Below, piece by piece: positions 1-48,855 of a DNA stretch of 48,855 nt. Position numbers and translations under genes: made by a program. The stretch comes from Flavobacteriales bacterium. GTDB taxonomy: Bacteria > Bacteroidota > Bacteroidia > Flavobacteriales > Schleiferiaceae. Positions within the stretch are counted from its first letter, which is position 1. The number at the start of each line of letters is the position of its first letter. Location: positions 1-48,855 of the forward strand of contig NSIH01000008.1 of the NCBI GenBank assembly GCA_002737315.1. The letters are read 5' to 3'. The notes beneath the pieces are model-generated. The model searched no databases. It worked only from the letters and a program-made list of their open reading frames with translations, and was not told the origin of the DNA.

Positions 1-6
1 TCCTCG

Positions 7-80
7 TAGCGAGAGGGGGAATTGAACCCCCGACCTCAGGGTTATGAATCCTGCGCTCTAACCATCTGAGCTACCTCGCC
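7..80 (-). tRNA. tRNA-Met (CAT anticodon)
   Basis: Minus strand GGCGAGGTAGCTCAG...CAGGATTCATAACCCTG...GGGGGTTCAATTCCCCC...TCTCGCTA folds as a cloverleaf; anticodon loop TTCATAA. Confidence 0.95.
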
Positions 81-333
81 CTATAGGGCGGCAAAAGTAG
101 GGTATAAGCGAGCACCAAGCAATGAAGACCTTGCCCAATGCGCTACAAAACTCCCGCCTGACCTCATCAACGGCCGCCATAAAGCAGGACAGGCCGCAAG
201 GATCCTCTTAACTTTTGCCGCGCTTTGCGGCCTGGTCCGGACCAAAACAAAAAAATCAAAACAAAACAATAAGTTAATAACAAAACAAGTCGCTAGAGCG
301 TTTATATTGCGACCTAATCTTCATGAGAATCCA

Positions 334-720
334 ATGTCCGACCGAGTTCCGTTAGTTATAGAGTTTCCAGTGCGTTGCTCTGCGGCCATGCTGTATACGT
401 TCTTAAGCACACCGAGTGGTTTGTCGGAGTGGTTCTGCGACGACGTGAACTCTCGGGGCGATACCTTCCGCTTCTTTTGGGGCGAAACCGAAGAAGTAGC
501 GAGTATTGTGCGCAAAAAGACCAACTATTTCATTCAATACAAGTGGGATCACGACGACAGTGCCAACCGCTTTTCGTTTGAATTCCGCATCGACGTGGAC
601 GATTTAACGGGAGATGGCTTGCTTACCGTTACGGATTACATTGAGCACGACGAGGAGTCTGAAATGAGATCCCTATGGCAAAGCCAAATAATGACCTTGC
701 TTCGCGCAATCGGGTCCTAA
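334..720 (+). CDS. START-like / AHSA1 (SRPBCC) domain protein
   Basis: Translation MSDRVPLVIEFPVRCSAAMLYTFLSTPSGLSEWFCDDV resembles the conserved Bacteroidota START-like family; internal ATG preferred to ORF-track start. Confidence 0.8.
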   Translation: MSDRVPLVIEFPVRCSAAMLYTFLSTPSGLSEWFCDDVNSRGDTFRFFWGETEEVASIVRKKTNYFIQYKWDHDDSANRFSFEFRIDVDDLTGDGLLTVTDYIEHDEESEMRSLWQSQIMTLLRAIGS

Positions 721-1304
721 GTACCCAGAGAGCCCTTATTGTTTTTAGCCTTTCGGCCGCGGTACTTACCCTGCTGAGGCTCCATTTTGGAGCTGCGAAA
801 TTGCACATCCTGTCTGATCGAATCCCTTGGTTTGAACTGATGCATGGTTTTACGGCACTGGGTGACGGGGCATTTGCACTGATCATTGCACTTTGGCTCT
901 TCTTAAAAAGGAGCAATCGAACAATTTGGCTAGTATTTCTGGTCGGATTTTCCCTAGCCGCATTGCTGCCTCAGCTCGGTAAACTCATGTGGCCGGAGGC
1001 CGCTCGACCACAAGCAGTCATCGAAGGACTCCGCTTTTCAAAATTGCTTGACCCGGCGTACTATCGATCCTTTCCCTCAGGACACAGTTCACTAGGAGCA
1101 TTTTTTGCCCTGTTTTTAGCCTATCGCAAGCCCCAAAGGGTTTGGATATACCTAAGCTTTGGAGTACTGATTGGCCTAAGTCGCATTATACTCCACTACC
1201 ATTGGACTCAAGACGTAATGGCCGGTTGGGTAATTGGCCTTGGCGCTGCTTGGTTCGCCGAGCGTATCTTGGGCAATAAATTTGAAAACAATGGGACTAC
1301 TTGA
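675..1304 (+). CDS. PAP2-family phosphatase, membrane
   Basis: SFPSGHSS and SRIILHYHWTQDVMAGW motifs, hydrophobic helices. Confidence 0.9.
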   Translation: MAKPNNDLASRNRVLSTQRALIVFSLSAAVLTLLRLHFGAAKLHILSDRIPWFELMHGFTALGDGAFALIIALWLFLKRSNRTIWLVFLVGFSLAALLPQLGKLMWPEAARPQAVIEGLRFSKLLDPAYYRSFPSGHSSLGAFFALFLAYRKPQRVWIYLSFGVLIGLSRIILHYHWTQDVMAGWVIGLGAAWFAERILGNKFENNGTT

Positions 1305-2034
1305 AGGTAAAGTCGCCCTCATCACGGGCGCATCCAAAGGAATTGGCAAGGCAATCGCACAGCGTTTTGTGCAAGAAGGGGCAAGGGTTGCATTCACCTA
1401 CCTCAGCAGTGTAGAGCGTGGTCAAGCCCTTGAGGCCGAGCTATCCAAGAATGGAGAGGCGGCAGGATTTCGAAGCGATGCCTCGAGCGGCGCTCAAGCC
1501 GAGCAACTCATAGAAGACGTAGTGAAGCGTTTTGGTCAAATCGACATCGTGGTCAATAATGCAGGAATTACCCGCGATACTCTTTTGCTTCGCATGTCAG
1601 AAGAGGATTTTGATATAGTACTATCAACGAATTTGAAGTCCGTTTTCAATACCACCAAACACGTTCAGCGTCACTTTTTGAAGCAACGTTCCGGAAGCAT
1701 CATCAATATCTCAAGTATTGTCGGCCTTAAAGGCAACGCCGGCCAGTCCAACTACGCCGCATCCAAGGCAGGAATCATTGGCTTTACCAAGTCGGTCGCC
1801 CTTGAGCTAGGTTCGCGCGGAATCCGATGCAACGCAATCGCTCCTGGTTTTATTGAAACCGAAATGACCGACGTATTAGACCCTAAAGTGGTCCAGTCAT
1901 GGCGCGATGCCATTCCATTGAAGCGTGGAGGCAGTCCTGAAGATGTGGCCAATGCCTGTGTTTTTCTCGCGAGCGACCTTTCGTCCTACATCAGTGGCCA
2001 AGTGCTGCAGGTTGATGGCGGACTTCTGACCTAA
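1291..2034 (+). CDS. fabG: 3-oxoacyl-[acyl-carrier-protein] reductase
   Basis: SDR motifs TGASKGIG, NNAG, YAASKAG; start MGLLEGKVALITGAS at 1291. Confidence 0.93.
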   Translation: MGLLEGKVALITGASKGIGKAIAQRFVQEGARVAFTYLSSVERGQALEAELSKNGEAAGFRSDASSGAQAEQLIEDVVKRFGQIDIVVNNAGITRDTLLLRMSEEDFDIVLSTNLKSVFNTTKHVQRHFLKQRSGSIINISSIVGLKGNAGQSNYAASKAGIIGFTKSVALELGSRGIRCNAIAPGFIETEMTDVLDPKVVQSWRDAIPLKRGGSPEDVANACVFLASDLSSYISGQVLQVDGGLLT

Positions 2035-2211
2035 GCGTCAAGTCATTGGGGCCAAAAGCATGGCCGCATTAGCAGGAGCAGGCAAGGGCAGGATACTGAC
2101 CCGCGGCTAAACCGTCAATTTTACTCGAAACCTCCTTAGATACCTTGGCCCTGATGGGCAATGCGGTTCGTACTTTCGCAGCTCAAATAACCGCAAATTC
2201 TTGAAATTGTC

Positions 2212-3093
2212 ATGAGCGTTCTGGTCAACAAGCATTCTAAAATAATCGTACAAGGATTTACCGGCAAAGAAGGCAGCTATCATGCCGAGCAAATGCTGCA
2301 GTACGGCACCAAAGTGGTCGGAGGCATTACCCCGGGCAAGGGCGGACAAACTCATCTCGGTCTGCCCGTTTTTAATACCGTAAGTTCGGCTGTTGAGGCC
2401 ACTGGCGCAGACGTCTCCATAATCTTTGTTCCACCGGCCTTTGCGGCAGACGGTATCATGGAGGCTGCAGACGGGGGCATTAAAGTAATTATATGCATCA
2501 CGGAGGGTATCCCTGTGGCAGACATGGCAAAGGCAAAAGGATACGTCCGGGAGCGCGGAGTTCGCCTTATTGGCCCAAACTGCCCCGGCGTTATTACGGC
2601 GGACGAAGCCAAAGTGGGCATCATGCCCGGATTTGTCTTTAAAAAAGGCAGCATCGGAATCGTTTCAAAATCAGGAACCCTTACCTACGAGGCGGCGGAC
2701 CAGTTGGTCAAGGCTGGCCTAGGGATAACCACAGCCATTGGAATTGGTGGCGATCCGATTATTGGCACTACCACTAAAGAGGCGGTTGAGCTCCTTATGA
2801 ACGACGAAGAAACCTTAGGCATTGTGATGATTGGCGAAATCGGCGGACAGCTCGAGGCCGAGGCAGCGCGTTGGATTAAAGCCGACGGCAACCGCAAGCC
2901 CGTTGTAGGATTTATTGCTGGCGAAACAGCGCCCAAAGGCCGAACCATGGGCCATGCGGGAGCCATTGTAGGCGGTTCTGACGACACAGCGCAGTCCAAA
3001 AAAGCAATTCTGCGAGAGTGCGGAGTGCATGTAGTGGATTCCCCGGCCCACATAGGCAAGCGCATGGCGGAACTCTTCGGCGTAAAAGCCTAA
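2212..3093 (+). CDS. sucD: succinate-CoA ligase alpha subunit
   Basis: [36 protein letters not shown] active-site region. Confidence 0.96.
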
Positions 3094-3095
3094 CC

Positions 3096-3887
3096 ATGAA
3101 CAGGGCCCAGGCCTACGGAGACGGTCTTTTTGAGACTATGAGGATTCACCGTGGCCTCATTCTTCACCCCGAAGAACACTATTTTAGGCTCATGTCGGGC
3201 ATGCGTATTCTGCGCATGCAAATTCCGAGCAGCTGGAGTCCTGAAGGATGGCTCCAAGCCTTAGAGCTCGACAAACTCGACCGAAGCTTGGACTACCGCC
3301 TGCGGCTGACTGTTTGGAGAAAGGGTAAACTGGGCTACGCGCCAGAACCCGAATCAGGAGTTGATTGGGCCGTAGAGGCATCGGCCTTGGACGGGATTGG
3401 CTATCCCATACCGGTCAACCGTCCTCTGTTAGGACTTTTTCAAGAACACCGCAAAAATTCGGGCTTGCTCGCAAATCTAAAAACCACGAGTGCAGTGCTT
3501 TATGTGCTTGCAGCAGGGTTTTCTCGCGAACAGGGGGTTGACGACGTTCTTCTTCTCAACCCTGAGAATCAAGTAATCGAAGCCGGTAAATCTAATGTAA
3601 TGCTCCTTCAAGGCGATACCTTGATAACTCCACCCTTAAGTTCTGGTGCTCTGAAAGGTGTTATGCGAGAGGTGGTTATCGGCTTGTCGTCGAAGCTAGG
3701 CCTCAGTGTGCGCGAGGAGGCATTCAGTCCCTTTACTCTTCAGCAGTCCGACGAACTTTGGTTGACCAATGCCCTGCACGGCGTGTCGGCGGTACGCCAG
3801 TTTCGCAAGACAGAATTTGGTTGCGCTAAGGCAGAGTTAATGCAGGCATTGGTTCAAGAAAGAGCGCAAACTGCTCAATTCCAGTGA
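3096..3887 (+). CDS. aminotransferase class IV (aminodeoxychorismate lyase/BCAT-like)
   Basis: AYGDGLFETMRIHRG and LTNALHGVSAVRQF; start MNRAQAYGDG. Confidence 0.85.
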   Translation: MNRAQAYGDGLFETMRIHRGLILHPEEHYFRLMSGMRILRMQIPSSWSPEGWLQALELDKLDRSLDYRLRLTVWRKGKLGYAPEPESGVDWAVEASALDGIGYPIPVNRPLLGLFQEHRKNSGLLANLKTTSAVLYVLAAGFSREQGVDDVLLLNPENQVIEAGKSNVMLLQGDTLITPPLSSGALKGVMREVVIGLSSKLGLSVREEAFSPFTLQQSDELWLTNALHGVSAVRQFRKTEFGCAKAELMQALVQERAQTAQFQ

Positions 3888-4417
3888 GGCTCTTCGGGCG
3901 AATTGAGCCAAAGCTTGTGGCGATCGGGCCACTCTGAAGCCCAGGATCGGTAGAGTTCTTCGCGGTTCCACCAGGTTGAAAGAGCGGAGGGCTCTCGCAC
4001 AATCCAGCTGTCCTGCTCGAGTTCTGACTCGAGTTGCCTTGGAGCCCACCCGGCATAGCCTGCCATAAACCGAATTTCAGAGGAGTTGATGAGACCCCTT
4101 TCTACCGCGGACCGCACCGCTTCAAAATCTCCGCCAAAAAACAAATCAGGTCCAACTTGATCGGCATTGGGAATTAAGTCGGGCCTCTGGTGTACATAGT
4201 AAAGGCTATCGGTGGCAACAGGACCTCCTATATACAGTGACCAGTCGGGCCAGTCTCCAGTCAATGCTTGATCCAGGGTATATTGACTTATTCTATTGAT
4301 AATAAGCCCTTCAGCCCTTTCAAAATCCCACTTGGTCATCAAAAGGACAGAGCGCGTGAAGTTTTCATCCTCCAGTAGTGGATGCGCCATTAAAAAATAG
4401 CCTGGATTCCCCCGCAT
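3875..4417 (-). CDS. YqgE/AlgH family protein
   Basis: GYFLMAHPLLEDENFTRSVLLM...GLIINR...YIGGPV...RFMAGYAGWAPRQLESEL. Confidence 0.92.
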   Translation of the reverse strand: MRGNPGYFLMAHPLLEDENFTRSVLLMTKWDFERAEGLIINRISQYTLDQALTGDWPDWSLYIGGPVATDSLYYVHQRPDLIPNADQVGPDLFFGGDFEAVRSAVERGLINSSEIRFMAGYAGWAPRQLESELEQDSWIVREPSALSTWWNREELYRSWASEWPDRHKLWLNSPEEPHWN

Positions 4418-4438
4418 GCTTCCTAATTTAGCGCAAAT

Positions 4439-5074
4439 ATGGCCCTCCACGACGACCGCAAAGAATACCTTAAAAAAAGCCTCGACGACCAGGGGCTCCA
4501 TGATGATCCCATGGTTCAGTTTGGCTTGTGGCTCGAGGAATACCGGGATACTGGAGCCGAAGACTCCACGGCCTTTGCGATCAGTACCGTTTCGAGTAAC
4601 GGTGATCCCGACTCGAGGATTGTACTCCTCAAAGAGGTTCGAGACAAACAACTGGTTTTTTTCACCAACTACAACTCTAAGAAGGGCCGCGATTTAAGCA
4701 CGAATCCACGCGCCCATGCCTTGTTTTTTTGGTCTAATCTGGAGCGGCAGGTGCGCATACTCGGTTCCGTTGTGCGAATTCCGCGCGAAGAGAGCGAAGG
4801 CTATTTCGCAAGCAGACCCATTAAAAGCCAATGGGGAGCGGCGGCGTCCCAGCAGTCTGAGCCCATTGCAAACCGGGCGGGAATGGAGGACCAACTCAGA
4901 CTAATCCAAGAGGCCTATCCGACCCAAGTTCCCTGCCCTCCCGATTGGGGTGGGTTTGCCTTAAGCGTGGATCATATTGAATTTTGGCAAGGCCGAGAGA
5001 GCCGGCTGCACGACCGCATACGGTTCAACCGCGATCCTTCGGGCGAATGGACCATTCAACGACTACAACCATGA
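4439..5074 (+). CDS. pdxH: pyridoxamine 5'-phosphate oxidase
   Basis: VLLKEVRDKQLVFFTNYNSKKGRDL, C-terminal W..RLQP. Confidence 0.95.
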   Translation: MALHDDRKEYLKKSLDDQGLHDDPMVQFGLWLEEYRDTGAEDSTAFAISTVSSNGDPDSRIVLLKEVRDKQLVFFTNYNSKKGRDLSTNPRAHALFFWSNLERQVRILGSVVRIPREESEGYFASRPIKSQWGAAASQQSEPIANRAGMEDQLRLIQEAYPTQVPCPPDWGGFALSVDHIEFWQGRESRLHDRIRFNRDPSGEWTIQRLQP

Positions 5075-6081
5075 AGCAATCAACTTTTGCCCTAGTGGGC
5101 TGCGGGCGCATAGGCCAGCGCCATATTGAAATGATTCGCAATCTAGAGGGAGCTGAGCTTGTTGCCACCTGCGACCTGAAGTCGGCGTCTGAACTCGGTT
5201 TGGCTGAGGATCACCCCCACTACCAATCCCTCGACGAACTGCTTGCTGCGCACCATGTTGACGTGCTGGCCATCGCCAGCCCCAATGGGCTTCACGCAGA
5301 GCAGGCCATTGCTGGCCTCAATTCAGGAGCCCACGTAATTATCGAGAAGCCCATGGCCCTGTTCAAGTCGGATGCGGAACGCGTTCTTCACCTTGCCCTG
5401 CAAAAAGGTCTTTATGTGTTTGGGGTAATGCAAAACCGTTATTCTCCGCCCTCGGAATGGCTAAAGTCGGTAGTACAAAACGGAAGTTTAGGCGATATTT
5501 TTCAGGTTCACATTGATTGCTTTTGGAACAGGGACGACCGGTACTACCGAAGTGGAGGATGGCACGGCAGCAAGGATTTAGACGGCGGTACGCTTTTTAC
5601 CCAATTCAGCCATTTTATTGATATTTTGTATTGGGTTTTTGGCGAGGTTAAGCCCCTGTCGGCCCTTCTGCGCAACTACAACCATAGCAAAAGCATTGCA
5701 TTTGAAGACAGTGGACTGGTACACTTTGCTCTTCCGCAGCACGGAGCGGCATTGGGCTCGCTCAACTACAGCACCAGCGTCTGGGATGCCAATTTAGAGA
5801 GTTCCATGACCGTAATAGGGTCAAAGGGAAGCATCAAGGTAGCGGGCCAATACATGAACGAGGTAGTACACTGCCACATTGAAGGCTATCAAATGCCAGA
5901 ACTTGCGGCAAGCAATCCGCCCAACGACTACGGACCCTACAAGGGTTCGGCGGCAAACCACATGTTTGTTTATCAAAATGTGCGCGACGTGCTCGACGGT
6001 ACCAGCCCAATTACTACAAACGCACTCGAAGGATTGAAGGTTGTCGAGATTATTGAGTCCATTTATGCTCTTGCTCGCTAG
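5071..6081 (+). CDS. Gfo/Idh/MocA family oxidoreductase
   Basis: FALVGCGRIGQRHIEMIRN, IIEKPMAL; ATGA overlap with pdxH stop. Confidence 0.9.
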   Translation: MKQSTFALVGCGRIGQRHIEMIRNLEGAELVATCDLKSASELGLAEDHPHYQSLDELLAAHHVDVLAIASPNGLHAEQAIAGLNSGAHVIIEKPMALFKSDAERVLHLALQKGLYVFGVMQNRYSPPSEWLKSVVQNGSLGDIFQVHIDCFWNRDDRYYRSGGWHGSKDLDGGTLFTQFSHFIDILYWVFGEVKPLSALLRNYNHSKSIAFEDSGLVHFALPQHGAALGSLNYSTSVWDANLESSMTVIGSKGSIKVAGQYMNEVVHCHIEGYQMPELAASNPPNDYGPYKGSAANHMFVYQNVRDVLDGTSPITTNALEGLKVVEIIESIYALAR

Positions 6082-6099
6082 GCTAAGCCTAGGGGCATA

Positions 6100-6125
6100 A
6101 AAAAAGCCGCCCGAGGGCGGCTTTT
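6100..6125. terminator. bidirectional hairpin terminator between oxidoreductase and HU genes
   Basis: AAAAAGCCGCCCGAGGGCGGCTTTT, strong GC stem flanked by A and T tracts. Confidence 0.85.
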
Positions 6126-6144
6126 GCGTTTAGGTGATAAGCTA

Positions 6145-6414
6145 CTACAGTTTGCCAGCTAGCTCAGCGCCTGCCTTGAACTTTGCAACCTTCTTCGCGG
6201 CAATTTTGATAGTCGCACCAGTTTGTGGGTTACGGCCTTCGCGTGCTCCACGAGCGGATACGCTGAATGTGCCAAAGCCTACCAATGACACCTTGCCACC
6301 TTTAGCCAATGCACTTCCAACATTATTTGTTACGGAATCCAAAGCTGTTTTTGCTTGAGCCTTAGAAATTCCTGCGTCTGCAGCGATTGCGTCAATGAGT
6401 TCTGCCTTATTCAT
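6145..6414 (-). CDS. HU family DNA-binding protein
   Basis: MNKAELIDAIAADAGISKAQAKTALDSV...GRNPQTGATIKIAAKKVAKFKAG. Confidence 0.95.
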   Translation of the reverse strand: MNKAELIDAIAADAGISKAQAKTALDSVTNNVGSALAKGGKVSLVGFGTFSVSARGAREGRNPQTGATIKIAAKKVAKFKAGAELAGKL

Positions 6415-6485
6415 GCTTGTTGATTTTAATTATTAAACGTTTAAGTCTTTTCAAATATAGTCGGAAACTCAATACATATGCGGAT

Positions 6486-7448
6486 TCACTCAAATTTTTG
6501 ACCATTTAGTGCAAAAGATCCCCTGAGAAGCGATCCGCGAAGGAATTCGGAGGTCTGCATTCGGCGCTTGCCGGGCCACTGAACTTCAAGAATATCTGCA
6601 TAACCGTCCATATCTACTAGTCTAATACCTTCATTATCAATAATATAATGAACATTCGCAGGACTGATCGGCAGGCCTACAGAATGCCAATGGCTTGAGA
6701 ACAACTTAAAGCGCTCCGCGGGATTCAATGGGCTCGGTAAACTTGCTCCAGGGACTGAATCACAGGCTCTTATGCGATCATGAAGCATTTTTGCCGTCTT
6801 TAAGTATTCCAATTTTGGGAATTCTGGCCCAAGTTTCGGCGCAGAACGATGCATTGCTTCCCTATTCTGAGTGATTCTTGGATGCACTTTAGAGTCCATT
6901 TCTTGCAGAACCGACAGGGCAAGCTGGGTGCCTTGGGCAGCCATACGGCCATAAAGCGAGCTAAACGTCTCGTTGATACCAATCTCGACCTCGGTCTGGG
7001 CGAGAATGGGCCCTTCGTCAATTGCATCGTTTAGAGAGAATGCCGTGATCCCCGTGAGGCGGTCGCCTAGGGCAATGCTCCACTGAATTGGGGCAGCTCC
7101 CCGTAGGTCGGGCAGGAGGGATCCGTGAATATTCAGCGAACCGTATCGTGGCAAGCTCCAAACAACCTCTGGGAGCATGCGGAATGCTACCACGGCAAAC
7201 AGGTCGGCATTTAAGGATTGGAGTGTGGCAATAAAACCTTCATCCTTAAGTCGCTCGGGCTGCAAAAGAAGAAGCCCTCGATCTCGGGCCAGGGCAGCAA
7301 CAGGACCAGCTTGAAGCTGACGACCCCGTCCGCCTGGCTTGTCGGGAGCGCTTACCACGGCTGCTACCTCAATGCCTTCGGCAGCCAAAAGCCCATTCAA
7401 GCAGGTCACTGCAAAGTCCGGAGTGCCAAAAAACACAATTCGAATCAT
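6486..7448 (-). CDS. fmt: methionyl-tRNA formyltransferase
   Basis: RIVFFGTPDFAV..., NIHGSLLPDLRGAAPIQW. Confidence 0.96.
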   Translation of the reverse strand: MIRIVFFGTPDFAVTCLNGLLAAEGIEVAAVVSAPDKPGGRGRQLQAGPVAALARDRGLLLLQPERLKDEGFIATLQSLNADLFAVVAFRMLPEVVWSLPRYGSLNIHGSLLPDLRGAAPIQWSIALGDRLTGITAFSLNDAIDEGPILAQTEVEIGINETFSSLYGRMAAQGTQLALSVLQEMDSKVHPRITQNREAMHRSAPKLGPEFPKLEYLKTAKMLHDRIRACDSVPGASLPSPLNPAERFKLFSSHWHSVGLPISPANVHYIIDNEGIRLVDMDGYADILEVQWPGKRRMQTSEFLRGSLLRGSFALNGQKFE

Positions 7449-7464
7449 GCCTCAAAGGTCGCCA

Positions 7465-9321
7465 TTAAGCCTGTATCCAGCCGTCGGCATCAATGGACCA
7501 CCAGCCAAGGGTCGCACCTCGACCCAAAAGAGCGATGTAGGTGGGCCTTGGAACCCCCAAATTCTCAAAGGCCTTGGTCACCGAAATCCTTTGATCGGGC
7601 GACTCGCGCAGCATGATTACCAGATTCTCAGCCGCATCCGACGGACTTTTCTTGGACTCGCAAACGTCGCATAGTCCGCAGTTGGAGGGGGATTCCCCAA
7701 AATACTCCAACAGCTGACCAAACCGGCAGTCGAGCGCATTAGGGTCGAGCATTGCCGCCACCGCTCTTGCGCGATGGAGAATGCGGTTGCGATCAACCTC
7801 CCAATCCGACTTGAGAATTGGGCTCGTTGGGGGCGGATAGCGAGGATGCATCCAACGGTATGCGATTCCTTGACCTGCGGCCTCAAGATGCAAAAGATTC
7901 ATGCCCGCAGCTTCGCTCAAAAGTTTGCGTACCTGCGCTAGCGTCCAACCACCAAAGGAGGCAAGAGCACTGAGCTCCACACGCTCTGGCTGGGTTACAA
8001 TTCCCGGAAACCGGCGCGCCAAAGCATAAAGCAGCTCGGAATACTTAGGGTTTGCCTCCGCCATATCCACCAATTCGTCCCCGCCCGATCGAAGCTGAAT
8101 TTTAGCAGTAGTCTTGGTGTCTTCAAGAAGTTCAGCCAGGCCTTTGCGCACCATTATTCCGAGAATGCGCTCGTCGGCCGTGGTTTGCGGGTTTATACGG
8201 ACTCCAACCCCGTCTCCCACTGCTATTTGAGACCGGCTGGCCAGCGCGTGGTACTCGATCACCCATTGCGCATAGGTTGGCATGGTGCGCTCCATCTTGC
8301 GCCTAAATTGTGCAATCGACTTGGAATTAAGCAGAATTAGAGCCTGTGCGTCATGGCCGTCCCGACCGCCCCGTCCAATCTCTTGGTAGAGGGACTCCGG
8401 ACTCTCGGGCAACTCCACATGAATCACTTGCCGCACATTGGCCTGATCGATTCCCATACCAAAAGCCGTGGTCGCAACCATGGTTCTAATGCCTCCAGTA
8501 GACCAGGAATCCTGCAAGCGCGCGCGCAAATCTGGGGCAACCCCAGCATGGTAGGCTGCCGCCGAAATTCCATTTCGCTTTAACTCCTCCGCCCAACGGA
8601 CTGCGCTGTCGCGGCTTCTCACGTACACAATTTGCCGGCCGTCATCAGGTCGGATCGAAGAAACGCAGTCTTGCGCAACGTCTGCCACTTCTCGGACGGT
8701 CCAAATCAAATTAGGTCGTGCAAAGGATGCTTGAAAAATATTGGGATCGCGCAAACCCAGAAGTTTGACCAGGTCTTTGAGCACATCCGGGGTGGCTGAT
8801 GCCGTGAGCGCAATGCAGGGTACATCCTTCAAAAACTCTCGGAGTGCAAAGAGTTCGCGGTACTGGGGTCTAAAGTCATGACCCCACTGGCTTACGCAGT
8901 GGGCCTCGTCAATGGCGAGCAGACGCACGTCCCAATGCTCCAGAATTGCCAAGAAATTCCGCGATTGAGCCCGTTCCGGAGAAACGTAGGCAAACTGCGG
9001 CGGACTTCGCTGTAGATCCATCCAATTTGCCGCGCTAAGGTCGCCCGCAAGAGAGCGAGCGTCGATTCCACGCTGCTTGAGCTGCGCCACTTGATCGCTC
9101 ATCAGCGAAATCAGGGGCGAAATCACTACGGTCGTGCCTCCGAGTACTAAGCCGGGAACCTGAAAACACAAGGATTTGCCCCCTCCGGTTGGCAAAAGTG
9201 CTACGGTATCGCGTCGGGAAAGTACCGATTCCGCTATTGGTAGCTGCAGGGGGCGAAAGGCCGGGTAGCCCCAAACCTTCTGCAAGACCTGTTCAAGCCG
9301 ACTAGCTTCTGTTGAGGACAT
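7465..9321 (-). CDS. recQ: RecQ-family ATP-dependent DNA helicase
   Basis: LLPTGGGKSLCFQVP, DEAHC, QEIGRGGRDG, CGLCDVC zinc site. Confidence 0.93.
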   Translation of the reverse strand: MSSTEASRLEQVLQKVWGYPAFRPLQLPIAESVLSRRDTVALLPTGGGKSLCFQVPGLVLGGTTVVISPLISLMSDQVAQLKQRGIDARSLAGDLSAANWMDLQRSPPQFAYVSPERAQSRNFLAILEHWDVRLLAIDEAHCVSQWGHDFRPQYRELFALREFLKDVPCIALTASATPDVLKDLVKLLGLRDPNIFQASFARPNLIWTVREVADVAQDCVSSIRPDDGRQIVYVRSRDSAVRWAEELKRNGISAAAYHAGVAPDLRARLQDSWSTGGIRTMVATTAFGMGIDQANVRQVIHVELPESPESLYQEIGRGGRDGHDAQALILLNSKSIAQFRRKMERTMPTYAQWVIEYHALASRSQIAVGDGVGVRINPQTTADERILGIMVRKGLAELLEDTKTTAKIQLRSGGDELVDMAEANPKYSELLYALARRFPGIVTQPERVELSALASFGGWTLAQVRKLLSEAAGMNLLHLEAAGQGIAYRWMHPRYPPPTSPILKSDWEVDRNRILHRARAVAAMLDPNALDCRFGQLLEYFGESPSNCGLCDVCESKKSPSDAAENLVIMLRESPDQRISVTKAFENLGVPRPTYIALLGRGATLGWWSIDADGWIQA

Positions 9322-9853
9322 GAAGAATGAATTCAACCCTTTCGTCGACGGGTTTGCGGGGCACTTCGATGAGTTCGTATCCGCCGCTCGAGTAGGTTGA
9401 TACCAAAGAATCGTGCACCTTTATCGCGGTCTCAAAAGGTTCCCAGCGCTCTTGGTCAGTGCGGTATATGCCTTCCCAAGGCGGAAAGATGAAGACCTTG
9501 TAGTAGTAGGGGAAGGGCTGTGCATCCATCCAAGAGGGTATTTCTTTGCTGCCCGCCTGCATGTAGCTGAGGGTGTCCAGCAAGCTCCGGTCATAAAAAA
9601 CCGAACCAACCAAACCCTCTGCCTCGGCATACTGCGCAGTGCGCAGCTTCCATATGACCTCGGAGAAGGCGAGAAGGTTTCGCCATGGATCAATTCCGCC
9701 AAGTTTGGTACCCTCTTGAGTAATGATGTCTCGCGAAATTTCGCGCTTCACCTCATGCCCAAGAACCTGAAGCCTAGATGCAACGGAGGTTTTTCCGGTA
9801 GAAGGAGCCCCGGTGAGCACAATTCTTCGGGTTATACTGTTACTTTGAATCAT
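9302..9853 (-). CDS. AAA/NadR-like nucleotide kinase-type ATPase
   Basis: P-loop TGAPSTGKTS near N-terminus; YDRSLLDTL. Confidence 0.8.
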   Translation of the reverse strand: MIQSNSITRRIVLTGAPSTGKTSVASRLQVLGHEVKREISRDIITQEGTKLGGIDPWRNLLAFSEVIWKLRTAQYAEAEGLVGSVFYDRSLLDTLSYMQAGSKEIPSWMDAQPFPYYYKVFIFPPWEGIYRTDQERWEPFETAIKVHDSLVSTYSSGGYELIEVPRKPVDERVEFILHVLNRS

Positions 9854-10118
9854 GGAGGAAATTGATTTTCGAGAACTTCTCGAGCAAAACTACAAATGGC
9901 CAGCGCTCTATATGTTTAAATTCATTTGCCCTGCCAACAATGATGCAATTGCAAAGCTTCAGGACCTATTTGACCCCGAAGTGGCCGAGCTTTCGCTGCG
10001 TCCATCCTCCAAAGGCAACTATGTTTCGTTCACCGCAAGAGAGCTCATGATGGACTCTGATGCCGTGGTGGAACGCTACCAAAAAGCAAAGGGCATAAAA
10101 GGCTTAATTAGCCTTTAG
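9852..10118 (+). CDS. DUF493 family protein (YbeD-like)
   Basis: WPALYMFKFICPANNDAIAKLQDLF...SSKGNYVSFTA. Confidence 0.85.
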   Translation: MEEIDFRELLEQNYKWPALYMFKFICPANNDAIAKLQDLFDPEVAELSLRPSSKGNYVSFTARELMMDSDAVVERYQKAKGIKGLISL

Positions 10119-10131
10119 TCCCGGGCTGCAT

Positions 10132-12729
10132 TCAGCTGGCCACCTCGGTATCGGAGCCCTTAACCTCACTGGAAGCTTCACGAATTGGAGCATCGGAACC
10201 CTCTACTGTATTCGTTTGAATGGCAAGACTTAGCTTTTCTGCCGCCTCGACCGCACTAAAGACCACGGTATCTCCAGGATGAAAATTACCCGTTACAATC
10301 TCTTCGGCCAGCGGATCCTCTATATATCGCTGAATGGCCCTCTGCAGGGGTCGCACGCCAAACTTGGAATCAAATCCCTTGTCTGCGAGAAAGTGCACGG
10401 CACTCTCCTCAAGCTGAACATGGTACTCCAACAGCTCCATTCGCTTGAGCAGGCTTCGCAATTCGATGTGGACAATTTTAGAAATATCACCCTTCAAAAG
10501 CGGTTGAAACACAATCACGTCATCGATTCGGTTTAAGAATTCCGGCGCAAAAGCCTTCTTAAGAGCAGACTCAATAACGCCTTTAGCAAGTTCTTCAGAG
10601 TTTTCCTCGCGAGTTTGCGTACCAAATCCGACCCCGGTACCAAAGTCCTTGAGCTGCCGCGAGCCGATGTTTGAGGTCATAATAATTAGGGTGTTCTTAA
10701 AGCTCACCTTTCGGCCCAGACTGTCGGTCATAAAACCCTCGTCGAGCGCCTGAAGCAAAAGGTTAAATACTTCAGGATGCGCTTTCTCTACCTCGTCAAG
10801 CAGCACCACGGAATAGGGCTTGCGACGAACCTTCTCGGTCAATTGGCCACCTTCTTCGTAGCCCACGTATCCCGGAGGCGCCCCAACTAGGCGAGAAATT
10901 GCAAACTTCTCCATATACTCCGACATATCGATGCGAATCAAGGCGTCAGCTGAATCAAACAACTGAAGGGCTATTTCTTTGGCTAACTGGGTTTTACCCA
11001 CACCAGTAGGTCCAAGAAAAATAAAGGAACCCACCGGCTTTTCGGGATCCTTCAAGCCAGCGCGATTGCGCTGAATTGCACGAACCACTTTGCGAACAGC
11101 TTCGTCTTGGCCAATGATTTTATTCTTAATGTCTTGCTCCATAGCTGCGAGCTTAATAAGCTCGTTCTTAGAAACTTTGCGAACGGGAATGCCAGTCATC
11201 ATCGAAACAACTTCTGCAATGTCATCCTCGGTCACTGGCGAACGATTCTTGCGCACTTCGTCGTCCCATTCTGCTTGAACATCAGCCAATTTGACCTCAA
11301 TCTGCTTCTCGTCGTCGCGAAGCTTTGCGGCCTCTTCATAGCGCTGCTTTTTAACAACCTCCATTTTTAGCTTGCGGACCTCTTCGAGCTGGTCTTCGAG
11401 CTCTCGGACCCCTTGCGGAACGTTGATGGAGCCAAGGTGCACGCGGCTGCCGGATTCATCCAAGGCATCGATGGCCTTATCGGGCAAGAACCGATCGGGA
11501 ACGTACCGGACCGTCAGAGCCACACAGGCCGCTAAGGCTTCGTCGGTGTAGGTCACGTTGTGGTGCTCCTCATATTTAGGTTTGAGGTTTTGCAGTATCT
11601 GCAGGGTTACTTCTGGGCTAGGGGGGTCTACCAAAACTTTTTGAAACCTGCGCTCAAGTGCCCCATCCTTTTCGATGTACTGACGGTACTCGTCAAAAGT
11701 GGTCGCCCCAATGCACTGAATTTCGCCCCGGGCCAAGGCTGGTTTAAACATATTACTGGCATCTAAGGATCCGGTCGCTCCGCCGGCACCCACAATGGTG
11801 TGGATTTCATCGATGAACAGGATGATGTCGTCGTTTTTCTCGAGTTCATTCATCAAGGCCTTCATGCGCTCCTCGAACTGTCCGCGGTATTTGGTGCCAG
11901 CGACAAGACTGGCGAGGTCAAGGGTAACCACACGCTTGCCAAAGAGCACCCGGCTTACCTCTTTCTGAACAATTTTAAGAGCCAAACCTTCGGCTATTGC
12001 GGACTTACCCACACCTGGCTCTCCAATAAGAAGGGGATTGTTCTTTTTGCGGCGGCTCAGTATTTGGCTTACTCGCTCAATTTCTTTCTCTCGACCGACT
12101 ACGGGATCAAGCTTATCTTCTTCGGCGAGCTTGGTAAGGTCTCGGCCAAAATTGTCCAAAACGGGGGTTTTACTCTTGCTATCGCTAGGCTTTGAGGCCT
12201 TTGAGCCGCCCCCGCGAAGGGGTTCATCGTCCTCTTCGTCGCCACTAAGTGCGGACGAGGGATTGGTGGATCCACGGTCGGTTTTGCGGTCTTCCATAAA
12301 CCGATTCTGGTACTCGCTTTTGAGTGTTTCGTAGTCTAATCCGAATCCGAGCAGTACCGCTGCCACTGGGTCGTTGTCGTTGCGCAGGATGCAAAGCAGT
12401 AAATGCGCCGTGCGTATGACCGGGCTACCATAAAGTTTGGCCTCTAAAAAGGTGGTCTTAAGTGCCTTCTCGGCCTGACGGGTCAGTGGAATATTCTTGC
12501 GACTCAGCGACGGATTTTCAATTGCTTGATGCAAAGCCTCGATCTTGGCCCTTACCTCCTGAAGGTTAATATTCAGTATTTGAAGCAGTTCAATTGCGGA
12601 ACCGGCCCCTTCGCGGATCAAGCCAAGAAGCAAATGCTCCGTACCAATGCTGTCGTGCCCAAGGCGCAAGGCCTCTTCTTTGCTATAGCCTATAACGTCC
12701 TTAACTCGGGGTGAAAAATTTTCGTCCAT
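10132..12729 (-). CDS. clpC: ATP-dependent Clp protease ATP-binding subunit ClpC
   Basis: Clp N repeats, [16 protein letters not shown]-like linker, [13 protein letters not shown]; start [13 protein letters not shown]. Confidence 0.96.
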
Positions 12730-12891
12730 GACTCCAAAGTAACGAATGCTGTGCCAAGTGCGGTAGCCAAGGTGCAAATCATATTTATAAACATCAAAAT
12801 GTGCATAAAAGCGCAGAATAACTAGCTAAGTACGGCCTATTAAGCAGCTCTAAAATCGTAAATTTGGGAATTACACCAGCGAACTGACATT

Positions 12892-15420
12892 ATGGCCGAA
12901 GGCGAACGCATTATATCAATAAACATCGAGGAGGAAATGAAGACCTCCTACATCGACTATTCTATGTCGGTAATTGTTTCTCGTGCTCTTCCGGACGTGC
13001 GAGACGGCCTCAAGCCCGTTCACCGTCGCGTGCTTTTTGGCATGAATGAGATGGGCAACCATTCCTACAAGGCCTATAAAAAGTCTGCCCTAGTCGTAGG
13101 AGAGGTGATGGGTAAGTACCACCCCCACGGCGACTCCGCAATTTATGATACCATTGTGCGCATGGCCCAGGAATGGAGCCTTCGCTACATGCTTGTGGAC
13201 GGCCAAGGAAACTTTGGCTCCATGGACGGCGATTCCCCCGCGGCAATGAGGTATACCGAGGTGCGCATGCGCAAAATCACCGAGGAACTCGTGCGGGACA
13301 TTGACAAGGAAACCGTTGATTTTAAGCTGAACTACGACGACTCCAGAAAGGAGCCTACGGTTATGCCAACCCGGATTCCGGCGCTCTTGGTCAATGGAGC
13401 TTCGGGTATTGCCGTTGGAATGGCCACCAACATGCCTCCGCACAACCTTACGGAGGCCATCAATGCAACCATAGCTTATATTGAGAACAACGAGATAGAT
13501 ATTCTTGGTTTAATGGCTCATATTTCGGCGCCTGATTTTCCTACAGGCGGCACCATTTATGGCTACGAGGGAGTGCGCGAAGCATTTGAAACGGGTCGTG
13601 GACGCATTGTACTGCGCGCCAAGGCTCACATTGAGGAGGTAAACGGACGCGACTGCATCATTGTCTCAGAGATTCCCTATCAGGTCAATAAGGCAGACAT
13701 GATTAAGAAGACCGCTGATTTGGTCGACGATAAAAAGCTCGACGGCATTGCCGACATACGAGACGAGTCAGACCGCAACGGAATGCGCATTGTTTATGTC
13801 TGCAAGCGCGATGCGGTTCCCAACGTAGTACTCAACAAACTCTATAAGTTCACCCAGCTGCAGTCGAGCTTTAGCGTCAACAATATTGCCCTAGTGCACG
13901 GACGCCCGATGATGCTTAACCTCAAGGAGATGATTGGTCACTTTGTGGATCACCGCCATGAGGTAGTCGTTCGACGTTCACGGTACGAACTGTCTGAAGC
14001 GCAGAAGCGTGCGCACATCTTAGAGGGCTTGCTCATTGCCATCGACCAGCTCGATGCCGTTATTAAGCTTATTCGCGCCAGCCAGACTGTGGAATTGGCC
14101 AAGGACGGACTCATGAGCCAGTTTGGCCTAAGTGAGCTTCAGGCTAAGGCCATTCTTGACCTCCGCCTCCAAAAACTGACCGGACTAGAGCGCGACAAAC
14201 TCAAGGCGGAATACAACGAGTTGATGGAGCAAATTACCTACTTCAACCGCATACTCAACGAGCTTGACCTTAGGATGCAAATTATTAAGGACGAGTTAAT
14301 TGAAGTCCGCGATAAATTTGGTGACGAGCGCAGAACCCTCATCGATTTTGCCGGCGGAGACATGCGCATGGAAGACATGATAGCCGACGAAGAGGTGGTT
14401 ATTACCATTTCTCATTTGGGCTACGTCAAGCGCACCGCCTTATCAGAATACAAGACCCAGAGTCGGGGAGGGGTAGGCTCTCGCGGAGCAACCACGAGGG
14501 ACGAAGACTTTATTGAGCAGGTATTTGTAGCGACCAATCACAATTATTTGCTTCTGTTTACCGAGCTCGGACGTTGTTTTTGGCTGCGGGTTTATGAAAT
14601 ACCGGAAGGCAACCGCACCAGCAAGGGCAAGGCCATTGTCAATCTAATCAATCTTCCGAGCGACGACAAGGTTAGGGCCTATGTCAATACTCGTGATCTA
14701 AAGGATGAGGCCTATGTGAACAGTCATTTTGTGGTTCTTTGTACCTCAAAGGGCATCATTAAAAAGACCTCACTGAACGCATACAGTCGCCCAAGGGCAA
14801 ACGGAATTAATGCTATTGGCGTTCGTGATGGCGATCGATTGCTTGAAGCACGACTGACCGACGGAACCAATGAAATTGTCATGGCGGTGCGCAGCGGTAA
14901 GGCCATACGCTTCCCTGAAGCGAAGGTTCGTCCTATGGGCCGCAATGCGTCAGGCGTCCGCGCTATGGCCCTGGACACCAACAACGACGAAGTGGTGGGT
15001 ATGGTCTGCGCCTCAAGCGAGCAGGATTCCATTCTCATTGTAAGCGAGAATGGCTATGGCAAGCGCACCCTGGTTGAGGATTACCGGATTACCAACCGCG
15101 GAGGTAAGGGGGTTAAAACTCTGAACGTTACCGAAAAGACGGGAGATGTTATTGCTATAAAGTACATTACCGACGAAGAGGACTTGATGATTACCACCAA
15201 GCGCGGAATCATGATTCGCATGGCGGCGGCAGACCTTAGAGTTATGGGCCGTGCTACGCAAGGCGTGCGGCTTATTAATCTCAAGTCAGGAGAGTCTATT
15301 GCATCCGTAGCAAAGGTTCCGGCTACTGAAGTTCTTATTGATTTGGAGCTCGAAGATTTGACCGGTCCCGAATTAGGCCCTGAATTAGGCCCCGAAGCAG
15401 GCTCAGAGGCGGTTGAATAG
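12892..15420 (+). CDS. gyrA: DNA gyrase subunit A
   Basis: [36 protein letters not shown]-type repeats in CTD. Confidence 0.97.
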
Positions 15421-15524
15421 GAGGAGGGTTGATCATATAGGTTGGCTGTTTAATCTTCGCTTAATGCTTGTCCTCAAGGTTTAGTTATTATGAGTAATTA
15501 CATTTGTTAAAATTTATTGGATTT

Positions 15525-16820
15525 ATGAAAAAAGTCATCCTCCCTGTTCTGTTTTTTGCAGCCTTTACCGCTCATGCACAAGATGGGCCTACCATCTCGA
15601 GTGCAAAAATTGCCCTTAATGCCGGCGATCTAGTAGAAGCCAAAAAGTATATTGATGAGGCAAAGGCATCTATTGATGCGATTGCTTCTGAGGCGCGCAA
15701 TCCCAAGTTAATGCCTAAGTATTTTTTGTACCGAGGCGATATTTACTATGCCTTGTTCAGCGATCCATCGAGCAAAAGCATGGAGACCCTCAATGAGGCT
15801 GCTGCTGCCTATGGTGACTTGCTGGACTACGAAACCAAGTTGGGTAAAATCAAGCTAGGACTTGCTGCGCAGGAGAAGCTTCCCCTTCTGGCGCAGGCAT
15901 ACGTTCAGATGGCTGAGGACTACAACTTCAATCAGAACGATAAAAAGTCCGCAATTCAAGCCTATGAAAGTGCTATTGCAACTCGTGGTAAGCTGGGGCA
16001 GTTGGATACCACAAACATCTCTTATTTGGCTTATTTGTCGGCCGAAGTGGGAGACAAAGTCAAAGCAGAAGAGCTTTTTAAGCGACTCATCCAACTGGAC
16101 TACAAGGGTATTCAGTGGACTGCAGTCCTTGCCGAAGACGGTAAGCGCTATCCGTTCCCCGACAAAGCCACACTAGACATGTACCTGAAGCTAGAGAAGG
16201 CCAGTGATGCACAGCGGTCTGAGAGCATTCAGGTTGATTTTTATGTACGACTCCTGTTTATGTACATTGAGGCCAAACGCAGCGCAGATTTTGATTTGCT
16301 CGTCGCGGAGGCGAGGGCTAAGTTTCCGAGCAACGACGACCTACTCAAGCTTGAGCTTCAGGCTTACTTGGATCGCGAAGATTTTAAGGGTGCCATCTCA
16401 AAGCTTGAGGAAGCCTTGATTAAGGAGCCGAGTAATCCTCTCTATTTATATAATGCTGGTTTTTTACATCATCAGAAGCTTAAAAACATCCCTAAGGGTA
16501 TTGAATACTACCAAAAGGCAATTGATTCGGATGCTAATTATGTAGATGCAATCTATATGCTTGGCCTGGTGTACATCGACGAGAGCAATAAGTACGTAGA
16601 GCAGATCAACGGTTTGCCTAGAAATGCGACCCAAAAGCAGTTTGACGAGCTTGACAAGAAAAAGAATGCGGAACTTCAAAAATCCCTGACGTTTTTTGAA
16701 CGCGCCTATGTTCTGAGCCCAAAGGATTCATCAACCCTTGAAGCCCTTCGGGAGGTTTACTATAAATTGGGTAAGTACGATGACGTGAAACGAATTGCTG
16801 CTGCGATTAGTGAGTTGTAG
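15525..16820 (+). CDS. secreted tetratricopeptide-repeat protein
   Basis: Signal peptide MKKVILPVLFFAAFTAHA; TPR-like helices (PLYLYNAGFLHHQ, GIEYYQKAIDSDANY). Confidence 0.8.
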   Translation: MKKVILPVLFFAAFTAHAQDGPTISSAKIALNAGDLVEAKKYIDEAKASIDAIASEARNPKLMPKYFLYRGDIYYALFSDPSSKSMETLNEAAAAYGDLLDYETKLGKIKLGLAAQEKLPLLAQAYVQMAEDYNFNQNDKKSAIQAYESAIATRGKLGQLDTTNISYLAYLSAEVGDKVKAEELFKRLIQLDYKGIQWTAVLAEDGKRYPFPDKATLDMYLKLEKASDAQRSESIQVDFYVRLLFMYIEAKRSADFDLLVAEARAKFPSNDDLLKLELQAYLDREDFKGAISKLEEALIKEPSNPLYLYNAGFLHHQKLKNIPKGIEYYQKAIDSDANYVDAIYMLGLVYIDESNKYVEQINGLPRNATQKQFDELDKKKNAELQKSLTFFERAYVLSPKDSSTLEALREVYYKLGKYDDVKRIAAAISEL

Positions 16821-16848
16821 AGGAAGGATTCTACGTTATTGAATAGAG

Positions 16849-16870
16849 GCCCGCTCATGCGGGCTTTTTT
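16849..16870 (+). terminator. rho-independent terminator after TPR gene
   Basis: GCCCGC TCAT GCGGGC TTTTTT. Confidence 0.9.
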
Positions 16871-17005
16871 CTTGATGATAGGTGGTGTGGAGTTATAAGT
16901 ATTTAGTGCTTATCTGGAATCTAATTAACATAATATATATTATAGGATAAAAATATCAAAGTCTTTAGTTCTCTACAATCAAGGCTTTAGACCTGCTTAA
17001 ATCGT

Positions 17006-20000
17006 TCAGCTGCTGCGAAGATGGACTTTGACTGGATTCTGACCCACCGTGGAGGCGCGATTCGGTTTGGCTGGCGCGGGTATCAAATGAGCAGGCGTTT
17101 CGTCAAAGCGCGGATCCAGGAGCGCGGAACATCGATTCAAGTGCTGCACGGAGAGGCTTGCGTAGCCGTATTCTGCAGAAATTCTGCCCGACATTTGGTA
17201 GATTCCGCGGCGGCGAATTGCGTGGCGAGCCACTGCCGGCGGAAAAAGTACCACATCGAATACCACTCCTCGGCGGTCTTCAAAGGTTCCGATTTGCATC
17301 CAATCGCCACGCTGCGTTTTGGTGTTTTTAAGGCTTACTAGGTAGCCCAGGATTTCGGTGAAGAAACCAGGATGTTCCGGCCAATGCTCGGGCAGGACGC
17401 TGTTCTTGATTTCAGGGATTTTAAACAGTAAAAAGGGGTCGCAGAGGGGGAATCCGAAGAGTTCAATTTGCTCGTAGGCTTGCTCTAATTCATTGGTTTC
17501 TAGTATCGGTATATGGAGCTCCTTGCTGCGAAACTCTGCTAGAGAGTCAAACAAGCTGGGTCCGGGCGACGGTGGCGGACGGTGACCAAGGCGGCGGTGC
17601 GCTGCCCAAAGTAGTTTGCGGGCGGAGCAGTTCGTGAAGCGAAAGGCTTCGGCTCGGATTAAAAGGAGTAAGGAATCAAGCGGAACGTAACTGCCAGGAA
17701 GGTGAAGGCGGTCTATGAAGTCGTCTAAATCGAGAAAGGCTCCTCCCTCCTGACGGGAATACTCTATTCGACGGGCAAATTCGGAATCCAGGCTTCGAAT
17801 CCGGTCGGTTCCGAGAATTATGCGCAGGCCGCGAAGCAGGGTGAATGATCTTCCTTCGTTGACGCAGGGCGGCTCTACCCGCGCACCGTGGCGTCGAGCT
17901 TCTTGCAGGTACTGTTCTGCACGGTAGTAGCCGCCGCCGTTGTTGACACTGGCAACCATGTAGGGCACCGGGAAGTATGCTTTAAGATATAGGCTTTGAA
18001 AGCTTTCAACAGCGTAGGACGCGGAATGCCCCTTAGCAAAGGCATAGCCAGCGAAGCTTTCGATTTGGCGCCAGATTTCGCGGGATTCTTCGGCAGGATA
18101 GCCCCGCGCCGCACAGTTTTTAAAAAATTGCTCTTCCATCGCGTTGAATTCTTCTCGGGAACGGAATTTTCCGGACATTCCTCGCCTCAGGACGTCTGCC
18201 TCGGCCAAGGTTAGGCCCGCATACTCGTGCGCAACGCGGATGACGTCCTCTTGGTAAACCATGACTCCGTAGGTTTCTGGCAGAATCCCTAAAAGCATAG
18301 GATGCGCTTCAGAACGACGGACTGGATCGCGATGGCGGTCGATGTAGGCCTTCATCATTCCCGAAGAAGCAACACCCGGTCGAATGACGGAGCTGGCGGC
18401 AACAAGTTCCAAGTAGTTGGAAGTCTGCAGCTTGGTCATTAGCATTCGCATTGCGGGCGACTCCACATAAAAGCAACCCATAGCGCCACCGTTGCGGAGT
18501 AGCTCTAGGCAGTGCGGATCGTTTTTAAAGCGATGGCTGTCGTGGATGTCAGCCGTTGGGATGCCCGCAGCACGGAGGGTATCTAGCGTCTCTGATATTT
18601 TACTGAGTCCGCGTTGGCCGAGAATATCGAACTTATGAAGTCCAACGTCCTCGGCGGTATGCATATCAAAGTCAAGCGTCGGAAAGCCCTTGGGCGGCAT
18701 AAAGGTTGTCGACCAGGTAGTTAGCGGCGCCTTTGCGATAATGATTCCGCTGGAATGCAGCGTCATGCGGTTCGGAAGTCCGTGTAGAAGGCGGCCATAG
18801 CGCAGAATGCTGTGGGCGATTTCGTCGCGATCGCGTAGTTTGCCGTCGGCGAGTTCGTCGATATCAAATTTTGGGAGCCCCCAAACCTTACCCAGTTCTC
18901 TGACGACAGCCCGATGCTGGAAGGTGCTTACCGCACCAAGCAGTGCAGTATGGGGAAAGCGCGTGAAGATGTATTCGGTGAGCCGGGGTCGGTCGCGCCA
19001 GGAAAAGTCAATGTCAAAGTCGGGGGGGGCGCTGCGGTATAGATTGATGAATCGCTCAAAGTAAAGATCCAATTCAATAGGGTCAACATTCGTAATTTTA
19101 AGTAGATAGGCAACTACAGAGTTTGCTCCACTCCCCCGCCCTACGTAGAAGAAATTTTGCTTTTGGGCATAGCGAATAATGTCCCAGTTGAGTAGAAAGT
19201 AGGCCACAAAGTCTTTTTGCTGAATGAGGCCCAGTTCTTTCTCGAGGCGAGCTCGCAGCTGGGGGTCGCTGGATCGCCCCGGATAGCGCTCGGGCAAGGC
19301 ATCTTCGCAGAGCATTCTAAGGAGGGCTTGATCCTTGCCGGGTCGACCAGTGTAGCTGGACTGGTTTTGGTTTCCGGTTCCGCGCCACTGGTCGTAGGTC
19401 CAGTTTGGCAGATTGGCCAAAAAGCGTTCGGTTTGACGCCAAATCCAGGGCTCAAAGCGCTGCTGGGTGCGTTCTGATGATTCCCACCAGGGGTCACGCT
19501 CTTCGATGACTTCGTGCAAGGGCAAGTTGGCAAGGGTTCCGTTGCGGTTCACGGCACGGAGCACTCGGTGCAGTTCTGGATCTTCGGGTCGCATAAACAC
19601 GCAAGTCTTCCATGCCAGGGCCCGACTTGACTCCGGGTGTCGCTGAGCTCGAAGCTGCTCGTGGTCTGCGGTGCCCAACCACTCCCTAGGGCCCAGGGGG
19701 CGCTTTGGTGACCGCTGAATGGGGAAAATAACGTCAACCTCAGCGTGCAGTGGCCCTTGATGCCAGTCAGAGGGGTCGCCCACCCTTCCTTGGTTGCGCA
19801 TCTGGCTTACCCAATCCATAATAAATCGATAGGCTTCCATGGATCGAGGCAAAAGCAAAAGGGTTCGGATTCCGCCCTGACGCCAGTCAAGGCCGGGCTG
19901 CAGCGCGATACTGGCCTTGCGCAGCACCTGAAGCCAGGCTCCACTGCTGTTGATTTCTGCAAAAATGAGTCGCGGGCCGGCTCCCCACTGCTCCGCAAGA

Positions 20001-20065
20001 CGAAGCACCTGCTCGGGTGCATGCAGCCCAAAGCGCATGCTCATGGCTGAGTGAGTAATGCGCAC
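17006..20065 (-). CDS. DNA polymerase III alpha-like (DnaE2-type, error-prone candidate)
   Basis: C-family polymerase motifs VGRGSGANSVVAYLL, PPDFDIDFSWRDR, VMVYQEDV, SFAGYAFAKGHSASYA; 1019 aa; sits after dinB and SRAP in one operon. Confidence 0.9.
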   Translation of the reverse strand: MRITHSAMSMRFGLHAPEQVLRLAEQWGAGPRLIFAEINSSGAWLQVLRKASIALQPGLDWRQGGIRTLLLLPRSMEAYRFIMDWVSQMRNQGRVGDPSDWHQGPLHAEVDVIFPIQRSPKRPLGPREWLGTADHEQLRAQRHPESSRALAWKTCVFMRPEDPELHRVLRAVNRNGTLANLPLHEVIEERDPWWESSERTQQRFEPWIWRQTERFLANLPNWTYDQWRGTGNQNQSSYTGRPGKDQALLRMLCEDALPERYPGRSSDPQLRARLEKELGLIQQKDFVAYFLLNWDIIRYAQKQNFFYVGRGSGANSVVAYLLKITNVDPIELDLYFERFINLYRSAPPDFDIDFSWRDRPRLTEYIFTRFPHTALLGAVSTFQHRAVVRELGKVWGLPKFDIDELADGKLRDRDEIAHSILRYGRLLHGLPNRMTLHSSGIIIAKAPLTTWSTTFMPPKGFPTLDFDMHTAEDVGLHKFDILGQRGLSKISETLDTLRAAGIPTADIHDSHRFKNDPHCLELLRNGGAMGCFYVESPAMRMLMTKLQTSNYLELVAASSVIRPGVASSGMMKAYIDRHRDPVRRSEAHPMLLGILPETYGVMVYQEDVIRVAHEYAGLTLAEADVLRRGMSGKFRSREEFNAMEEQFFKNCAARGYPAEESREIWRQIESFAGYAFAKGHSASYAVESFQSLYLKAYFPVPYMVASVNNGGGYYRAEQYLQEARRHGARVEPPCVNEGRSFTLLRGLRIILGTDRIRSLDSEFARRIEYSRQEGGAFLDLDDFIDRLHLPGSYVPLDSLLLLIRAEAFRFTNCSARKLLWAAHRRLGHRPPPSPGPSLFDSLAEFRSKELHIPILETNELEQAYEQIELFGFPLCDPFLLFKIPEIKNSVLPEHWPEHPGFFTEILGYLVSLKNTKTQRGDWMQIGTFEDRRGVVFDVVLFPPAVARHAIRRRGIYQMSGRISAEYGYASLSVQHLNRCSALLDPRFDETPAHLIPAPAKPNRASTVGQNPVKVHLRSS

Positions 20066-20071
20066 GGCCCC

Positions 20072-20845
20072 TTACCTGCCGGCTTGATTATCGATGCTGC
20101 TGCGCAGAATAAGTGCCTCTTCGGGCATTATGCGCTCACCTATGGGCTGAAGAAGGTCCAATCCCTGAGCTCCGGGGTGCTTAATCGCCGGATTGATTGG
20201 GTAGGCATTCATGCCTTCTGAGGGCCATGGTCGGAGCAAGTCCGTGACGTCTGCCAAAGGAGTATCGGTGGCGAGCCAAGCAGCTTCGGATTCTTGCGAA
20301 AGAATGACTGGCGAACGCGGATGGCGAATATGCTGAAGCACCTCGTTTGCCGTAGTGGTAATAATAGCGAACGAAAACAGTTCGCGCTGGCTGTCTGGAT
20401 CCATCCAGGAGTCCCATATTCCAGCCATGGCAAACGGACGGTTTTTGCCTTGGAGATAAACCAAGTAGGGTTCGCTGAGTTTGCGGTCAAACGGACCTTC
20501 AATAAAGGCATCGGCCAAGACCAAGCAACGTTGACTCCGTATAGCTTTGCGAAAGCTAGGCTTCTGAATGATGCCCTTGGCCCCATTATAGCGCGGATCG
20601 TTGTCGGGATTATGATCGCCCTCCGCTCGAGCATTGATGAACATCATCTTCGAGGTGGCCCAAGAGGGGCGAAATCCAAACTGATAGAATTGAATCTGTT
20701 TTGGCGCATCACTGGTAACCACCGGCGTTGCGCTACCCGGAGCAATATTGGCATTTGCGCGCCATAGTTCCGGCTGAATCGCCTCAGCTCCAAAGCGCTT
20801 TTGGAGCACCTCGAGCTTGGATACCTGAACATAGCGACCGCACAT
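20072..20845 (-). CDS. SRAP domain protein (YedK/HMCES-like, SOS response-associated)
   Basis: N-terminal MCGRY (Cys2), NARAEG, DAFIEGP, TTANEVLQHIRHPRSPVIL. Confidence 0.93.
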   Translation of the reverse strand: MCGRYVQVSKLEVLQKRFGAEAIQPELWRANANIAPGSATPVVTSDAPKQIQFYQFGFRPSWATSKMMFINARAEGDHNPDNDPRYNGAKGIIQKPSFRKAIRSQRCLVLADAFIEGPFDRKLSEPYLVYLQGKNRPFAMAGIWDSWMDPDSQRELFSFAIITTTANEVLQHIRHPRSPVILSQESEAAWLATDTPLADVTDLLRPWPSEGMNAYPINPAIKHPGAQGLDLLQPIGERIMPEEALILRSSIDNQAGR

Positions 20846-20936
20846 AGTTAATTGATTCTTTGATTTAATTTATTATTATTAAAGTACTGGTTATAAATTA
20901 TTTATAAATGTACATAGTTAAAACCTATCGCCCCTT

Positions 20937-22148
20937 TTACTGCTTTCTATTGGCCAAAAGTGGCGGCGGATCCCCACTGAAGGGGTTGGGTCTTCCTATG
21001 GTTTGTGCAGCCATACCAAAGGCCCTAACTACAGCCCTGTCTCCGTAGCGAATCCGAATTCGATCCATCGCCTCACTCAATCGATACCCCCGGTCGTCCA
21101 GCTCAAAAAGGCCAAACTGCTCCCCTCCTCCTACCAGTCCACTAAAGCGAATTCCGATTAGGCGAACTCGCTGGCGCCGGTCGTGAAGCTGCCTAAAAAG
21201 GCTTTCAGCAACCTCTAAAAGCACGTGGTCCGCAGCAGTGTATGGGATTTGGCGCTGCCGCGAAACCGTTTGAAAGTCAGAATAGCGAATTCTCACCGAA
21301 ATATTGCTCGTGAGCCGATGGCCGCGCCGTAGCTGAAAGGCGAGGTTCTCGGTCATCGCCGCAAGCATGCCCTTGAGCTTAACCTCATCGAGCGTATCCT
21401 GCTCAAAAGTTCGCTCGGTCGAAATCGACTTGCGCTCATGATAGGGACTAACGGGGCGGTCATCCACTCCCTGGGCCTTGCTCCAGAGGTCCAAGCCGGG
21501 CTTGCCTAGAACCTGATAGAGTAGTTCGGAGGGCATCTCTTGGAGCGTTGCAATGCGCTGAACACCCAAGGCACGAAGAGACTGGTAGGTCTTCTCCCCC
21601 ACCATGGGAATTTTGCGCACCGAGAGTGGAGCCATAAACATCCGCTCAATACCTCGGGGCACGTGGCGATGGTTGTTTGGCTTGGCTTCTCCCGTAGCCA
21701 CCTTGGCAACCGTCTTGCTGGTTGACAGGCCAAAGGAAATTGGGAGTCCCGACTCGCGAATTACTCGATCGCGCAACTCCTGAGCAAACTCATAGGTTCC
21801 AAAAAATCGGTCCATGCCGCTTAAATCTGCATAGAATTCGTCGATAGACGCTTTTTCAAGCACAGGGACCGCCTCGCTCACAATCTCGGTCACCACCTTG
21901 GAATGCTTGGTGTACTCCATGGAATTACCTCGAACAACTACCGCTTCGGGGCAGAATTCGCGCGCCATGCGCATAGGCATTCCTGAACGTACGCCCGTCT
22001 GGCGAGCCTCGTAGCTGCAGGCCGCAACCACGCCTCGATCGCTTACTCCGCCCACGAGCACGGGAATTCCGTGCAGCCTGCTGTCCATAAGTCGCTCAAC
22101 AGATACAAAAAAGCTGTCAAGATCCATGTGGAGTACGGTGCGATCCAT
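20937..22148 (-). CDS. dinB: Y-family DNA polymerase IV
   Basis: VLHMDLDSFFVSVE, SIDEFYADLSGMDRFFG, GLSTSKTVAKVAT. Confidence 0.95.
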   Translation of the reverse strand: MDRTVLHMDLDSFFVSVERLMDSRLHGIPVLVGGVSDRGVVAACSYEARQTGVRSGMPMRMAREFCPEAVVVRGNSMEYTKHSKVVTEIVSEAVPVLEKASIDEFYADLSGMDRFFGTYEFAQELRDRVIRESGLPISFGLSTSKTVAKVATGEAKPNNHRHVPRGIERMFMAPLSVRKIPMVGEKTYQSLRALGVQRIATLQEMPSELLYQVLGKPGLDLWSKAQGVDDRPVSPYHERKSISTERTFEQDTLDEVKLKGMLAAMTENLAFQLRRGHRLTSNISVRIRYSDFQTVSRQRQIPYTAADHVLLEVAESLFRQLHDRRQRVRLIGIRFSGLVGGGEQFGLFELDDRGYRLSEAMDRIRIRYGDRAVVRAFGMAAQTIGRPNPFSGDPPPLLANRKQ

Positions 22149-22154
22149 GAATCC

Positions 22155-22934
22155 TTAGGCCACATGCTGGTTGAGCGAGCGGCGAAGTTCGTGTACTTCA
22201 CTTTGAAGGTTTTCTAGTCGGGCGAGAATTACCTGATCCATATTGGGCTTAGTTGTCAGGTCAAGCTGAATAAAGCCTTGAACCTTCCATACCTCAATGA
22301 GCTCATCAACGTGCACGGAATAGGGCTTGTATACGGGGTTGTCGGATACTAAATCCAGGCAGCCTGCCTCGGCAATGCGGTTGATGGCGCGCTTAAAGAC
22401 CACACCCTGCTCTTGAGTCAAAAAGACATAGAGTTCATTAGTCTTAATGCTTCGCCAGTCTTGAACATAGCTTGAAATCACGTAGGAACCTGACATAATG
22501 GGAAGCATACTGTCTCCTTGAATTTGAAAAACCCGTCGTGTTTCTTCTTGCGCAAACTCGGGAAGAGGAAGCGCAAACTGGGGTAAGGCTTCGATAAAAT
22601 CGAGATCGCCATAACCGCCCAGATAGCCCGCTGCTGCTTTGACCGGAACCACGGAAACTCGCTCACTCCCCTCGCGAGAGTCCACTGCTACCGTAAGCAC
22701 GCGAAGCTTTTGGCCCGACAGTTCTTTAGTGGTCCGCGCATCTCCCGACACCAATGCGTCAATACTGCAGGCAAACAACTGAGCCATAGCCTTGAGGCTG
22801 TCGAGCTTCGGCTCCGCCCTCCCCTCTTCGTAGGAGCCCACTTGGGCACGATTTAGCCCCAGTCGCTCTGCGAGTTGAGCTTGAGTCCATCCTTTGGTCT
22901 TGCGGCGGTTTTTGATTTGTTCTGCTAATGCCAT
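22155..22934 (-). CDS. XRE-HTH / S24 LexA-like repressor
   Basis: N-terminal HTH RLGLNRAQVGSYEEGRAEPKLDSL; S24 motif QIQGDSMLPI and VVFKRA (Ser/Lys dyad); AAAG Ala-Gly upstream as possible cleavage site. Confidence 0.92.
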   Translation of the reverse strand: MALAEQIKNRRKTKGWTQAQLAERLGLNRAQVGSYEEGRAEPKLDSLKAMAQLFACSIDALVSGDARTTKELSGQKLRVLTVAVDSREGSERVSVVPVKAAAGYLGGYGDLDFIEALPQFALPLPEFAQEETRRVFQIQGDSMLPIMSGSYVISSYVQDWRSIKTNELYVFLTQEQGVVFKRAINRIAEAGCLDLVSDNPVYKPYSVHVDELIEVWKVQGFIQLDLTTKPNMDQVILARLENLQSEVHELRRSLNQHVA

Positions 22935-22943
22935 GTTGTTAAA

Positions 22944-22984
22944 ATTAGTATGCTAATATAGTTAGTAATTCTAATTTATTCAAA
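22944..22984 (-). promoter_or_regulatory. promoter of the S24-dinB-SRAP-dnaE operon with two operator-like inverted repeats
   Basis: Minus strand TTTG-N20-TATATTAG; ATTAGAATTACTAAC (22961-22975) and ATTAGCATACTAAT (22944-22957). Confidence 0.6.
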
Positions 22985-22990
22985 TTTTTT

Positions 22991-24223
22991 TTAGATAGGC
23001 GCGCCCGCCATAGCATGTCCCGCAATCCACCCAGTCGTCCAGGCTGCCTGAAAGTTGAATCCACCCGTGAGGGCGTCGATATCGAGTAATTCGCCCGCAA
23101 AATAGAGCCCTGGATGCAGGCGGCTTTGCATCGTGGTAAACGAAACTTCCTCGAGAGCCACTCCGCCAGAGGTAACAAACTCGTCTTTGTTGGTGGATTT
23201 TCCGACCACATTGAAAGCGGATTCCGTGAGCACCTCAGCCCACTTGCGCAGCTGTGGTTTGCTTAAATCAGACCAATTGGCGGCATCAGGAATCCGAGCA
23301 AAGGCTGCTAGGGACTGCCACAAACGAAGCGGAATGCCAAACAGGGCGTTGGAACGAACGCGCTTGCGCTGGTGATTGACGTCCTTGCGCAGAGCATTGA
23401 GCTCGTCCAGCAACTCTTCGGTACTAAACTGGGGCGTCCAATTGACATAAATAGTGAAGCGGTGGTCGCAATTGGCCATCCATCGCGCTCCGAATGCACT
23501 CATTTTAAGCACTGCTGGGCCGCTTAAGCCCCAGTGCGTGATGAGCATCGGCCCCTCTGTTTCGAGTCCGCCAACGGGAACCGTTACGCGCACGTTGGCG
23601 AGGGAAACCCCCGACAGGTCTTCTATGCGCGGATCCCTGACGTTAAAGGTAAAAAGCGAAGGTATTGGCGGCACGATTTGGTGGCCTAATTCCGCGAGCA
23701 CATCCCAAGTTTTTTTACTGGATCCGGGGGCTAAAAGTACCCGGTCCGCCTCAATAACACGCCCGCTCTCTAAGATCAAACTCCAACTGCCGCTGGGTTG
23801 TAGAATAAGGTTTTTTAGGCCCGAATGCAGCTCGAAACGAACGTCAGCAGACTCCGCCATGGAGAGCAAGCAATCTATAATAGTTTGAGAGTCGTCGGTA
23901 ACAGGAAAAACTCGCCCGTCTTCTTCGACCTTGAGCGATACGCCACGATCTTCAAACCACTCCATGGTGTCGCCGCAGGCAAAACGAGAAAAGGGGCCAA
24001 GCAATTCCTGCCCGCCCCTCGGGTAATAGTCTATTAGGTCGCGAGGGTCAAAGCATGCATGAGTTACGTTGCATCGCCCTCCCCCTGAAATACGAACTTT
24101 TCCGAGGAATTGTGCGGACTTTTCAAGGAGGTAAACTTGAGCCTGAGGATTGGCTTCTGCTGCTGCAATAGCGGCAAAAAAACCCGCGGCTCCACCACCA
24201 ACGACTACCAAACGCTCTGACAT
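22991..24223 (-). CDS. HI0933/BaiN-type NAD(P)/FAD-dependent oxidoreductase
   Basis: VVVGGGAAGFFAAIAAAE, GKVRISGGGRCNVTH, C-terminal GELLDIDALTGGFNFQAAWTTGW. Confidence 0.93.
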   Translation of the reverse strand: MSERLVVVGGGAAGFFAAIAAAEANPQAQVYLLEKSAQFLGKVRISGGGRCNVTHACFDPRDLIDYYPRGGQELLGPFSRFACGDTMEWFEDRGVSLKVEEDGRVFPVTDDSQTIIDCLLSMAESADVRFELHSGLKNLILQPSGSWSLILESGRVIEADRVLLAPGSSKKTWDVLAELGHQIVPPIPSLFTFNVRDPRIEDLSGVSLANVRVTVPVGGLETEGPMLITHWGLSGPAVLKMSAFGARWMANCDHRFTIYVNWTPQFSTEELLDELNALRKDVNHQRKRVRSNALFGIPLRLWQSLAAFARIPDAANWSDLSKPQLRKWAEVLTESAFNVVGKSTNKDEFVTSGGVALEEVSFTTMQSRLHPGLYFAGELLDIDALTGGFNFQAAWTTGWIAGHAMAGAPI

Positions 24224-24245
24224 AGCGCCAAAGGTAGACCGAAGC

Positions 24246-24623
24246 CTACCATTGCGGCGACAGGTCGGACTTTCGATATACTTCAATCATGCGGTTTGCT
24301 TTCTCAAAGTACTGTATGTCATATATGCCATAAAGCATCGTCCCGTCTTCTCGAAGATCGAGTTCGGTCATCGCTTTGGTGTTAAAGCCATAGACGAGCA
24401 GTTCATCTTTGGCAATTTCGCAGACTCCAGCATCTATTACTCCATTAAGAATTTCGTAGTTGCGACGAAGCTTCTTGTGAGAAGACCTCGTGAGCTTAGA
24501 ATTGGTTACGGCCTGACTGTTATGAAAGTCATTGCGGCAGTAATCGTCGCAGTATTTCTTGTCTGCCCTTCCAAAAACTGGGAGGCCGCAGTTAAGACAA
24601 AATTTATGACCTGTATGTTGCAT
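24246..24623 (-). CDS. zinc-ribbon protein of unknown function
   Basis: CLNCGLPVFGRADKKYCDDYC Cys4 pattern. Confidence 0.75.
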   Translation of the reverse strand: MQHTGHKFCLNCGLPVFGRADKKYCDDYCRNDFHNSQAVTNSKLTRSSHKKLRRNYEILNGVIDAGVCEIAKDELLVYGFNTKAMTELDLREDGTMLYGIYDIQYFEKANRMIEVYRKSDLSPQW

Positions 24624-24644
24624 TTTTATTCTATGTTTTTAAAT

Positions 24645-24659
24645 TGATAATGATTATAA
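24645..24659. promoter_or_regulatory. Fur/PerR-like 7-1-7 box candidate
   Basis: TGATAAT-G-ATTATAA, one mismatch to the 7-1-7 consensus TGATAATNATTATCA. Confidence 0.4.
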
Positions 24660-24814
24660 TATTTCGAAAGTATGTCAACATTTGTAAACAAAAAATAAGA
24701 GAAACGATTAATTAACAAGATGTTAATAAATTCTAGAACTTACGTTTATAACCTACTTTCATCATCGTATCGATCGTGCTTTGCCCTGTTTTGTTTAATT
24801 AACATTTGTAAATC

Positions 24815-25177
24815 ATGAAAAATAAAGTTCAGTTAATTGGTTATGTGGGGCAAGACCCCGAATTCCGCAACTTTGAAAATGAGGTATCGCGCCTAAAATG
24901 CTCCATCGCAACACACGACCGTGTGAAGAATGCGGAAGGGGCCTATGAAGACCGAACCGTCTGGCACAACGTTGTAATGTTTAATAAGCTGGCGTCAAGG
25001 GCGAGTAAAATTCTGAAGCGTGGCGACCTCTGCGCCATCGAAGGCTCTCTTTCTTACTACAGCTACACTAATACCGAGCAGCAGTCCGTCAATCGAACCG
25101 ACGTAGTCGCCCGAGACTTTGCCTACTTGGGTAATGCCTCTGCAAAGGAGCCTAAGTCGGTCGAAGAAACGGCATAG
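24815..25177 (+). CDS. ssb: single-stranded DNA-binding protein
   Basis: MKNKVQLIGYVGQDPEFR; TVWHNVVMFNKLA. Confidence 0.93.
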   Translation: MKNKVQLIGYVGQDPEFRNFENEVSRLKCSIATHDRVKNAEGAYEDRTVWHNVVMFNKLASRASKILKRGDLCAIEGSLSYYSYTNTEQQSVNRTDVVARDFAYLGNASAKEPKSVEETA

Positions 25178-26172
25178 AGCTCTAAAGAGGTCCATGAGTC
25201 TTTAGCCTGAATCTCGTCAAACTCCCTTTTAAGCAGGTTAATCGTTTGATATGGAATAGGCGCAGCATTGCCTTGAGGAATTGCTTTGGCTATTCCTGAG
25301 GAGTGCGACTGGCTCTGGACCTCTTCCCACACCTGCCAGTGGCTGATTTGATTGCCGGACCGCAGTTCCAAATCAACTCCCCAAGATGCATTGAGCGGAA
25401 GGTTCAGGTAGTGTGTGATTCCTTCAAACGGAGGACTCCTTATAGCGTCAATCGTGCGCAATACCTCGCCGAGTCGCAGGGATACCCTTTCTCGAGAATA
25501 ATCTTCAAGGGTTACGCCGGTTTCGACGGTAACCGTTGGAATCCCTAATTCTTGGGTCCACTCGCCGAAGGCCGTAGTGTAGTACGCATCGTCGAACCGA
25601 GCATAGCCCCAATTGGGCTCAAGGTCTCGCATTAGGCCGCTAATGGTTCCGGCCCAAGCCTGGGCAGGCTCCGAAAAGGATTCCTGGTCTTGATTGATGC
25701 AACGGGGCGCCAGTACACTAAGACTGCTGGGAATAGCCTGTCCGTTGGGGCAAAACAAACTTCGCTGGTCGTGAAGGTTAAGGGCTAGCTTAAACGAACC
25801 GGAGGCCAGCACTGATTTCAGTAGGTCGGATTCGAGCGGACCATGATCTCGCGCCCTTCGGTTAAGGTCAATCCCCTCGCTGGTGAGGCGAGTAAATGCA
25901 TCGATGCCAGAGGGGTTCACCAAGGGTATAAGAGTCCAATCGCATTGAGGCCTTCCGCAGCGAATCAGGCGCAGAAGAGCCTCAAAGCCTGTCGGCTCAT
26001 TGCCGTGCATCATCGACCAAGCAACTCTGGGCTCCCCTCCTGCTGCATCCGGGTGGCTCAAAGTCCAAAAAGGAGTCCGTGCTGCTGGAGCAATATTATG
26101 AAGACCCCAACCACCAAAATTTGCCGCTTCAGCAAGCAATTGGGAGCGACTGTTAAAGTTTTGGTAACGCAC
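25123..26172 (-). CDS. M14-family/AstE-like zinc carboxypeptidase
   Basis: MMHGNEPTGFEALLRLI metal-binding motif; VNPSGIDAFTR; GTG start inferred. Confidence 0.85.
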   Translation of the reverse strand: MRYQNFNSRSQLLAEAANFGGWGLHNIAPAARTPFWTLSHPDAAGGEPRVAWSMMHGNEPTGFEALLRLIRCGRPQCDWTLIPLVNPSGIDAFTRLTSEGIDLNRRARDHGPLESDLLKSVLASGSFKLALNLHDQRSLFCPNGQAIPSSLSVLAPRCINQDQESFSEPAQAWAGTISGLMRDLEPNWGYARFDDAYYTTAFGEWTQELGIPTVTVETGVTLEDYSRERVSLRLGEVLRTIDAIRSPPFEGITHYLNLPLNASWGVDLELRSGNQISHWQVWEEVQSQSHSSGIAKAIPQGNAAPIPYQTINLLKREFDEIQAKDSWTSLELYAVSSTDLGSFAEALPK

Positions 26173-26212
26173 GGGTTCAAAAGTAGTGTACGCGAGGACC
26201 TAACTTCGGAAT

Positions 26213-27157
26213 ATGAAAGTACAAGCGTTTATATTGGCTTTTGCCCTCGCTGGCAGTGCGACCGATGCTCAAGTACTAACCTTTGCGATGGGCAGCTGCG
26301 CGGAGTTAAGCGATCTCGAAAGCGAGCTAATTTTCACCCAAATTGAAGTTAAAAAACCGGCTTTTTTCTTTTGGCTTGGCGACAACACCTACTATACCAA
26401 CGGGGAATGGAACGACAGCATTCGGATGGTGGAAAACTGGAGGCGGAGGCATGCAAGCCCCCCGCTGGCTCAAATGATGCAGAACATCAGCCAGCGCGCC
26501 ATTTGGGACGATCACGATTTTGGGCCCAATGATGCAGACAGCACCTATGCGCTCAAGGGGGTTAGCGCAAAGATCTTTAGTTCTGTTTTTAAGGAAACGC
26601 CTTTTTCTTTGGCTGAATTCGGAGACCTCAGGTGGCAGGAACGACGGGGATCAGTGGTTATCATTGGTCTCGATGACCGAACGCACCGTGGTCCAGTGGG
26701 CACCCAGGTCCTAGGAAATCAGCAACTAGATTGGGTTTCTGAGGTCCTGAAGTCCAATTACGATGCCTCCTTGGTTTTTATTGCGCTTGGATCGCAGGTA
26801 CTTAACTTATTTGAGTCATTTGAAAATATGGCACGCTACCCAAAAGAGCGCCTGGAATTACTCAAGCGATGTGCCCAATTCTCAGGTCAGGTAGTGTTTC
26901 TAACGGGCGACAGGCACCATGGGGAAATCGAAGAGGCGACCTTCCAAGGTAAGCGCTTTATTGAAGTTTGTTCCTCGCCCCTAACCTCCAAGGTCTTTGA
27001 GCCCAGCAGCCTTGAGACCTTGGCCAATACAACGATTCGAGGTAATCCGGTGAATCAAAAGCACTTCACAGTAATCAAGGTTTCAACGAAGAAACTCAAT
27101 ATTGAATATTTTAATTCCAAAGGCGAAACAATTGTAAACGCTTCATACGAATTGTAA
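26213..27157 (+). CDS. PhoD-like alkaline phosphatase-family metallophosphoesterase
   Basis: FAMGSCAEL, WLGDNTYY, IWDDHDFGPND, LTGDRHHGE. Confidence 0.9.
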   Translation: MKVQAFILAFALAGSATDAQVLTFAMGSCAELSDLESELIFTQIEVKKPAFFFWLGDNTYYTNGEWNDSIRMVENWRRRHASPPLAQMMQNISQRAIWDDHDFGPNDADSTYALKGVSAKIFSSVFKETPFSLAEFGDLRWQERRGSVVIIGLDDRTHRGPVGTQVLGNQQLDWVSEVLKSNYDASLVFIALGSQVLNLFESFENMARYPKERLELLKRCAQFSGQVVFLTGDRHHGEIEEATFQGKRFIEVCSSPLTSKVFEPSSLETLANTTIRGNPVNQKHFTVIKVSTKKLNIEYFNSKGETIVNASYEL

Positions 27158-27166
27158 CTTTGATTG

Positions 27167-27535
27167 ATGCAGCGTTTACCCTTGGAAAATTTACGTTTTA
27201 AGGAGTGGTTAGATTCTCAAAACCGAAGTGCGAGCTCGATTGCTAGCAACCTCGGCGTTTCTCGTGCGGTGCTTTCACACATTCTAAGTGGTCGAAATAA
27301 ACTCAGTCTGAGCGTGGTTCAAAGCGCTGCGAGATTCTACCAAGACTTTGATCTTAATTATGTGGTCCTCGGCGAGCGCTACAAAAAAGGGCAGAACTAT
27401 ACTTCGATCAAGCCACAATCGACAGTCTTCACCTTGAGGGTGGATTCACCCTTGACCAATTCCGCAAACCACCTTGACCAAGTCATCCTGTTGCGTAATG
27501 GTCGCTTTCGGGTCTTACTTTCTGAACAGGCTTAA
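27167..27535 (+). CDS. HTH (XRE-like) transcriptional regulator
   Basis: SIASNLGVSRAVLSHILSGRNKLSL HTH. Confidence 0.85.
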   Translation: MQRLPLENLRFKEWLDSQNRSASSIASNLGVSRAVLSHILSGRNKLSLSVVQSAARFYQDFDLNYVVLGERYKKGQNYTSIKPQSTVFTLRVDSPLTNSANHLDQVILLRNGRFRVLLSEQA

Positions 27536-27566
27536 ACTTTTTGTGTAAAATCTGGGTTTCACTCCT

Positions 27567-28022
27567 ATGTATAAAATTGAACGCGAGCAGTTTCTGCCTA
27601 TAACTAAAGAGGAGGCCTGGAACTTTTTTTCTTCTCCTAAAAATTTGGCCAAAATCACCCCTACCAGTTTGGGCTTTAAAGTTCATGGAGAGGTTCCCGA
27701 CGCTATGTACCCAGGCTTGTTCATTGAATACACGGTTTCGCCCCTCTTGGGGATTCCCATGAATTGGGTTACGGAAATCACCCATGTTTCTGAAGGAGAA
27801 TATTTTGTGGACGAGCAGCGCGTGGGGCCCTACGCCATTTGGCACCACGAACACTTTTTTAAGTCCGTAGAAGGCGGCGTGCTCATGCGCGACGTAGTCC
27901 ATTATAAGGTTCCCTTCGGATTCCTTGGGGCATTGCTGCACCCCATTATTGTTCGCCCCAAGCTCGAGCAAATTTTCTTGTTCCGTTGGCAGACCAACGA
28001 ACGCCTTTTTGGCAAGGCTTAA
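27567..28022 (+). CDS. SRPBCC family protein
   Basis: MYKIEREQFLPITKEEAWNFFSSPKNLAKITP. Confidence 0.85.
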   Translation: MYKIEREQFLPITKEEAWNFFSSPKNLAKITPTSLGFKVHGEVPDAMYPGLFIEYTVSPLLGIPMNWVTEITHVSEGEYFVDEQRVGPYAIWHHEHFFKSVEGGVLMRDVVHYKVPFGFLGALLHPIIVRPKLEQIFLFRWQTNERLFGKA

Positions 28023-28032
28023 CTTTGCTGCA

Positions 28033-28473
28033 ATGAACAAGCCCAAAATCACGGTCAACCCCATCGACATCGACAAGGTTGCACAAAATCCAGGCTTGCT
28101 ACCCTATGCGCACAGCGTGAGCTCGCCTCCGATTGTGCCTACTAAAGAAGGGGTTATAAAGCATCAGTCTTTGGAGGCTATGGCCTACCAGACGGACCAG
28201 CAAATGGACCTGCTGCGCAAGCAGATGGAGCTTCTTGCCGAGCAGGCCAAGGCAATACAGCGACGCAGGGAAGTATCGGAATGGGTGTATTCCGCAAAAC
28301 TGAGTTTTAAGCCTGTGATTAACCACACCTACCATTTGTACCGCAAAGAGGACAGCACTATGATTCTCTCGATGCTAAGTCCTGAAGAATGGTCGCTCTC
28401 CAAAAGAAGCACCATGGAATTTCTCAATTCAATTCGCCTCTTGGCGGACCTTACCTGGGACATTGAGCGTTGA
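28033..28473 (+). CDS. DUF2452 family protein
   Basis: PGLLPYAHSVSSPPIVPTKEGVIKHQSLEAMAYQTDQQMDLLRKQMELLAEQA. Confidence 0.8.
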   Translation: MNKPKITVNPIDIDKVAQNPGLLPYAHSVSSPPIVPTKEGVIKHQSLEAMAYQTDQQMDLLRKQMELLAEQAKAIQRRREVSEWVYSAKLSFKPVINHTYHLYRKEDSTMILSMLSPEEWSLSKRSTMEFLNSIRLLADLTWDIER

Positions 28474-29090
28474 TTGACCTTGCGCATTCCTGCTGGCGAC
28501 CCGCTCAGGGACTTGCTCAAAAAGAGCTCTGGTTTTTGCACGGTTACGCAAGCGACGAAAACGATTTATTCGGTTTAGCCAGACTGATTCCGATCGACTG
28601 GAATGTGCGCTCGCTTCGTGCACCACGGCCACTAGCTACCGGAGGGTATGCCTGGTATGACCTGCATTTTGATAGCAAAGGGGTGCGGCAAGTCGGCATG
28701 GATCAGGTTGTGGAAAGCTTAACTGAACTTCGTAAGCTATTGGAGCACGCCGCTCTTAAACCAATTTTGTTTGGTTTTTCGCAGGGCGGAATTGTCGCCA
28801 ATGCCCTTGCAGCTTCGAACCCCGAGCTAATATCTGGCTGCGTTGCCGTGGCTAGCTACTTTCCCAACGATTGGTTTAAAGGAGATTTAGGCTGGAATGC
28901 CGCCCAATTCCTTGCTCACTTAGCCGTTGTTGGTGACCAGGACGGGGTTATACCTCCCAGCCTTTCGCTGCCCAGCTATGCCGAAGCCAATCAGTCGGGC
29001 GCCGGAATCGAGGTTCAGCGATTCCCAATGGGTCACGGAATTGCACCCGACAGCTGGCAGGCTATTTCGAGGTGGCTTTTGCAGCATTAA
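28470..29090 (+). CDS. alpha/beta hydrolase (phospholipase/carboxylesterase-like)
   Basis: LHGYASDENDLFGLA, GFSQGGIVA, GHGI; TTG start overlapping upstream stop. Confidence 0.85.
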   Translation: MIDLAHSCWRPAQGLAQKELWFLHGYASDENDLFGLARLIPIDWNVRSLRAPRPLATGGYAWYDLHFDSKGVRQVGMDQVVESLTELRKLLEHAALKPILFGFSQGGIVANALAASNPELISGCVAVASYFPNDWFKGDLGWNAAQFLAHLAVVGDQDGVIPPSLSLPSYAEANQSGAGIEVQRFPMGHGIAPDSWQAISRWLLQH

Positions 29091-29616
29091 CTTCAGATCC
29101 CCAGCGGAACCAGCCCCAGCAGGCCAGTCCAGCCATTAGGCCACTGTACATCGCGTATACCCATAGACCTCGGTCGGCATAGAGCCAGATTCCAATGCCA
29201 TTGAGGACCAGCCAAAGGGGCCAGTTCCATCGGTCACGCTGGACTTGCCAAAGAGTGCCTAAAATTCCTCCTGAAAACATAATAGCGTCTGCAAGCGGGC
29301 GGGGGTTGTCAGTATGCCTGATCATCAACCAAGCAAGCCCAACTGCTAAACCTAGCATCAAAACCAGGGCAATGGGGCGACTAATGATTGGCCCTAATGC
29401 GGACGCAGGACGCCCCCAAGAAAACCAACCGTAGATAGCAAGTAGTGCGTAGCTTGAGTTTAGAATAGATTCCGCATAAAGTTTGGAATCAAAAAGCAGG
29501 ATTACCGCGAGGGTGGATCCAAAAAACCCAAGTACCCAGGCCCAACGGACGCGAAAAGCTAAGCCTAGGACAAAGCCGACGTTCAGCAGGGCCGACAGAA
29601 TTTCAATCGCGAACAC
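29062..29616 (-). CDS. pnuC: PnuC-type nicotinamide mononucleotide/riboside transporter
   Basis: Multi-TM; SSYALLAIYGWFSWGR, W.WPLWLVLNGIGIWLYADRGLWVYAMYSG. Confidence 0.85.
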   Translation of the reverse strand: MFAIEILSALLNVGFVLGLAFRVRWAWVLGFFGSTLAVILLFDSKLYAESILNSSYALLAIYGWFSWGRPASALGPIISRPIALVLMLGLAVGLAWLMIRHTDNPRPLADAIMFSGGILGTLWQVQRDRWNWPLWLVLNGIGIWLYADRGLWVYAMYSGLMAGLACWGWFRWGSEVNAAKATSK

Positions 29617-29625
29617 CTGGGATTA

Positions 29626-30816
29626 CTAACCTACATGCTGGCTAACCAGATCGGCAGCCTCCTGGAGCAATGTGGCAGAATAGACCTTAAGGCCACTTTC
29701 TTCGATGAGTATTTTTGCCTCGGCGGCGTTGGTTCCCTGAAGGCGCACTATGATGGGAACGGAAATTTCACCAATGCTTCGGTAGGCATCAACAATTCCT
29801 TGAGCAACCCGATCGCAACGAACGATTCCACCAAAAATATTCACAAGAATTGCCTTTACATTAGGATCCTCGAGGATGATTCTAAAGGCAGTCTCCACTC
29901 GCTGTGCGTCTGCAGTCCCGCCCACATCCAAGAAGTTTGCAGGGTTTCCGCCCGCCATTTTGATGATGTCCATGGTGGCCATGGCGAGCCCCGCCCCGTT
30001 GACCATGCAGCCGACGTTGCCGTCGAGCTTTACAAAATTTAGTCCTACTTCGGCCGCGCGGACTTCCGTCGGATCTTCTTCGCGGTAGTCGCGAAGTGCC
30101 TCAAGGTCAGGATGGCGAAACAAGGAGTTGTCGTCGAGAGCTACCTTGGCATCTACCGCCAAAATTTTATTATCGCTGGTTTTTAGGACAGGATTAATTT
30201 CAAATAAGGCAGCGTCAGCACCCTCGTAGGCTTTGACCAAACTTTTAACAAAAGCCACCATCTCCTTAGAGGCCGCTCCGCTTAAGCCAAGGTTGAATGC
30301 GATTCGTCGCGCTTGAAAATCCTGGAGGCCCACGAAGGAATCAATGTGCTCTGTAAAAATGCGTTCCGGGTGATTTTCTGCAACCTCCTCGATGTTCATT
30401 CCCCCGTCAGGACTGTACATGATCATTGGACAACTGGCCGCTCTATCAAGCAAAACAGACATATAGTATTCCTCCGTAGGCGATTCGCCGGGGTAGTAAA
30501 CGTCTTCTGCAATGAGTACTTGGTGGACCTTCTTGCCTTCTGCGGAAGTTTGCGGCGTTACGAGCATCATGCCCAAAATTTGACCTGATCGTTCGCGAAC
30601 TTCCTCAAGATTCTTGGCCAACTTTACGCCTCCCGCTTTTCCGCGTCCTCCCGCATGAACCTGAGCCTTAACCACATGCCATGATGTACCGGTCTGTTCG
30701 GTTAGTTGCTTCGCAGCAGACACCGCCTCGTCGGGTGTTGAAGCAACGATTCCGCGCTGAATGCGCACCCCATAACGAGCCAAAATTTCTTTGCCTTGGT
30801 ATTCGTGAAGATTCAT
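29626..30816 (-). CDS. sucC: succinate-CoA ligase beta subunit
   Basis: MNLHEYQGKEILARYGV, VKAQVHAGGRGKAGGVK, NIFGGIVRCD. Confidence 0.97.
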   Translation of the reverse strand: MNLHEYQGKEILARYGVRIQRGIVASTPDEAVSAAKQLTEQTGTSWHVVKAQVHAGGRGKAGGVKLAKNLEEVRERSGQILGMMLVTPQTSAEGKKVHQVLIAEDVYYPGESPTEEYYMSVLLDRAASCPMIMYSPDGGMNIEEVAENHPERIFTEHIDSFVGLQDFQARRIAFNLGLSGAASKEMVAFVKSLVKAYEGADAALFEINPVLKTSDNKILAVDAKVALDDNSLFRHPDLEALRDYREEDPTEVRAAEVGLNFVKLDGNVGCMVNGAGLAMATMDIIKMAGGNPANFLDVGGTADAQRVETAFRIILEDPNVKAILVNIFGGIVRCDRVAQGIVDAYRSIGEISVPIIVRLQGTNAAEAKILIEESGLKVYSATLLQEAADLVSQHVG

Positions 30817-30896
30817 AATTATTGGGGTTAAAGGTTCTTTGGCCGGCCTAGCAAAAGTACGTCTGAGAGCGCGGATTTCACTCGTACTTTTGAGGA

Positions 30897-31553
30897 ATGA
30901 GCCACTTGATTGAAGCCCAAAACCTGCACAAGAGCTACGGGAGCCTCCGGGTGCTTCAAGGAATTAACTTTAGTTTGAATTCGTCAGAATTTGTTGCGAT
31001 TACGGGGGCCAGTGGCTCGGGTAAATCCACGCTTCTTCATCTTTTAGCAGGTCTTGATCAGCCAGACCAGGGCCAACTCGCTTTTGAAGGATTGCCCTAT
31101 GCACAGTCAGGCAAGGCCCTTGACCTGTTTCGCAACCAGAGCCTAGGGCTGGTCTTTCAGTTTCATCATTTGATGCCTGAACTCACGGCGCTTGAAAACA
31201 TCCTACTCCCCGCACTGATTGCGGGTAATTATGGCAAAAACCCTGAAGTTCAGGCTCGAGCAATTGCCGAACGCCTAGACGTGGCCGACCGACTGAACCA
31301 CCGTCCCGACGAGCTTAGCGGAGGAGAACAGCAGCGAATCGCCATCGCTCGGGCGCTTATCAACCAACCCAAAGTACTGCTGGCAGACGAACCTTCGGGC
31401 AATTTGGACCGTGGGCGGTCTGAGGAACTCTACCAGCTTCTCGACGAGTCTCGCAAGGTCTGGAACGTTGCCATTGTCGTGGCCACCCATTCCGACTGGC
31501 TCGCAAGTAAGGCAGACCGACGCCTGCACCTGCAGGACGGGCAATGGACCTAG
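30897..31553 (+). CDS. ABC transporter ATP-binding protein (LolD-like)
   Basis: Walker [36 protein letters not shown]. Confidence 0.92.
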
Positions 31554-32314
31554 CCGACCTACTCTTGTCTTGGGCGGACCGTGTGGAACGCCCCGATTTC
31601 GTACCCTTTGACCCGATCTCACTGCCGCGTAGGTTCTTAGACGACCCTCTTAGTGCCGAATTAGTTGGCTTCATGGCCGCTACCATTGCCTGGGGATCGA
31701 GAACATCCATCATCGCTTCGGCAGAAAGAGCTGTTGGCGAAATGGGCGATCGGCCCGCGCAATGGCTAATAGAGGCCGACGAATCCGACCTTAAGCTACT
31801 GCCATGGCGGCACCGAACCCTATTGGCTGAAGATTCCGCCATACTGTTGGCTGGACTGCAGGCAGCGCTTCGCAAAAGAGGCTCACTGGCTGGTTTGTTT
31901 GCACTGCAGCCCGAGGAAACCGATTTTGGTCCTGCCATTGATCGCGCCCGGCTCGAGCTGCTTGGAGATGCCGTGAATTCTCGCACAGCAAAGCACATTG
32001 CAAGTCCTGCTGCGGGCTCTGCAGCAAAACGTCTGCATTTGTTTTTGCGCTGGATGGTTCGCCCCAACCGACGCGGTGTCGACTTGGGTATTTGGTCCCA
32101 CCTACCGAAGTCTGCCCTGAGCTGCCCCCTGGATGTTCACAGCGCAAGAGTTGCGCGCGGACTTGGGCTACTGCAGCGCAAGCAAAACGATGCCCTGGCG
32201 GTCAAGGAACTCGACTATGCCCTGCGCCTCATTGACCCAGAAGACCCTGCCCGGTTAGATTTTGCGCTTTTTGGACTGGGAATTGATGCGGCGGAGCTCT
32301 GGCGCAATTACTGA
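31544..32314 (+). CDS. TIGR02757/DUF2400 family protein
   Basis: FDPISLPRRFLDDPLSAELVGFMAATIAWGSR; LHLFLRWMVRPNRRGVDLGIW; HSARVARGLGLL. Confidence 0.85.
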   Translation: MDLADLLLSWADRVERPDFVPFDPISLPRRFLDDPLSAELVGFMAATIAWGSRTSIIASAERAVGEMGDRPAQWLIEADESDLKLLPWRHRTLLAEDSAILLAGLQAALRKRGSLAGLFALQPEETDFGPAIDRARLELLGDAVNSRTAKHIASPAAGSAAKRLHLFLRWMVRPNRRGVDLGIWSHLPKSALSCPLDVHSARVARGLGLLQRKQNDALAVKELDYALRLIDPEDPARLDFALFGLGIDAAELWRNY

Positions 32315-32342
32315 AATCAGAGAAGGCGTCAAAATCCTAGGC

Positions 32343-34232
32343 TTAAAGGATTAGGACCTCGGTGCGTCGGTTTCGCGCCCTACCCTGCTCTGTCTGGTTT
32401 GATTCAATTGGTTTACTCAGACCATAACCTTTGTATTCCAATTGATTACGATCAACTCCCTCATTAATCAATTCAAGAACTATTCCCTTGGCGCGGCGCT
32501 CCGATAAATCAAGATTGTAGGCTGAGCTGCCCACGCTGTCGGTATGCCCCTCGATGCAAACCCTCACCTTGGAATTGGCTTTGAGCCATGCAACCAAACT
32601 GAGCAACTCTGGCCTTGATTGGGGCAGAAGCGCCTCGGAATCCGTAGCAAAATAGAGGTTTTCAAGCCTTGTGCGTTGGCCCGACTCGATGGGCTGCAGC
32701 CAAAGGGTGTCCATTTGGGAATCCTTGGAACGCTCGGTTAAAATTCTGCGTTCGCTAAGCATCTGGTAGCCCGCTGCCTGTATTTGAAATCCGCGCGGAC
32801 TTCCCTCGACCAAGGCAACTTGGTAGCTTGAGCCTTTGTGGTCCAGCACCCTAGACTGTTCAAAGTCAGAAATCTTCCACTGTGCATCAGCAACCAAGCC
32901 TCCCTTGACTCGGTCGGCGACCCAGACCGTCCACCAGAGAATTGGACTGGGACGATAGGACTCGGGCAGCGAAAGCTGGTACAAATCAACCCGCCCCGCT
33001 GCATCACCAAGGATTCCGCCGCGTGCAAAAAAAGCCTCTTTGCCGTCGGGCCGGACTACCAAACCAAAATTATCAAGGTGGTCATTCAAGGGAGGAGGGA
33101 GATGCTGCGGTTCGGACCAAGTACTGTCGGTGGTTCGCCTGCTCAGGTACAAATCCAATCCGCCCATTCCCTCGCGACCGCTGGAGGCAAAATAGAGGGT
33201 TTTGCCGTCGGCATGCAAAAACGGCGTAGACTCTGCGCCAGAGGAGTTAATCGGACTAGGCAAGGGCGCAACTTGGGCCCACCGTCCGTCGCGCAACTGG
33301 GCATGCCAAATAGTAGCTGTTCCTTCACCTTGGCGGGATTCTCGTACAAAAAAAAGTTCTCGGCCGTCCGCCGACAGGCAGGGCTGTGATTCCCATTGAC
33401 CCGTGTTAATGTCAGGGCCAGCATTTTGCGCTTCGGACCAGCGGCCGTCCGCGCGGAGAAAAGAAAAATAAATATCACAGGACCCGTAGCCCTCTTCTCG
33501 CTCGCAGGCGGCAAAAGCCATCATTTTTTGGTCGCCTCTTACACTGACTGCCCCTTCATTCCCCATGGTATTGAGTCCGCCGGGGAGCGCAAAGGCCTTG
33601 GACCAGGTGCCCTCTAGCCGCCGGCTGGACATAATTACTTCGTCCCCGAGCGCGCTGGGCTGACGAGCCGTGAAGTAAAGGCTTGCGTTGTCTCCCGATA
33701 TACTCGGGAAGTAGTTCATTTCAAGCTGGTTCACCGAATCACTAAGTCGAGAAAAGGCATAGTCACCCGGACGATGCAATGCCGTTTGAGAAAATCTGGC
33801 AGAGGCTCGAATCCGCTCCGCCTCTTGGCGCTGTACGGAGGGTGTTTTAGGGAGTGCCAAATAGGCTGTGGCTGCAGAATCTGCGTGAACGTACCATCCT
33901 TGAAGCATGGCATTAGTCGTCCAGCGAAACATGGCTTGACGTTCTGCGCCCGCGGCAGCCCCACGCACAAAGGCAGCGCGAGCCTTTTGATCGTCAAGCG
34001 GTTCAAAGGCGGAATAGGCTTCGCCCAAGGCAACCCATGCCGCGGCATATTCGGGATTCGAAGAAACCACCTTCTCGAGCAGAGTTCGCGCCTTTTGAAC
34101 CTGAGGAGGCTTCGACCGCAGCAACTCCATTGCCTTCTGAAAACGAAGGACTTCAGCCTTGGACTGAGCAAGGAGAAGTGCCGGGAAACCCAGCGCTGCC
34201 AAGAGAAAAATCCGCCAAAGCATAGGCTGCAA
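32343..34232 (-). CDS. OmpA-family outer membrane protein with WD40/PD40-like repeats
   Basis: C-terminal IEGHTDSVGSSAYNLDLSERRAKGIVLELINEGV; start could be 34223. Confidence 0.9.
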   Translation of the reverse strand: MQPMLWRIFLLAALGFPALLLAQSKAEVLRFQKAMELLRSKPPQVQKARTLLEKVVSSNPEYAAAWVALGEAYSAFEPLDDQKARAAFVRGAAAGAERQAMFRWTTNAMLQGWYVHADSAATAYLALPKTPSVQRQEAERIRASARFSQTALHRPGDYAFSRLSDSVNQLEMNYFPSISGDNASLYFTARQPSALGDEVIMSSRRLEGTWSKAFALPGGLNTMGNEGAVSVRGDQKMMAFAACEREEGYGSCDIYFSFLRADGRWSEAQNAGPDINTGQWESQPCLSADGRELFFVRESRQGEGTATIWHAQLRDGRWAQVAPLPSPINSSGAESTPFLHADGKTLYFASSGREGMGGLDLYLSRRTTDSTWSEPQHLPPPLNDHLDNFGLVVRPDGKEAFFARGGILGDAAGRVDLYQLSLPESYRPSPILWWTVWVADRVKGGLVADAQWKISDFEQSRVLDHKGSSYQVALVEGSPRGFQIQAAGYQMLSERRILTERSKDSQMDTLWLQPIESGQRTRLENLYFATDSEALLPQSRPELLSLVAWLKANSKVRVCIEGHTDSVGSSAYNLDLSERRAKGIVLELINEGVDRNQLEYKGYGLSKPIESNQTEQGRARNRRTEVLIL

Positions 34233-34275
34233 GGTACGCTTAGAGCACCTACCTTTGATTTTTGGCCTCTACCCT

Positions 34276-34716
34276 ATGTCTGAAACGCAATTAGATCGCG
34301 TACGCGAAGTGTTCAACCGCTACCTCAAGGAGCGCGGGCAACGCAAAACCCCCGAACGCTATGCGATTTTAAGCGAGGTGTACGCCGAAGTTGGGCATTT
34401 TGACGTAGAAACGCTGTACTCGGGAATGAAGGCCAAGAACTACCACGTGAGTAGGGCCACCCTATACAATACTCTAGACCTTCTTGTGGAATGCGGCTTG
34501 GTGCGGCGCCATCAGTTCGCGACCAACCAGGCGCACTACGAGAAATCCTACTTTAACCGCCAGCACGACCACCTTTTAATGGTCGATAGCGGTGAGGTCA
34601 TCGAGTTCTGCGATCCACGAATCCAGCAAATTAAAGCCAGTATTGCCGAGCTCTTTGGAGTGGAGGTTACCGGTCACCAACTATACATCTACGCTAAATC
34701 AAAAAACATACAATGA
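34276..34716 (+). CDS. Fur-family transcriptional regulator
   Basis: GQRKTPERYAILSEVY...HFDVETLY...VSRATLYNTLDLLVECGLV; no C-terminal CxxC pairs. Confidence 0.9.
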   Translation: MSETQLDRVREVFNRYLKERGQRKTPERYAILSEVYAEVGHFDVETLYSGMKAKNYHVSRATLYNTLDLLVECGLVRRHQFATNQAHYEKSYFNRQHDHLLMVDSGEVIEFCDPRIQQIKASIAELFGVEVTGHQLYIYAKSKNIQ

Positions 34717-35984
34717 AGGGTGCTGACATACTTCTTGGCCTGCAGTGGGGCGACGAGGGCAAAGGTAAAATTGTGGACGTCCTGACCAGGGACTATGATG
34801 TGGTTGCACGCTTTCAGGGCGGGCCCAATGCAGGACACACCCTTGAATTCAATGGAATTAAGCACGTACTTCATACTATTCCTAGCGGAATTTTTCACCC
34901 TAAGGCCATCAATATCGTGGGCAACGGGGTCGTAATCGACCCCGTGGTGTTCATGCGTGAGATCGATAAACTCGTTCCCTACGGAGTGTCCTTCGCAAAT
35001 TGCCTAAGGATTTCGCGTAAGGCACATCTAATTCTACCGAGTCATCGCCTGTTGGACGCGGCGTCTGAAGCGGCCAAAGGAAAAAACAAGATCGGATCAA
35101 CCCTCAAGGGAATTGGACCATCCTACATGGATAAGACGGGCAGAAACGGACTTCGCGTTGGAGACATCGAACTTCCTGATTTTGGTGAGCGATACAGAGC
35201 GCTCAAAGCCAAACACCTCCAAATGCTGGACGGTGCGACGCAGGCCTTTGACCTGGACGAAGCCGAATCAGAGTGGTACGAAGCCATTGCTCGCTTGCAG
35301 GAACTGCCACTAGCCGACACCGACATTCTTATTCAGGAGGCCTACCGTGCAGGTAAGCGCATTTTAGCCGAAGGCGCGCAGGGCACTATGCTCGACATCG
35401 ACTTTGGGACCTATCCGTTTGTAACGTCCTCCACCACGACGGCCGCAGGGGCTTGTACCGGCTTAGGCTTGGCCCCAAACCGCATCGGGGAGGTCATTGG
35501 TATTTTTAAGGCCTATTGCACCCGAGTCGGCAGCGGTCCATTCCCCACTGAACTCGACAATGAATTGGGAGAGAAAATCCGCCAAATTGGCCGAGAGTTC
35601 GGCTCGACAACCGGCCGGCCGCGTCGCACGGGTTGGCTTGATTTAGTGGCACTTAAGTACGCTGTTGAAGTGAACGGGGTCACGCAACTCATGATGATGA
35701 AGGCCGACGTGCTCAGCGGGCTCGACAGCCTCGAGGTTTGCACCTCCTACCGATACCGCGGCGAAGAGGTAGACCACCTTCCCTACCGACTTGATGCACA
35801 GCTCCTTGAGCCGGTCTACCAAAGCCTCCCGGGCTGGAGCGAAGACTTGACCGGGGTGCGGCAAACAACGGATCTCCCCGATACCCTAACGTCTTATGTG
35901 CGTTTTATTGAGAATTTCACGGGCGTTCCGGTGGTCTTGGTCTCGGTTGGCCCCGACCGCGAGCAAACCCTATGGCGACGCTAG
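34713..35984 (+). CDS. purA: adenylosuccinate synthetase
   Basis: ADILLGLQWGDEGKGKIVD, GPNAGHT, EGAQGTMLDIDFGTYPFVTSS. Confidence 0.97.
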   Translation: MKGADILLGLQWGDEGKGKIVDVLTRDYDVVARFQGGPNAGHTLEFNGIKHVLHTIPSGIFHPKAINIVGNGVVIDPVVFMREIDKLVPYGVSFANCLRISRKAHLILPSHRLLDAASEAAKGKNKIGSTLKGIGPSYMDKTGRNGLRVGDIELPDFGERYRALKAKHLQMLDGATQAFDLDEAESEWYEAIARLQELPLADTDILIQEAYRAGKRILAEGAQGTMLDIDFGTYPFVTSSTTTAAGACTGLGLAPNRIGEVIGIFKAYCTRVGSGPFPTELDNELGEKIRQIGREFGSTTGRPRRTGWLDLVALKYAVEVNGVTQLMMMKADVLSGLDSLEVCTSYRYRGEEVDHLPYRLDAQLLEPVYQSLPGWSEDLTGVRQTTDLPDTLTSYVRFIENFTGVPVVLVSVGPDREQTLWRR

Positions 35985-37327
35985 GTAGAACCAAGCTTAC
36001 TTCGCTCGCGCTGCTGCTTGCAGGAATGCTCGGCGCACAAACGATACAGCTCAAGCAGGCCGATCGCTTCACCGTGGTGAATTTAGATGGCCGCAGCGTA
36101 ACCAAACTGCGCGGGAGGGTCAAACTCGTTAGCGCCGAAGGTGTTTTTACCTGCGATAGCGCAGACTGGTACCGAGGCGAGAACCGTCTTTTTGCCTACC
36201 ACAACGTGCGCTTCGCTGGCCGTGAAGGCCTAATAATTCGATCTCGAGTCTTGGAATACCTTAATGGCGAAAGCTACTTCTCTGGCGGAGTAACGGTTTC
36301 AGACGGCGATCAAAGCCTGCGAACGTCGAGTTTGCGCTACAGTACGTCGACCAAAAAGGGAATTTTTAGTCAGCGGGCAGAACTCAACACCAAAGACGGC
36401 ACGCTGACTTGCCGACGCGGAGATTTCAATGGAGGCAGCTATCGTTTTTTTGGTGATGTTCGATGGACCGGCGCCAACGAAAGGCTTTACAGCGAACAAA
36501 TGGACTACCACGCGGAGCAGGGAAGTGCGCAATTACCTCTGGGAGGATCCGGTCGCTTCAATGAGGATTCCCTGGTGTTTGGAGGCGGCACCCTGAAACT
36601 GAACGGATCCCGGTCCTTTGATTTCATTAATGGAGTTCAAGGCTGGGGGCCATCCCGGCAGTTTAGCGCTGATCGATTCCGAAGGTGGTCCGATGCCGAT
36701 CGATCGGAATGGACGGGGTCGGCCTACCTCGCCGACTGGGAGGGAGACAGTACCGAACTCTGGGCGGACTGGCTTGCTACTACCCCCGACAGCATTAATG
36801 CCCGTGGGAATGCATCAGTTGCCATGACTTCATGGAGCGGACGGGCAGAAAGCTGGAGGGGTCATCGAAGGGATTCCGTCTTTCTTCTCGAGGGAAGCCC
36901 AGTGGTTTGGAGCGAAGACTACCAAATTATTGCAAAGCAATTTACTATGAGCCAATGGGGACCTGGCGATAGTCTTTGGGCCAATGAGGGGGTGCACCTG
37001 GGCGAAGTATCAGACAGCAGCGGGCGCTGCAACCAAATGGCTGCAGAATCCATGCGCGCGCGAATTCTAAAGGGAAAAATGCAGCGAATGGACCTAGAAA
37101 CCAACGCCGAAGCCCTTTTCTACCCCGAGGATGGACCAGCCAGCCGAATGAAGTCAGGGAGAATCGAACTCTGGTTTAAGCCCGAGGGAGGCATAGACGA
37201 AATTCGTTTTTATCCGAGCCCCAAGGGGAGCGCCGTCAACGAAACGGCACCCAGTTATTTACCGGGTTATGCTGATCGTTGGGGCGAGCGTCCTTCCAGA
37301 ACTGCGGCGATGTCTGGCCTAAAGTAG
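35972..37327 (+). CDS. OstA/LptA-like periplasmic protein
   Basis: KLRGRVKLVSAEGVFTCDSADWYRGENRLFAYHNVRF; signal peptide. Confidence 0.75.
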   Translation: MATLGRTKLTSLALLLAGMLGAQTIQLKQADRFTVVNLDGRSVTKLRGRVKLVSAEGVFTCDSADWYRGENRLFAYHNVRFAGREGLIIRSRVLEYLNGESYFSGGVTVSDGDQSLRTSSLRYSTSTKKGIFSQRAELNTKDGTLTCRRGDFNGGSYRFFGDVRWTGANERLYSEQMDYHAEQGSAQLPLGGSGRFNEDSLVFGGGTLKLNGSRSFDFINGVQGWGPSRQFSADRFRRWSDADRSEWTGSAYLADWEGDSTELWADWLATTPDSINARGNASVAMTSWSGRAESWRGHRRDSVFLLEGSPVVWSEDYQIIAKQFTMSQWGPGDSLWANEGVHLGEVSDSSGRCNQMAAESMRARILKGKMQRMDLETNAEALFYPEDGPASRMKSGRIELWFKPEGGIDEIRFYPSPKGSAVNETAPSYLPGYADRWGERPSRTAAMSGLK

Positions 37328-37674
37328 TTTGGGCCCTTCATGACCTTGCCGTCTTCGCGGTAAATCGGCTGACCGTCAGCGCCTAATTTACTTAGGTTGC
37401 TTCGGTGAATCTCTCTAAACACCTCTTCAATAAGGTCCTGCAAGCCGTGAGTAATAATGGTTCCGCACAAAATGTAAAGCTGATCCCCGAGGGCGTCAGC
37501 TACCTCTACTAGGTTGCCAGCGCGCGCAGCGTCTAGGTATTCCTCGTTTTCTTCGGCCATTAGTCGGTGGCGAAGTGCCACTAAATCCTCGCTCGGCATG
37601 ATCAATGGCGCATCCTGCATCGGTACGCGGTAGGTGCGGTGAAATTCAGAAACTGAATCAAGTATCTCCTTCAT
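37267..37674 (-). CDS. MazG-like nucleotide pyrophosphohydrolase
   Basis: EENEEYLDAARAGNLVEVADALGDQLYIL (EExxE...D); ATG at 37674 preferred. Confidence 0.85.
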   Translation of the reverse strand: MKEILDSVSEFHRTYRVPMQDAPLIMPSEDLVALRHRLMAEENEEYLDAARAGNLVEVADALGDQLYILCGTIITHGLQDLIEEVFREIHRSNLSKLGADGQPIYREDGKVMKGPNYFRPDIAAVLEGRSPQRSA

Positions 37675-37703
37675 TTGGCTGTATTTTTGGTTGAAATTAC
37701 GCA

Positions 37704-37892
37704 ATGGAGACTATTGGAACTGGACACTGGATTTTTGCTGGACTTTTTGCCCTACTTTTTTTGGGTTACTTGGTTTGGAGCTATCGTGTTGACCGACCAA
37801 CCCACGAATTGCACTACCGAGGAGCCTACCGCTACCTTTTAAGTATTTTTGTACTGCTCATGGTAATTTATATTTTCAAACGTTTACTCTAA
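37704..37892 (+). CDS. small membrane protein (62 aa)
   Basis: Two predicted TM stretches; TATTTTTG box 14 nt upstream. Confidence 0.65.
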   Translation: METIGTGHWIFAGLFALLFLGYLVWSYRVDRPTHELHYRGAYRYLLSIFVLLMVIYIFKRLL

Positions 37893-37896
37893 AAGC

Positions 37897-38406
37897 ATGC
37901 GATTTACCCCTTTTGTAGCCCTTGTGCTCGCCGCCGCGAGTCGGTTCCTTCTTATTCCCAATGGCTCTGCCCTACTTGCCGCCAATACCCTGAGCGGAAC
38001 CTGGTTTCGCAAACCTTGGATGCAGATGCTATTACCCTTAGCCCTGCTCTACGCCTCAGATTTGGTGCTTAACAATACCGTCTATTCCGCATACCAAGAG
38101 GGATTTTCCTGGGGCTTTGCCGACAGCCTCGGCGTTTATGCTGCACACTTGGCCGTACTCGCCTACGCTCAGCTTGCCAAACCCAAGGCCGATGGACTTG
38201 CGTGGATCGGGCACAGCGCCGCCAGCAACCTCATCTTTTTTGGTCTAAGCAATTTTGCCGTTTGGTACGCAGGCCATGGATCCTCCTTGGGACTCGTTTA
38301 CCTCGCTGGCCTACCCTTTTTGGGAATTTCGTTTGGAGCTACGACCCTCTGGGGATACGCCATCGGATTCGCGCTGCAGCGCAGCAAGGCAACCGCAAGC
38401 GCATAA
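37897..38406 (+). CDS. DUF6580-type putative membrane transport protein (ECF S-component-like)
   Basis: MRFTPFVALVLAAASRFLLIPN...; 5-6 TM segments. Confidence 0.65.
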   Translation: MRFTPFVALVLAAASRFLLIPNGSALLAANTLSGTWFRKPWMQMLLPLALLYASDLVLNNTVYSAYQEGFSWGFADSLGVYAAHLAVLAYAQLAKPKADGLAWIGHSAASNLIFFGLSNFAVWYAGHGSSLGLVYLAGLPFLGISFGATTLWGYAIGFALQRSKATASA

Positions 38407-38475
38407 ATCATTAGCGCAGCAATAGACAGAGCCGAAGTGACTCTGCCTATAATGCAATGCCGTGATTGGCGAGAA

Positions 38476-39507
38476 CTAGGGCATCCAGACCGCTGCGGTC
38501 GGAACGACTCCAGCCTCAGCAATTGAAATCAATTGGCCCGCGAAGCTGTAGCGGCGTATCTCGCCATTTTGCTGAAAATCCTTGGCATCCAAAACATAGA
38601 TATCTCTCGTGGCAGGTTCCACATAGAGTCCGTAGGCTCCGCCACCAATCCAAGGAATTGCGGGGTAGTCCAGTGCAGTGGGTTCCATTCTCATCACATC
38701 GCCGATGTAGCCGTCGCGAATCCAGTATAAAACTTGACCGTCGGTCTGAAGCCTTGAGGGTCGGTCTGAAATGCCTACCGCGGGGTAGTTGGCGGTCACC
38801 GCGCGAGTTGTGACGTCAATCCGTACCAAAGAAGCGGCTCGGTCCCCTCCTGCCCCACTGTAGTCGGTGTAGCCCGAGCACAGCACGTAAATGCTGTTGC
38901 CCATGCGAACCATTGAGGTGGGATTGATCCCAACAGGAACCGTGGCGAGCAGTTCAAAGGTGGCTGCATCGATAATAGCCACCGTACTGTCGATTCCGTA
39001 GCCTCCGCTGCAGCTTACCCATAGCTCGTTTTCGTAGGCAAGAAGTGCCTCGGGAGCCGTCGCTACATCGACAGAATCACTAATGGTTAGACTTGATTTA
39101 CTCACTCGATAGACCCGGTTTCGGCCCCAATCGCTTACAGCAATGTCCCCACCCTGAAGCACTAAGGCATGGCGGGGCGAGGAAAAGCCCGTGGCTCGGC
39201 CAATCGAGACCAGGTCGGGGTACTCCATGGCCTCAAGCGAAGCCGCTCCGTTTAAAACCGCATAAATCCTGTTGCCGTCAGCCCGAAGTCCGTTGCCTAA
39301 ATTCCCGAGATTCCTTGCATTTGCAGCAAAAAAAGCGTCGGGTGTTATGCTGTCTTGGTCCGACCAATGCGTCAGGGTTGCGGTTCCGCCCATAAAGGCG
39401 CCCTCGTTGAGAATGTAGAGACCCGTTTGAAAGGTGTTTGCGGGCTTATTGGGCTCGCAGGACCAAAGTGCTACGGCAGAACCAATTATAAGTATTGAAC
39501 TCTTCAT
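38476..39507 (-). CDS. BtuG-like YncE/DUF5074 beta-propeller lipoprotein
   Basis: Lipobox-like ALWSC; repeated YVLCSGYTDYSG/ELWVSCSGGYGIDSTVAIIDAATFELLATVPVG; downstream of riboswitch and TonB receptor. Confidence 0.75.
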   Translation of the reverse strand: MKSSILIIGSAVALWSCEPNKPANTFQTGLYILNEGAFMGGTATLTHWSDQDSITPDAFFAANARNLGNLGNGLRADGNRIYAVLNGAASLEAMEYPDLVSIGRATGFSSPRHALVLQGGDIAVSDWGRNRVYRVSKSSLTISDSVDVATAPEALLAYENELWVSCSGGYGIDSTVAIIDAATFELLATVPVGINPTSMVRMGNSIYVLCSGYTDYSGAGGDRAASLVRIDVTTRAVTANYPAVGISDRPSRLQTDGQVLYWIRDGYIGDVMRMEPTALDYPAIPWIGGGAYGLYVEPATRDIYVLDAKDFQQNGEIRRYSFAGQLISIAEAGVVPTAAVWMP

Positions 39508-39563
39508 GTTTTTTATTTTTAGGATTGAAATTATTGGAATACAGGATGATTGAACTATTGAAA

Positions 39564-41330
39564 TTACTTAGTGATACCGGCTAAGGGAAAGTGCCAGGTC
39601 AGGCTCCACTGGCGGCCCGGCAAGGGGTAGCCAAGTTGAAGGTATATGGGTTGGTTGGTTGCGTTGGTAAGGGCGACTTCTACCGTTGACTTTGCCCCCC
39701 GCCAGCGCAAAATTGCATCAAGCTGAACCTGAGGACCGATCCAGGTGTCTCGGCTGGAGCTCCATGCCGTAGGGCTGGCCGACCTAAAGCGGTTGAATAC
39801 CTCCAATTCCCATTCCTTGCGTCGGTAACTAAGCGGAATATTGAGGCTGAATGGAGCTACGTAGGGCATGCGCAATCCTGAATTATTGATGCTGTACACC
39901 CATTGCGCGGCAATTTGGCTCTGCCATGGCCCACTTTGCCAGGTGCTGGTTAGATTAATCCCAATGCGGCGCAGGGATTCCACGTTGCGAGGCATCCATA
40001 CCGCGCCTGTCGGCATCCAAAAAATGGCGTCTCGAAGAATCCCAGCGTAGGCCTCCATTGACCCGATTCGGTGGCTCGCTTTGGCGCGGGATTCCCAACC
40101 AAGTTCGGGCCTGAGCGCTGGATTACCCCCGGGCGACCAAAAGAGATCGTTGAGGGTGGGGAATCGCTGGTGCCGGTGCAGCCTTACATTCCAGGATGCC
40201 TTTTGACCCATCCCCTTGTGCTGAAGCTCTGCAAAGGGCAGCAGGGTTCCCAGCTCGTCGCCCTGGCGAAGTTGACTCAAACCCCATGAATACCGCAGCA
40301 TGGGCGAAGCCATACCCTCTCCGCGAAGCATTAATTGTAGCCTTAAAACGCTGGCCGGAGATTTATTGGGCCCTTCGGCCATGAGCCGATCCACGTCGAG
40401 CGAGCTTCGAAGCCGATGGCCTGAGCGTCGGTAGCCCGTTTGAATTCGAATTCCAATCGTATGAACCCCGTTGCTGTCGTGAATCCCCCCCAACAAAGGG
40501 TAGTCGTAGGTCTGGTTCGCCAGAACTGCGTGCTGCGTGCTGCTCCATTCCCAACGACGGGAGCTCCATTCCTGCCGTTGAATTACCGTAGCGCGCAAAT
40601 CCTGCTGCACTGCGCCCATACGTCGCGGCCCATTGGCGGACTCTGGCAGTCCCTGCTTCAGCCAAACTGCGTAAAAATGAGTGGACTGCTTAATTTGCCC
40701 GATCGAGGACCTCAGGGAACTGCGGAACTCCACGCGCTCGGTGCCCGCGCCAGTGCGCCAGTAGCGGTCGCCTAGGTAGTCACGGTAGCGGTAGCGATTG
40801 AGTCCGCGCCGCGCCGACAGTCCAAAATCGGCCGTTTTACCAGGAATCCAAAGGTTTAAGCCGGCATTGCCTAAGGTCGATGATTCCAGCGAAAGAGACC
40901 CGATGCTGTCGCTGCTTAAGCGGAGTCCGTCTGCGCTGCGATGCATGCTAAGCCCGGTGCTGGGCAGAAGCTGCAAATCCATAATGCCCAAATCAGCGGC
41001 AGATAAGGCCATTCCCTCCCACTGAATCCAGGTATGGTTCGAGGGGAGTCCGTCCAAAGAAATCCAGGCACTGCCCGTGGGGCCGGTTTGGCGTAGGTCG
41101 ATTCCCGAACGCAGCAGCTCCGACGCCGACCAACCCATGGGTTTGGAGGGTATTTGAACGCTTGGCTTGGCTCCCGTTTGCCAGCGCCCGCCCAATACCG
41201 ACACTTCAGGCAGTGTTGTACTGGTGAGGCTGTCGCTCAAGGGAGCAACCTGAGCACCGAGGGGTGCACCGCATAGGGTTAGCGCTAAAATCCACGCAGC
41301 CTTAAGGCCACGCTGGGAGCATAGATTCAT
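39564..41330 (-). CDS. TonB-dependent receptor (BtuB-like)
   Basis: Signal peptide, plug-like LPEVSVLGGR, beta-barrel pattern with terminal W/F strand; cobalamin riboswitch upstream. Confidence 0.85.
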   Translation of the reverse strand: MNLCSQRGLKAAWILALTLCGAPLGAQVAPLSDSLTSTTLPEVSVLGGRWQTGAKPSVQIPSKPMGWSASELLRSGIDLRQTGPTGSAWISLDGLPSNHTWIQWEGMALSAADLGIMDLQLLPSTGLSMHRSADGLRLSSDSIGSLSLESSTLGNAGLNLWIPGKTADFGLSARRGLNRYRYRDYLGDRYWRTGAGTERVEFRSSLRSSIGQIKQSTHFYAVWLKQGLPESANGPRRMGAVQQDLRATVIQRQEWSSRRWEWSSTQHAVLANQTYDYPLLGGIHDSNGVHTIGIRIQTGYRRSGHRLRSSLDVDRLMAEGPNKSPASVLRLQLMLRGEGMASPMLRYSWGLSQLRQGDELGTLLPFAELQHKGMGQKASWNVRLHRHQRFPTLNDLFWSPGGNPALRPELGWESRAKASHRIGSMEAYAGILRDAIFWMPTGAVWMPRNVESLRRIGINLTSTWQSGPWQSQIAAQWVYSINNSGLRMPYVAPFSLNIPLSYRRKEWELEVFNRFRSASPTAWSSSRDTWIGPQVQLDAILRWRGAKSTVEVALTNATNQPIYLQLGYPLPGRQWSLTWHFPLAGITK

Positions 41331-41369
41331 CTTCAGGCTGCACTCTTCCCGGCGCAATCGGATTATCGT

Positions 41370-41541
41370 TCGAGGCAGGTCTTCTGGCTCATTCCCTCGT
41401 ACGCCCCCTTCCCGGTCTCCCAGTGGGTATCTGCGGCGCAGAGTTTAGTGGAATTTACAGCTGCGGGCACAGCTCCGGTATTGCACCGGATTCCCTTTTC
41501 AGCAAGCATCCTAAGTCGATCTCAGGGCTTGCACCACGAAC
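41370..41541 (-). ncRNA. cobalamin (B12) riboswitch
   Basis: Minus strand AATCCGGTGCAATACCGGAGCTGTGCCCGCAGCTGTAA ... GCCAGAAGACCTGCC (41374-41388). Confidence 0.93.
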
Positions 41542-41543
41542 AC

Positions 41544-42413
41544 TCAAATGTAGTTGAAAAATTCCCTTGCCGCATTGTGCGCACTTTCAAGAGCCAGAGG
41601 TTTTATGCCGAAGGTGGCACCGCGAGCCGTTGCAAAAGTCAGCAGGGCCTCCGTGGGCAAATTACCCACAAGTTCATTTTGGGCATAGGGGCATCCGCCT
41701 AAGCCCAGAAGCGCGGAATCATAACGCCGAATACCCGAATCCCATGCCGCATCCAAAAGTCCGTTGCTTAAGGCGTTGGCGGCAGACATATGCAGGTGCA
41801 GTCCCAATTTCGCAGTACCCGACTCCTGACGCACCACCGAAACGACGGAGCGAATTCCCTCAGGGCTCGCACTGCCCACGGTGTCGCTGATCGAGAGCAC
41901 GTGAGGCTGAAAACGATTCACCACCCTTGCAGTCCATTTGGCCACTAAATCAATACTGTAGGCCTCGCCGTAGGGATTCCCAAAGGCCATAGAGAGGTAG
42001 ACCACCAACTGCTTATCGCTCGCGTGCAGGCGCTCCATCGAGGCTGCCCAATCGTCTAAGGCATACTCCTGGCTGCGTTTGGTATTGCGAATTTGAAACT
42101 TCGGGCTGATGGAGAAGGGAACGCCAACGGCATCTACGGCCTCGTGAGCCAGTGCAGCATCGATTCCTTGGCTGTTCGCCGCAATAACCAAAAATTTATT
42201 TAGACCCTTGTCGGGAGCAAGTGCATCAAGGACTTGAACCGAATCAAACATTTGCGGAATAGCCTTAGGAGAAACAAAACTAGCCAGATCAAGGTAGTCA
42301 AAACCCACGGCCATGAGACGGCGGAGGTAGGCAATCTTGTCTTCGGTGCGGAACACGGAAGCATAGCCCTGCATGGCGTCTCGCGGACATTCGATCCAGG
42401 TTATAGCTTCCAT
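41544..42413 (-). CDS. hydroxymethylglutaryl-CoA lyase family protein
   Basis: ITWIECPRDAMQG, FVSPKAIPQM, GLGGCPYA. Confidence 0.9.
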   Translation of the reverse strand: MEAITWIECPRDAMQGYASVFRTEDKIAYLRRLMAVGFDYLDLASFVSPKAIPQMFDSVQVLDALAPDKGLNKFLVIAANSQGIDAALAHEAVDAVGVPFSISPKFQIRNTKRSQEYALDDWAASMERLHASDKQLVVYLSMAFGNPYGEAYSIDLVAKWTARVVNRFQPHVLSISDTVGSASPEGIRSVVSVVRQESGTAKLGLHLHMSAANALSNGLLDAAWDSGIRRYDSALLGLGGCPYAQNELVGNLPTEALLTFATARGATFGIKPLALESAHNAAREFFNYI

Positions 42414-43432
42414 GCAGGCGAAAGTTGGCGGACCATAGCGGGCCCGGCGTAGACAAATCCCGAGTATACCTGCACTAAGTCGGCACCGGCATTGAGCTTG
42501 TCAGTAACATCTTGTGCCCTACGAACCCCTCCAACGCCGACTATGGAGGCACTTTGGCCTACCGCCTCGCGCACCCACCCCACCACCTCGGTGGATCGTT
42601 TGGCTATTGGAGAACCACTAAGACCTCCGGCACCAATAGCTTGAAGTCGGCCCTCTGGCGTAGAAAGGCCCGTGCGCCCGATGGTGGTATTGGTCGCAAT
42701 AATGCCCTGAACTCCGCACTCCACGGCAAGAACCGCAGTACGCTGAACGTGGTCCTTGTCGGAGTCTGGATCAATTTTAAGTGCCACTGGCTTGCCGCCC
42801 AAGCGCTTAGCTTCAGTGCAGACCGCAAGCAGAAGCTCGCGCATGCTGCCCGCTGACTGCAGGTCGCGCAGGCCAGGCGTATTGGGCGACGATACATTCA
42901 CGGCGATATAGTCCACCTCGGAATATAGGGCGTTTAGGGCCTCGAGGTAGTCTTCGGTTGCGCCTTCGTTGGGGGTGGTTTTATTGCGGCCGATGTTGCC
43001 CCCGACAATGATGCTCTGGTGCCTAGAACTGCGAATTCGTGCAGCCGCAGCTTCAGCGCCCATGTTATTAAAACCCATACGGTTGATGAGTGCCTCGTCT
43101 TCGGGCAGTCGGAACAATCGGGGCTGTGGGTTTCCAGATTGCGGACGCGGCGTAACGGTTCCAATCTCAAGGTGGCTAAAACCCAGGGATTCCCATGCTC
43201 TAAGCGCTACTGCGTTTTTGTCCATTCCCGCAGCAAGACCCAGCGGATGCTTAAATTCTAAGCCCATAGCCTTTACTGGCGCCGAAGGAATACTTCCAAA
43301 AGCGGCCCGGAGCGCCGCCGATGCCAATGCGCTGTTGGAGGCAAACTGGAGTCCGCCCATGATAAGATCGTGCGCCTGCTCGGGAGACAGCAGTTTGAAT
43401 AAAAGGGGGCGCAGTAGAGCAGAATAAAGCAT
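42401..43432 (-). CDS. pyrD: dihydroorotate dehydrogenase (quinone)
   Basis: GLAAGMDKNAVALRAWESLGF, TVTPRPQSGNPQPRLFRL, NVSSPNTPGLRDLQ. Confidence 0.97.
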   Translation of the reverse strand: MLYSALLRPLLFKLLSPEQAHDLIMGGLQFASNSALASAALRAAFGSIPSAPVKAMGLEFKHPLGLAAGMDKNAVALRAWESLGFSHLEIGTVTPRPQSGNPQPRLFRLPEDEALINRMGFNNMGAEAAAARIRSSRHQSIIVGGNIGRNKTTPNEGATEDYLEALNALYSEVDYIAVNVSSPNTPGLRDLQSAGSMRELLLAVCTEAKRLGGKPVALKIDPDSDKDHVQRTAVLAVECGVQGIIATNTTIGRTGLSTPEGRLQAIGAGGLSGSPIAKRSTEVVGWVREAVGQSASIVGVGGVRRAQDVTDKLNAGADLVQVYSGFVYAGPAMVRQLSPAWKL

Positions 43433-43470
43433 CGAGTATTCAAAGGTAGCGCCGGGGTTAGATTTGCAGT

Positions 43471-43908
43471 ATGAATCCGGTCATAGTTAACAGACGGGCG
43501 CGCTTCGAATACGTTCTTGAAGAAGAGTTCACTGCCGGCTTGATGCTGGCGGGAACCGAGGTCAAGGCTCTGCGAGACGGCAAGGCCAATTTGAGCGATG
43601 CCTACGCCTACGTTTCAGAGGCTGGCGAGGTTTGGATCAAAAACCTCCACATTTCGGAATTTAAATTCGGAACCTATGCCAACCACGCTCCACTTCGCGA
43701 GCGCAAATTGCTTTTAAAGAAAAACGAGCTAAAAAAGATTCGCAAAGAGTTGCAAAATAATGGATTGACACTAATTCCATTAAAGCTCTACTTTACACCT
43801 AGAGGCTGGGCAAAACTCGATATCGCTCTGGCACGAGGCAAGAAATTCTACGACAAAAGGGCCACCCTAAAGGAACGCGACATCGATCGCGATGCAGCGC
43901 GCGAGTAG
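43471..43908 (+). CDS. smpB: SsrA-binding protein
   Basis: VNRRARFEYVLEEEFTAGLMLAGTEVKALRDGKANLSDAY. Confidence 0.97.
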   Translation: MNPVIVNRRARFEYVLEEEFTAGLMLAGTEVKALRDGKANLSDAYAYVSEAGEVWIKNLHISEFKFGTYANHAPLRERKLLLKKNELKKIRKELQNNGLTLIPLKLYFTPRGWAKLDIALARGKKFYDKRATLKERDIDRDAARE

Positions 43909-44568
43909 CTATCGAGACGAGGAAACATCCTTGAGCATAGGCACAAATCGAAAGCTGCCAAGGTCTTCATGAAGCCATTCACCGTCCTCACCCCGACGCA
44001 CCTTGAGCATGCGCTGCTCGGACTCGACGGCTCCTATGGGCACAATCAGCACCCCAGTGGGGCTTAATTGATCAAGGAGTTCCTCGGGGAGTGCAGGCGC
44101 GGCGGCGGTGATTATAATTCCGTCAAAGGGAGCAAAGGCAGGCAAACCCTTGTATCCGTCGCCAAACTTTTGATTCATTCGCTTGTAGCCAAGTTCCGCT
44201 AGCAATCGTTTGCTGAAGTCAAAAAGGGCCTTTTGGCGCTCGATGGTATACACTCGATAGCCTAATTCCTCCAAAACCGCAGCCTGGTAGCCCGATCCGG
44301 TGCCAATTTCTAGGACCTTGGCTCCCGCCTCGAGCCCCAGGGCATTGGACTGAAATGCTACGGTGTAGGGCTGAGAAATGGTTTGGCCTGAAGCAATGGG
44401 GAAGGCAACATCTTGGTAGGCAAACTCCTCAAAGGAACTCTCGAGGAATGCATGCCTAGGAACCCTCCCCATCGCCGCGAGAACCGTCTCGTTGTCTATG
44501 CCCTTGGTCCGCAAAATTGCGAGAAGCTGTAGGCGTTGGCCTTGATGTTTGGGCAGGTCTGGAGTCAC
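43909..44568 (-). CDS. pcm: protein-L-isoaspartate O-methyltransferase
   Basis: PRHAFLE, DVAFPIASGQTISQPYTVA, LEIGTGSGYQAAVL; GTG at 44568 supported by adjacent TACTTTCG box. Confidence 0.93.
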   Translation of the reverse strand: MTPDLPKHQGQRLQLLAILRTKGIDNETVLAAMGRVPRHAFLESSFEEFAYQDVAFPIASGQTISQPYTVAFQSNALGLEAGAKVLEIGTGSGYQAAVLEELGYRVYTIERQKALFDFSKRLLAELGYKRMNQKFGDGYKGLPAFAPFDGIIITAAAPALPEELLDQLSPTGVLIVPIGAVESEQRMLKVRRGEDGEWLHEDLGSFRFVPMLKDVSSSR

Positions 44569-44600
44569 GGCCCGAAAGTACAACCTTACCTTTGGGGTCT

Positions 44601-45500
44601 ATGGGCACCGGTTCTCGAATTATCCACATCTTTTTAGCGGCTTGCGCCCTGACTCTTGTAGGAACGACTGCAGGCTGCGACCGCAATGAAGCTGCACCCT
44701 TCGTTCTTCTTGAAATTGACAGCCTTACCCTTGCTCCCGATCCGGCTCGTGGAACATCGAGCGCCCACATTCGCTCGGTTTGGGTTGAGTCTGAAGGGAA
44801 AAACATTGGGGTCTTCCCCCTCCCTGCCAAAATCCCTTTGCCACTTGGCAATCCTGCCTCCAAAGTGCGTATTTATCCGGGTGTCGAGGTAAACGGAATC
44901 AGCTCTTTTCAAGCGATTTATGAGTTTTATAAACCCTACGAGCGCGATTTAAACAGCAGCTTCGGCAGTACGGTTAAGTGGCCGCCTATGGGTCCAGCCG
45001 TCTTGGAATACGAAACCTGGTCCAAGGTCGTTATTGTAGAGGATTTTGAGTCCGCCGGAATTCAGCTCGCGCCCAGCCAGCGCAGCGATACCGTGTGGAC
45101 CCTGACGTCCGCAGAACGTTTCAACCCACCCCTTGGAGAAAGCAATAGCGCAAGCGGCATGATCATCCTAAGACCTGGACAGCAGATTTTTGAGGCCATT
45201 ACTCAGCAGGCCTACGTTTTGCCCCGTGGCGGACAAAATGTTTATTTGGAATTCAACTACAAATCCACCATGCCCTTCAGCATGGGCGTAGTCGCCAATC
45301 AACCCGGTCAAACAACGCAGCAGTCTACGGTCACCTTTCGAGATAAATCAGCGTGGGCCAAGGCCTATGTCAATTTAGTTACCGAGGTTTCTGGATTCCC
45401 CAGCGCCCTGAACTATAATCTTTTTGTAGGTGCCGTCCGCACTCGTCCTGATAAAGCCGATACCCTTTGGCTCGACAACCTAAAGTTGGTATATCGTTGA
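44601..45500 (+). CDS. hypothetical lipoprotein
   Basis: Signal sequence ending GTTAGC lipobox; upstream of sugar transferase with TTGA overlap. Confidence 0.75.
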   Translation: MGTGSRIIHIFLAACALTLVGTTAGCDRNEAAPFVLLEIDSLTLAPDPARGTSSAHIRSVWVESEGKNIGVFPLPAKIPLPLGNPASKVRIYPGVEVNGISSFQAIYEFYKPYERDLNSSFGSTVKWPPMGPAVLEYETWSKVVIVEDFESAGIQLAPSQRSDTVWTLTSAERFNPPLGESNSASGMIILRPGQQIFEAITQQAYVLPRGGQNVYLEFNYKSTMPFSMGVVANQPGQTTQQSTVTFRDKSAWAKAYVNLVTEVSGFPSALNYNLFVGAVRTRPDKADTLWLDNLKLVYR

Positions 45501-46930
45501 GCCCGCGAAGCGCATCCCTTAAGAGCACCCAGCAGCGCTATACTCTGGTCTATGTGCTGGCGGACTTTAGTGCGGCTTGCATTGCCTATACCTGGCTCTA
45601 TGACTACCGCAAAAGCGTCGTTGAGCCGGCCCGATTTGGGCTCGAGTCCCTCGAATGGGACGCATTCTATCCTATTGGAATGGTCATTACCGCCCTTTTA
45701 TGGCTGAGTACGATGGCCCTTATTGGTCTTTATCAAGGGCTACTGCGCAAATCGCGCCTAACTGAGGTTCGCCGCTTGACCCAAGCCTTAGCAGTCTTTG
45801 TGATTGCCTACTTCTTGCTCTTCATCCTTGATGATTACGTGAAAAATTACCGCGCCTATTGGGGCTTGCTGCAGCGCTTCGGAGGCGGACTTCTCATGAC
45901 AAGCGTGGCCTTTCGCCTTGCCCTAGGCGGACACATACGCTGGAGAATCTCCCAAAAGCACCTGCATTTTGCGACCTTAATAATTGGCGAAAAATCGCTT
46001 ATAGAGACCTATGAAGCCAAGGTTCGCAAGCACGCTGATGCTTCGGGCGAAGTGCTCGCAGGGTGGATTTCTACCTCAAATCATAAAGAAAACGCGCCAT
46101 GCATAGGCTTGCCACTTTTGGGAACGACTAAAGAAATTAACCACTGGGTATCGAAGCTGAATATTGAAGACGTCGTTATTGCGCTCCCCCAGGAGGAACA
46201 CTACAAACTGACCACGCTCTTGCTTGATTTAGAGCAGCTTGGTCTAAGAATTTTCATGTTTCCGGACACCTACGGAATTTTGTCGGGTATGGTGCGGCTC
46301 GACGAACACGGAGTTCCGCTCATGGAATGGCACAACGAGCCCATGGACTCCTGGCAGCGCAACAGCAAAAGGATTGCGGACTTAGCTCTCTCGGCTGCAG
46401 CATTGCTCCTCCTTACTCCCCTTTTTCTGATAGTAGCTCTGCTCGTTGCAGGCTCTAAGGGGCCAATACTGTTCAAGCAAGATCGACTCGGACGGCAGGG
46501 TAAGGTCTTTCAAATTATTAAGTTCCGCACCATGATTGCCGCGGCTGAGGCTCAAGGACCACAGCTTTCCTCGACCAACGACGCAAGAATTACGCGAATT
46601 GGTTCTTTTTTGCGCAAGTACCGTATTGACGAACTTCCCCAGTTTTGGAACGTGCTTGTTGGCGATATGTCGCTGGTGGGACCTCGCCCGGAGCGGGAAT
46701 TTTATGCATCACAAATAATTGAACGAGCACCCCAGTACCGGCATATTTATAAGGTGCGGCCAGGAATCACGAGTTGGGGAATGGTCCGATACGGCTATGC
46801 CAGCAGCGTAGATGAAATGATCCGCCGCATGGAATACGACCTTCTCTACATTGAGAACATGTCTTGGCACAACGACCTCAAGGTGCTTATTTACACCGCC
46901 TGGACGGTGCTAAAGGGGCGCGGAAAGTAG
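45497..46930 (+). CDS. polyprenyl-phosphate sugar transferase (WbaP/exopolysaccharide type)
   Basis: N-terminal TM domain; KFRTMIAAAEAQGPQ, RKYRIDELPQFWNVLVGDMSLVGPRPE. Confidence 0.92.
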   Translation: MSPRSASLKSTQQRYTLVYVLADFSAACIAYTWLYDYRKSVVEPARFGLESLEWDAFYPIGMVITALLWLSTMALIGLYQGLLRKSRLTEVRRLTQALAVFVIAYFLLFILDDYVKNYRAYWGLLQRFGGGLLMTSVAFRLALGGHIRWRISQKHLHFATLIIGEKSLIETYEAKVRKHADASGEVLAGWISTSNHKENAPCIGLPLLGTTKEINHWVSKLNIEDVVIALPQEEHYKLTTLLLDLEQLGLRIFMFPDTYGILSGMVRLDEHGVPLMEWHNEPMDSWQRNSKRIADLALSAAALLLLTPLFLIVALLVAGSKGPILFKQDRLGRQGKVFQIIKFRTMIAAAEAQGPQLSSTNDARITRIGSFLRKYRIDELPQFWNVLVGDMSLVGPRPEREFYASQIIERAPQYRHIYKVRPGITSWGMVRYGYASSVDEMIRRMEYDLLYIENMSWHNDLKVLIYTAWTVLKGRGK

Positions 46931-46954
46931 CTTCTGAGCCGTACTTTTAAGGCT

Positions 46955-47842
46955 ATGAAGCACCTTAGCGTACTCGGCGCCGGCGCGATGGGCAATGGAA
47001 TTGCCCACGTCTTTGCCACCAGCGGATGGAATGTCTCGCTTTTTGATATTAGCAGCGATGCCCTAGAGCGCGCAAAACTGACCATTGCTAAGAATTTAGA
47101 GCGTCAAGTAGCAAAGTCCTTGCTCTCGGCAGAGGATGCCAAGGCAGCCATCGAGCGGATTAGCCTTACCGACAATCTTGCATTAGCGGTCCAGAATGCC
47201 TCGCTGGTCATTGAGGCCGCAACGGAGAACATTGACATCAAACTCAAACTTTTTGCCCAACTCGACGAGCTCTGTGATCCTTCGACCATCCTTGCGTCCA
47301 ACACGTCTTCTATTGCTATAGGTAGAATTGCTGCAGCCACTAAGCGTCCGGACCGAGTCATTGGCATGCACTTTATGAATCCTGTTCCGGTTATGAAGCT
47401 GGTCGAAGTGATTCGTGGCTACAAAACCTCGGACGCCACTGCGGCTGCGGTGGTGGCAATTAGCAAGGAGCTCGGCAAAACTCCGGTGGAGTGCCAGGAC
47501 TTCCCTGGTTTTGTAGCCAATCGAATTTTAATACCCATGATTAATGAAGCCATAGAAGCGCTTCAAACGGGTGTCGGAAGTGTAGAAGCGATCGACTCGA
47601 TTATGAAGCTCGGCATGGCCCACCCTATGGGGCCGCTCCAGCTTGCGGACTTTATTGGGCTTGACGTATGCCTTAGCATCCTAAAGGTGCTCCAGGAAGG
47701 CCTTGGCCAGCCCAAGTATGCACCCAATCCACTCCTTGTTGCCATGGTGACCGCCGGAGACCTCGGCGTAAAGTCGGGGCGCGGATTCTACGACTATGCC
47801 AACGGAACCAAAGACGCTCCTGTTGCGCCCAATTTTCAATAA
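46955..47842 (+). CDS. 3-hydroxybutyryl-CoA / 3-hydroxyacyl-CoA dehydrogenase
   Basis: LGAGAMGNGIAHVFATSGWNV, SNTSSIAIGRIAA, GMHFMNPVPVMKLVEVI. Confidence 0.95.
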   Translation: MKHLSVLGAGAMGNGIAHVFATSGWNVSLFDISSDALERAKLTIAKNLERQVAKSLLSAEDAKAAIERISLTDNLALAVQNASLVIEAATENIDIKLKLFAQLDELCDPSTILASNTSSIAIGRIAAATKRPDRVIGMHFMNPVPVMKLVEVIRGYKTSDATAAAVVAISKELGKTPVECQDFPGFVANRILIPMINEAIEALQTGVGSVEAIDSIMKLGMAHPMGPLQLADFIGLDVCLSILKVLQEGLGQPKYAPNPLLVAMVTAGDLGVKSGRGFYDYANGTKDAPVAPNFQ

Positions 47843-47949
47843 GTCCAAGCTCCTAGGGATTGCCTAGGGCAAGCCAAAAGGCGGCGGGGCGGTAAAGTCA
47901 TAACTAATAGCTAGACAAGTCCCGCATCGGAGCGCAGATTCGGGATTTT

Positions 47950-48855
47950 TTACATTCGCTCTGGCGCCTCGATTCCTAGGAGTTCCAGCGCCCTCTTTAG
48001 GGAAGAGGCCGTTGCTCGACTAAGATCGATTCGGAATGCGATCAAGGCCTCCGATTCCGCATTGAGTATGGAATTGCTCTGATAAAATGCATTAAAGGCC
48101 TTAGCTAGGTCGTAGGCGAACTGGGCAACGACGGCCGGACTAAAGGTTCGCGCCGCCTGCTCTACAACCTCCGGAAAACGGTAAATAGTCTGAATCAACT
48201 CTTTACTGCGCTCGTCGAGGCAGACGTCGGCCCAAGACCATGCGCGCGAAAGACCCTCGGACTTGCGCAGGATGGACCGGACTCGAGCGTGGCTGTATTG
48301 AATGAATGGCCCCGTATTGCCATTGAAATCAATGGACTCCTCGGGGTTAAAGACCATGCGTTTGCGAGGGTCCACCTTAAGAATGTAGTACTTCAATGCT
48401 CCATGGCCTAGAACCTGGTAAAGCTTTGCTTTTTCGGGCTCGCTAAGACCCTCTGATTTACCGAGTTCCTCGCTCAATGATCGCGCCGTGCCTTCCATCT
48501 CGTCCAGCAAATCGTCGGCATCAACCACCGTACCCTCCCGGGACTTCATGCGGCCGTTGGGCAAATCAACCATGCCATAGCTTAAGTGGTAGAGGTCGTC
48601 CGCCCATGGGTAGCCTAGTTTTTTAAGAATAAGAAACAAAACCCTAAAGTGGTAGTCTTGCTCATTGCCTACCACATAGGTGAGGCGATTGATGGAGAAA
48701 TCCTTAAAACGCTGAATGGCGGTTCCAATATCTTGGGTCATGTACACCGAAGTCCCGTCGCTGCGAAGCACAAGCTTTTCGTCCAGCCCGTCCTCCCTTA
48801 AATCGATCCAAACGGAACCGTCGTCCCGACGGTAAAAAACTCCGCGCTGAATACC
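47950..48855 (-). CDS. argS: arginyl-tRNA synthetase, C-terminal part (cut by window edge)
   Basis: DGTSVYMTQDIGTAIQR, KMKSREGTVV-like NGRMKSREGTVVDADDLLDEM; frame open to window end. Confidence 0.93.
   Translation of the reverse strand, partial: GIQRGVFYRRDDGSVWIDLREDGLDEKLVLRSDGTSVYMTQDIGTAIQRFKDFSINRLTYVVGNEQDYHFRVLFLILKKLGYPWADDLYHLSYGMVDLPNGRMKSREGTVVDADDLLDEMEGTARSLSEELGKSEGLSEPEKAKLYQVLGHGALKYYILKVDPRKRMVFNPEESIDFNGNTGPFIQYSHARVRSILRKSEGLSRAWSWADVCLDERSKELIQTIYRFPEVVEQAARTFSPAVVAQFAYDLAKAFNAFYQSNSILNAESEALIAFRIDLSRATASSLKRALELLGIEAPERM

Follow-up and report, generated by a model that had tools for sequence, protein, structure and literature searches.

The 56 bases in front of the S24 gene in the window analyzed here, a 48,855-nucleotide stretch of the genome of a Flavobacteriales bacterium (Schleiferiaceae), carry the promoter and the predicted operator of the repressor that this gene encodes. 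We regard it as highly probable that this gap is the promoter/operator region of a LexA-like, autoregulated mutagenesis operon, that a dimer of the S24 protein binds there to the sequence CTAA-N5-TTAG, and that the regulon comprises approximately one operon. A control system of this kind has already been described for Bacteroidetes (PMC8565304), and the one presented here is one further member.

The region under study (22990..22935, minus strand) lies between the stop codon of a gene for a HI0933-like flavoprotein (22991) and the ATG start codon of the S24 gene (22934), and the sequence and coordinates that a preliminary description had given for it match exactly. The S24 gene (22155..22934, minus strand) encodes a CI-type repressor of 259 amino acids, probably a non-canonical LexA protein by its Pfam domains (HTH_3 and Peptidase_S24), its invariant residues and its modeled structure. 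Downstream, and likewise on the minus strand, are the genes for a Y-family (DinB-like) DNA polymerase (20937..22148; Pfam IMS and IMS_C; MDLDSFF and SIDEF motifs present), a SRAP (SOS response associated peptidase) protein (20072..20845; Pfam SRAP) and a DnaE2-like homologue of the DNA polymerase III alpha subunit (17006..20065; Pfam DNA_pol3_alpha, finger and HHH_6), the four genes from S24 onward being spaced by 6, 91, and 6 bases, respectively. The DnaE2-like gene is a second dnaE copy; the replicative DnaE is encoded at G000:C6. This operon and its upstream neighbors are conserved across the genus, and the nearest named genomes are metagenome-assembled genomes (MAGs) labeled as Schleiferiaceae, Cryomorphaceae or Flavobacteriales. 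The gene order S24-SRAP-DnaE-DinB, instead of S24-DinB-SRAP-DnaE, is present at four loci (L056, L057, L058, L098).

The gap between the DinB and SRAP genes holds a conserved non-coding element of its own (20880..20928, minus strand; ATAG-N7-CTAT ... CCAGTACTTTA), which became visible in an alignment of loci L032-L051. At 14 loci, which represent more than a single genus, the ATAG-N7-CTAT motif (exact in 13 of the 14) is followed by a CCAGTATTTTA-like sequence, and the CCAGTATTTTA part is also found at locus L048, which lacks the SRAP gene. No CTAA-N5-TTAG sequence, no Rfam match and no covariation were detected for this element in the alignment of L032-L051, and Rfam yielded no match anywhere within positions 20700-23050.

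We compared 19 congeneric S24 promoters, including that of the window, all read in the orientation of the gene. A −33 element TTTG (22981..22984, minus strand) precedes the −7 element TATATTAG (22953..22960, minus strand) by 20 nucleotides, so that the assignment of a Bacteroidota −33/−7 layout made earlier is upheld: TTTG (17/19) or CTTG (2/19) always stands 20 nucleotides in front of a −7 box that reads TAnnTTAG in all 19 promoters. Superimposed on this −7 box is the right arm of the predicted operator, whose core CTAA-CTATA-TTAG (22953..22965, minus strand) corresponds to the CTAA-N5-TTAG motif of PMC8565304 and is exact in each of the 19 promoters. Conservation extends into the flanks, yielding a 17-bp palindrome, TRCTAA-N5-TTAGYA (22951..22967, minus strand), in which the outer T/A pair is invariant and the R/Y pair is conserved (19/19), both symmetric about the center of the N5 spacer. 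This extended sequence is present at the S24 promoter of every genome of the genus that possesses the S24 gene, and the core is also exact in 25 of 51 further S24 promoters of the family, while its chance expectation at the local base composition is 0.002 per 60 bp.

A second, degraded operator (CTAA-TTTTA-ACAA; 22936..22948, minus strand) is recognizable by comparison with relatives 17 bp downstream of the first. In 12 of the 19 promoters the corresponding site matches CTAA-N5-TTAG exactly (six) or with one mismatch (six); in the clade of seven genomes to which the window belongs it carries three mismatches, and its right arm is gone. That all of these bases are conserved merely as −33/−7 promoter elements and RNA polymerase contacts, with no repressor site among them, strikes us as very improbable: although the TTTG element is practically invariant and TTAG coincides with part of the −7 box, the CTAA arm that closely precedes this box and the second site that follows it fall outside the promoter boxes and are (nearly) invariant nevertheless, and the same 17-mer recurs in front of recA in one congener (G018).

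The preliminary description had proposed a different reading of the same bases, namely two ATTAG-N4/5-CTAAY inverted repeats, ATTAGAATTACTAAC (22961..22975, minus strand) in the promoter spacer and ATTAGCATACTAAT (22944..22957, minus strand) on the −7 box, each serving as an independent operator for one S24 dimer. Both strings are present at these positions, and the TTAG-N4-CTAA sequence underlying the second is shared by 18 of the 19 congeners and by 25 of 51 further relatives, but the role ascribed to the repeats was not confirmed, and the phase of the dyad was misjudged. The left arm of repeat 1 occurs in the window alone (1/19) and is missing from the other 18 promoters; bases at the −17/−18 position are otherwise random in the genus, and sisters with a 98%-identical S24 protein read ATTAAAATTACTAAC or ATTAAAAATACTAAC there. 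By conservation, only the CTAA arm of this repeat is functional, and the N5 gap of the repeat also disagrees with the N4 gap found elsewhere. Repeat 2 is indeed conserved, but as the stretch where operator site 1 adjoins what is left of site 2: it is embedded in CTAA-N5-TTAG-N4-CTAA-N5-TTAG, and 18 of 19 promoters retain TTAG-N4-CTAA because a second CTAA-N5-TTAG site starts 17 bp further downstream. Across the window, ATTAG-N4-CTAAT-like dyads (up to two mismatches) are not more frequent than in shuffled sequences (17 found versus 15.0 expected). The proposed operator is thus half a repeat out of register, and the actual CTAA-N5-TTAG sequence is split between the right arm of repeat 1 and the left arm of repeat 2.

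TTAG-N4-CTAA is about as frequent among the promoters of the family as CTAA-N5-TTAG, and the assignment of the phase therefore rests in part on the symmetry of the flanks, on the comparison between genera and on published mutagenesis. The flanks of the N5 dyad are symmetric, whereas the positions inside the N4 spacer are not. In a second genus of the family (g6), the S24 promoters read TTAG-N4-CTAA-N5-TTAG, with the additional half-site upstream rather than downstream of the core; the N4 dyad thus draws on different half-sites in the two genera, and what they share is CTAA-N5-TTAG. The promoters of L057, L060, and L062, which come from outside the family, contain CTAA-N5-TTAG in the absence of any TTAG-N4-CTAA, and the mutagenesis reported in PMC8565304 likewise supports the N5 spacing. 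Given this evidence, we consider two separate ATTAG-N4/5-CTAAY operators improbable and take CTAA-N5-TTAG as the predicted binding sequence.

The S24 protein has the make-up expected of a self-cleaving repressor. An alignment of 21 sequences, from which loci with a match extending into a stop codon were left out, showed that the AAAG cleavage site recognized earlier is intact (KAAAG) with an invariant A102-G103 pair, and that S142 and K181, the residues of the Ser-Lys dyad, are invariant as well. We used an AlphaFold model of moderate overall quality (pLDDT 69) to define the domain make-up of the protein, and not the geometry of its dimer. In this model, the N-terminal domain consists of five helices with no strand (pLDDT 80-89), i.e., a wingless CI-type helix-turn-helix (HTH), while the C-terminal domain is LexA-like and the S24 domain is followed, with moderate confidence, by an extra terminal α-helix (residues 232-257). 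The nearest solved relatives of the HTH are the DNA-binding domains of the C2 repressor of phage P22 (TM 0.89-0.92) and of ImmR from ICEBs1. This kinship, together with the CI-type fold, would be compatible with a repressor of a prophage or mobile element and with dyads that serve as phage operators. Such an origin is, however, largely refuted by synteny, and we rate it as very remote: the operon with the Y-family polymerase, SRAP and DnaE genes and its upstream neighbors is conserved across the genus, each genome carries at most one S24 copy, and a Pfam scan assigned the neighboring genes to non-phage families only.

The arrangement of an S24 operon behind a Bacteroidota-type promoter whose −7 box is covered by the predicted operator is consistent with the autorepression proposed in the preliminary description, and by analogy with characterized members of the family, autorepression by the S24 protein is very likely. 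These relatives also serve as the guide for the binding, repression, cleavage and induction steps that we envision. An S24/CI-type dimer would bind CTAA-N5-TTAG over the −7 box (TTTG-N20-TAnnTTAG) and, since the operator covers this box, should block access of RNA polymerase, thereby silencing its own gene and those for the Y-family polymerase, the SRAP protein and the DnaE-like polymerase. In many relatives, a second dimer may occupy the adjoining site 17 bp downstream, which in the clade of the window would have decayed to one half-site. Damage to the DNA would relieve repression through RecA filaments that stimulate the repressor to cleave itself between Ala102 and Gly103.

How far does this regulon reach? 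In the genome from which the window derives, an 84%-complete MAG of 1.36 Mb, pattern searches revealed eight copies of CTAA-N5-TTAG, only one of which lies at the promoter of a recognizable SOS-type gene, that of S24. We discarded the other seven exact copies as regulatory sites; they are located within coding sequences or, at a gene for a ribosome-recycling-factor-like protein, overlap the stop codon. A 22-bp pattern with up to three mismatches matched the S24 site only. A regulon of DNA-repair genes, as suggested earlier, was not found: apart from the S24 site, the searches of this 84%-complete genome detected no copy at a promoter, be it that of recA or of another gene. Among the 22 genomes of the genus, the 17-bp pattern has four further copies, a number at or below that of the reversed-pattern control: one in front of recA in G018, two inside open reading frames (G014 and G021) and a fourth in G010. 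As an indicator of a wider regulon, this looser pattern was rejected, because its matches in the AT-rich congeners amount to noise that does not exceed the control. An operator site is absent from 19 of 20 congeneric recA promoters. Canonical LexA (LexA_DNA_bind, PF01726) was found in none of the 22 genomes (0/22), and each of them encodes at most one S24 protein and at most one Y-family polymerase. With no canonical LexA, a single S24 protein and no recA site, the system of the genus looks like a one-operon SOS regulon.

The situation at recA is different in genus g6. Here, all nine recA promoters (L182, L187, L190-L195, L197) possess CTAA-N5-TTAG-N4-CTAA 25 bp before the recA start, and in all four g6 genomes searched with a 16-bp pattern, S24 and recA each had a match; the regulation of recA hence appears to differ between genera of one family. 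In G018 (UBA3442), two CTAA-N5-TTAG sites are present upstream of recA (G018:C5:3380-3470; L159, L115) within an 85-bp stretch that is identical at 77 of 85 positions to the species' own S24 promoter (L044:6938-7025). The copy contains a run of 40 identical nucleotides spanning both operators, and even the S24 start codon is included. The bcp-recA gap measures 213 bp in G018 as compared to 123-168 bp in its congeners, as would be expected from an insertion. S24 is not followed by the polymerase and SRAP genes in G018, and neither a DnaE2-like gene nor a Y-family polymerase was found in this 84%-complete genome. From this one MAG, the arrangement has the appearance of a promoter capture. We therefore lean toward a scenario in which the SOS regulon of the genus shrank to a single mutagenesis operon that represses itself and does not include recA, and in which one species, while losing the polymerase genes, recaptured recA through a duplicate of the S24 promoter (~85 bp, with both operators and the S24 start codon).

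S24 repressors of Bacteroidetes with a CI-type HTH are non-canonical LexA proteins that form a clade separate from HdiR and the phage CI/C2 repressors (PMC8565304). One group of them binds CTAA-N5-TTAG, as demonstrated by EMSA and mutagenesis, with both arms and the length of the spacer being essential; target genes are induced by mitomycin C (RT-qPCR), and contracted regulons have been reported (PMC8565304). Judged by its domains, invariant residues, modeled terminal helix and the motif in its own promoter, the S24 protein of the window probably belongs with this group. It resembles WP_025606010.1 from Pontibacter actiniarum (PMC8565304) in its S24 peptidase domain, wingless CI-type HTH and terminal helix, and the two systems share CTAA-N5-TTAG in the repressor's own promoter and, by prediction, the control of error-prone polymerases. 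In contrast to the P. actiniarum group, the system of the window has a predicted single-operon regulon with no recA site, tandem sites 17 bp apart, and S24, Y-family polymerase, SRAP and DnaE genes united in one transcription unit. WP_075324850.1 from S. agarivorans represents the GGA-N5-TCC group of the same protein family; the dyad-N5 geometry is alike but the operator arms differ, and GGA-N5-TCC does not occur within the 56-bp region of the window.

With canonical LexA of E. coli, the S24 protein shares the C-terminal S24 domain, the Ala-Gly self-cleavage site and the logic of autoregulation, but it lacks the LexA_DNA_bind winged HTH and has a different operator. HdiR from Lactococcus and the phage CI/C2 repressors likewise combine a CI-type HTH with an S24 domain, whereas the protein of the window is chromosomally encoded together with a conserved mutagenesis operon. 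ImuA-ImuB-DnaE2 cassettes are similar in that they unite a Y-family protein with DnaE2 in an operon under damage control, which is predicted for the window; unlike these, the operon described here has no ImuA, its Y-family protein keeps the catalytic motifs, the repressor gene comes first, and SRAP is included.

S24 homologues (35-44% identical) from Marinifilum, Labilibaculum, Carboxylicivirga, Draconibacterium and relatives (L063-L091) are encoded divergently to DinB-DnaE and possess a different recognition helix (TRTTLAGYEKS). CTAA-N5-TTAG is absent from their S24/DinB intergenic regions (e.g., L067:6928-7001, L073:6857-7001, L082:6921-7001), which instead contain the palindromes GWCGA-N5-TCGTC and GACTA-N5-TAGTC at a distance of 23 bp. 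Neither of the two motif groups has been reported in Bacteroidales (PMC8565304), and these palindromes possibly represent a further motif class.

The data presented here provide the correct operator for experiments, in which mutating the arm of repeat 1 would mislead, and they add marine, Schleiferiaceae/Cryomorphaceae-like Flavobacteriales with small genomes to the range of the non-canonical LexA system. If the proposed history is true, the events at recA would offer a concrete molecular route for the rewiring of a LexA regulon. A natural series in which recA is under control in one genus, free of it in another and brought back in one species through a copied promoter would then serve as a test case for the contraction and re-expansion of SOS regulons.
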